Position numbers and translations under genes: made by a program. The notes under the pieces were generated by a model, which made no database searches, was not told the origin of the DNA, and was given only the letters and a program-made list of their open reading frames with translations. Shown in pieces: positions 1-41,094 of a stretch of DNA of 41,094 nt. This DNA comes from a bacterium (GTDB lineage Bacteria > Hydrothermota > DG-26 > JAUXAN01). The stretch lies in NCBI GenBank assembly GCA_030619885.1, contig JAUXAN010000021.1:1-41094 (forward strand). Reading direction: 5' to 3'. The first letter of the stretch is position 1; the number at the start of each line of letters is the position of its first letter.

Positions 1-666
1 AACGATATTGCCTCTCGTAAAGAAACAATTGCGAGGGCTAATAGGATACGGCGAAGTATCGAGACAGAGTTCATGATTCTTGGGGTGGATAGACTCGACT
101 ATACGAAAGGTATCATAGAAAGACTTTTAGCAATAGAGAGATTACTAATTCGTTTCTCAAATTTAAGGGGAAAATTCACTTTTGTTCAAATAGTTGCACC
201 ATCGAGGACAAAAGTAGGGGAATATCGTGAGTTGAAGCGAAAAATAGATGAGACGGTAGGAAGGATAAATGGGAGATTCACACAGATGGGGTTGGTACCA
301 ATCAGATACTTTTATCGTTCCTTCCCATTTGAACAATTGATTCCATACTATCGGGCAGCAGATGTAGCACTCATAACGCCTCTTCGGGATGGAATGAATT
401 TCGTTGCCAAGGAATATGTTGCAGCAAGGACCGAAGAAGATGGTATACTCATACTGAGTGAATTTGCTGGAGTTGCTGCAGAACTGAAGGAATCTCTGTT
501 AGTTAACCCATTCAATATAGACGCCGTTTGTGACAAAATTAGAGATGCATTGGAAATGTCAGAGATTGAAAAAAATCGGCGTATGAAAGCGCTAAGAAAC
601 AGAGTAAAAAAGAACAGTATCCATAAATGGCTCCAGAATATTTTAACTTGTGAAGGCTTGAAATGA
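1..666 (+). CDS. otsA: Trehalose-6-phosphate synthase, C-terminal part (5' end outside window)
   Basis: Makes trehalose 6-phosphate from a nucleotide-activated glucose and glucose 6-phosphate in the cytoplasm (GT20 family). The reading frame is open from base 1, so the gene begins upstream; the first in-window ATG at 73 lies inside the conserved core and is not the start. Visible family motifs are DRLDYTKGI near base 88, then the sugar-nucleotide region DGMNFVAKEYVAAR and GILILSEFAGVAAEL. About 220 C-terminal residues are present. The stop overlaps the otsB start by 4 bases (ATGA), so the two are translationally coupled. Family is certain from the motifs; nucleotide donor specificity cannot be read here. 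Confidence 0.95.
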   Translation, partial: NDIASRKETIARANRIRRSIETEFMILGVDRLDYTKGIIERLLAIERLLIRFSNLRGKFTFVQIVAPSRTKVGEYRELKRKIDETVGRINGRFTQMGLVPIRYFYRSFPFEQLIPYYRAADVALITPLRDGMNFVAKEYVAARTEEDGILILSEFAGVAAELKESLLVNPFNIDAVCDKIRDALEMSEIEKNRRMKALRNRVKKNSIHKWLQNILTCEGLK

Positions 667-1466
667 AACCGAAATACCTTTTCGATAATTTAGATACATT
701 GACTCCTACCCTTAAGGGGGCTTTTAGTTTCTTTATCTTTTTAGACTATGACGGCACATTGGTTCCTATAGCACCTTCCCCAAAGGAAGCATTGCCAAAA
801 CGAAAGGTATTTAATACCTTACATAAACTCACTTCCTGTCCTCATATAAAGGCTTCCATAGTTAGTGGAAGAAAAGTAGAGGATTTAAAGAAAATACTAC
901 CTCTAAAAAATGTGTTCTATGTAGGAGTTCATGGTTTAGAGGTAACTCCACAGGAGGATCATACAGTCAAGATTTACGACACTAAAGGATTAAAAAAGAT
1001 TATCCAACGATTGAAAAAGAAGACCGATGCTATGATAGAAGGAAACAAAGGTTTTCTTGTAGAAGACAAAGAGTATGCGCTCGCTCTCCATTTCCGTTTA
1101 GTGGCTGATAAATTGGCATCAAAGGTAGTGAGTAAATTTATCGATTCAGCGTGGCGATATGTTAAATCAGGCATTCTTGATATATGTATCGGCAAGAAAG
1201 TTGTGGAGATTAGACCTGGTGGCGTAAGTAAGGGGGCGGCAGTGGAACTTCTCATCAACAAGTTTGGGAAGGAAAGTTTTCCTATCTACATTGGTGACGA
1301 CACGACGGATGAAGATGCATTTCGATTTTTATCTGAGAGTGGACTTACAATCCTTGTAACAGAAAAATTGAGAAAAACTTCCGCCAGATATTATCTTAAA
1401 AATGCCGACGAGGTATTGAGATTTTTAAATTTTTTATCAACCTTGAAAACCTGTGGAAGGAGATGA
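663..1466 (+). CDS. otsB: Trehalose-6-phosphate phosphatase
   Basis: Removes phosphate from trehalose 6-phosphate to give trehalose, the second step after OtsA. It is a 267-residue HAD-superfamily enzyme. The nucleophile motif DYDGTL has Asp28 and Asp30, the second HAD motif is in IVSGRKVEDL, and the acidic metal site is GDDTTDEDAF near residues 212-221. Length is normal for the family. The start overlaps the otsA stop (ATGA). treT follows after 7 bases, so all three trehalose genes probably form one transcript. Confidence 0.95.
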   Translation: MKPKYLFDNLDTLTPTLKGAFSFFIFLDYDGTLVPIAPSPKEALPKRKVFNTLHKLTSCPHIKASIVSGRKVEDLKKILPLKNVFYVGVHGLEVTPQEDHTVKIYDTKGLKKIIQRLKKKTDAMIEGNKGFLVEDKEYALALHFRLVADKLASKVVSKFIDSAWRYVKSGILDICIGKKVVEIRPGGVSKGAAVELLINKFGKESFPIYIGDDTTDEDAFRFLSESGLTILVTEKLRKTSARYYLKNADEVLRFLNFLSTLKTCGRR

Positions 1467-1473
1467 TTGAAAA

Positions 1474-2676
1474 ATGGCAAGTTTAGATGATTATAGAAAA
1501 ATCGTCGGTGATGAGATAATTGGCAAGATATTTAAGGCAGCAACACCACTTTTAGGAAAACGCGTCATTCATTTAAATTCTACATATCAAGGAGGTGGCG
1601 TTGCAGAGATATTGACAAGTCTGATTCCATTGATGAACGATGTCGGCATAGATGTCGACTGGAAGATACTGCATGGGACTTTAGATTTTTTCACAATAAC
1701 TAAAAAATTTCATAATGCACTACAGGGAGAAAAACTGAATCTTTCTGAAATTAAGAAAAGAGTTTATATGGAATGTAACGAGAGGTTCTCAGTTTACACG
1801 CATATAGACCATGATTGTGTGATTGTTCACGACCCACAACCTTTACCTCTTGTGAAATTTTTTAGAAAGAAGCAACCATGGATATGGAGATGTCATGTAG
1901 ACATGTCGAATCCAAATCCAGAATTATGGGCATATCTTAAGCTATTCATATTAAGATACAATGAAGTCATCCTTTCAAATGAGAACTATTTCAAACAAGA
2001 ATTACCGGTACCGCAAAGTTGCATCTATCCTTCGTTAGACCCCTTGACTCCCAAGAATAAGGAAATCTCTGACAAATTGATATCGAAAACTCTTTCAAAA
2101 TTTAAAATACCAACAGATAAACCCATCATTTCGCAAATATCAAGATTTGATAAATGGAAGGGCACAGAAAGTGTTATAGAAGTTTATGAACTTGTAAAAC
2201 GGAAGGTAGATTGTAGATTAGTCCTTTTGGGTTCGATGGCAACTGATGACCCAGAAGGTCCTATGCTGTACGAAAAGTTAACGAGAAGAGTAATGGATAA
2301 TAAAGACTTAATTTTGATAGCAGTTGAGAATCAGATATTGGTAAATGCATTGCAGAGGGTCTCTTCTGTTATACTTCAGAAGTCTTTAAAAGAAGGCTTT
2401 GGGTTGACGGTATCTGAATCACTATGGAAAGGAACTCCAGTGGTAGGTTCTTGCGTAGGGGGAATACCACTTCAAATAATAGATGGGAAAAACGGATACC
2501 TTGTTGACCCGAAGAACACCGAGGAGTGGGTAGACAGAGTTACGGAAATTTTAAGAAAGCCAAAATTGAGAAGTAAAATGGGAGATTTTGGGAGGGAGTG
2601 GGTTAAGAAAAATTTTCTTATAACAAGACAACTTTTAGATTATATAAATCTACTACAGAGAGTGATAAACATTTAA
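1474..2676 (+). CDS. treT: Trehalose glycosyltransferring synthase (TreT-like, GT4)
   Basis: Likely joins NDP-glucose and glucose directly to trehalose (reversibly in characterised TreT enzymes), bypassing the phosphate intermediate. The 400-residue protein has the TreT-type N-terminus with NSTYQGGGVAEIL near residues 35-47 and KKFHNALQG near residues 77-85. It has the retaining GT-B motif EGFGLTVSESLWKGTPVVG, whose two glutamates are seven residues apart. An AAGGAG site lies about 12 bases before ATG 1474. It follows otsB closely, giving one locus two routes to the same sugar. The alternative is another GT4 trehalose or sucrose-type synthase; the N-terminal signature favours TreT. Confidence 0.85.
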   Translation: MASLDDYRKIVGDEIIGKIFKAATPLLGKRVIHLNSTYQGGGVAEILTSLIPLMNDVGIDVDWKILHGTLDFFTITKKFHNALQGEKLNLSEIKKRVYMECNERFSVYTHIDHDCVIVHDPQPLPLVKFFRKKQPWIWRCHVDMSNPNPELWAYLKLFILRYNEVILSNENYFKQELPVPQSCIYPSLDPLTPKNKEISDKLISKTLSKFKIPTDKPIISQISRFDKWKGTESVIEVYELVKRKVDCRLVLLGSMATDDPEGPMLYEKLTRRVMDNKDLILIAVENQILVNALQRVSSVILQKSLKEGFGLTVSESLWKGTPVVGSCVGGIPLQIIDGKNGYLVDPKNTEEWVDRVTEILRKPKLRSKMGDFGREWVKKNFLITRQLLDYINLLQRVINI

Positions 2677-2689
2677 CATAACCCAACTT

Positions 2690-2770
2690 TTTCCTGTGCC
2701 TTAATCTGAAATCTGCGTAATCCGTCCATACGGATCCAGAGATGCAATCAGTGGCTCTTTTTTCTTGACT
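2690..2770. repeat. Dispersed intergenic repeat ending in a -35 box
   Basis: Contains imperfect units of the AATCTGCG / AATCCGTG type and ends with GTGGCTCTTTTTTCTTGAC at 2751-2769. The same 19 bases occur at 10833-10851, where the upstream part (TCTGTGTTAATCTGTGCAATCCGTGG) is also alike. The copy here has about 25 extra bases between AATCCGT and GTGGCTC. Confidence 0.7.
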
Positions 2771-2792
2771 TTGATGAGAAGGTTTTTAAACT
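2765..2792 (+). promoter_or_regulatory. Putative promoter giving a leaderless mRNA
   Basis: TTGACT at 2765-2770, a 16-base spacer, then TAAACT at 2787-2792. The next gene's ATG is at 2799, where transcription would be expected to start, and there is no Shine-Dalgarno sequence just before it. The -35 box is the last part of the dispersed repeat. Confidence 0.5.
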
Positions 2793-2798
2793 TGTCTC

Positions 2799-3089
2799 AT
2801 GCAGTTTACATGCGATAGGTGTGGGAAAGTTATAAAAGGGCAGAGATATATTGTGAAAATTCATATCTTCGCAGATTTTGATGGCACCATAGATGTGGAT
2901 GAAAATATAGATATAGATGAGATAATCAGAAAAACCGATGGTATACCCTCTTCTATATTAGAGGAAGAGATACATAAAGAGTTTACTTTTTCTCTATGCC
3001 AAAGGTGCAAAGAGATTTTTTCCGCCAATCCGCTGAATAAAATTTTAGAGAATATGGATGTACCTGATAAGATACCACCTACAGAATAG
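2799..3089 (+). CDS. Small CxxC...CxxC protein, function unknown
   Basis: A 96-residue acidic protein. An N-terminal CDRCGK (Cys5, Cys8) and a C-terminal CQRC near residues 67-70 could bind one zinc ion as a split zinc ribbon. The middle is rich in Asp and Ile. I do not recognise a named family. It ends two bases before dnaE, so the two are very probably co-transcribed, which hints at no more than a housekeeping role. Start 2799 is chosen because it directly precedes the CxxC pair and fits a leaderless promoter. Confidence 0.75.
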   Translation: MQFTCDRCGKVIKGQRYIVKIHIFADFDGTIDVDENIDIDEIIRKTDGIPSSILEEEIHKEFTFSLCQRCKEIFSANPLNKILENMDVPDKIPPTE

Positions 3090-3091
3090 TT

Positions 3092-6000
3092 ATGAAATTT
3101 GCAGATTTCGTCCATTTACATGTCCACACGGACTATAGTCTTTTAGACGGAGCCTGTAAAATAGATGACCTCCTCAAAACAGCACATTTTTACAAGTACC
3201 CTGCCCTCTCTATTACAGACCACGGCAATATGTTTGGCGTAATAGAGTTCTACAAGAAGGCTATAAAAAAAGGCATAAAACCCATTATAGGGACAGAAGT
3301 CTATGTTGCAGTCGGAAATAGGAAGGACAGAAAATTATCCAAGACAGTTCCAGAAGCCTCTTTCCATCTTACCCTGCTGGCTACAAATGAGGATGGGTAT
3401 AGGAATTTGATTAAACTCTCAACACTCGGTTATCTCGAAGGGTTTTACTACAAACCCCGAGTTGATAAAGAACTCCTATCCCAGTTTAAAAACGGCATCA
3501 TTGCCCTATCAGGATGTTTGAAAGGTGAGGTCCCTTATTATATTCTGCAAAACAGGGAAGAAGATGCATACAAAGCATGCAGCGAATATATAGATATTTT
3601 TGGAGAGGAAAATTTTTATCTGGAAGTGATGAATCATCTTAGCGAAGAGAATCTGATTGTCAATTCAAAACTTGTAGACTTTTCCCACAAATTCAACCTC
3701 AAGTTAGTCGCTACCAATGACTGCCATTATATCAAAAAAGATGATGCAAGAGCACACGACATCCTTCTATGTTTACAGACTGGGAAAGAACTCGAAGATA
3801 AGAATAGACTCCGGTTTAAAACAGAAGAGGTATACTTCAAATCTCCTGAGGAGATGCGAGCTCTGTTTACAGAGTTACCAGATGCACTTAAAACAACACT
3901 CGATATTGCAGAGAGATGTAATCTCCTCTTAGATATACCTGCACAGAAGGTCTATCTTCCTCAACCTACAATTCCAGAGGGCTTTAAGTCTACCTTCGCC
4001 TATCTATCCCATTTGGTAAGAAAAGGGATTGAGAAAAAATTCACTTATATATCTCCGGAACTTGAGGAACGACTTCATAACGAACTCGAAACCATCGATA
4101 AGATGGGATACTCTGGATACTTTCTTATAGTCAAAGAAATTGTTGATGAGGCGAGAAGAAGAGACATCGCAGTAGGACCAGGAAGAGGTTCTGCTGTAGG
4201 GAGTCTTGTACTCTATGCTCTCGACATTACAGAAGTCAATCCATTGCAATATGGTCTGATATTTGAAAGATTCATGAATCTTGAACGGAGGGGTATGCCT
4301 GACATAGATATAGACTTCTCGGATGAAAGAAGAGATCAGATCATTAAATATGTTATTGATAAGTACGGGGAAGAGAGTGTGACCCAGATCATTACTTTTG
4401 GAACTATGGCAGCCCGTGCAGCAGTGAGGGATGTGGGGAGAGTACTGAAGATAAAGTATGCAGAGGTAGATCGACTTGCAAAACTGATCCCATTCGGTTA
4501 TACTATAGCAAGGGCTATCAAAGAAGTTGAGGAGTTGAAGAGACTAATTCAGAGCAAGGAGGAATATAAAGAGTTGTTCAAGATCGCCCAGAGTTTGGAG
4601 GGGTTGGCAAGACATGCAAGCACTCATGCGGCAGGAATAGTAATCGCTCCAGGGAAATTGACTACCTATGTTCCCCTTTACAAAAGTGGCAAAACAGTTG
4701 CATCCCAGTATGCTATGAAATCTCTCGAAGACATTGGACTTTTAAAAATGGATTTTTTAGGTCTGCGAACATTAACAGTATTACATTCTACATTGAAAAT
4801 GCTTAAAAAGAGGGGAATAGAAATTGGGGATATATCCTTAAATGACAAGGATACTTACGATCTTCTAAAAAGCGGTGAGACTGTAGGCATCTTCCAGCTT
4901 GAAAGTTCAGGGATGAGGGAAATATTGAGGAACCTTGCACCCCAATCTTTTGAAGACATTATCGCTGTACTATCTCTATATAGACCCGGTCCGTTGGGTG
5001 GGGTGGATAAAGATGAGTTCATTCATCGCCGTCATCGCAAAAGGGAGGTTAAATATCTGCACCCTGCATTAGAATCCATACTGAAAGAGACTTACGGTAT
5101 AATACTCTATCAGGAACAGGTTATGGAGATAGCGAAGCAACTTGCAGGATTTTCTCTTGGAGAGGCTGACATTCTTCGCAGGGCGATGGGTAAAAAGGAA
5201 CTCGCCGTTATGGACGAGAAGCGTAAACGTTTTCTTTCAGGAGCAAAAGAAAAAGGGATAGACGAAGATTCTGCGAATAAGATATTCAATCTTATGGTAC
5301 CCTTCGCAGGTTATGGCTTCAATAAATCACATTCAACAGGATACGCCTTGCTCTCCTATCGGACAGCCTATCTCAAGACACACTATCCTTTGGAATTTAT
5401 GTCCTGTAACCTAACGAGCGAACTGACGAATTTTAAACGCATTAATATCCTTATAAATGAAACAAGGAGGATGGGTATAAAAATATCCCCTCCCTCCATA
5501 AATGAGAGCGACTACGAATTCAAACCATCAAACGGTGGGATAAATTTTGGAGTCGGTGCTATAAAAAATGTTGGCAAAGGAGCAATAGATTCCATAATAC
5601 AGGAAAGAAAGAATGGAAATTTTAAAACCTTTTTGGATTTTCTGAAAAGAATTGACAAAAGAGCGGTCAACAAACGTGTTATCGAGAGTCTAATAAAGGC
5701 AGGATGTTTCGACTCGATGGATACAAACAGAGCAAAAATTTTGACATCACTTCCACTCTCATTTGGTAAAGTTTCAAAAGTAAATAGGTCTCAGACATCC
5801 TTCTTTGAATCTGGTCCTTTCCTTGAACTCGATTTGCCACCTATTGAAGAATGGACTATTGGTGAGAAACTTGCGAAGGAAAGAGAGGCATTGGGTTTTT
5901 ACTTCTCAGGTCATCCATTAGAAAAGTATGCGGACGAATTGGATGCTTTCACAAATTGCACATCGACTCAGGTTGAAGGGTTATTAGATGGCGAATTTCC

Positions 6001-6499
6001 GATAATTGGAGGAATGATTATCAGGGTGAAAAAGAAGAAGGACGTCCGCCAGAAAGATATGGCATTTTTTACACTTGAAGATTTCGATGGTGAAGTAGAG
6101 GTAACCACCTTTGCCGAAGTGTATGCGAAGAGTGAGGGATTGATAAAAGAAGATAATATGGTGATCGTTAAGGGGAAAAAATCAGACAGAGGTGACAAAT
6201 CAAGTCTTATTGCCTTAAAAGTATTGCCTATAGAGGGTATGAGAAAAAAATATGTAGGTCGGATTGAAATCAGCCTTCCAATAGTAGGACTCGAAGAGAA
6301 CAGATTGAAAAGTATGAAATACATTCTTCTGGACCATCCGGGTAAGAATCGGGTCTATCTCAATCTTTTAGGTGAAAAGGGGCAGAGGTTGAGGATAGTA
6401 TCCAAATCCATACTCGTCTCTTCTTCCCCAGAACTTTTATCTAAATTAAGAAATCTACTCGGGAAAGAGGCGGTAGAATTAGGAGGGAGAAGTATATAG
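3092..6499 (+). CDS. dnaE: DNA polymerase III subunit alpha
   Basis: The replicative polymerase, 1135 residues, full length for the DnaE1 type. In order: an N-terminal PHP domain starting HLHVHTDYSLLDG (residues about 8-20); the polymerase core with GPGRGSAVGSLV and the catalytic aspartates in PDIDIDFSDERRD near residue 402; the fingers and tau-binding region (YQEQVMEIA, FAGYGFNKSHS); and an OB-fold near residues 965-1030 (FTLEDFDGEVEVTTF). There is no clear SD; the start lies two bases after the previous stop, so translational coupling is likely. Confidence 0.97.
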   Translation: MKFADFVHLHVHTDYSLLDGACKIDDLLKTAHFYKYPALSITDHGNMFGVIEFYKKAIKKGIKPIIGTEVYVAVGNRKDRKLSKTVPEASFHLTLLATNEDGYRNLIKLSTLGYLEGFYYKPRVDKELLSQFKNGIIALSGCLKGEVPYYILQNREEDAYKACSEYIDIFGEENFYLEVMNHLSEENLIVNSKLVDFSHKFNLKLVATNDCHYIKKDDARAHDILLCLQTGKELEDKNRLRFKTEEVYFKSPEEMRALFTELPDALKTTLDIAERCNLLLDIPAQKVYLPQPTIPEGFKSTFAYLSHLVRKGIEKKFTYISPELEERLHNELETIDKMGYSGYFLIVKEIVDEARRRDIAVGPGRGSAVGSLVLYALDITEVNPLQYGLIFERFMNLERRGMPDIDIDFSDERRDQIIKYVIDKYGEESVTQIITFGTMAARAAVRDVGRVLKIKYAEVDRLAKLIPFGYTIARAIKEVEELKRLIQSKEEYKELFKIAQSLEGLARHASTHAAGIVIAPGKLTTYVPLYKSGKTVASQYAMKSLEDIGLLKMDFLGLRTLTVLHSTLKMLKKRGIEIGDISLNDKDTYDLLKSGETVGIFQLESSGMREILRNLAPQSFEDIIAVLSLYRPGPLGGVDKDEFIHRRHRKREVKYLHPALESILKETYGIILYQEQVMEIAKQLAGFSLGEADILRRAMGKKELAVMDEKRKRFLSGAKEKGIDEDSANKIFNLMVPFAGYGFNKSHSTGYALLSYRTAYLKTHYPLEFMSCNLTSELTNFKRINILINETRRMGIKISPPSINESDYEFKPSNGGINFGVGAIKNVGKGAIDSIIQERKNGNFKTFLDFLKRIDKRAVNKRVIESLIKAGCFDSMDTNRAKILTSLPLSFGKVSKVNRSQTSFFESGPFLELDLPPIEEWTIGEKLAKEREALGFYFSGHPLEKYADELDAFTNCTSTQVEGLLDGEFPIIGGMIIRVKKKKDVRQKDMAFFTLEDFDGEVEVTTFAEVYAKSEGLIKEDNMVIVKGKKSDRGDKSSLIALKVLPIEGMRKKYVGRIEISLPIVGLEENRLKSMKYILLDHPGKNRVYLNLLGEKGQRLRIVSKSILVSSSPELLSKLRNLLGKEAVELGGRSI

Positions 6500-6510
6500 A
6501 AAAACTGAAG

Positions 6511-6552
6511 TATATCAGAGTACCAGAATATCAGAGTATCAGAAGATCAGGC
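6511..6552. repeat. Short tandem repeat between dnaE and the C25 protease gene
   Basis: TATCAGAGTA occurs at 6513-6522 and 6529-6538 with a 16-base period, followed by a degenerate third unit TATCAGAAGA at 6537-6546. No coding role is seen. Confidence 0.6.
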
Positions 6553-6638
6553 AGACGGTATGCAGCGACGAAGGTCTGTAATTTGTTCACAAGATTTTGT
6601 ATAATTCTATAATTGAAAAAACCATTAAGGAGGTAAAA

Positions 6639-9600
6639 ATGAGAAGAGAATTATTTTTTCTGTCTACCTTATTCTTTCTCGTTTTTTCCATCTCTGCAGG
6701 GGAGATAGAAAAGACCGTCAGTTTCTCAAAAGTTGACCTTCACTTCAGTGAAGAGAAAGGATACGATGTTGTGAAACTCAAAGGATGTATGTACACGCAC
6801 GAAGTGGGTGCACCATTGTTACCCTGCAAAGGAATATCGGTTCTTATTCCACCAGGCGCAGAGGTTGTTTTAGTAGAGGCAATAGATTACAATAGAGAAG
6901 AGATCCCGGGTGAGTATAATATTTACCCTACACAGCCACCGCAACCTATATCTTATAAGGTGGAGAGCAAGTTTGTGCCACCTGACCCAAAAATTTATCA
7001 GTCTAACAGTGAATATCCTGGTAAACTTGTCGAGATTGCAAATACCGGTGCAATTGGTGGATACAGGATTGCAAATATTTTAGTGTATCCTATACGGTAC
7101 ATTCCGGGCGAAAAAAGGCTCGTCCTATATACAAATATACGATTTAAGATAGTCTACAAAGAAGGGATATCAATATATGCTCCAAGAGTCAAAAAAGTCC
7201 TTACAGAAGAACGGGTTAGTAGACTTGTCATTAATCCTGAGGATATAAATATATTTGCACCCATTGAAACTAACGGAGGTTTCTCACCTTTATTATCGCC
7301 CGACACAATTGACTATGTAACTATTACCTCAAGTGAGTTTGATACAGTATTCCAGAGACTGGTGAATTGGAAGACGAAAAAAGGTGTACCATCTAAAGTT
7401 GTCATACTTGATTCTATATATGCAGATTATACAGGTGTTGATAACCCCGAAAGGATTCGCAATTTTATAAAGGACGCAAATTTAACATGGGGGACAATAT
7501 ATTTCCTTCTTGCAGGGCAGTGCGATTTCGAGAATGGTCAAGAGGTAGTGCCGAGGCGAGATGTTTACTACATTCTTAAAGACGGGAACCAAAATGACAC
7601 TATTCCGAGTGATTTATACTATTCAGATTTAGATGGCGACTGGAATGCTGATGGTGACAATGTCTGGGGCGAATCTACCGATAGTGTAGATTTATACTCT
7701 GATGTATTTGTAGGGCGTGCACCATGTTATACACTCTTACAGGCGCAGACATTTGTGAATAAGGTATTAACTTACGAGAAAAATCCCGATGTGAATTATC
7801 AAAAGAAATTGTTTTTGCCAGCTGGTATACTCTGGTCTGATTATCAGGGTGATACTATAACCCAGAATTTAATTGCGGATATGGCACCGGGCGATTGGCA
7901 AAAAGCAAAACTATACGAAAGGCTTGGAAATCTCACTCGTGAAGCGGCGGTTTGTTCGATGAATGTCGGGTTCGCACTCGGTCACTTTGTAGGTCATGGT
8001 AATGAATATGGTATCTATTATGGTCCAGGAGCGTATTTGAATTCTACCGATGCAGATACTCTATCGAACATGCCAAAGATTGGTATTTACAACTCAATTG
8101 GTTGTATGTTAGGTGCACTTGATTATGTTTCCGGTGGTGACTGCTTTGCAGAAAGGTTAGTGAATAATCCAGATGGTGGTGTGCTTGCGTCGATAATGAA
8201 TACAAGGTATGGATGGGGTATGCCCCCGAATATGGGACCGTCAGATTTTATTGACGCCTGTTTTTTTCACGAGATTTTCAGAGAAGATAATTACAAACTG
8301 GGTATGGTACACGCTTACGCGAAAGATGGTGCAATCCCTTATGTTACCTGGTCATCGGTATGGGCGTGGTGCATATATGAGCTTAATTTATGGGGCGATC
8401 CGGAACTGCCAATATGGACAGATATGCCTGATACATTTGAGGTAGTACACGATGACTCTGTACCGATTGGTGCGACATCATTCAGTATAAATGTGACCTC
8501 AGGGGGTGCACCTGTTGAAAATGCGTATGTGTGCCTGTACAAACCAAGCGAAGTCTATTCGCGTGAATATACCGATGTGGGTGGTAATGCGGTAATCAGT
8601 ATGACAGCGCCAACTTCTATAGGAACATTATATGTAACAGTTACAAAACACAATTATATTCCAAAGGAGAGTTATGCCCTTGTAATATCGCCAAGCGGTC
8701 CGTATCTTGTCTATCAAAGCTACCTGATTGATGATGATATGCTTGATGCAAGTTGGGGTGATAATGACAGCCTTGTTGATGCGGGTGAGACTATTGAATT
8801 GCCTATATTTATCAAAAATGTTGGTGTGGATACAGCAAAAGGTGTGCAAGGTATATTGCACACAGCGGATACATTTGTCGTAATTATTGACTCCACAGAT
8901 TATTTTGGTGATGTATTACCCGATTCGGTAGTGAGTTGCACGAGTGCTTTTGTATTCCAGGTGGATATAAATTGTCCGAATAATCATAATATTCTGTTTA
9001 CTCTTGTGATGCAGGATACTTTTGATTCATTCTGGACGAATCATTTCATAGTACCAGTGCCTGCACCTACTCTAAAATTTGTAAGTTATACGCTGGATGA
9101 TGATAACATAGGGCAAAGCAATGGAAACAGCGATGGTTATGCCGGACCGGGTGAGACGATTGAGTTATCCATCAAACTCAAAAACCGAGGCGCTATTGAT
9201 GCAGATAGCGTTGTAGCAAAGTTATACACTTATGACACATACATTAATATAACTGATAGCATAAAAGAGTTTGGCGATATACCAAAAGATAGTATGCGAA
9301 GTTCACTATCTTCTTATGTATTTGAGGTTGATTCTGCCTGTCCAAAGGACCATATTGTGACATTTTATCTTGATATCTGGGATAGTGTTGCAGTCACGAA
9401 GGATTGGGTTGATTCATTTGACATAAAAATCTGGTATCCTGCGCAATTCATGCTCGTGGCAAAAGACCCAAGTTGTAAAGATTATTTCACCAGTACATTA
9501 GATAGTCTTGGTTATACTTATGATGTTTACGAATGGATGGCACTTCCAGAATGGGCAGATAAATTCAACCTGCCCGATAGTATCGGAGAAGTAACAGTTA

Positions 9601-10718
9601 TGGCGGATACTTCGATAATGAAATTATATCCCATTATTATCTGGTCTACTGGGTACAGTTTTCCTCCTTTGAACTCGAGTGAGCAAGATGCACTGGCATG
9701 GTGGCTTGATAGAGGAGGCAAATTATTCATCACCGGACAGGATATTGGATGGGCACTTGTTGCGGATAATCAGGGGCCTGCGTTTTATCATGATTACCTT
9801 CATGCAGATTATATATCGGATGATACAAAAATTGATACACTTACAGGTATTCTCGACGACCCGATCAGTGATGGGATTGGACTTAAGATTTCCGGTGGCG
9901 ACGGTGCGAACAATCAAGACTACCCAAGTGAGATAGACACCTTAAACGGCTCTTCACATGTATTTCAGTATGTAGGTGATGGCTATGGGGCTGTGAAATA
10001 CGAAGGTGCGTATAGGGTTGTCTATTTTGCCTTCGGGTTTGAAGCGATAAATAATTTTGCAACACGCAAGCAGGTATTAAGTAACATATTACTATGGTTC
10101 GGTGTGCCGGTAGTGAGATATGTGAATGTAGTACCCCAATATGTGGAGCCGGAGAGTAGTGTGACTATTTATACGAGGGTAGCAGATGACGATTCAATTA
10201 CACAGTGTTTTGTAGAAATTGAAAGCCCAAATGAAACAGTTATCGATACAGTTTACCTTTATGACGATGGTATGCATAATGATAGTCTTGCAAACGATTT
10301 AGTTTTTGCAAATACCTGGGTGACAGAAGCAACCCCAAAAGATTATTGGGTTGATTTGCATGTGTGCGATACCGAAGGTTACTGGGTAGATATGGACAAT
10401 GCTACATGGTTCTCAACTAAACCGCCGCCGGTGATAAATCTTGAGCCGACTATACCAGATAGGTTCGTAATGAAATCAATTTATCCAAATCCTGCTCACA
10501 AAATATTGAATATAGAATATGGGGTACTAGATGATCAACAGGTGAGAATTATAATTTATGATCTGGCTGGACGTAAGGTGGGTGTTGTAACTGATAAACT
10601 CCATCGTGCTGGGCATTACAAAATTAAACTTCAACTCAATCTTACATCTGGAATATACTTTGCGAAAGTCGAGTTAAATGGCGAGAAGTTCATCCGTAAG
10701 TTTGTTGTGGTCAAGTAA
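6639..10718 (+). CDS. Secreted gingipain-like C25 cysteine protease with type IX secretion sorting domain
   Basis: A 1359-residue exported protein. Start 6639 is chosen over the upstream in-frame ATG at 6597 because AAGGAGGT lies 4 bases before it and a signal peptide (RRELFFLSTLFFLVFS) follows at once. A propeptide-like region leads into the peptidase C25 domain (about residues 225-590). The probable catalytic His is in FVGHGNEYG (about residue 453) and the Cys in SIGCMLGAL (about 489). Then come an Ig-like region, two similar modules beginning YLIDDDM and YTLDDDN, each with an acidic stretch and a GETIEL motif, a further domain, and a C-terminal SIYPNPAHKILN...FIRKFVVVK sorting domain of about 77 residues. 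Such domains send proteins across the outer membrane by the Por/type IX system, which is not encoded here. The substrate is unknown. Confidence 0.9.
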   Translation: MRRELFFLSTLFFLVFSISAGEIEKTVSFSKVDLHFSEEKGYDVVKLKGCMYTHEVGAPLLPCKGISVLIPPGAEVVLVEAIDYNREEIPGEYNIYPTQPPQPISYKVESKFVPPDPKIYQSNSEYPGKLVEIANTGAIGGYRIANILVYPIRYIPGEKRLVLYTNIRFKIVYKEGISIYAPRVKKVLTEERVSRLVINPEDINIFAPIETNGGFSPLLSPDTIDYVTITSSEFDTVFQRLVNWKTKKGVPSKVVILDSIYADYTGVDNPERIRNFIKDANLTWGTIYFLLAGQCDFENGQEVVPRRDVYYILKDGNQNDTIPSDLYYSDLDGDWNADGDNVWGESTDSVDLYSDVFVGRAPCYTLLQAQTFVNKVLTYEKNPDVNYQKKLFLPAGILWSDYQGDTITQNLIADMAPGDWQKAKLYERLGNLTREAAVCSMNVGFALGHFVGHGNEYGIYYGPGAYLNSTDADTLSNMPKIGIYNSIGCMLGALDYVSGGDCFAERLVNNPDGGVLASIMNTRYGWGMPPNMGPSDFIDACFFHEIFREDNYKLGMVHAYAKDGAIPYVTWSSVWAWCIYELNLWGDPELPIWTDMPDTFEVVHDDSVPIGATSFSINVTSGGAPVENAYVCLYKPSEVYSREYTDVGGNAVISMTAPTSIGTLYVTVTKHNYIPKESYALVISPSGPYLVYQSYLIDDDMLDASWGDNDSLVDAGETIELPIFIKNVGVDTAKGVQGILHTADTFVVIIDSTDYFGDVLPDSVVSCTSAFVFQVDINCPNNHNILFTLVMQDTFDSFWTNHFIVPVPAPTLKFVSYTLDDDNIGQSNGNSDGYAGPGETIELSIKLKNRGAIDADSVVAKLYTYDTYINITDSIKEFGDIPKDSMRSSLSSYVFEVDSACPKDHIVTFYLDIWDSVAVTKDWVDSFDIKIWYPAQFMLVAKDPSCKDYFTSTLDSLGYTYDVYEWMALPEWADKFNLPDSIGEVTVMADTSIMKLYPIIIWSTGYSFPPLNSSEQDALAWWLDRGGKLFITGQDIGWALVADNQGPAFYHDYLHADYISDDTKIDTLTGILDDPISDGIGLKISGGDGANNQDYPSEIDTLNGSSHVFQYVGDGYGAVKYEGAYRVVYFAFGFEAINNFATRKQVLSNILLWFGVPVVRYVNVVPQYVEPESSVTIYTRVADDDSITQCFVEIESPNETVIDTVYLYDDGMHNDSLANDLVFANTWVTEATPKDYWVDLHVCDTEGYWVDMDNATWFSTKPPPVINLEPTIPDRFVMKSIYPNPAHKILNIEYGVLDDQQVRIIIYDLAGRKVGVVTDKLHRAGHYKIKLQLNLTSGIYFAKVELNGEKFIRKFVVVK

Positions 10719-10794
10719 GGAGAAATTCCATCAATGAGCAGAAATCATTTTGACTTGTTAATTGATAATTACTAATTTTAATTTGGTTCCCCCT

Positions 10795-10852
10795 TTCTCC
10801 TGTGTTTTAGTCTGTGTTAATCTGTGCAATCCGTGGCTCTTTTTTCTTGACA
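10795..10852. repeat. Dispersed intergenic repeat, second copy, ending in a -35 box
   Basis: CTCCTGTGTTTTAGTCTGTG followed by TTAATCTGTGCAATCCGTGG and CTCTTTTTTCTTGACA. It shares its last 19 bases exactly with 2751-2769 and its upstream part approximately with 2695-2728. Confidence 0.7.
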
Positions 10853-10874
10853 CTTTGGAAGATTTTTCTATTTT
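10847..10874 (+). promoter_or_regulatory. Putative promoter of the beta-barrel protein gene
   Basis: A perfect -35 box TTGACA at 10847-10852, a 16-base spacer, and TATTTT at 10869-10874. GGAGG at 10888-10892 then precedes ATG 10898. The -35 box sits at the end of the dispersed repeat. Confidence 0.65.
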
Positions 10875-10897
10875 GATAGGAAAATACGGAGGTCTTT

Positions 10898-11638
10898 ATG
10901 ATTAGAGTATCAGTCTTATTCGTGATATTGCCTGTCTCTATTTTTGCAATAGAACCCATAGAACTCATAGACTGTCCTACGACAGGACTTTTGGAGAGTG
11001 GGGGATATGAGATAAGTATTAGGATGCAGCCCAACGGTGGTCTCCTTGCAGGACTCTCCATAGGGTTTCTCAATCGAATGCTCTTCGGCTTTTATTATGG
11101 AGGGACCGATATCATAGGAAGGGGAATGCCTGAAACCAACCCTCAGGTCGGATTTAAAGCAAGAGTGAGACTTTTAGATGAAGATGCATACACCCCGGCA
11201 TTTGCTGTCGGATTCAATTCGCAAGGATACGAAGAATATGACGAGGGAGAAGAACGGTATCGTATAAAATCGAAAGGTTTTTATGGTGTCGTTGGCAAAA
11301 ATTACAGTATCCTGGGAAGACTGGGGCTCTATGGTGGAATAAACTACTCCCTCGAACGCAAAGATGAAGATAATTTGACTATCTTCGTGGGGGTGGATAA
11401 GACGATAAATCCTGAACTTGTATTGTCAGGGGATTTTGACTTTGCCTTAAACGATGATAAAAAGGACGGGAAATTTGGTGAAGGCAATGGTTATCTGAAT
11501 TTAGGAATTAAATGGATATTTGCCGAAAGGTTATCATTAGAATTTGATTTTAAAAATTTAACGGGAAACGGTGTAGATGATAATGGTAATGGTAAGGTAA
11601 GCAGGATTTTTAAAATTTGCTTTGTGGATTATCTGTAA
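10898..11638 (+). CDS. Probable outer-membrane beta-barrel protein, function unknown
   Basis: A 246-residue protein with an N-terminal signal peptide (IRVSVLFVILPVSIFA) and GGAGG 5 bases before the ATG. The rest alternates polar and hydrophobic or aromatic residues in beta-strand-like blocks (GLLAGLSIGFL, GFYGVVGK, LGLYGGINYSL, GNGYLNLGIKWIF) with turns rich in Asp and Gly, as in small porin-like or YjbH-like barrels. It has its own promoter and no partner gene. The barrel call is inferred from sequence pattern, not from a recognised motif. Confidence 0.65.
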   Translation: MIRVSVLFVILPVSIFAIEPIELIDCPTTGLLESGGYEISIRMQPNGGLLAGLSIGFLNRMLFGFYYGGTDIIGRGMPETNPQVGFKARVRLLDEDAYTPAFAVGFNSQGYEEYDEGEERYRIKSKGFYGVVGKNYSILGRLGLYGGINYSLERKDEDNLTIFVGVDKTINPELVLSGDFDFALNDDKKDGKFGEGNGYLNLGIKWIFAERLSLEFDFKNLTGNGVDDNGNGKVSRIFKICFVDYL

Positions 11639-11675
11639 GCCACGGATTTCACGGATTACTAATCTGTGGAATTGT
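11639..11675. repeat. Dispersed CACGGATT-type repeat
   Basis: CCACGGATTTCACGGATTAC followed by TAATCTGTGG, the same word family as ATCCGTG / ATCTGTG at 10811-10835 and at 11924-11942. The two stretches at 11639 and 11924 bracket the GxxExxY remnant. Confidence 0.55.
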
Positions 11676-11685
11676 TTGTTACTAA

Positions 11686-11925
11686 AAGCACAATGAAAGC
11701 AGGCAATTTGAAACTAATTTACGAGGAACTTATAAAATAATAGGTATAGCAATGAAGATTCATAGAGAGTTAGGTCTGATCAACCATCTTAAAGCAACGG
11801 GGATTAGAGTAAGACTCGTAATAAATTTTGGTAGGAGCAGTTTGGAATGGAAAAAGCCCGCAGGATCTGTATGGACTGATATATTGAAAAATTGCGCTGA
11901 TTCCGAAATGATTATACAGAAATAA
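11686..11925 (+). pseudogene. Collapsed GxxExxY-family protein remnant
   Basis: The open frame reads TYKIIGIAMKIHRELG and then jumps within a few residues to KATGIRVRLVINFGRSSLEW. In GxxExxY proteins (PD-(D/E)XK-like, usually about 125 residues) these are the first and last conserved segments. The middle, with the GxxExxY motif and the nuclease-like core, is missing without a break in frame. A 57-codon ORF from ATG 11752 remains, with no SD. It is the only content of the gap between the beta-barrel gene and rplY apart from short repeats. The family match is from memory of conserved segments. Confidence 0.7.
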
Positions 11926-12027
11926 TCCGTGTAATCTGTGGCTGCGACGTGAGCTCTGCCGAACGGCTTGGAATAGCTTGAAGTTTTAGATGTGGTTAAT
12001 TGAATATTTATCAGTAAGGAGGTATGG

Positions 12028-12675
12028 ATGTTAGAAGTAAAAATAAAAACAAACAAGAGAACAAAAGTTGGTAAACAACAGGTGAACTATTTGAGAAAAA
12101 ATGGACTCATCCCTGCCATCCTGTATGGACATGGGGAAGAAACTATAAATATTAGTATCCCTGAAAAAGAGTTTTGCCATCTGTTACAAAAAGAGAAAGG
12201 TGAGAATATAATAATAGGAATAGAACTACCCGGAGATAAGATAAAAAAGACCATTATTAAAGAGATACAGAGAAATCCGGTCACGAGCAGAATATTACAT
12301 GTAGACTTTCAGCATCTAATAATGACAGAAAAAGTCCATATGCAAGTTCCAATCATACTCACAGGAACCCCTGAAGGAATAAAGTCTGGGGGTGTCCTCG
12401 AACACCTTTTGAGAAAAATCAATGTAAGATGTTTACCAAAAGATATTCCTCCCCACATCGAAGTAGAAGTCTCAGAATTAAAATTAGGCGATTCCGTCCA
12501 CATCTCTGATTTGAGTGTCGAAAATGTAGAAATATTGGAAGAGCCTACCGAAACCATAACAACGATTCTCATACCCAAAATCGTGAAAGAAGAAGTGAAA
12601 GAAGAAGTAGTAGAAGAAGTAAAAGAAGAAGAGGAAAAGAAGGAGCCGGAGGTAGCAGAAGAGAAAGAAAAATGA
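12028..12675 (+). CDS. rplY: Large ribosomal subunit protein bL25 (CTC/TL5 form)
   Basis: Binds 5S rRNA in the large ribosomal subunit. The 215-residue protein has an N-terminal L25 domain (KVGKQQVNYLRKNGLIPAIL), a C-terminal TL5-type beta domain (VPIILTGTPEGIKSGGVLEH), then a Lys/Glu tail of about 35 residues (KEEVKEEVVEEVKEEEEKKE). AAGGAGGT ends 4 bases before ATG 12028. It overlaps pth by ATGA, a common partnership. The repetitive charged tail probably lacks fixed structure. Confidence 0.95.
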   Translation: MLEVKIKTNKRTKVGKQQVNYLRKNGLIPAILYGHGEETINISIPEKEFCHLLQKEKGENIIIGIELPGDKIKKTIIKEIQRNPVTSRILHVDFQHLIMTEKVHMQVPIILTGTPEGIKSGGVLEHLLRKINVRCLPKDIPPHIEVEVSELKLGDSVHISDLSVENVEILEEPTETITTILIPKIVKEEVKEEVVEEVKEEEEKKEPEVAEEKEK

Positions 12676-13247
12676 GAATCGTTTGTGGGCTGGGGAATCC
12701 GGGAAGAACTTGCCGGTTCACTCGACATAATGCAGGTTCTTTAGTCGTTGATGAATTGTGCAACTATTTTAACAGGAAACTAAAAGAGGGCAGAAGAAAT
12801 TATCTTTACACAGAGACAGAAGGACTGCTTCTCACCAAACCTACTCTTTTTATGAACGAAAGTGGGAGGGCAGTACTCGACCTCGTTACAGAATATGACA
12901 TATCCCCATCTGAACTTCTAATAATATGCGATGATATAAATCTTCCTTTCGGCAGACTGAGATTGAGAAAGAAGGGTGGAGATGGAGGTCATAAAGGACT
13001 CGGTTCTATAATTTACTACCTTGAAACTGAAGATTTTGCAAGGTTGAGGATTGGTATAGGCAAACCACCAGGCAACTACACCAGTTATGTTCTATCCGAA
13101 TTCACGCAAGAAGAAAAAGAGAGACTTCATTCAATAATAGGGGAAGCAAGAGATGGGGTGTTGGTCCTGTTTAGGGAAGGTATAGACAAGGCACAATCTG
13201 TTATAAATGTAAAAAATGGAAGTGGGGACGCAGATGAACCCCGTTAG
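12672..13247 (+). CDS. pth: Peptidyl-tRNA hydrolase
   Basis: Frees tRNA from peptidyl-tRNA dropped by stalled ribosomes. 191 residues, normal length. Visible are GLGNPG (residues 6-11) with catalytic His19 in RHNAG, FMNESG, CDDINLPFGRLRLRKKGG, and GGHKGLGSI. The start overlaps the rplY stop (ATGA). The last few residues (GDADEPR) and the stop codon are encoded by the dispersed GGACGCAGATGAAC repeat and the adjoining hairpin, so the natural C-terminus may have been altered by repeat insertion. The catalytic core is intact. Confidence 0.95.
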   Translation: MRIVCGLGNPGRTCRFTRHNAGSLVVDELCNYFNRKLKEGRRNYLYTETEGLLLTKPTLFMNESGRAVLDLVTEYDISPSELLIICDDINLPFGRLRLRKKGGDGGHKGLGSIIYYLETEDFARLRIGIGKPPGNYTSYVLSEFTQEEKERLHSIIGEARDGVLVLFREGIDKAQSVINVKNGSGDADEPR

Positions 13248-13350
13248 AGGCGTCGTCTCTAACGGGGCAGGGACACAAAGAAGAAAATACTTCTTTAATC
13301 TTGGTGACTTTGTGCCTTGATGGCAAAAATTATCTGCGTCCTATTAAAAA
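13225..13350. repeat. Composite dispersed repeat with an internal hairpin
   Basis: Starts GGGGACGCAGATGAAC and ends ATTATCTGCGTCCTATTAAA, giving GGACGCAGAT / ATCTGCGTCC inverted ends. The middle (ACACAAAG...ATACTTCTTTAA, CTTTGTGCCT, GGCAAAAATTATCTG) matches the copy at 23926-24091. At 13239-13267 it holds a perfect 11-bp stem, CCCCGTTAGAG / CTCTAACGGGG, with a 7-base loop, related to the hairpin at 21965-21993. No U-tract follows, so it is not a standard terminator. Confidence 0.8.
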
Positions 13351-13422
13351 TGGAGATGACGGGATTTGAACCCGTGACCCCCTGCTTGCAAAGCAGGTGC
13401 TCTCCCGCTGAGCTACATCCCC
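13351..13422 (-). tRNA. tRNA-Ala (anticodon TGC)
   Basis: The reverse strand folds as a full cloverleaf: acceptor GGGGATG / CATCTCC, D-arm GCTC...GAGC, anticodon stem CCTGC / GCAGG around TTTGCAA, and T-arm ACGGG-TTCAAAT-CCCGT, with discriminator A. CCA is not encoded. 72 bases. It begins one base after the stop codon of the preceding minus-strand protein gene. Confidence 0.95.
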
Positions 13423-13423
13423 A

Positions 13424-14536
13424 TTATTCAAAATCGTATTTTATACTCAAATGTGTAATAGGCATCCCTTCACTACCACCCACAAAATACGGACCCTTAA
13501 ATAAAAGGTCATTATTAAATTTCATGTCGAGATACAGATTATTTCCTATTCTTAATCCTAAACCAATCAAAAGAGAAAAGTCGGATTCGAAATGGGTTCT
13601 CTTTGAATCGTCAGAAATTTCAACTTTGGAAAAATCCTTCACACCGCCAAATCTTACTAAAAACCAGTCCCTTATCCTTGCTTCGAGTCCAATCATAGCA
13701 GGGAAAGAGAGATTCTTTTCTACATTTTTTATAAACTCGGTCCCGAAACTATTTTGGATGTATTCTACAAGTAATCCAAAAATAAGATCCAGTTCGTAAT
13801 AAAGAGGTATATCCCCCCCCAGACCGCCATATAGAAAGGTAGAGGTATTATCATAAGTTATGTCGGAAATCTTGTAACTGCCATCAATATTCTCAAATCC
13901 GAACACAGGAATGAACACAAATTCCCTTGACAGCAAGTAGTAAAGTCTTGCGTCCAGTCCGTAAGAAAACTTCCCTGTGCCTTCTATTTTTTTAAATGGG
14001 TCCTCCCCCAAGCCTTTATACATACCGAGTTCGGCTCCAATTTCGATAAAGTTTTCCCCATGGATTCTGTAGTTTAAGCCTCCTCTTGCAATCATAGCCG
14101 ATAGCGAAGAATTTATATTTTCATCCTTGTACCTATCGTATATATATGATACGAGCACTCCCCACGATATATCGTCTGACCGTTTTGCAAATAAAAAAGT
14201 GAATAGAGGATTTGGCTCACAGTAAGGGGTAACCGAGTCATACATTGTAGATATGGCTTCTGGTATTTCTATCTTATTAAAAGCAACGCCTAATACACCA
14301 AAATTTTTACCTATGGGTAAGGAAAGAAAAATCGAGTGGTTCTTAGATAGAGTATCTTCCAATTCACATATAATTTTATTTGGGTAGTTCAACAAAGATG
14401 ACGGATAGTCAAAGATATTTGATTCATCTATCAAAAAGAAGTGGTATCCACTGAGTGCATTAACCCTCCCATCGGTAGCGAGAACAAGATTGGTTGAAAT
14501 GAAAACCAATAAAATGGGAAATAGAAATCTATTCAT
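13424..14536 (-). CDS. Probable outer-membrane protein encoded between two rRNA-operon tRNAs
   Basis: A 370-residue protein with signal peptide NRFLFPILLVFISTNLVLA and a body of alternating beta-strand-like segments (NFGVLGVAFNKIEIPEA, FIEIGAELGMY, LLIGLGLRIGNNLYLDMKF) ending in an aromatic residue region (IKYDFE), as in outer-membrane barrels. No named family is recognised. AAGG directly precedes the ATG. No convincing promoter is seen in the 48 bases between tRNA-Ile and this gene, and its TAA stop is one base from tRNA-Ala. It may therefore be read from the rRNA promoter, which would be odd for a membrane protein. Confidence 0.8.
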   Translation of the reverse strand: MNRFLFPILLVFISTNLVLATDGRVNALSGYHFFLIDESNIFDYPSSLLNYPNKIICELEDTLSKNHSIFLSLPIGKNFGVLGVAFNKIEIPEAISTMYDSVTPYCEPNPLFTFLFAKRSDDISWGVLVSYIYDRYKDENINSSLSAMIARGGLNYRIHGENFIEIGAELGMYKGLGEDPFKKIEGTGKFSYGLDARLYYLLSREFVFIPVFGFENIDGSYKISDITYDNTSTFLYGGLGGDIPLYYELDLIFGLLVEYIQNSFGTEFIKNVEKNLSFPAMIGLEARIRDWFLVRFGGVKDFSKVEISDDSKRTHFESDFSLLIGLGLRIGNNLYLDMKFNNDLLFKGPYFVGGSEGMPITHLSIKYDFE

Positions 14537-14584
14537 CCTTAAATTGTCTCTATCGTCAAATAGGTAAGCAAAATTTTTGTTGCA

Positions 14585-14658
14585 TGGGCCTAATCCGATT
14601 CGAACGGATGACCTCCCGGTTATCAGCCGGACGCTCTAACCAACTGAGCTATAGGCCC
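14585..14658 (-). tRNA. tRNA-Ile (anticodon GAT)
   Basis: Reverse-strand cloverleaf: acceptor GGGCCTA / TAGGCCC, D-arm with AGTTGGTTA, anticodon arm CCGGCTGATAACCGG, and T-arm ATCCG-TTCGAAT-CGGAT, with discriminator A and no encoded CCA. It lies 43 bases downstream of the 16S 3' end, its usual place in a bacterial rRNA spacer. Confidence 0.96.
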
Positions 14659-14673
14659 TTTTAATAGAAGAAA

Positions 14674-14687
14674 AACGTGCACTACCC
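14674..14687. repeat. 16S processing stem, 3' arm
   Basis: AACGTGCACTACCC is the exact reverse complement of 16311-16324 on the other side of the 16S gene. Paired in the transcript they would form a 14-bp stem bringing both 16S ends together, the classical RNase III substrate. tRNA-Ile lies outside the stem. Confidence 0.85.
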
Positions 14688-14863
14688 TAATTTCTCCATA
14701 GAAAGGAGGTGATCCAGCCGCACGTTCCCGTACGGCTACCTTGTTATGACTTAGTCCCAGTCACCAATCCTACCTTCATCTCGACTAAAGTCCAGACTTT
14801 GGGTATTACCAGCTTCCATGACTTGACAGGCGGTGTGTACAAGGCCCGAGAACGTATTCACCA

Positions 14864-14896
<33 letters not shown>

Positions 14897-14897
14897 G

Positions 14898-14936
<39 letters not shown>

Positions 14937-15014
14937 GATAACTTTTAGGGATTGGCTCCACCTTGCGGTTTTGCAACCCGTTGTATTATCCATTGTAGGA
15001 CGTGTGTAGCCCTG

Positions 15015-15058
<44 letters not shown>

Positions 15059-15089
15059 ACATTATCTGCGGCAGTCCCATTAGAGTGCT

Positions 15090-15107
15090 CCCTTCGACAA
15101 GCTCAGG
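15090..15107. repeat. Dispersed palindromic repeat inside 16S helix 39
   Basis: CCCTTCGACAAGCTCAGG, within variable region V7. Near-identical intergenic forms are at 39369-39387 (CCCTTCGACAGACTCAGGG) and, as CCTGAGCGAAGCCGAAGG, at 23984-24001. In the rRNA it would form the tip of helix 39, flanked by a CTCC / GGAG stem. Confidence 0.8.
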
Positions 15108-15122
15108 AGTGGCAACTAATGG

Positions 15123-15188
<66 letters not shown>

Positions 15189-15295
15189 ACACCTATATTG
15201 GCTTCCCTTTCGGGCTCGTTCCCCTTTCGGTTCACTACTACCAACAATTCAAACCCAGGTAAGGTTCTTCGCGTTGCCTCGAATTAAACCACATC

Positions 15296-15338
<43 letters not shown>

Positions 15339-15431
15339 TCCTTGCGGACGTACTCCCCAGGCGGGACACTTAATGCGTTAGCTTCGGCACTCCATAAAAT
15401 TGGAACACCTAGTGTCCATCGTTTACAGCTG

Positions 15432-15465
<34 letters not shown>

Positions 15466-15704
15466 CAGCTTTCGGACCTCAGTGTCAGCAACGGTCCAGA
15501 AAGCCGCCTTCGCTACTGGCATTCCTCTCGATATCTACGCATTCCACCGCTCCACCGAGAGTTCCACTTTCCTCTCCCGTGCTCAATTCCGATAGTTTTG
15601 GATGCCGTTCCTCTGTTGAGCAGAGGGATTTCACATTCAACTTATCAGAACACCTACATCCCCTTTACGCCCAGTGATTCCGGACAACGCTTGCTCCCTC
15701 CGTT

Positions 15705-15735
<31 letters not shown>

Positions 15736-16156
15736 AGCTTCCTCTGAAAATACCGTCAGTCCTGAATATTATTCGTATTCAAAACCTTCGTCTTCTCTGA
15801 CAGGAGTTTACAACCCGAAGGCCTTCATCCTCCACGCGGCGTCACTGCGTCAGGCTTTCACCCATTGCGCAATTTTCTAGACTGCTGCCTCCCGTAGGAG
15901 TCTGGACCGTTTCTCAGTTCCAGTGTGGCCGATCACCCTCTCAGGCCGGCTACCCGTCTTTGCTTTGGTGAACCATTACCTCACCAACTGGCTGATAGGA
16001 CGCGAGCTCATCATTGAGCGATAGCTTGCAAGCAGAGGCCACCCTTTAATCTCAACAATCTCAGGTTGAGACATCATAGAGTATTAGCCCGCTTTTCAAC
16101 AGGTTGTTCTCTTCTCAATGGTAGATTACTCACGTGTTACTCACCCGTTCGCCACT

Positions 16157-16222
16157 AACATACAGATATCCGCCAATTTATCCGCAGAAATCTGCGAAGT
16201 CCATCAGCGTCAATCTGCACGT
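16157..16222. repeat. ATCTGCG-type dispersed repeat inside 16S helix 6
   Basis: These 66 bases replace the roughly 31 bases of E. coli helix 6. On the rRNA strand they contain GCAGATTGACGCTGATGG, CGCAGATTTCTGCGG and TGGCGGATATCTG, the words of the intergenic repeats at 23926-24091 and 39430-39450. The segment still folds: ACGTGCAGAT pairs with ATCTGTATGT (two G-U), GCTGAT with ATTGGC, and CGCAG with CTGCG at the tip. Confidence 0.75.
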
Positions 16223-16310
16223 CCGTTCGGCTTGCATGTCTAAGAAACGCCGCCAGCGTTAGTCCTGAGCCAGGATCAAACCCTTCGTAAAAAGAGTTTC
16301 TTTTACTTCT

Positions 16311-16324
16311 GGGTAGTGCACGTT
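16311..16324. repeat. 16S processing stem, 5' arm
   Basis: GGGTAGTGCACGTT, the exact reverse complement of 14674-14687; it lies about 20 bases upstream of the 16S 5' end. Confidence 0.85.
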
Positions 16325-16328
16325 AAAT

Positions 16329-16378
16329 TTTCAAAGAGCTCTTTTATAATAATATAATATATTCTTAAAACTTGTCAA
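16329..16378 (-). promoter_or_regulatory. rRNA promoter and boxA antitermination site
   Basis: On the minus strand: -35 TTGACA at 16378-16373, then an AT-rich -10 region (TATATT with a 16-base spacer or TATTAT with an 18-base spacer, about 16356-16349). AGCTCTTTGAAA at 16340-16329 resembles the rRNA boxA sequence bound by NusB/NusE. The processing stem and 16S follow directly. Confidence 0.75.
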
Positions 16379-16407
16379 GTAAAAAACACTAAATTTGCAA
16401 AAAAATA

Positions 16408-16872
16408 TTAAAAACTTTTCGCAATTGACAGTATCGTTTTCAACCTCTCATTTGTTTCTCTCAATCTGGATGAGAGTGTCTTTACAAACACCCATAAAAG
16501 TTTGTAAGCAAGTTCCTTATTTTTAAAGACCAGGTTGTTAAAATCCTCTTTGTCCATACGAAGGAGGGTAACATCGCCATTTGTAATTGCAGCCGCTGAT
16601 CGGGGGGCATCATCGATCAGTGCCATTTCACCAAAGTAGTCACCAGATTTCAACACGGCAAGTGCCTCTTCACCAACACCCGGTATCATTGTGCTTATCC
16701 TTACCTCACCTTTCAAAACCACATAGAGTGCATCACCTTTGTCTCCCTCTTTGAAAATCTGTTTCTCACCCGGTAGGACGATCTCTTTTGTTATAACAGC
16801 CACCTTTAATATCTCTGCATCTGTTAGTTTGCTGAAAAAGTAAACATTCTTCAGAAATTCTGTTTTTTTCAC
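16408..16872 (-). CDS. Cyclic-nucleotide-binding domain protein without DNA-binding domain
   Basis: A 154-residue protein that is essentially one cNMP-binding beta-roll (about residues 10-125) plus a C-terminal helix. The phosphate-binding cassette reads GEMALIDDAPRSAA, with the Gly-Glu and Arg that contact the cyclic phosphate. There is no helix-turn-helix, so it is not a CRP-type transcription factor; it may sense a nucleotide or bind a partner. Its start overlaps the stop of the LysM gene by 4 bases, so the two are coupled. The 16S promoter lies just beyond its stop. Confidence 0.9.
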   Translation of the reverse strand: MKKTEFLKNVYFFSKLTDAEILKVAVITKEIVLPGEKQIFKEGDKGDALYVVLKGEVRISTMIPGVGEEALAVLKSGDYFGEMALIDDAPRSAAAITNGDVTLLRMDKEDFNNLVFKNKELAYKLLWVFVKTLSSRLRETNERLKTILSIAKSF

Positions 16873-18005
16873 TCTTTAAATCTCGCGATGAGTCTTATAG
16901 TCTCCCCCACATCTACATCTGTTTTCTTTTCGATAGATTTTATATAACAAGTAGAAGTATTTTCTTTTAACTTTATTATTTGCAGCACTCCAACCTTCAC
17001 ATCTGAGAGTTCGATCTTCTCTCCTGACTCCACATCTTTGGACTCTCTTCCCTTTCTATAAATTTCAAATACATCGCCGAGTTTCGCACCATTGGCTTCA
17101 CCAATATCGATGTAAACAATATCGCTTGTGAATAATATCCCCATTTTGTCGTCTCTTGCTACAATATATCCTTCGAGTCTTTCTGTAGTCGCTTCCAATT
17201 CTTTATTTACTGGTATATCGGGTCTTTTATACGGTTTTATACGATCCATAACCTTTATGAAGTCATAGCAATTTGTAACTCTACATCGAGATGATTTATC
17301 CTCTGTTTTTAAAACCTTGAGTTTTCCTAAAATTTTTACGAGTCGACCCAATTTCTTTCCTGTAACAGGATGTTTTATTTCATCTCCTATTCTAAATATA
17401 GTATAAAAGTCTTCCTTGTGCACACCATCATCTTCTCCCCTGTTTATATAGACTTCATCCTGAGAAACGACTCTTTCAACCTTTGAGGGTTCAGATTCGA
17501 TAGTATATCCCCCTTCAGGAAGTTCGCTTTGAATATAGCCTGCCCGAGAAGCAAGTCCAGGAGGAACTATAGAAGTTTCAATTCCTCTAATCTCGATTGC
17601 AGTAATTTGTTCAACCTGTTTTTTAACTTCAGATGCAATTATCTCTTCTTCTAAAAACTCTTCGTAAACCTCATATTCCTCCACAACAGCCTCCATCTCT
17701 TCTATTGTAGTATAGGTTTCTTCTGGTATAACGGGAGGAGTTTCTTCTTCGGCTACAGTTGGAACAAATTCCAACTCTGGTTTCGGGGGGATGGTAAAAC
17801 TCTGTCCAGGATATATCCAGTGGGGGTCGTCTATCTGGGGAATGTTCGTTTTATAGATATGGTACCAGAGAAATGGATCGGTGTAGTAGAATATTGATAT
17901 ATCCCAGAGTGTATCACCCTCCCTAACCATATGAACTCTCTCCTCGCATAAAGTGGGGCCGATGAGAAATATTAAGAACAATGGTATGAAATATTTTTTA
18001 CCCAT
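16869..18005 (-). CDS. Exported LysM-domain protein
   Basis: 378 residues: a signal peptide (FIPLFLIFLIGPTLC), then one LysM domain (about residues 26-72: VREGDTLWDISIFYY ... WIYPGQSFTIP) that binds peptidoglycan glycan strands. A Glu/Pro-rich linker follows (about 80-160), then two similar C-terminal beta domains (QDEVYINRGEDDGVHKEDFY near 190, SDIVYIDIGEANGAKLGDVF near 295). AAGGAGGT precedes the ATG. Likely a periplasmic cell-wall-anchored protein; Cys20 at the end of the signal could instead make it a lipoprotein. Function unknown. Confidence 0.88.
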   Translation of the reverse strand: MGKKYFIPLFLIFLIGPTLCEERVHMVREGDTLWDISIFYYTDPFLWYHIYKTNIPQIDDPHWIYPGQSFTIPPKPELEFVPTVAEEETPPVIPEETYTTIEEMEAVVEEYEVYEEFLEEEIIASEVKKQVEQITAIEIRGIETSIVPPGLASRAGYIQSELPEGGYTIESEPSKVERVVSQDEVYINRGEDDGVHKEDFYTIFRIGDEIKHPVTGKKLGRLVKILGKLKVLKTEDKSSRCRVTNCYDFIKVMDRIKPYKRPDIPVNKELEATTERLEGYIVARDDKMGILFTSDIVYIDIGEANGAKLGDVFEIYRKGRESKDVESGEKIELSDVKVGVLQIIKLKENTSTCYIKSIEKKTDVDVGETIRLIARFKE

Positions 18006-18022
18006 AATTACCTCCTTAATAA

Positions 18023-18051
18023 AAAATGCAATAAATAAAAACTTTTGTCAA
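18023..18051 (-). promoter_or_regulatory. Putative promoter of the LysM operon
   Basis: On the minus strand: TTGACA at 18051-18046, a 17-base spacer, CATTTT at 18028-18023, then AAGGAGGT before the ATG at 18005. The insertion sequence begins 12 bases upstream of the -35 box and leaves it intact. Confidence 0.6.
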
Positions 18052-18063
18052 GGGAAAAAATCA

Positions 18064-19442
18064 GGGCTTCTCCGTATTTTGTCCAACTTTGCCCTGTTCT
18101 TTGACATTTTATTTATTGGATGTCTTTTGAGTTCATGATACATTCCCTGCTAAGGGAGGTGTATCATGCCAGAACAATTTAAAATTAAAATACTTAGACG
18201 TCGTGTTCCTAAAACTTGTGTCTGTCCAATTTGTGGAGTTAAACAGCCATTTAAAAGTGCGGGTCCATACGGATCCGTAGGGACAAGTATTGGAAAACGG
18301 TTAAAGACATTGATCTTGATAGATCGGTTCTACTCAAAGTTCAAATTATTAGAGCAAAATGTTTAAATCCAAATTGTGCTGCCAAAAAATTCTCTTTGTC
18401 AACACCAGAAATTGAAAAATACGCTCGTTCAACAAATAGACTCAAGAAAGAAGATTGAAACGATTTCTTAACACTTCAAGAAGTAAGTCGAGTATTTATC
18501 GATGGAAACAAAAAGAAGCAAATAAATATAACACCAAAGATATTATTGCCAGGTTAGAGTTTTCAGGTGTCCTTTCACTCGATGAGTATATGCCAACAAG
18601 ATCGCACAGATATCATTTAATTGCCGGAGATGCTATTAAGAGACGGATTCTCTATATTGAGCCAGTTTCCGAATTTTATGGACGAGGCTACATCGAAGAT
18701 TTCCTTTGTCGTGTAAAGGAATTAGGGATAGAACCATGGGCGATTATTTTTGATCTCCTATCAGCTTTTCCTAATCAGGCTAAGAGAGTATGGCCGAATA
18801 TCGTAATACAATTTGATTATTTTCATGTAATGCAGTGGATACACAAATATTTCAAGAATGCTCTCATTCAGTTTCGGCGTTCTTTTGCCAGCAAAGATGG
18901 AGAATTATATCGGTAGGAACTTTGGGAACATAAATGGAAAATTTTGAAAGATATGGATAAATGGACCAAAGAAGATCATTTGATAATCTCCGAATTGATT
19001 GAGATTTATGCTGGGACTGTTGTAGAAAAGGTTCTGATTTTCAAACAGCAATTGTGGAATATTTTTGACAATTTAAAGTTAAAAGAAGGAGCGTATGTTA
19101 AGAGAAATACACTTGCCGAAGAAGTATGGTGGAGGAATTCTTATCACCTTCGCAAAGTCATGAAATTCTTAATGAGTTCAAAGTTCAAATACATGATTAC
19201 TTATTTAGAAGATCCAAGAGTTCCTCGCTCAAGTAATTCCGAAAATTTAAACAGTGTATGGAGGCAAATTGAATCGGCAAGGTTTGGATTCAAAACAGAT
19301 CGCGGTAGGTTAGATCATCTAAAACTCTATCAAATTGGAAGATATTTAGATGGCAAATTCCCTTAAAACACGAAAAAATGCGGGAACTCTTTGGTTTACG
19401 ATAACTTAACCCAATTTTTTGGACAAAATACGGAGAAGCGTC
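18064..19442 (+). mobile_element. ISL3-family-like insertion sequence, decayed
   Basis: About 1379 bp. A 21-bp inverted repeat (GCTTCTCCGTATTTTG...) is perfect at 18066-18086 and 19419-19439. The 8 bases AAAAATCA repeat directly outside both ends (18056-18063 and 19444-19451), matching the 8-bp target duplication of ISL3 elements. The single transposase gene inside is broken. Confidence 0.85.
18166..19366 (+). pseudogene. ISL3-type transposase, frameshifted and interrupted
   Basis: Three reading frames must be joined. Frame one (18166 to about 18275) has the zinc-binding CVCPICG. A second frame (about 18279-18456) carries KCLNPNCAAKKF and EKYARSTNRLKKE. A third (about 18458-19366) carries the DDE region with SLDEY, IIFDLLSAF and FDYFHVMQWI, and SNSENLNSVWRQIE. 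A TAG at 18914-18916 interrupts the third frame. With two shifts and one stop it cannot make transposase unless supplied in trans. GGGAGGTG precedes ATG 18166. Confidence 0.88.
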
Positions 19443-19553
19443 AAAAAATCAACCACAGAGATGACAAAAAGAGATTCACAGTCGCAGACCCGCATGGGAA
19501 GACTTTTCCAGAGGTCTCAATAGGGAGTTGCTGAAAATAAATTTTGGAATTAC

Positions 19554-19793
19554 ATGCTTGACAAAATTTTAAATGAATGTAAATTGTTTTTAGAGTTTAT
19601 GAAGTCTAAAAAAGATCCTGAGAAAAAATCCCAGTTAGATTTTCTTGATGAGTTAAAGAAAAACCAAATACTCACTCAGATTGAAGTTATAGACTCAGAA
19701 ATGGAGGAGGCGTTAGAGAAAGGCGATTATGTTGAGGCCAAAGCACTTGCACAAAAACAGGCGAAACTATTGGATGACCTGATGGGTCTGTAA
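19554..19793 (+). CDS. Small helical protein with UVR-like motif
   Basis: 79 residues, highly charged and probably all helix. The C-terminal half (EMEEALEKGDYVEAKALAQK) resembles the UVR motif of UvrB, UvrC and ClpC-type proteins, in which paired helices mediate protein contacts. There is no clear SD before ATG 19554 and no operon partner. It sits between the IS and a membrane-protein gene. It may be genuine or a fragment of something larger; function not assigned. Confidence 0.5.
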   Translation: MLDKILNECKLFLEFMKSKKDPEKKSQLDFLDELKKNQILTQIEVIDSEMEEALEKGDYVEAKALAQKQAKLLDDLMGL

Positions 19794-19928
19794 AATAGTG
19801 GAAACAGGCCAAGATGTTATGAAATGCAGTACCTTGCTACTGCATTGGTCAAAAGTTTCGATATTTTATAAATTTTATTTTTCAGCCTGACCCCATTTCT
19901 TTTTTTTCCCCAGAAGTTAAAATCCGAT

Positions 19929-20624
19929 CTATCGAAGAGTCTCTCTCTTTTCGTCAGATGACTCTCCTGATATACTGACCGCATGATAGAGGGAAGCAAA
20001 GGCAATGCCAATCCACATGATTGCCACAATGATCCCCACACCAAAGCAGAGCAACCCTGCCATAGCGATAGGGATTGCTAATAAGCCGATGAGAAAGACC
20101 TTCAAAGCATGTCCCTTGGTCATACGCCAGCTCTCCTTGACAGCCTCGACGGCCTCCATTTTTCGGTCTACAACCAGGTAGGGTACAAAGGCTAACTTGC
20201 AGGCGAATACGATGCCTGGTACTATGAGAAGAAAAAGTCCAATGCTGACGATCACAGCTACGAGTAAATTCGCCAAGACAGCGTTCAGGTAGTTTTGAAA
20301 GACATCAAACATATCTTTGACCTTTAGTTGGTCGCCTCTGGCTGCCTTGAGATAGGCGAACGAAACACCATACTCTATGGGCCGGGAAAGTAAAAGTATA
20401 TAAGCCAAAGCAAAAATCCCGAGAAATACAGCCCCAACCCCCTCCGTCTCTTTAGAAACAGACAACCCAGAAGATGGGATATGAATGAGAATGGATATAA
20501 TAGTTATGAGCAGCAGCTCTAAGATGTATTTCCAGAGTCGTTGCCACCCATTCTTATAAGACGCTCCCACTGTTAGCGCTTCCACGGCAGAGTTCTGCAC
20601 AATGTGGTCGTTGTTTTGACTCAT
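19929..20624 (-). CDS. Multi-pass membrane protein, DUF975-like
   Basis: 231 residues with about five or six hydrophobic segments (YILELLLITIISILIHI, AVFLGIFALAYILLL, VIVSIGLFLLIVPGIVFA, VFLIGLLAIPIAMAGLL, GIIVAIMWIGIAFASLYHA). The pattern VKDMFDVFQNYL ... LLIVPGIVF ... YLVVDRKMEAVEAVKES and TKGHALKVF is that of DUF975/YciC-like membrane proteins of unknown role. AAGGAGGT lies before the ATG. It is isolated on the minus strand. Confidence 0.75.
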   Translation of the reverse strand: MSQNNDHIVQNSAVEALTVGASYKNGWQRLWKYILELLLITIISILIHIPSSGLSVSKETEGVGAVFLGIFALAYILLLSRPIEYGVSFAYLKAARGDQLKVKDMFDVFQNYLNAVLANLLVAVIVSIGLFLLIVPGIVFACKLAFVPYLVVDRKMEAVEAVKESWRMTKGHALKVFLIGLLAIPIAMAGLLCFGVGIIVAIMWIGIAFASLYHAVSISGESSDEKRETLR

Positions 20625-20646
20625 ATTGACCTCCTTTTATCTAATT

Positions 20647-20740
20647 AAATTTTGAAATTCATCTTATTTAGATTGAACTAAAATGCAAACTTCTTGTCAA
20701 GCAAAATGCGAGATTGATGAAAACTCAAGTCTTATGTCAA
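20647..20740. repeat. About 95-bp direct repeat, copy 1
   Basis: AAATTTTGAAATTCATC ... CTTCTTGTCAAGCAAAATGC ... CTCAAGTCTTATGTCAA. A second copy lies at 22002-22098 in the same orientation with a few differences. The two bracket the lysine-exporter genes. Confidence 0.85.
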
Positions 20741-20865
20741 CAAGATGACCAAGAATGTCATTGCGAGCGACCGTAGTATGCAAATAGTTGAGCCTGACCC
20801 CGTGACTAGGCTTTGCTCCTATTAGCGTGTCACGGACGACAGGCAATTTCTTCTTGGCTCAATAT

Positions 20866-20973
20866 GTCAACTGACGGTTAGGTATATCTGATGTTTGCTG
20901 TAGCGAAGCGTAGGCGAATATGGGCGGAACGAGGTGTAGCCAGATATACCTTGTTGTACGCTGTTTTGCCATC
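20866..20973. other. Hairpin element next to lysO, attC-like in layout
   Basis: GGTATATCTG (20881-20890) and CAGATATACC (20941-20950) form a perfect 10-bp stem (11 bp with flanking A/T) around 50 bases. GTCAAC lies outside on the left and GTTGTAC on the right. The outer 20 bases at 20954-20973 recur inverted at 21886-21905. The rest of the 20625-20985 gap holds only the 95-bp repeat, a GTCATTGCGAG word at 20758, an AGCCTGACCCC word at 20791 and a CCGTGAC / GTCACGG pair at about 20800-20837. No gene is seen there. Confidence 0.5.
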
Positions 20974-20985
20974 TTGTCATAATTA

Positions 20986-21588
20986 TCAGACTTTTAATAT
21001 AAAAGTGACAAGAAATGGAACTAGTATTGTTAAAACTGTTCCACTGAAAACTGATATTATTGCATATTCTCTTCCCACAAATTTTGTAATAATTGGAAGT
21101 GTTGTGTCCATCGATGTAGCCCCACCTGATGCTATTGGGGCTAATTTGCCAAAATACTTTGCAAATATTGGTGTTGCTAATAATGTTATAATTTCTCTGA
21201 AAATGTTAGAAAGCAATGCTATTACTCCAAGTGTTTCACCACTAATTTGGGTAATAAGAATGCTTGATAGGCTATAGTATCCAAATCCAGACCCAACTGC
21301 TAAAGATTCTTTTAGAGTAATACTGGGAATAAAAAATGAAAATAGTCCAACTCCTAAGAGAGTTCCGATAATTACCGATAGGGGTACTACAGCTATTTTT
21401 ACAGTTACGGTTTTGATAATTTTCCAAGCTGTTATGTCACTGCCAATTCTAATGCCTACCAAGAACATCAATAAATACAAAGCATATAAACTAAAGTCTG
21501 ATTCAAATATGAATTTGGGTAAGAGAGAGAATAATCCACTAATAATACCAAAAACAAAGAATGTTAGTATAATTAAGCTATTTTTCAT
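20986..21588 (-). CDS. lysO: Lysine exporter LysO, C-terminal subunit (long part)
   Basis: 200 residues with about six membrane segments; matches the larger C-terminal part of LysO/YbjE (DUF340), which exports L-lysine. Visible are FLVGIRIGSD, VGSGFGYYSLSSILI, ALLSNIFREIITLLATPI and GATSMDTTLPIITKFVGREY. In E. coli the protein is a single chain of about 300 residues; here it follows a separate N-terminal ORF by 4 bases, an arrangement also known from other bacteria, so it need not be damage. Confidence 0.85.
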   Translation of the reverse strand: MKNSLIILTFFVFGIISGLFSLLPKFIFESDFSLYALYLLMFLVGIRIGSDITAWKIIKTVTVKIAVVPLSVIIGTLLGVGLFSFFIPSITLKESLAVGSGFGYYSLSSILITQISGETLGVIALLSNIFREIITLLATPIFAKYFGKLAPIASGGATSMDTTLPIITKFVGREYAIISVFSGTVLTILVPFLVTFILKV

Positions 21589-21592
21589 TTTT

Positions 21593-21862
21593 CTATTTCT
21601 TTAAGAATAATTTGTAAGTAAAGTATGAAATTACAACACTTCCCAATATGGCTCCGGCAGTAAGAATAGTTGCCTTTATACCAATTTCGCCAAAGTTCTT
21701 AATTATTTTTTCATTTACACCAACAGAAATTCCTAAAAGGAACAAGAGTAAATAAATCGACCAATTAGTTAGCTGATCTACATATCCGATGATTTTTTCT
21801 TTATTGCTTAATAAAAAGCCTAATAATATTCCTAAGGTTAATAATGTAATTACAGTTAACAT
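21593..21862 (-). CDS. Lysine exporter LysO, N-terminal subunit
   Basis: 89 residues with three membrane segments (VITLLTLGILLGFLL, WSIYLLLFLLGISVGV, ATILTAGAILGSVVISYF), equivalent to the LysO N-terminus including the LGISVG motif. A possible promoter on the minus strand (TTGCCA 21893-21888, 16-base spacer, TAAAAT 21871-21866) lies so close that the mRNA would be nearly leaderless, with its -35 box in the inverted repeat at 21886-21905. It is co-transcribed with the following ORF. Confidence 0.8.
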   Translation of the reverse strand: MLTVITLLTLGILLGFLLSNKEKIIGYVDQLTNWSIYLLLFLLGISVGVNEKIIKNFGEIGIKATILTAGAILGSVVISYFTYKLFLKK

Positions 21863-21885
21863 AAAATTTTACTGTTAGTCAGATT

Positions 21886-21905
21886 GATGGCAAAATGGCG
21901 TACAA
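21886..21905. repeat. Inverted copy of the 20-bp sequence flanking lysO
   Basis: GATGGCAAAATGGCGTACAA; it matches the reverse complement of 20954-20973 at 18 of 20 positions, so the two lysO ORFs lie between inverted repeats about 950 bp apart. Confidence 0.8.
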
Positions 21906-21964
21906 CTTGTCTTTTCACTGTTTATTGTCTGCTTCTCACTACTACTCTTTTCCATCCCCTTTCA

Positions 21965-21993
21965 CCCCGTTAGATAGTGGACATCTAACGGGG
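21965..21993. repeat. CCCCGTTAGAT hairpin
   Basis: An 11-bp perfect stem CCCCGTTAGAT / ATCTAACGGGG with a 7-base loop (12 bp with the flanking A/T). It has the same stem core and loop length as 13239-13267, where it follows pth. Confidence 0.8.
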
Positions 21994-22001
21994 TTCAATT
22001 C

Positions 22002-22098
22002 AAATTTTGAAATTCATCCTATTTACAAAAAGTGTAGCAAATACAAACTTCTTGTCAAGCAAAATGCGAGATTGCTGAAAACTCAAGTCTTATGTCAA
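22002..22098. repeat. About 95-bp direct repeat, copy 2
   Basis: Same orientation as 20647-20740, sharing AAATTTTGAAATTCATC, AAACTTCTTGTCAAGC, AAAATGCGAGATTG and AAAACTCAAGTCTTATGTCAA. Confidence 0.85.
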
Positions 22099-22235
22099 AA
22101 CTTTGGAGTTTTTACGAAACAGGGAGGAATGTTAAACAGTTCGCAGATTTGGTGATATTGAAATATAGAGAAGAAATTTTGAAATGCGGATATGAAAAAG
22201 AAATGGAGGAACACTTTATAAATCTTATCTTTTAG
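22092..22235 (+). CDS. Doubtful 47-codon ORF, possibly a gene remnant
   Basis: Encodes a short Lys/Glu-rich helical peptide (KLWSFYETGRNVKQFADL near the start, EMEEHFINLIF at the end). Its first codons lie in the end of the 95-bp repeat and its stop in the AGCCTGACCCC word shared with 19884 and 20791. No family recognised and no SD; it may be the tail of a lost gene. The rest of 21863-22328 holds repeats only. Confidence 0.25.
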   Translation: MSKLWSFYETGRNVKQFADLVILKYREEILKCGYEKEMEEHFINLIF

Positions 22236-22276
22236 CCTGACCCCAGAGTTGTCAAGAAAAAAGAGAACCGTCCCCA
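22231..22276. repeat. AGCCTGACCCC and AAGAGAACCGTCCCC repeat words
   Basis: AGCCTGACCCC at 22234-22244 also occurs at about 19884 and 20791. AAAAGAGAACCGTCCCCAT at about 22260-22278 is one arm of the inverted repeat that bounds the transposase remnant at 40500-40654. Confidence 0.65.
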
Positions 22277-22328
22277 TAAAAATTAAGGATTTTGGAGCGT
22301 TTTTTCCCCCAAAACCGTCATTTTTTCC

Positions 22329-22357
22329 TTGACAAAAAATTTGAATACCTGTATAAT
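22329..22357 (+). promoter_or_regulatory. Consensus promoter of the dcw cluster
   Basis: TTGACA at 22329-22334, exactly 17 bases, TATAAT at 22352-22357. Both hexamers are perfect sigma-70-type matches. Transcription should start near 22364, leaving a leader of about 26 bases before mraZ. No equally strong promoter was seen inside the cluster. Confidence 0.9.
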
Positions 22358-22358
22358 T

Positions 22359-22388
22359 TGTGGTGATTTGTGGATAATAGTGGTGAAA
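22359..22388 (+). promoter_or_regulatory. Putative MraZ operator: three GTGG repeats, 10-bp period
   Basis: GTGG occurs at 22360, 22370 and 22380, each followed by T or A, in the contexts TTGTGGTGAT, TTGTGGATAA and TAGTGGTGAA. MraZ is known to bind short G-rich direct repeats (TGGGN in E. coli, AAAGTGK in Mycoplasma) with 10-bp spacing downstream of its own promoter. The position between the -10 box and the mraZ ATG fits self-repression. Confidence 0.75.
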
Positions 22389-22389
22389 A

Positions 22390-22824
22390 ATGTATCAAGG
22401 GAATAGGAAACATTCTGTAGACCATAAAGGACGGCTTTTCATACCTGCGAAGTTCAGGAAGATTACGCCAGAGGAGGCGAATGGGACTTTTGTTGTTTCG
22501 AGGGGGTTTGACCGATGCCTCTCCCTCTATTCCCTCGATGTGTGGAGTAGGATCGAGAGTAAATTTTCGACACATCTTTTTCCGAAAAAAAGGGTGAGAA
22601 ACATTGAACGGAGGCTCATCGGAGAGTCTGAGAAGGTTACTATGGATGAACATGGGAGGGTGAATATCCCGAAACATTTTCTGGAGTATGCCCAGATCGA
22701 ATCGGATGTAGTTGTCATAGGGCTTGGGAATAGGTTGGAGATCTGGAATCCAGAGCTCTATAAGAAATATATGGATGAGACCGAAAAGAATTTGGAAGAG
22801 GATTTGGAGGATTTAGATATATGA
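22390..22824 (+). CDS. mraZ: Transcriptional regulator MraZ
   Basis: A 144-residue DNA-binding protein of the AbrB/MazE-like fold, duplicated as usual: first half with HSVDHKGRLFIPAKFR, second half with VTMDEHGRVNIPKHFLEYA. The acidic tail EKNLEEDLEDLDI is not conserved in general. It is first gene of the dcw cluster and probably binds the GTGG repeats just upstream. Its stop overlaps the rsmH start by 4 bases. There is no strong SD before ATG 22390. Confidence 0.95.
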   Translation: MYQGNRKHSVDHKGRLFIPAKFRKITPEEANGTFVVSRGFDRCLSLYSLDVWSRIESKFSTHLFPKKRVRNIERRLIGESEKVTMDEHGRVNIPKHFLEYAQIESDVVVIGLGNRLEIWNPELYKKYMDETEKNLEEDLEDLDI

Positions 22825-23675
22825 TGCATATACCTGTCTTAGTTGATAAAGTTTTAGAAATTCTGGCTCCAAAGGAGGGTGGAGTTTATGTAGATGCGAC
22901 TTTGGGTGGGGGAGGGCATTCTCTGGCACTTCTTGAAAGGATTGGTGAGAACGGAAAAGTTATCGGGCTCGATAAAGATGGAGCTACCATTGCAATTGCA
23001 AAAAAAAGGCTACCTTCGGGTATGGAGATTTACAGAGAGGATTTCGTAAATATGAAAGATGTGGTAAAGAATGAAAAAGTGGATGGGATAATTTTTGATC
23101 TTGGACTCTCGAGTTTTCAGTTGGAAGATAGAAATAGAGGATTTTCCTACACATTGGACGGGCCTTTGGATATGAGAATAGATACGAATTTGACCACTAA
23201 AGCATCTGACAGCCTTAATCGCCTTTCGGAAGAAGAGATTGCGGATATATTTAAGAAGTTTGGCGAGGAGAGAAATGCTAGAAAAATTGCCAAACTCCTG
23301 GATGAGAGGAAAAAGAAAAAACCAATTTTAACCACTGGTGAACTGGTGTCCATAATAAAAAGGGTTACCCCGAGGAGAAGGCATAGAAAGACCCTTGCAA
23401 GGATTTTTCAATCACTCCGAATTTATGTGAACGATGAGTTAAATACATTAGAAAAAGGGTTAAAGGAAGCGGTAGAGATACTTAAAGTAGAGGGGAGACT
23501 CTGTGTCATATCCTATCATTCTCTCGAAGATAGGATTGTGAAGAATTTTTTCAGAGAACTTGATGGAAAGAAACTCCGCATACTGACCCCAAAACCTTTA
23601 AGACCAACAAGAGATGAGATAGAGAGAAACAGAAGGTCTCGGAGTGCAAAACTCAGGGGGGCGGAAAGACTATGA
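22821..23675 (+). CDS. rsmH: 16S rRNA (cytosine1402-N4)-methyltransferase
   Basis: Methylates C1402 in the decoding centre of 16S rRNA using S-adenosylmethionine. 284 residues, somewhat shorter than the roughly 313 of E. coli. Motifs: HIPVLVDKVLEIL at the start, SAM-binding VDATLGGGGHSLALLE, FDLGLSSFQLEDRNRGFSY, and CVISYHSLEDRIVKNFFRE. ATGA overlaps at both ends link it to mraZ and the ftsL-like gene. Confidence 0.96.
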   Translation: MMHIPVLVDKVLEILAPKEGGVYVDATLGGGGHSLALLERIGENGKVIGLDKDGATIAIAKKRLPSGMEIYREDFVNMKDVVKNEKVDGIIFDLGLSSFQLEDRNRGFSYTLDGPLDMRIDTNLTTKASDSLNRLSEEEIADIFKKFGEERNARKIAKLLDERKKKKPILTTGELVSIIKRVTPRRRHRKTLARIFQSLRIYVNDELNTLEKGLKEAVEILKVEGRLCVISYHSLEDRIVKNFFRELDGKKLRILTPKPLRPTRDEIERNRRSRSAKLRGAERL

Positions 23676-23926
23676 GGAAATTTTTTCTGTTGTTTACTCT
23701 TGTAACGATCATTCTTTTCAGCATAGTCTATGAAAGGGTCTATTTTACTGAATTGAACTACAGGGTCGAAAATTTAAAGAAAGAGGCCAAGGAGTTATTC
23801 TCTGATGTGAATTGTTTGAAGGCGAAAAGGGATAGCCTTTCATCCTACAGCAGGATTAAGAAAAAAGTGGAGACGGAGTTGAATATGAGACTCCCGAAAC
23901 CGGAAGAAGTGACATACAAAAAATAG
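23672..23926 (+). CDS. ftsL: FtsL-like cell division protein
   Basis: 84 residues: one N-terminal membrane segment (FFLLFTLVTIILFSIVYE) and a coiled coil (about residues 28-65: YRVENLKKEAKELF...), then RIKKKVETELNMRLP. FtsL sequences are poorly conserved; the call rests on topology, size and position between rsmH and ftsI. It would join FtsQ in the divisome. Its stop codon lies at the edge of a 166-bp dispersed repeat. Confidence 0.8.
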   Translation: MRKFFLLFTLVTIILFSIVYERVYFTELNYRVENLKKEAKELFSDVNCLKAKRDSLSSYSRIKKKVETELNMRLPKPEEVTYKK

Positions 23927-24091
23927 GGACGCAGATGAACGCAGATTTTCAGGATTTTATTAGCCACAAAGACTCGAAGCATGTCCTGAGCGAAGCCGAA
24001 GGAACACAAAAAAATACTTCTTTAACCTTGGTGGCTTTGTGCCTCGGTGGCAAAAATTATCTGAGGTTATCTGCGAAGATCTGCGTCCTAT
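23926..24091. repeat. Dispersed inverted-repeat element inside the dcw cluster
   Basis: Left end GGGACGCAGATGAACGCAGA; right end ATCTGCGAAGATCTGCGTCC, near-inverted copies. Between them are CACAAAGACTCG, CCTGAGCGAAGCCGAAGG, ATACTTCTTTAACCTTGG and GGCTTTGTGCCTCGGTGGC. About 60 bases match the composite repeat at 13268-13345. No promoter or terminator is evident in it. Confidence 0.85.
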
Positions 24092-24112
24092 TAAAATGAA
24101 AAAAGTTCAAAG

Positions 24113-25771
24113 ATGAGAGTGAAAGTTTTTATAGTTTTCACTATATTTATCTGGGTTATGATTCTCTTACGGTTGTTCTCTGTGCAGATCGTCAAAGGCG
24201 AGAGTTATAGCGAAACTGCAAAACGGCAACATAAGAAGGGCGCTTATATCAATACCGATAGAGGATGTATCTATGATAGAAATGGTAGGTTATTGGCATT
24301 CTCAGTGCCTGCAAAATCTTGCTTTGCACTCCCCCATAAGATTTCTAATCCACCGCGCACAGCGAACATTCTTTCTGCGATTGGTCTAAAAGAAAAAGAA
24401 AAAATTCTCTCTTTGCTTACCTCTAAGGGTAGGTTCGTCTGGATTGAAAGGTATATTGAAGATAGCATGGTAGATAGGTTGAACCAGTATGGGCTGAGTG
24501 GGATTTTTATTGCAGAGGATAAAAGGAGGTATTATCCAGTGGCTGGTGCAGGAAATCTTATAGGATTCTGCGGTGAAGATTCGAAGGGGCTCGAAGGGAT
24601 TGAGTACGAGTTTGACTCCATCTTGAATGGTAAAGCAGGGTTTGCTATATTCAATTTAGATGCTAATGGACATACACTCCTAGAATATTTTGAGAAAAAT
24701 CCTGAAAAGGGATGTGACCTTATCTTAACCATAGACAGCGATATTCAGAGAATCGTTACAGAAGAACTCGAGATAGGGATGAAAAGATATAATGCGAGTG
24801 CAGGAAATTGCATAGTTTTGGACCCAAAGACAGGAGAGATTCTAGCTATGGCGAATTTCCCGTATCATAACCCGAATCATAAAGGAAATGGCAATGCTGC
24901 GAAATGGCGAAACAGAGCCGTTGCAGACATTTTTGAACCTGGTTCGACCTTTAAGATAGTTACCGCTGCTGCTGCTATTCAAGAAAATATTATACATCCA
25001 GACGATTCGGTGGATGTAGAAAATGGAAGTTTAATTATATGTGGACATGAGATTAAAGATGTGAAGGAATACAAGAAATTAACATTTTCCGAGATAATTG
25101 AAAAATCGAGTAATATTGGCGTAGTGAAAATAGCGAAAAGAGTTGGTAAGGAAAAACTCTACCTATATGCCAGGTCTTTTGGTTTTGGATGTGAACTGGG
25201 GATAGACCTTCCTGGTGAGAGGGAAGGCATTATTACTACACCAGAGAAGTGGTCAGAAATTCATTTTGCAAACATTGCCCTCGGTCAGGGTGTGGCAGTT
25301 ACTGGACTTCAGCTTGCCTTCGCTTATCAAGCGATTGCAAACGATGGTGTGCTTACAAGACCACTGATCGTTAGAAAAATTGTTGGGAAAAATGGTAAAA
25401 TTAAAAAGGAATTTTTCCCCCAAACCATACGGAGGGTAGTGTCTTCAAAGACAGCAGAGATCTTAAGAGGCATACTTCATCAGGTATTGGAAAGTGGGAC
25501 TGGTAGACGTGCCAGACTTTCCATACCAGTATCAGGTAAGACAGGAACAGCCCAGAAGAGCACGGAGAAAGGATATTCTAAAGACAAGTTCTTTGCAAGT
25601 TTTGTTGGCTTCTTCCCTACAGATGACCCAAAATTTCTCATATCGATAGTTGTGGATGAACCAAAGGGGAAATATCAAGGTGGAGAAGTAGCAGCTCCCA
25701 TATTTCGAAATATTGGGGAGAGGCTTTTGAATCTATCTGATTATTGGTATTTAAATATTTGTCAGAAATGA
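24113..25771 (+). CDS. ftsI: Division transpeptidase (penicillin-binding protein 3, FtsI)
   Basis: Cross-links septal peptidoglycan. 552 residues: an N-terminal membrane anchor (VFIVFTIFIWVMILLRLF), the dimerisation/pedestal domain starting NTDRGCIYDRNGRLLA, then the transpeptidase with active Ser278 (EPGSTFK), SSN (332-334) and KTGT (from Lys476). No PASTA domains. ATG 24113 is 21 bases after the repeat element and no good SD is visible; the nearer ATG at 24096 is out of frame. Its stop overlaps the murE start (ATGA). Confidence 0.95.
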   Translation: MRVKVFIVFTIFIWVMILLRLFSVQIVKGESYSETAKRQHKKGAYINTDRGCIYDRNGRLLAFSVPAKSCFALPHKISNPPRTANILSAIGLKEKEKILSLLTSKGRFVWIERYIEDSMVDRLNQYGLSGIFIAEDKRRYYPVAGAGNLIGFCGEDSKGLEGIEYEFDSILNGKAGFAIFNLDANGHTLLEYFEKNPEKGCDLILTIDSDIQRIVTEELEIGMKRYNASAGNCIVLDPKTGEILAMANFPYHNPNHKGNGNAAKWRNRAVADIFEPGSTFKIVTAAAAIQENIIHPDDSVDVENGSLIICGHEIKDVKEYKKLTFSEIIEKSSNIGVVKIAKRVGKEKLYLYARSFGFGCELGIDLPGEREGIITTPEKWSEIHFANIALGQGVAVTGLQLAFAYQAIANDGVLTRPLIVRKIVGKNGKIKKEFFPQTIRRVVSSKTAEILRGILHQVLESGTGRRARLSIPVSGKTGTAQKSTEKGYSKDKFFASFVGFFPTDDPKFLISIVVDEPKGKYQGGEVAAPIFRNIGERLLNLSDYWYLNICQK

Positions 25772-27207
25772 AGAGACTTGGAGATATTATCGTAGATTTA
25801 AAACAGAATGGTGTTTATGGTAATAAGGATATTCAGGTAAGGGGTATCTCTTACGATTCTCGAGATGTACAATCTGACTATCTTCTCTGTTGTATAAAAG
25901 GTCTAAAAAGGAATGGACATAACTATGTTGAAGATGCTTATAGAAGGGGAGCAAGGTCTTTTATAGTCGAAAGGTCCATAGAAAAAAAAGAGGATACAAC
26001 GGTAGTTACAGTCCCTGATGCGCGAGAAGCACTCGCATTGGTATCCCGGAGGTTCTACGATGACCCATCCAAAAAGTTAAAGATTGTTGGTATAACAGGT
26101 ACGGATGGAAAAACCACCACATCCTGGCTTGTGAGAAATATCATCAGAAAAAAGAAGCAGAAGGTCGGTCTTATAGGAAGCGTTGGCTACTACATCGGTA
26201 ATAGAAGGATAGAAGGTGAGCGCACCACACCAGAGTCTTCAGATATTTTCAGTATGCTCAAGGAGATGAGTAAAAGGGGTATAAAGTACGGTGTTATGGA
26301 GGTCACTTCACACGGAATCGCATTGAAGCGGACATTTGGTATTGACTATAGAGTAGCGGTATTTACAAATATCTCAAGAAACCATCTCGATTTTCATAAA
26401 AGTTCTGATAATTACATATCCACGAAAGTACACTTTTTTGATAATCTAAACAAGGATGCGATTTCAGTTATAAATGTGGATGACTCTGTTGGTGCACAGA
26501 TTGCACACAGAGTAAGAGGCAGGGTCATTACATACGGTCTGAAAAAAGTTTGTGATGTAAGTGCGTATTACAGATTCAATGGGTATAAAGGGACTCTGCT
26601 GAATATCGTTTATAGGGGCAGAGATTTTGTGACCTATTTCCCTTTTCCTGGTCTCTATAATGTATACAATGCGCTTGCCTCCTTTTCTGTAGGGGTTGCT
26701 TTGAACTTTACTCCCCAACTCATCTGCTCAGCACTGAAAAAAAGATTTCTTATTCCTGGAAGGTTCGAGATTATTCAAACAGAGCCCTTCACCGTTGTCG
26801 TAGATTATGCCCATACTCCGGATGCATTGAGAGCAGTTTTAACAGCGGCAAGAGAATTGGCTGAAGGGAGGGTGATTTCGGTCTTTGGATGTGGAGGTGA
26901 GAGGGACAAGGGAAAAAGACCGATAATGGGTAGCGTTGCATCCGAACTCTCAGATATAGTAGTAGTGACATCGGATAACCCCAGAGGCGAGCAACCTGAG
27001 TTGATAATAGAAAGAATAAAAAATGGGATAAAGTATCAAAATTATAAAGTCATTCCTGATCGGAGGGAAGCGATAAGGTTTGCAATAAGTGAGGCGAAAC
27101 CGAAAGACTTCGTTGTTGTTGCAGGTAGAGGGGCAGAGAAATATCAGATAGTGGGTAAGGAAAAAATCCCTCTCGATGATAGGGAGGTTATACTCGATTT
27201 ATTATGA
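25768..27207 (+). CDS. murE: UDP-MurNAc-tripeptide synthetase, diaminopimelate type
   Basis: Adds the third peptide residue to UDP-MurNAc-L-Ala-D-Glu. 479 residues from ATG 25768, which overlaps the ftsI stop; an in-frame upstream start would lie inside ftsI. ATP loop GTDGKTTT (from Gly111); the central domain has TTPESSDIFSML and SHGIALKR. DNPR at 403-406 is the signature of meso-diaminopimelate-adding enzymes, unlike the DNPA or DDPN forms of Lys enzymes. This supports Gram-negative type peptidoglycan. Confidence 0.95.
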   Translation: MKRLGDIIVDLKQNGVYGNKDIQVRGISYDSRDVQSDYLLCCIKGLKRNGHNYVEDAYRRGARSFIVERSIEKKEDTTVVTVPDAREALALVSRRFYDDPSKKLKIVGITGTDGKTTTSWLVRNIIRKKKQKVGLIGSVGYYIGNRRIEGERTTPESSDIFSMLKEMSKRGIKYGVMEVTSHGIALKRTFGIDYRVAVFTNISRNHLDFHKSSDNYISTKVHFFDNLNKDAISVINVDDSVGAQIAHRVRGRVITYGLKKVCDVSAYYRFNGYKGTLLNIVYRGRDFVTYFPFPGLYNVYNALASFSVGVALNFTPQLICSALKKRFLIPGRFEIIQTEPFTVVVDYAHTPDALRAVLTAARELAEGRVISVFGCGGERDKGKRPIMGSVASELSDIVVVTSDNPRGEQPELIIERIKNGIKYQNYKVIPDRREAIRFAISEAKPKDFVVVAGRGAEKYQIVGKEKIPLDDREVILDLL

Positions 27208-28529
27208 AGTTAAGGATTGAAGAAGTTGTGAGTGCAGTCGGTGGGAGGTTTAAAAAAAATCAGACCCCAATTTCTGGAATATCGACCGATTCCAGAACTA
27301 TCAGACCTGGGGAGGTATTTATAGCTTTACGAGGCAGAAGATACGATGGACATAATTTTATAGAAGATGCCCTTAATAAAAGGGCGAGTTATGTCGTAGC
27401 AGAAAAAGAGAGTGGAAATAAGACGATAATCGTCAACGATACCATGAGGGCACTTGGAGATCTGGCAGGATATTACAGGAGAAAGTTTGATGTGAAGGTA
27501 GTTGCAGTTACAGGGAGTAATGGGAAGACCACAACTAAAGATATGATAGCAGCGGTCCTTAAAACAAAATTTAGGGTGCTGAAATCTCACGAGAGTTACA
27601 ACAACTTAGTAGGTGTACCCCTCACCATCTTTGCTCTAAAAAAATCTCATAGCTTCGCCTCTTTGGAACTCGGAATGAGCGCACCTGGTGAAATTAAAAG
27701 ACTCTGTGAGATTGCACTTCCTCAAACAGGCGTCATAACGAATATTGGACCTGCACATCTTGAGTATCTCATATCTATTGAGAGGATAGCGGATGCCAAG
27801 TTTGAACTCGTTAATTTTCTAAAAGAAGACGACATCGTTGTTGTTAATGGAGATGATCCTATAGTATTGAAAAAGTCAAAATCGGCGAAGTGCAGACTAT
27901 TCAAATTTGGTATAAAAAATGAAGCTGATTATGTGGCTACTGACATAAAAATTATATCAAAAATGACCAGTTTTTTCTGTAATGGTGTGAGATTCAATAT
28001 ACCTCTCATTGGGATTCAGAATGTATATAATGCGATTGCAAGTATCGCAGTAGGAGATATTTACGGAATAGACCGCAAAACCTCAAAAGATGCACTGGAG
28101 AATTTAGTACCACCGAAGCTGAGGGGAGAGGTTAAACAGAGAAAGGGAATAACTATCATAGACGATTCCTATAATTCAAATCCTGCCTCTTTAAGATATG
28201 CGCTTGAAAATCTAACAACGATAGGTGGCTCTCGGAAGATAGCGGTATTAGGTGATATGTTAGAACTTGGTGCAAAGAGCAGAGAATTTCATCTGAAGTT
28301 GGGTAAGGATGCTTCTCATTTTGCAAATGTCTTAGTTGCTGTGGGAGGAGAGGCGAGATATTTCAAAGAGAAATTCGATGGGGAAGCATTCTATTTTTCT
28401 ACTAAGAAAGAAGCTTTGAAATTCTTACAGAGTTTTGTAAAAAAGGGTGACACTGTCCTTGTGAAGGGTTCGAGGGCAGTCGGATTGGAGGAATTAAGCG
28501 ATGCTCTATTGGCTTTTATATCCACTTAG
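27204..28529 (+). CDS. murF: UDP-MurNAc-pentapeptide synthetase (D-Ala-D-Ala adding)
   Basis: Adds D-Ala-D-Ala to complete UDP-MurNAc-pentapeptide. 441 residues. N-terminal ISTDSRTIRPGEVFIALRG, ATP loop VTGSNGKTTTKDM, LELGMSAPGEI, and DDSYNSNPASLRYAL. No ddl gene for D-Ala-D-Ala lies in the cluster. ATGA overlap with murE; its last 29 bases overlap mraY. Confidence 0.95.
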   Translation: MKLRIEEVVSAVGGRFKKNQTPISGISTDSRTIRPGEVFIALRGRRYDGHNFIEDALNKRASYVVAEKESGNKTIIVNDTMRALGDLAGYYRRKFDVKVVAVTGSNGKTTTKDMIAAVLKTKFRVLKSHESYNNLVGVPLTIFALKKSHSFASLELGMSAPGEIKRLCEIALPQTGVITNIGPAHLEYLISIERIADAKFELVNFLKEDDIVVVNGDDPIVLKKSKSAKCRLFKFGIKNEADYVATDIKIISKMTSFFCNGVRFNIPLIGIQNVYNAIASIAVGDIYGIDRKTSKDALENLVPPKLRGEVKQRKGITIIDDSYNSNPASLRYALENLTTIGGSRKIAVLGDMLELGAKSREFHLKLGKDASHFANVLVAVGGEARYFKEKFDGEAFYFSTKKEALKFLQSFVKKGDTVLVKGSRAVGLEELSDALLAFIST

Positions 28530-29583
28530 GGAGTATTTTTCGCCTTTTAACCTTTTCAGGTATATTACCTTTAGAGCAGCCTATTCGGCTGTAACCGCAC
28601 TCGTTATTGCATTACTTTTCGGACCTCCACTCATTCGAGAGTTAAAAAAGAGAAGAATCTGGCAGCGGATATCTTCCGATGTTCCCGCAAGACATAGAGA
28701 AAAAAAAGAGATGCCTACAATGGGGGGGGTACTCATACTCTTTTCCATAATAGTTTCTACCTTACTGTGGGCACGTGTTGAAAATAGATTCATCCATCTA
28801 ATTCTATTTTCAACCGTATATCTGGGAACTTTGGGTTTCATTGATGATTGGTTAAAATTAAAGAGAAACAGGGGACTCAAAAAAACTGAGAAACTCTTCT
28901 GGCAGTTTCTATTGGGTCTACTCATCGGATTCTATCTCTATTTCAAACCATTTGCTCCTGAATTTGCAACGAAGACTTCAGTACTCTTTTTTAAAAATAT
29001 TTTTCCAGATTTGGGGTGGCTTTACATTCCTTTTGTTGCGTTCGTTATCGTTGGAGCATCCAATGCGGTCAATCTTACAGATGGACTCGATGGGCTCGCT
29101 ATAGGTATTGCAGGAATTGGTGCTGCCTCGTATGCCGTTTTGAGCTATGTAACAGGTCATATGAAGATAAGTGAATATCTGAATGTGCTATTTTTGAATG
29201 GGAGTGGAGAACTCACTGTCTTCTGCACAGCACTGCTTGGAGGGGCTTTAGGATTTCTATGGTATAATACTTATCCATCTCAACTCTTTATGGGAGATGT
29301 CGGTTCGCTCGCAATAGGTGGTGCTGTGGGTACGGTTGCCGTCTTGATAAAACAAGAGATCTTACTTTTATTGGTTGGAGGCGTCTTCGTTTTAGAGGCA
29401 TTTTCTGTGATTGTGCAGGTGTTGTATTTCAAAGTTACGAAGGGGAAGAGGATATTTAAGATGTCTCCGCTTCATCATCACTATGAACTGAAAGGATGGA
29501 AAGAGCCAAAGGTTGTGGTTCGATTCTGGATCATTGCCATACTCTTTGCATTTATAGCATTGTCTACATTGAAGGTACGATGA
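28501..29583 (+). CDS. mraY: Phospho-MurNAc-pentapeptide translocase
   Basis: Transfers phospho-MurNAc-pentapeptide to undecaprenyl phosphate to make lipid I in the inner membrane. 360 residues with about ten membrane helices. Motifs: KKEMPTMGGVLIL, GFIDDWLKLKRN, NAVNLTDGLDGLAIG, LFMGDVGSLAIGG and PLHHHYELKGW. The start lies 29 bases inside murF; the stop overlaps murD (ATGA). Confidence 0.96.
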   Translation: MLYWLLYPLREYFSPFNLFRYITFRAAYSAVTALVIALLFGPPLIRELKKRRIWQRISSDVPARHREKKEMPTMGGVLILFSIIVSTLLWARVENRFIHLILFSTVYLGTLGFIDDWLKLKRNRGLKKTEKLFWQFLLGLLIGFYLYFKPFAPEFATKTSVLFFKNIFPDLGWLYIPFVAFVIVGASNAVNLTDGLDGLAIGIAGIGAASYAVLSYVTGHMKISEYLNVLFLNGSGELTVFCTALLGGALGFLWYNTYPSQLFMGDVGSLAIGGAVGTVAVLIKQEILLLLVGGVFVLEAFSVIVQVLYFKVTKGKRIFKMSPLHHHYELKGWKEPKVVVRFWIIAILFAFIALSTLKVR

Positions 29584-30893
29584 ATGTCTTAGGTGTTATA
29601 GGTCTTGGTAGGAGCGGCATAGAAGTGTGCAAGGCAGCGCGGAGGCTTGGTATGGATGTCTTCGCAACGGATATAAAGGATGTACCAGTTGAAGGCTTGA
29701 GAGAAATCGGGGTCAAATTGGAACTTGGGGTTCATACGGATAGAATATTATCTTCTGAACTCGTTGTGCTGAGCCCTGGTGTACCACTCGACACGGAGAT
29801 AGTGAAAAAAGTGAGGAATAAAGGGATTCCACTATGGTCTGAAATAGAATTCGCTTATCACCATATTAACTCTCCTATTATAGCTGTCACAGGAACGAAT
29901 GGTAAGTCAACTACCGCTGCTCTAATCAATGCGATCCTACTTGCAGATGGAAGAAAGTCTCATATAGGTGGCAATATAGCACCAGGACGTCCACTATCTT
30001 CGCTCATATTTGAACTTGAAAAGGATAGTCTGGTCGTATGTGAAGTATCTTCCTTTCAGTTAGAGACGATTGTAAATTTTAGACCCCACATCGCTGTGCT
30101 TACAAATCTTGCTCAGGACCATCTGAATCGCCATAGAAGTTTTGAAGAGTATATAAATCTTAAAAAAAGGATATTTATGAACCAGACAGGTGAGGACTTT
30201 GCGGTAGTGAACTCAAAAAATTCTACCACGGTTTCAAAAATTAGGGCAATGAAATTTTTCTTTTCCGAAAATGGAGTTATTAAAGGGTCTTTTTTGTCAA
30301 ACGGAGAGATATTTTTCAAAAATGGGGCGAAGGAAAGAATCTGCTCAGTGGGAATTGTTAAGCCACAGCATGGTCTTGGAAATGTATTGGCATCAGTGGT
30401 CGTTTGCACCATCCTGGGTGTTAAGAAAGAGAGTATGATTAGCGGGATAGAAAACTTCAAAGGTTTGCCACACAGGATGGAAGAGATCGGCTCTATTGAT
30501 GGGGTCAGATTCATAAACAATTCTATGTGTACGAATCCAGAAGCTGCGACTCATTCTCTCTCCGTCTCTCGCACACCTATTATACTCATCGCAGGGGGCA
30601 GGGATAAGGGAGCAGACTTTTCACACTTTGCAAAACTCGTAAAGGAAAAGATCAAACATTTAGTCTTAATTGGGGAGGCAAAGCTAAGACTGGCGAGTAT
30701 GGTCAGAGGATTCGGTTTTGAATCTATAAGTTTTGCTGAATCCATCAATGAAGCGGTTGAGATTGCAAAGAGATACGCTATTAAAGGAGATACAATACTC
30801 TTCTCTCCGGGATGTAGTAGTTTCGATATGTTTAGAGATTTTGAAGAGAGAGGAAACAAATTTAAAGAGGTCTTTACAAGGTATAAAAGATGA
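29580..30893 (+). CDS. murD: UDP-MurNAc-L-alanine:D-glutamate ligase
   Basis: Adds D-Glu to UDP-MurNAc-L-Ala. 437 residues from ATG 29580, chosen because it overlaps the mraY stop and directly precedes the Rossmann motif VIGLGRSGIEV; the longer frame upstream is mraY sequence. ATP loop VTGTNGKSTTAALI, EVSSFQLE, NLAQDHLNRH, and FINNSMCTNPEA. It overlaps ftsW by ATGA. Confidence 0.95.
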   Translation: MNVLGVIGLGRSGIEVCKAARRLGMDVFATDIKDVPVEGLREIGVKLELGVHTDRILSSELVVLSPGVPLDTEIVKKVRNKGIPLWSEIEFAYHHINSPIIAVTGTNGKSTTAALINAILLADGRKSHIGGNIAPGRPLSSLIFELEKDSLVVCEVSSFQLETIVNFRPHIAVLTNLAQDHLNRHRSFEEYINLKKRIFMNQTGEDFAVVNSKNSTTVSKIRAMKFFFSENGVIKGSFLSNGEIFFKNGAKERICSVGIVKPQHGLGNVLASVVVCTILGVKKESMISGIENFKGLPHRMEEIGSIDGVRFINNSMCTNPEAATHSLSVSRTPIILIAGGRDKGADFSHFAKLVKEKIKHLVLIGEAKLRLASMVRGFGFESISFAESINEAVEIAKRYAIKGDTILFSPGCSSFDMFRDFEERGNKFKEVFTRYKR

Positions 30894-32029
30894 AAATCGA
30901 TCTGCCTCTATTGATAATTACTCTCATATTACTCAGTTTTGGAACAATTATGGTATTGTCTTCAAGCGCTTATTTTGCTGCACGCTCAACTCATAACGAG
31001 TTCTTCTTCATTCGCAAACACTTCATAAGGGTGCTCATAGGTGTGGCGCTTATGTTTTTCGCATCAGTGATCGACTATAGAAAGTGGAAAAAACTTTCTG
31101 GCATCTTGATCGGTAGCTCAATCCTACTTCTTCTATTATGCCTTTTGTATACGCAGACGAGATGGATCAGCGTTCTATCCATTTCCTTTCAACCCTCTGA
31201 ATTTACGAAGCCATTTTTAGTTTTGTTCATAGCATCTTATGTGGCAAAGAATCCAGAAAGACTAAAAGAGCTGCGTTCAGGATACCTGCCAGTAGTAGCT
31301 GTATTGGGACTCTGTGTAGGGCTGGTTCTGTTTCAGCCCAATTTTGGAACATCTGGTGTGCTCCTTATGAGTGGGTTTCTCATGCTATTTTTGGGCGGTG
31401 CAAAGATACATTATCTGATAATCTCCACCGTTCTGTTTTTAGGTCTCTTTTTCGGCGGAATGTTCTTTTTTCCCTATGCAAGAATGAGAATAGAAAATCT
31501 GTTGAATTATTCAAATGACATTATGGGTAGAGGGTATCAGGTTCATCAGTCTTTGATCGCCATAGGTTCTGGTAAATTTTGGGGTGTAGGACTCGGGGAA
31601 GGGAAACAGAAATTTCTGTTTCTGCCCGAATTGCATACAGACTTCATATTCGCAAATATCGCAGAAGAAGTCGGATTTATCGGCAGTAGTCTTGTGATGG
31701 TACTGTTCATTCTGCTGCTTGCAAGAGGAGTTAAGATTGCATTATCTGCCGAATGCAGGTTTGGGGAACTTGCAGCAATTGGAATTATTTCTACTATCTT
31801 CGTGCAGGCGATGATCCATATAGGCGTTACAGTTGGGATCTTTCCCACGACAGGCTTACCACTTCCTATGATAAGTTTCGGTGGTAGTTCCCTCGTCGCA
31901 AGTCTATTTGGGATAGGGGTGGTGCTTTCTATCTCAAGGAATGGTTATGAAAAAAGGTTTGATAGTGAGTGGAGGAACAGGAGGGCACATCTTTCCAGGA
32001 CTGGCTATCGCAGAAGTGTTAGATTGTGA
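30890..32029 (+). CDS. ftsW: SEDS peptidoglycan polymerase FtsW
   Basis: Polymerises lipid II at the septum together with FtsI. 379 residues, about ten membrane segments. SEDS motifs: MVLSSSAYFA, FQPSEFTKPFLV, GRGYQVHQSLIAIGSG, FLPELHTDFIFANIAEEVGF and TGLPLPMISFGGSS. The frame runs 83 bases into murG, so the last 26 or so residues (REHRAHL-like, Arg-rich) are read from the same DNA as the murG glycine loop. Confidence 0.95.
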   Translation: MKIDLPLLIITLILLSFGTIMVLSSSAYFAARSTHNEFFFIRKHFIRVLIGVALMFFASVIDYRKWKKLSGILIGSSILLLLLCLLYTQTRWISVLSISFQPSEFTKPFLVLFIASYVAKNPERLKELRSGYLPVVAVLGLCVGLVLFQPNFGTSGVLLMSGFLMLFLGGAKIHYLIISTVLFLGLFFGGMFFFPYARMRIENLLNYSNDIMGRGYQVHQSLIAIGSGKFWGVGLGEGKQKFLFLPELHTDFIFANIAEEVGFIGSSLVMVLFILLLARGVKIALSAECRFGELAAIGIISTIFVQAMIHIGVTVGIFPTTGLPLPMISFGGSSLVASLFGIGVVLSISRNGYEKRFDSEWRNRRAHLSRTGYRRSVRL

Positions 32030-33011
32030 TGTGACCTTCCTTGGTAGGAGAAAAGGTATGGAAAGGAGAATCATAAGAGGTAAAGGATATAGATTCATCG
32101 GGGTGGATGCAAGACCATTTTCAAAGACTGGTATAAGAAATAAGTTCATTTCCTTGTTTGTTAATCTACACTGTTTTTTTCAGTCTATGCGAATATTGAA
32201 AAGGGAAAATCCTGCCTTTGTCTGTGGAACAGGGGGATATGTTGAGGTTCCAGTAATCTTTGCAGCATCGATTTTGAGAATACCAACTCTGATAACAGAA
32301 CAGAACTTTGTGCCTGGTCTTGCAACCAGAGTTTTATCAAAAATAGCCTCACAGGTTCATTTGACCTTCGAGGAATCCAAGAGATACCTCCCCGCCCGGG
32401 CTCACATCTATGTGAGCGGAAATCCGATGAGGCAAGGGATTGGAAAAATTACGAAGGGAAAAGGATGCAGATATTTCAGCCTTGACCCTAAAAAGAAGAC
32501 GGTTTTATTCCTTGGTGGTTCTGCGGGTGCACACAGAATAAATCAAGTCTTTTGTGAACTTGTCGGTTCAATCAAGGATTTGCAGTTTATCATAATCACA
32601 GGAAGTAGAGACTACGAAGATGTGAGGAAAAGGTGTGAAAGTCCTCGGGTAGCGGTACTGCCCTTTATAGAAGAGATAGAGTATGCCTATGGAGCATCAG
32701 ATGCTGTGGTATCGAGAGCAGGAGCAACTGCCATTGCAGAGATTATAACTGCTGCAAAACCATCTATACTCATTCCCTATCCTTATGCAGGTTACCACCA
32801 GAAATTGAACGCAGAATGGGTGGTTGAAAAAAAAGGAGGGATAATGATAGAAGATGAAAATCTGTCAAAAGAAGTGCTGAAAAAGGAAATTCTTGAGATT
32901 ATCAAATCTAAAAACTCGAAATCTATGGAAGAAAATCTTAAAGGTCTATCTGTTGGGGATGCTGCAAGAAAGATTGCAAAAGAGATTGAAAAGATATGTT
33001 CAGACACATAA
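31947..33011 (+). CDS. murG: UDP-GlcNAc:lipid I GlcNAc transferase
   Basis: Makes lipid II from lipid I on the inner face of the membrane (GT28). 354 residues. ATG 31947 is preferred over 31941 because AAGGA lies 6 bases upstream and the canonical start KKGLIVSGGTGGHIFPGLA follows. Also VCGTGGYVEVPVI, TEQNFVPGL, SGNPMRQGI, FLGGSAGAHRINQVF and ASDAVVSRAGATAIAEI. It overlaps ftsW by 83 bases and murC by 16. Confidence 0.95.
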   Translation: MKKGLIVSGGTGGHIFPGLAIAEVLDCDVTFLGRRKGMERRIIRGKGYRFIGVDARPFSKTGIRNKFISLFVNLHCFFQSMRILKRENPAFVCGTGGYVEVPVIFAASILRIPTLITEQNFVPGLATRVLSKIASQVHLTFEESKRYLPARAHIYVSGNPMRQGIGKITKGKGCRYFSLDPKKKTVLFLGGSAGAHRINQVFCELVGSIKDLQFIIITGSRDYEDVRKRCESPRVAVLPFIEEIEYAYGASDAVVSRAGATAIAEIITAAKPSILIPYPYAGYHQKLNAEWVVEKKGGIMIEDENLSKEVLKKEILEIIKSKNSKSMEENLKGLSVGDAARKIAKEIEKICSDT

Positions 33012-34357
33012 AACATATACATTTCGTTGGAATTGGTGGAACTGGAATGAGTGGCATCGCTGAACTCCTTCTCCATTATGGATATAAAATAACGGGTTCA
33101 GATATAAACCCTTCAGATATAACAGAAAGGTTAAAAGGATTGGGTGCAGAAGTTTTTTGCAGCCACAGCCCATCCAATATCTCTGGTGCCGATGTAGTAG
33201 TCTACTCTTCTGCTGTAAAAGGTTCAAATGTTGAGCTCGTCCACGCACAGAGGTTAAAAATTCCTGTGGTGAGAAGAGCGGAAATGCTTGCGGAGTTGAT
33301 GAGACTGAGGGATGGGATAGCGGTTGCAGGAACACATGGCAAGACGACAACTACGAGTATGATAGGCAGACTATTGAAAGAAGCAGACCTTGACCCCACA
33401 ATTATAGTCGGTGGTATTGTGCGTAGTTTTGGGGCGAGTTCACATCTTGGGAATGGTAAATTTCTTGTCTGCGAGGCGGACGAGTTCGACAGGAGTTTCT
33501 TGAAACTTACACCAACACTCGCAGTGGTGACAAACATCGAAGCAGAACACCTCGACTGTTATCCTAACATTGACGAAATAAAAAACGCCTTCTGTGAATT
33601 CTGTAACAAAGTTCCCTTCTATGGAGCAGTTATATTATGTGGAGACGACCCTGGTGCGAGGAGTATACAGCATTTAATAAAAAAGAAAGTTATAACTTAT
33701 GGATTGGAACCAGACTGTCTGATTAAAGGAGAGGAGATTAAGTTTAGAGGGATGCATACAGAATTTACTATCAGACACAAAAATGAGACCCACAAAATTG
33801 ATTTAAAAATTCCTGGTATTCATAATGTGAAAAATGGGCTTGCTGCAGTCTCTATAGGAATAGAACTTGAAATTGACTTTCAGACGATAAAGGCGGCGAT
33901 TGAATCTTTTGAAGGTGTCAGAAGGAGATTCGAACTTGTGGGTAAGATTTCGGGTATGACCATCTTCGATGACTATGCTCACCACCCAACAGAAATAGAA
34001 GCGACCCTTTCGGCAGCGAAGAATATTCCCCACTCAAAGATAATAGCGGTCTTTCAACCCCATCTCTATACGAGGACACAGAATTTCTACCGTGAATTCG
34101 CATCGTCTTTTAAGGATGCGGATGCACTGATAGTCTCCGCCATATACCCTGCAAGGGAAGAACCGATTAGCGGTGTGACTGGGGAACTGATTTCTGAAGA
34201 GGCGAAAAAACTCTGGCCGCAAAAAGAGATACATTATGTGGAAGAACTTGAGAAGATACCAGATTTTGTCCGAAGGCTTGCCCAAGATGGCTCACTTGTG
34301 ATAACGATGGGTGCGGGGGATGTGTGGAAAGTAGGAGATATGCTTTTAAAGAGATAG
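32996..34357 (+). CDS. murC: UDP-MurNAc:L-alanine ligase
   Basis: First amino-acid ligase of the pathway. 453 residues. N-terminal FVGIGGTGMSGIAELL, ATP loop AGTHGKTTTTSMI, DEFDRSFL, FDDYAHHPTEI and FQPHLYTRTQ. The start lies 16 bases inside murG. Its stop directly abuts the murB ATG. Confidence 0.96.
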   Translation: MFRHIKHIHFVGIGGTGMSGIAELLLHYGYKITGSDINPSDITERLKGLGAEVFCSHSPSNISGADVVVYSSAVKGSNVELVHAQRLKIPVVRRAEMLAELMRLRDGIAVAGTHGKTTTTSMIGRLLKEADLDPTIIVGGIVRSFGASSHLGNGKFLVCEADEFDRSFLKLTPTLAVVTNIEAEHLDCYPNIDEIKNAFCEFCNKVPFYGAVILCGDDPGARSIQHLIKKKVITYGLEPDCLIKGEEIKFRGMHTEFTIRHKNETHKIDLKIPGIHNVKNGLAAVSIGIELEIDFQTIKAAIESFEGVRRRFELVGKISGMTIFDDYAHHPTEIEATLSAAKNIPHSKIIAVFQPHLYTRTQNFYREFASSFKDADALIVSAIYPAREEPISGVTGELISEEAKKLWPQKEIHYVEELEKIPDFVRRLAQDGSLVITMGAGDVWKVGDMLLKR

Positions 34358-35236
34358 ATGGACTGGTCAAAAAAGATTGAAGGAAAGATCAAAAAAGGGG
34401 AACCCCTCTCCCTGCATACATCCATTGGGATAGGGGGCAAGGCGGATTATTTCATAATCCCTGCCTCTTTTGGCGATTTGAAACGATTGATGGGACTTTT
34501 AAAAAAGTCAGGCAATAGCTATTTTGTCGTAGGAAATGGCACCAATCTTCTCTTCTCCGACAAGAGATTCAAAGGCATGATAATACATCCTGAATTCAAG
34601 GGATATACTGTGAGAGGCAGAAATGTGGTGATTAGGTCTGGTGAGAATCTTACCAATTTTGCGGTACTCCTTGCCCGGAGAGGACTTGCAGGACTTGAAT
34701 TTGCAGCAGGTATTCCTGGTAGTATGGGGGGGGCGGTGATGACCAATGCAGGGGCTTTTGGACACTCCTTATGCGAAGTCGTCACTTCAGTAAAGGGGCT
34801 TGACGAAACAGGCAGAGATATTGTCTTTCCCTCTACTGAAATAAAGTTTGGATATAGAAAGACTGAACTTCCCTGTAAAATAATATTTACTGAAGTAGAA
34901 CTGAAATTGCACAAGGGGTCTCCAGAAAAAATTCTCTCCCGGATGGAAAAGTTCATAAAAAAAAGAAAAGCAACACAACCTTACAATGTGAAAACTGCGG
35001 GGTGTATATTCAAAAACCCAAAAGATAGCTTGCCAGCGGGAAGACTCATTGAAAAGGCAGAATTGAAGGGATTGAAATTAGGTGGTGCGATGGTATCAAA
35101 CGTCCATGCGAACTTTATAGAAAACAGAAAAAGGGCAACTGCTTCTGATGTACTTGGACTCGTTGAATGGATACGAGACGAGATATTCGATAGATATAAA
35201 ATAAATCTGGAACTCGAAATTGAGGTAGTAAAATGA
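34358..35236 (+). CDS. murB: UDP-N-acetylenolpyruvoylglucosamine reductase
   Basis: FAD enzyme that reduces UDP-GlcNAc-enolpyruvate to UDP-MurNAc. 292 residues, the short (type II) form lacking the extra loop of E. coli MurB. Motifs: TSIGIGGKADYFI, VVGNGTNLLFSDK, GLEFAAGIPGSMGGAVMTNAG, FGYRKTELP, AGCIFKNP and GGAMVSNVHANFI. The start abuts the murC stop; the stop overlaps ftsQ (ATGA). Confidence 0.96.
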   Translation: MDWSKKIEGKIKKGEPLSLHTSIGIGGKADYFIIPASFGDLKRLMGLLKKSGNSYFVVGNGTNLLFSDKRFKGMIIHPEFKGYTVRGRNVVIRSGENLTNFAVLLARRGLAGLEFAAGIPGSMGGAVMTNAGAFGHSLCEVVTSVKGLDETGRDIVFPSTEIKFGYRKTELPCKIIFTEVELKLHKGSPEKILSRMEKFIKKRKATQPYNVKTAGCIFKNPKDSLPAGRLIEKAELKGLKLGGAMVSNVHANFIENRKRATASDVLGLVEWIRDEIFDRYKINLELEIEVVK

Positions 35237-35901
35237 AAATTTTACCTTTCTTTCTACTTGTACTTACACTCATTACCCTTGGTATTCAAAGAGGTGTAAC
35301 TGCCATAAAAAGGTCCAGTTTCTTCAAAATCGAAGAGATAGAAATAGATGGCGATTCGATTTTGAATACAGACTCTCTTCAGAACAGACTTGATAAGAAT
35401 AAGGGGGTGAGTATTTTTGAAGTTGACGAAGAGTCTTTAAAGGAGACACTCGGTTCAAAGGTCTCTCTCTCAATTAAGAAAGTTTATCCACGAAGATTGA
35501 TTGTGAAAGTGAAGAAAAAAGAACCAGTTGCACTGCTTAATGGTGTATTTGAGGTAGATGAAGATGGATATATTTTGGGACGGGGTAAACAGAACCATCT
35601 CCCGGTATTACTTTTATCTCTTTCGAATATTAGGGTAGGAGAGAAGGTTGAGTCGAACATACTATCTGATGAACTTCTCATAATGGGTGTGTTACAGAAG
35701 TCTGGTTTTAGAGTAATTAGAATTGAAATGGATGAAAGTGGCATTTCTGTCCTTACTGAAGGTGGTAAAATATTGTTCGGGTTTGGGGATTTAGAAAGGA
35801 AGTTATACAATTTAAAGACTATTTCCGATGAGGTAAAAGAAAAAAGGGTTATAGACCTGAGATTTAAAAATCAGATAGTTATAAGGGATAAAAGGGGGTG
35901 A
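35233..35901 (+). CDS. ftsQ: Cell division protein FtsQ/DivIB
   Basis: 222 residues: N-terminal membrane segment (ILPFFLLVLTLITLGI), then a POTRA domain (about 30-95: FFKIEEIEIDGDSILNTDSL ... VYPRRLIVKVKKKEPVALL) and a beta domain (FEVDEDGYILGRG). Bridges FtsL and FtsI in the divisome. Short for the family but complete. ATGA overlap with murB; ftsA starts 3 bases after its stop. Confidence 0.92.
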   Translation: MKILPFFLLVLTLITLGIQRGVTAIKRSSFFKIEEIEIDGDSILNTDSLQNRLDKNKGVSIFEVDEESLKETLGSKVSLSIKKVYPRRLIVKVKKKEPVALLNGVFEVDEDGYILGRGKQNHLPVLLLSLSNIRVGEKVESNILSDELLIMGVLQKSGFRVIRIEMDESGISVLTEGGKILFGFGDLERKLYNLKTISDEVKEKRVIDLRFKNQIVIRDKRG

Positions 35902-35904
35902 ATT

Positions 35905-37143
35905 ATGCCGAAAAGTAATATAATCACAGGGCTCGATCTCGGTACCACCAAAGTAGCCTGTGTAATTGCGGAGATAGATGAAGATGAGGGGATAAGGATA
36001 AAGGGGGTTGGGACGAGTCCGTCTGAAGGGTTGAGGAAGGGGGTGGTTGTAAATCTTGAACGCACTGTCGATTCCATAAAGAAGGCGGTATCTGATGCTG
36101 AACTGATGTCCGGGGTCAAAGTGAGTTCTCTGTATGCTGGTATAGCAGGAGATCATACAAGAAGTATGACATCCCGTGGAGTTATCGCAGTTTCAAGCCC
36201 AGGTAATGAGATAAAAAAATCCGATGTGGACAGGGTTGTTGAACAGGCTAAGGCGGTTTCTATACCTATAGATAGAGAGATAATCCATGTAATACCTCAG
36301 GAGTTCATAGTTGATGACCAATCCGGGATAAAAAACCCCAAGGGGATGTCGGGCGTGAGACTTGAAGCGGAGGTGCATATAGTTACCGGTGCGGTGAGTT
36401 CTGCAGCCAATATCTATAAATCTATAGAGCGAGCTGGGTTCAAGGTTAAAGATATAGTCTTGCAACCCCTTGCATCCAGTTATGCTGTCTTAGACACCGA
36501 TGAGAAGGAAATAGGTGTTGCATTGATAGATATTGGTGGTGGGACGACCGATATTGCAATCTTTCATGAAGGCAGTTTGAAGCATACTCAGGTGATAGGA
36601 CTTGGGGGTGTAAATGTGACGAACGATATTGCCTTCGGATTGCGAACACCGAGAATGCAGGCCGAACACATAAAGACCGAGTATGGATGTGCACTTGCTT
36701 CACTAATCGATGGGAACGAAAAAATCAAGGTGGAGGGCGTCGGTGGTAGGGGAGAACGCGAAGTTCCAAGAGTACTTCTCTGTGATATAGTTGAACCAAG
36801 GATGGAAGAGATATTCTCTATCTCAAATCGTGAGATAAAAAAGACGGATTATGCCGACCTATTAGGGGCCGGAATAGTGTTGACAGGTGGAACTGCAAAA
36901 TTGACCGGAATGGTAGAACTTGCAGAAGAGATATTCGATATGCCAGCAAAGATAGGAATACCCGAAGGGATTAGTGGACTCGTAGATGCTGTCCGTGACC
37001 CTGTGTATTCGACTGGAGTAGGACTCGTCATCTATGGTTATAAAAATATGAATAAGAGCGAACACTGGGGCAAAGATGATTCTCTCATATTCGATAAGAT
37101 ATGGGATAGAATGAAACGATGGTTCGGTAATATGTTGGCATAA
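35905..37143 (+). CDS. ftsA: Cell division protein FtsA
   Basis: Actin-like ATPase tethering FtsZ to the membrane. 412 residues. GLDLGTTKVACVIAEI (phosphate 1), the 1C domain near 85-165, IDIGGGTTDIAIF (phosphate 2), VLTGGTAKLTGM (adenosine) and a C-terminal amphipathic helix DKIWDRMKRWFGNML for membrane binding. AAGGGGGTG lies upstream of ATG 35905. Confidence 0.96.
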   Translation: MPKSNIITGLDLGTTKVACVIAEIDEDEGIRIKGVGTSPSEGLRKGVVVNLERTVDSIKKAVSDAELMSGVKVSSLYAGIAGDHTRSMTSRGVIAVSSPGNEIKKSDVDRVVEQAKAVSIPIDREIIHVIPQEFIVDDQSGIKNPKGMSGVRLEAEVHIVTGAVSSAANIYKSIERAGFKVKDIVLQPLASSYAVLDTDEKEIGVALIDIGGGTTDIAIFHEGSLKHTQVIGLGGVNVTNDIAFGLRTPRMQAEHIKTEYGCALASLIDGNEKIKVEGVGGRGEREVPRVLLCDIVEPRMEEIFSISNREIKKTDYADLLGAGIVLTGGTAKLTGMVELAEEIFDMPAKIGIPEGISGLVDAVRDPVYSTGVGLVIYGYKNMNKSEHWGKDDSLIFDKIWDRMKRWFGNMLA

Positions 37144-37167
37144 TAAAAATATAAAGAGGGATTTGAA

Positions 37168-37443
37168 ATGACATTATGGTCGATGGAATTTACCTCACTT
37201 GGCTTTGACTTGGCGAAAGTTGCTGAAAAATTCAACAACTTTCTTAAATCCAAGTACTTGCAGAAATGCGAGTTTTTTGCTGGCTTGCCGACAAGCCTAC
37301 GTTCGGTAAAAACCGTCTCCCCAGATTGGCAAAATATGGGGGGTGATAACGGAAAACATGGCTTGGAATTGCTTGTTTTAAAGGAGTTTGCAATTGGAAA
37401 AACATTCATAAATAATTTAAGGAGGTTAGTATGTTTGAAATAG
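37168..37443 (+). CDS. Doubtful 91-residue ORF between ftsA and ftsZ
   Basis: An ORF fills the 287-base gap and runs 13 bases into ftsZ. AGAGGG lies 10 bases before the ATG. The peptide (MTLWSMEFTSLGFDLAKVAE...) has no motif I recognise. The DNA has several strong hairpins, which suggests the constraint may be RNA structure rather than protein. No other dcw cluster I know of has a conserved gene here. Confidence 0.35.
   Translation: MTLWSMEFTSLGFDLAKVAEKFNNFLKSKYLQKCEFFAGLPTSLRSVKTVSPDWQNMGGDNGKHGLELLVLKEFAIGKTFINNLRRLVCLK
37207..37333 (+). ncRNA. Candidate structured RNA element upstream of ftsZ
   Basis: A bipartite hairpin: ACTTGG (37208-37213) with CCAAGT (37250-37255), enclosing a perfect 8-bp stem GAAAGTTG (37215-37222) / CAACTTTC (37236-37243). 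A second hairpin GGCTTG-CCGA-CAAGCC is at 37282-37297, a third CGGT/ACCG at about 37305-37316, and TTTGC (37276-37280) can close with GCAAA (37329-37333) to make a multibranch fold. It lies in the ftsA-ftsZ leader and may control ftsZ dosage. Confidence 0.45.
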
Positions 37444-38561
37444 TAGAAGAATATGATAGAAATGCTGACATAAAAGTGATTGGAGTTGGTGGTGCAGGTG
37501 GAAATGCTGTGCGTAGAATGATAGAACAGGATCTGTGTGGTGTTGAATTCATCGCCACGAACACTGACCTGCAGGCATTAAAACGCACCCCTGCCCCAAT
37601 AAAGGTACAGATAGGAATTGAGCTGACAAAGGGTTTAGGTTCTGGAGGGAGGCCTGAGATAGGAAGGAAGGCGATAGAAGAGAATGCAGACAGGGTTGTT
37701 GAAATTTTAGATGGTACTGATATGGTCTTCATAACCGCAGGGATGGGTGGCGGAACAGGAACAGGTGCATCACCACTTATAGCCAAACTTGCAAAAGAGT
37801 CAGGTGCATTGACCATTGCAATTGTGACCCGACCTTTCGATTTCGAGGGCAGAAAAAGAGAACAACAGGCTCTGGAGGGATTGGAAGAATTGAGAAAGGA
37901 AGTTGATACATTGATATGTATTCCCAATCAAAAACTACTGTCGGTTGTTGGAAAGCAGACACCGATTCATGAGGCGTTTAAAATTGCCGACCAGGTTCTC
38001 TACCATGCGACCAAAGGAATTTCAGATTTAATAACCACTCCTGGGTTGATAAACCTCGATTTTGCTGATGTGCGAACCGTTATGTCAGAAGGTGGTGAAG
38101 CCTTTATGGGAACAGGTACAGGCAGAGGTGAAAATCGGGCAAAGGAGGCTGCTTCTGAAGCCATATCCTCCCCACTGTTAGATAATGTCTCGATATCCGG
38201 AGCGAAGGGACTTTTAGTGAACATAACGGGTGGAATGGACCTAACTCTTTCAGAGTCTTCTGATGCGACCCAATCCATACAGGATGTATCCGGAGAGGAT
38301 TCGAACATAATATTCGGTATAATTCAGAACGAGAACCTTGATGGTGAGATGAGGGTCACGGTTATAGCCACTGGACTCGGACAAAATGGAGAAGAAAAGA
38401 GTATCATAAATTTTGGGAGTTTTGCATCTGAAGACCTCGAACGCCCTACTTTCAAAAGGAAACAGATAAAAAAACTGGCAATGGGAAAGGGGATTTCATA
38501 TCCTTTCACTCGGGACGAGTTGGAAATTCCAACCTACTTAAGGAAGCAGACACGTTCTTGA
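37431..38561 (+). CDS. ftsZ: Cell division GTPase FtsZ
   Basis: Tubulin-like protein forming the Z-ring. 376 residues. GVGGAGGNAVRRMI, GTP signature GGGTGTGASPLI (about 105-116), FDFEGRKREQQALEGL, and NLDFADVRTVMSEGG. The conserved C-terminal peptide DELEIPTYLRKQ binds FtsA and other partners after a short linker. AAGGAGG lies 6 bases before ATG 37431, the strongest SD in the cluster, consistent with high FtsZ demand. Confidence 0.97.
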   Translation: MFEIVEEYDRNADIKVIGVGGAGGNAVRRMIEQDLCGVEFIATNTDLQALKRTPAPIKVQIGIELTKGLGSGGRPEIGRKAIEENADRVVEILDGTDMVFITAGMGGGTGTGASPLIAKLAKESGALTIAIVTRPFDFEGRKREQQALEGLEELRKEVDTLICIPNQKLLSVVGKQTPIHEAFKIADQVLYHATKGISDLITTPGLINLDFADVRTVMSEGGEAFMGTGTGRGENRAKEAASEAISSPLLDNVSISGAKGLLVNITGGMDLTLSESSDATQSIQDVSGEDSNIIFGIIQNENLDGEMRVTVIATGLGQNGEEKSIINFGSFASEDLERPTFKRKQIKKLAMGKGISYPFTRDELEIPTYLRKQTRS

Positions 38562-38586
38562 CAAAAACGAATGAGTATGATATAAT
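38558..38586 (+). promoter_or_regulatory. Perfect consensus promoter overlapping the ftsZ stop codon
   Basis: TTGACA at 38558-38563 (its TGA is the ftsZ stop), 17 bases, TATAAT at 38581-38586. The downstream ATG at 38594 is 8 bases after the -10 box, so the transcript should begin at or very near the start codon. No SD is present. Confidence 0.85.
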
Positions 38587-38593
38587 CTAATGG

Positions 38594-39316
38594 ATGAACG
38601 AAATAATTAAAAAGAAAGAAGATGCTATAAAGAAATTCAAGGAAATGGTTCTTGAGAGTGAGTTCAAAGAGAGCATAGCCAAAATTGTTCTTTTTGGAAG
38701 TGTTCTCAAGAAAGATGCACACGAGGATAGTGATATAGACCTTCTCATTCTATCTACTGATGGAAGAAAGAAAATAGAAAACTTCTTATCGGATATTTCG
38801 TGGAATATCTGGTGGAAAACAGGAGAACGTATTGAATCTCTGATTTTTCCTTTGAGTGAGATTCGGTATCCCAGTTCTTGGGTTGTTTACAGAGCCCTTA
38901 AGATAGGCAAGGAGGTATATTCAATGAAAGAAGAAGAGATTAAGAGGAAGGAACAGAACGAATATTCTCAACTCTCAAGACATTACTTAGGGGGTGCAAG
39001 TAGAAATTTACGAGAGGGTGATTATAGACTTGCGGTAGACTCAGCATATAACGCATCTGAACTTGCAGTTAAAGGGCTTCTGCTCTTTAAACTCGACGAC
39101 CTTCCATCAAGCCACGGGGGTATTGTGAACAGATTCGGTGCCTTATTTGTGAAAACAGGAGAAATTAAATCAGAACTGGGTAGAAGACTCAATTCAGGAT
39201 TAGAGAGAAGAAACCGTGCGAGATATGTATTTGGTGCAGATATTACAAAAGAACATGCGGATGAGTCAATAGATCTTGCAGAAACGCTACTTAACATATT
39301 GGAATCAAAACTTTAA
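38594..39316 (+). CDS. Fused nucleotidyltransferase (MNT)-HEPN protein
   Basis: 240 residues joining two domains normally encoded as a toxin-antitoxin pair. The N-terminal MNT-type nucleotidyltransferase (about 1-110) has Gly35-Ser36 and Asp47/Asp49 (SDIDLLIL); the usual third acidic residue appears as Glu81 in RIESLIF. The C-terminal HEPN domain (about 120-240) has AVDSAYNASELAVKGLL and SSHGGIVNRFG and ends with RNRARYVF, without the RX4-6H RNase motif. In split systems the MNT protein AMPylates the HEPN toxin. Here the fusion might be self-modifying or a non-toxic relative. It has its own promoter. Confidence 0.85.
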   Translation: MNEIIKKKEDAIKKFKEMVLESEFKESIAKIVLFGSVLKKDAHEDSDIDLLILSTDGRKKIENFLSDISWNIWWKTGERIESLIFPLSEIRYPSSWVVYRALKIGKEVYSMKEEEIKRKEQNEYSQLSRHYLGGASRNLREGDYRLAVDSAYNASELAVKGLLLFKLDDLPSSHGGIVNRFGALFVKTGEIKSELGRRLNSGLERRNRARYVFGADITKEHADESIDLAETLLNILESKL

Positions 39317-39341
39317 TCAAAAAGTCTTTTTTCCCATTTGT

Positions 39342-39423
39342 CATTGCGAGAAGTAAAGCGGAGCCTGTCCCTTCGACAGACTCAGGGCAAGCTCTGAGCG
39401 AAAGCGAAGGGAAGCAATCTCAT
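39342..39423. repeat. GTCATTGCGAG...GCAATCTC repeat with hairpin
   Basis: GTCATTGCGAG at 39341-39351 and GCAATCTC at 39414-39421 frame a hairpin: CCCTTCG (39369-39375) with CGAAGGG (39405-39411), and CTCAG (39381-39385) with CTGAG (39394-39398). The left half matches the 18 bases in 16S helix 39 at 16 of 18 positions. Confidence 0.75.
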
Positions 39424-39454
39424 AATTAGGACGCAGATTTCCGCAGATTTATGG

Positions 39455-39566
39455 GATTTGGAAATTGGGATTTACTTTGGATTTTGAATTTTGTAATATT
39501 GGGATTTAAAAATGTAGGCTCTATCCCCATATTTTTCATTAAAGTAGCCTGTCCCCTTTTTTACTC
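39455..39566. repeat. About 110-bp direct repeat, copy 1
   Basis: GATTTGGAAATTGGGATTTA ... TAGGCTCTATCCCCATATTT ... AAGTAGCCTGTCCCCTTTTTT. The second copy at 40687-40827 has about 29 extra bases with an ACACC-GAA-GGTGT hairpin. An ATCTGCG-type repeat (GACGCAGATTTCCGCAGATT, from 39430) precedes it. The reverse transcriptase remnant ends at its edge. Confidence 0.85.
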
Positions 39567-40222
39567 AGATTCCAGAAAGTTCATTGCATATTTCGGCCAC
39601 TAAATAGTCGTGAGAAATCGAATCATAGAAAGAGGTGATGTCAGTTCTTAAAAGAACATCATATTTCTCTACACATCCACGTTGCCATTCACAAAAATTT
39701 GGCCATGAGTTTTTGGCAAAATCTTCCAAAAGTGAAATTTTTGATTGTTCGCCCTTTGCCTTGCGATTAGCAAAACAATTTGGTGATAGGTCATTGTCCA
39801 ATAAGTCAGCAAGAATAATGACGAAGGCATATCTAATGATAAGATCTTTGAATGGAATGTAGACCATTCTTCGATAACATAAATCAGTTTTTGGAGGATA
39901 ATATGCATATGCAGGTCTTTGGGTGTAGCTATCGACGTCCTCCAATTCTATTAATATTTCATCCAGAATTTTTTCTTTGTTTTTCGAGACATACTCAATC
40001 TCAAAGTAGTCGTAATAATAGTCATGTTTTATTCTGTCGTAAAGAGCATAGTCAAATGCTCGATTTAGAATTTTCCTGCTATGAAGTCGGTTGAGCAATC
40101 TTGTATGGTCCAAGGTTGAAACCTCCTTGTTTGTAATTCCGAGATGGTGATTTTTGTTTCTACGCACATAACACAAGTTTATCTGTAGTAATAAAATTAC
40201 GATTACTACTTTGTTTAACCAT
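39565..40222 (-). pseudogene. Reverse transcriptase remnant, truncated and frameshifted
   Basis: Reads as the N-terminal part of an RT of the Abi/DRT (defence-associated, UG) kind or a close relative: YYPPKTDLCYRRMVYIPFKD, NCFANRKAKGE, LLRTDITSFYDSISHDYL (the first catalytic Asp). The frame stops five codons or so later, before the YxDD motif, where the 110-bp repeat begins, so it cannot polymerise. At the 5' end a good GGAGGA site and ATG at 40222 open only 20 codons; the frame must shift near 40161 to reach RRNKNHHLGI. A second start (TTG 40113 with GGAGGT 7 bases upstream) is in the main frame. Confidence 0.75.
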
Positions 40223-40241
40223 ATAATCCTCCATTTTTATT

Positions 40242-40343
40242 AAAATGGGGACAGCGACAACTCTTGCTATCCTTGACATAGTAAATTAATCTTATCATAC
40301 AAGTTTTATCTTGTCAATAAAAAATAGTCGCTGTCCCCATTTT
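40242..40343. mobile_element. 102-bp inverted-repeat element (MITE-like)
   Basis: Perfect 17-bp ends: AAAATGGGGACAGCGAC (40242-40258) and its reverse complement (40327-40343), around an AT-rich core with no ORF. It carries an outward promoter facing the RT remnant. The ends resemble in style, but not sequence, those at 40500-40654. Confidence 0.8.
40289..40317 (-). promoter_or_regulatory. Promoter inside the 102-bp element, reading into the RT remnant
   Basis: On the minus strand: TTGACA at 40317-40312, 17 bases, TAAGAT at 40294-40289. Transcription would begin near 40282 and reach the GGAGGA-ATG at 40222. Confidence 0.6.
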
Positions 40344-40359
40344 TCACCAAAATATGATC

Positions 40360-40499
40360 TTAATCTTTTGATTCCAATTTCAATTTATCTTTGGTTATTT
40401 CAAATCCAGATATTTTGTCTTCCATTTCTTTTAATATTCCTTCCATCACTATAGAAGACAGAACATACTCAAAGGGAGGAGAAAAAAGACGGAATAAAT
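40360..40499 (-). pseudogene. Possible C-terminal fragment of an unknown protein
   Basis: The minus strand is open from the edge of the 155-bp element to TAA at 40360-40362 and reads PPFEYVLSSIVMEGILKEME then DKISGFEITKDKLKLESKD. It is sandwiched between two inverted-repeat elements. No family recognised. Perhaps the tail of a gene cut off by the element at 40500. Confidence 0.3.
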
Positions 40500-40654
40500 G
40501 GGGACGGTTCTCTTTTTTTCTTGAAAGGACTCTTCTATGGATCCGATAAATTCATAGATGAGATGGAGAGAAAATATGGAGTCAAGAGATTCCATACCAA
40601 ACGAGGCATACCCAAAAAGATATGAAAAGGCAAACCAAAAAGAGAACCGTCCCC
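40500..40654 (+). mobile_element. 155-bp element with REP-associated transposase tail
   Basis: Perfect 18-bp ends GGGGACGGTTCTCTTTTT (40500-40517) and the reverse complement (40637-40654). The inside, up to TGA 40623-40625, reads GLFYGSDKFIDEMERKYGVK followed by a basic RFHTKRGIPKKI tail, like the C-terminus of REP-associated (Y1/RAYT) transposases. The catalytic HUH part is gone. A single arm of the same end lies at 22260-22278. Confidence 0.7.
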
Positions 40655-40686
40655 TATTTTCGTTTATTCACCCCCTGTATTGTTGA

Positions 40687-40827
40687 GATTTGGAAATTGG
40701 GATTTAATTTGGATTTTGGATTTGGTAATATTGGGATTTTGAAATTACACCGAAGGTGTTGGGGTTTCTCAAATATAGGCTCTATCCCCATATTTTTCAT
40801 TAAAGTAGCCTGTCCCCTTTTTTACTC
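40687..40827. repeat. About 110-bp direct repeat, copy 2
   Basis: Same orientation as 39455-39566, with a 29-base insertion. It is followed by a tandem GTCCCCTTTTTTACTCTG unit (40812-40829 and 40831-40848). The stretch 40849-40898 shows nothing further. Confidence 0.85.
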
Positions 40828-40898
40828 TGTGTCCCCTTTTTTACTCTGGGGGGCATTTTTTGCTTGACACAGAGCCTTTAATATGTGTTAGGCGAAGT

Positions 40899-41093
40899 TC
40901 AATGAAGTATGAAGTCAATATCCAGAACCGATATTTCCCCATCGCCATCTGTATCTCCCTTATCTATTGTTTGAGTACATTCATGACAGTTATAAATAGT
41001 TTTTAAATATTTTTTCTCCAATAATGGTGAAATGAGATCATAAAATTTCTTTTCATTTGGATACTTTGCCTTGTAAAATTCATAGGAAATTGG
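40899..41093 (-). CDS. C-terminus of a dockerin-like (calcium-binding repeat) protein, 5' end outside window
   Basis: The minus-strand frame enters at the window edge and ends at TGA 40901-40899. The last 65 residues include SYEFYKAKYPNEKKFYDLI and NCHECTQTID, then DTDGDGEISVLDIDFILH. The DxDGDGxIxxxD pattern is one type-I dockerin or EF-hand-like calcium repeat, common at the end of exported proteins. Only one repeat is seen, so cohesin binding is not implied. The protein's main function lies outside the window. Confidence 0.65.
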   Translation of the reverse strand, partial: PISYEFYKAKYPNEKKFYDLISPLLEKKYLKTIYNCHECTQTIDKGDTDGDGEISVLDIDFILH

Positions 41094-41094
41094 G

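Follow-up and report, generated by a model that had tools for sequence, protein, structure and literature searches.

The systems described so far that come closest to the locus reported here are the RAYT/REP elements and the UG34 class of DRT reverse transcriptases. In RAYT/REP systems, an open reading frame (ORF) for a tyrosine transposase is flanked by two inverted repeat copies, and REPs are usually present in more than 100 copies per genome, as stated in passages of PMC2817692. Excerpts of PMC2817692 and PMC3116915 on RAYT/REPIN and IS200/IS605 mini-elements describe two features that are shared here: a Y1_Tnp gene with short inverted flanks and internally deleted, non-autonomous copies scattered over the genome.

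A keyword search for UG34 or RT_UG34 gave nothing relevant, a term search did not find UG34 in the main text of PMC8934634, and a keyword search for DRT with pseudogene, transposon or truncated found no paper.

The window, i.e., the whole stretch of 41,094 nucleotides that was analyzed, contains an accretion of IS200/RAYT-like elements that encloses a defence-gene remnant (Table 1). The enclosed fragment shares the N-terminus and motif A with UG34 but lacks the motifs after A, the YxDD and the C-terminal part. Most probably, it is what is left of a dead UG34-type defence-associated reverse transcriptase (RT) gene that was cut by a repeat-linked deletion among accreted elements.

Table 1. Positions in the window of the RT fragment, the flanking repeats and the elements between them.
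Feature	Position	Strand	Evidence
Direct repeat copy 1, 112 nt, abutting the broken end of the RT	39455-39566	+	108/112 identity with copy 2; parts dispersed
AGTAGCCTGTCCCC terminus motif in copy 1	39543-39556	+	Genome motif search
UG34-class DRT reverse transcriptase, N-terminal third, 182 aa	39565-40113	-	PADLOC RT_UG34 profile, start site, motif A
Element Y, 102-bp palindromic mini-element with GGGGACAGCGAC ends	40242-40343	.	Fold, genomic copies
X, open frame of ~42 codons, upstream of the RT	40363-40490	-	Frame inspection
Element Z, 172 bp, internally deleted Y1-transposase element	40491-40662	+	Genomic copies, parent-like element
Direct repeat copy 2, 141 nt, with 29-bp extra stretch	40687-40827	+	Pairwise alignment, blastn
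AGTAGCCTGTCCCC terminus motif in copy 2	40804-40817	+	Genome motif search

The RT fragment and its broken end

In a PADLOC profile scan, RT_UG34 matched the ORF at 39565-40176 (minus strand) with an E value of 8.8e-74 (247 bits), covering residues 23-201 of 203 and profile positions 2-178 of 512 (177 positions). The runner-up class was UG21 (E 1.1e-18, 65 bits). Since the class profile scores above those of the other UG classes, the fragment can be assigned to UG34 as far as sequence goes, and the suggestion of the first-pass annotation that the family is defence-associated and Abi/DRT-like is borne out by this HMM comparison of UG/Abi classes. Scanning of the same ORF against Pfam gave zero matches, while PHROGs returned one reverse transcriptase family (E 4.8e-10). 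The PF00078 profile did not match anywhere in the own genome despite the presence of the RT fragment, indicating that the general RT model of Pfam misses this fragment. Among solved structures, no relative of the fragment was found (best E 0.87, unrelated).

The sequence AAGGAGG lies 8 nt upstream of a TTG at 40113 (minus strand). Because this TTG also coincides with the first profile positions, the RT start is to be moved from 40176 to 40113, and the product is likely 182 aa long. When aligned with full-length UG RTs, the final conserved block of the fragment is motif A, RTDITSFYDSI. The frame ends 24 residues past the motif-A aspartate; homology stops there, and YxDD (catalytic motif C), and with it a complete RT palm, is absent. 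The stop codon (39565-39567) spans the junction with the repeat, of which copy 1 ends at 39566, and this overlap with the repeat edge indicates that the stop was created by the joint. It had been claimed from the first reading that the RT is broken before YxDD exactly at the repeat, and both the profile end and the position of the stop agree with this.

The frame runs for 182 codons without an internal stop, its start and ribosome site are intact, and its GC content at codon positions 1, 2 and 3 (0.43/0.30/0.33) is coding-like. As all these features have been kept, either the break is recent or the fragment has been retained. The RNA leader at 40100-40290 (minus strand) folds slightly better than shuffled sequences (z -2.1; 5/200). 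No known RNA family was found near the RT; RNA family matches in the window number three, one 16S rRNA and two tRNAs, all located elsewhere.

Full-length relatives and the missing part

Multiple collections were searched for an intact relative, the existence of which had been proposed by the first-pass annotation. With the RT fragment as the tblastn query, no plasmid or phage record matched at an E value of 1e-5. At an E value of 10, 4454 plasmid and 8 phage records matched, every best place being below 60% identity and the best E value among the matches listed being 2e-4. The matches listed (30 of the 4454 for plasmids) consist of group II intron, retron, CRISPR and plain RT genes and unannotated places. 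Pattern scans of viral_contigs gave 9 stretches for the fragment protein, 9 for a 74-aa part of the RT and 105 for the RT alignment, and those of genome_contigs gave 92 (fragment protein) and 102 (RT alignment), with 0 confirmed in all cases; such scans are weak for UG34, of which a single fragment is known here, and do not by themselves establish absence. The RT alignment drew on the UG21 RT of genome G009 and 3 of the 174 plasmid records matched by this RT (40 of the 174 listed).

Within the own phylum, 2 of 60 whole genomes matched at an E value of 1e-3 and 2 of 147 at 1e-20, the latter being the own genome and G009. Over all whole genomes searched at an E value of 1e-30, 2 of 390 matched. 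In the phylum of G166, one of nine genomes matched, and in that of G250 none of one, a single genome that cannot show absence. Both whole-genome matches outside the own genome, in G009 (623 aa, 28% identity to the fragment) and G166 (622 aa, 27% identity over 203 columns), are UG21 RTs, and the three plasmid RTs aligned with the fragment are 524-566 aa long with 20-22% identity. An intact UG34 relative was thus found neither in plasmids, phages, viral_contigs and genome_contigs nor in the 390 whole genomes, within the limits of the pattern scans. All five aligned full-length RTs, two UG21 and three plasmid, run on through YxDD. A naturally short RT is rejected for this reason, as none of these relatives ends at the break.

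The own genome assembly comprises 2,455,971 bases in 86 contigs and is rated 97% complete. The RT_UG34 profile matches it at one place only, the window fragment, and with this profile the 86 contigs yielded neither the C-terminal two thirds nor a second UG34 piece. At the genome level, the match extends over profile positions 2-190 through one TGA; the 12 positions beyond the protein scan lie in repeat sequence past the stop and are taken as a chance extension. An assembly artefact, in which the RT is intact in the chromosome and the assembly jumped between repeat copies at the junction, would fit a joint that coincides with the edge of a multi-copy sequence and an assembly in 86 contigs. This explanation is unlikely, as the missing two thirds were found nowhere in an assembly rated 97% complete and the two copies, which differ by the 29-bp indel and four bases, were resolved as distinct sequences.

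Dispersed repeats and mini-elements around the fragment

Direct repeats of about 110 bp had been reported at this locus, and they are real: copies 1 and 2 are identical at 108 of 112 aligned bases and differ further by one 29-bp indel, and blastn aligns them with 98% identity over 57 nt and 93% over 56 nt. When 39440-39580 was used as the query against the own genome, 40 of 63 candidates were scored, all 40 at E <= 0.001. Of these matches, 29 cover the first element only (query 5-73), three reach query 95-96, six cover the last element only (query 85-122) and two are the window copies. The complete order of parts was observed at no place other than the two window copies; these repeats are composites of genome-dispersed sequences and not private brackets.

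One of the parts has a link to a transposase element. The AGTAGCCTGTCCCC motif occurs at 11 genomic places with at most one mismatch, eight of them exact, and the reversed-pattern control gave 0. Two of the 11 places are on contig C67, in inverted orientation and 728 bp apart from outer end to outer end, and enclose a gene for a 220-aa Y1_Tnp transposase. As AGTAGCCTGTCCCC is the inverted terminus of this element, the sequence adjoining the RT is of the transposase-element terminus type. The Y1_Tnp profile gave 14 matches in the own genome, 13 of which are above the cut-off.

Of the Y1_Tnp places, the two inspected at this level of detail, the parent elements on C67 (728 bp) and C37 (760 bp), have the inverted flanks characteristic of RAYTs; this result concerns the parents and not the window copies. 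The stretches around the AGTAGCCTGTCCCC copies, 39508-39575 and 40763-40840, show no folding advantage over shuffled sequences (z 0.09 and -0.12), so the window copies are not palindromic in the manner of REPs, whereas element Y does fold. With 11 places instead of the more than 100 given as usual in the relevant passages of PMC2817692, AGTAGCCTGTCCCC is not abundant either, and the 40 scored matches (of 63) for the composite parts also fall short of REP abundance. For lack of both a palindrome and abundance, AGTAGCCTGTCCCC is not filed as a strict REP as the term is used in those passages of PMC2817692.

From copy 2 towards the RT, the order is element Z, frame X and element Y. Copies of element Z with 98% identity are present on contigs C7 and C36, and a more diverged partial copy is found on C47. 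Its parent-like element on C37 is 760 bp long and carries a 219-aa Y1_Tnp gene, of which element Z retains the C-terminal codons in addition to both ends of the element. With inverted ends kept, the gene mostly lost and several copies present, element Z is a MITE. Frame X is either the C-terminal-like end of a gene cut by element Z or a chance frame. It has no Pfam match, and no convincing relative was found among 380 genomes, two of which matched at E <= 0.01: the own genome and one 37% match with two stops (E 0.006).

Element Y folds far better than shuffled sequences (z -7.0) and has five further copies in the genome (67-111 nt, 88-93% identity), one of which, on C66, has a Y1_Tnp match at a distance of 16 bp. 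It contains a promoter-like TTGACA-17-TAAGAT on the minus strand, from 40317 to 40289, aimed at the RT and agreeing with 10 of 12 consensus letters. The region holds 10 promoter-like sites against 5.5 +/- 2.1 in shuffled sequences, and because it is already rich in such sites, the one in element Y is a lead only. Upstream of the RT start, a 20-aa frame begins at an ATG at 40222 (minus strand) behind GGAGG, and a 24-aa stretch from the ATG preceding 40222 (minus strand) has no Pfam match.

The site in element Y might drive expression of the 182-aa N-terminal domain as a retained short protein with a new role, for which the open frame, the ribosome site and the orientation of the 10/12 site would be suitable. 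This is very improbable: only one such sequence exists, no relative of 182-aa length was found, the stop was made by the repeat joint, and the two promoter hexamers recur in just two of the five other element Y copies (L047 and L048) and are absent from L049, L050 and L051.

The first-pass annotation attributed the loss of the remainder to recombination between the two visible copies. Such crossing-over is ruled out by logic, since the RT fragment lies between the copies and would have been deleted, leaving one copy. The break is better ascribed to the accretion of elements and to a deletion in which another repeat copy took part, because the repeat parts are dispersed and one of them is a transposase-element terminus. 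An intact minus-strand RT gene of about 500 codons would once have been located between the cell-division and HEPN/MNT genes and the next gene, possibly as the second gene in a short operon. The RT gap would have gathered non-autonomous Y1-transposase elements of the IS200/RAYT-like type, along with other intergenic repeats that are dispersed in the genome. The last two thirds, including YxDD, may then have been lost to a deletion that had one of its ends at a repeat copy (an element terminus) within the RT or next to it, and the joint would have left the stop codon at the new end. What remains would encode at most a 182-aa piece with one catalytic aspartate, which should not polymerise DNA. 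We infer this order of events, as the searches turned up neither an intact allele nor an empty site.

Other repeat-bracketed genes and neighbouring genes

To place the RT bracket in its genomic background, repeat pairs were counted in the window and 20 stretches of 20 kb, together 441,094 bases. Pairs were of at least 45 nt and at least 85% identity with starts spaced 1-4 kb apart, adjoining pieces were counted as one, and the count excludes a tandem array in L103 as well as an L101 pair 203 nt apart. Six direct pairs and one inverted pair were found in this sample, which leans to repeat-bearing contigs as the contigs came from repeat and transposase search matches. The direct pairs are at the RT locus, the LysO genes of the window, two places in L093 (the second pair 3.9 kb apart), the PilZ gene copies of L088 and the leader repeats of L101. 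It is therefore not unusual in this genome for genes to lie between direct repeats, so the bracket around the RT carries less weight.

The LysO repeats of the window, 20643-20740 and 21997-22098, are 87% identical over 102 nt with a spacing of 1354. Between them sits a split lysine exporter LysO (PF03956; 20986-21588 and 21593-21862, minus strand). In L093 (16377-18204), 70-nt direct repeats enclose a response-regulator/PAS gene and a 101-aa HATPase-domain ORF that appears to be left over from a histidine kinase. A 25-nt CAGAGCCTTTAATATGTGTTAGGCG is present at 16719 of L093, just past the 3' end of the response-regulator gene, and the same 25-nt CAGAGCCTTTAATATGTGTTAGGCG at 40870 of the window, just past the 3' end of the open frame at the window end.

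These blocks bear on another origin of the locus, in which the RT was never whole here and an incoming piece of a defence operon, bordered by the same dispersed repeat families, recombined into a resident repeat, so that a repeat remained on either side. At one repeat, the end of the RT is missing, as is the start of a possible upstream gene X on the opposite side; similar bracketed blocks are formed by the window LysO genes and by the HATPase-domain ORF with the response regulator in L093, and direct pairs outnumber inverted ones by six to one in the 441,094 bases. However, X may be a chance frame, six to one is a small count of which the PilZ gene copies and leader repeats make up two, and neither a donor nor an empty site is known. 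This origin, too, is considered unlikely. Loss of the remainder from a gene that was probably once intact here, with loss of its activity, by a repeat-linked deletion remains the preferred reading.

It is doubtful that the dispersed transposase-linked intergenic repeats of this lineage serve as sites of recombination at which accessory gene blocks are taken up, bracketed and then eroded from their repeat-proximal ends. If this were true, direct-repeat-bracketed gene fragments, such as those of the defence RT, the two-component operon and the transporter, would be a standing by-product of gene turnover. The locus illustrates how a defence gene can end among mini-transposons accreted in an intergenic gap, and with it a trace of UG34 is added to a phylum in which the class was otherwise not found among 147 genomes (E 1e-20). 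Beyond these points, it most likely represents ordinary gene decay.

Elsewhere in the window, at 18455-18916, a partial ISL3-type transposase domain is present (PF01610, E 8.1e-6, profile 2-106 of 240), which is probably a fragment. In the gap after ftsZ, at 38594-39316, a single-chain nucleotidyltransferase and HEPN protein (PF01909, PF05168) is encoded convergently with the RT fragment. Part of this protein is also matched by two candidate models of PADLOC, PDC-S09 (E 3.6e-10) and PDC-M05A (E 1.8e-6). In G166, a full-length UG21 RT lies beside apparently separate nucleotidyltransferase and HepT-like genes (L072, 754-3418), as judged by eye. The RT is beside an apparently separate pair in G166, and the RT fragment of the window is beside a fused nucleotidyltransferase-HEPN.
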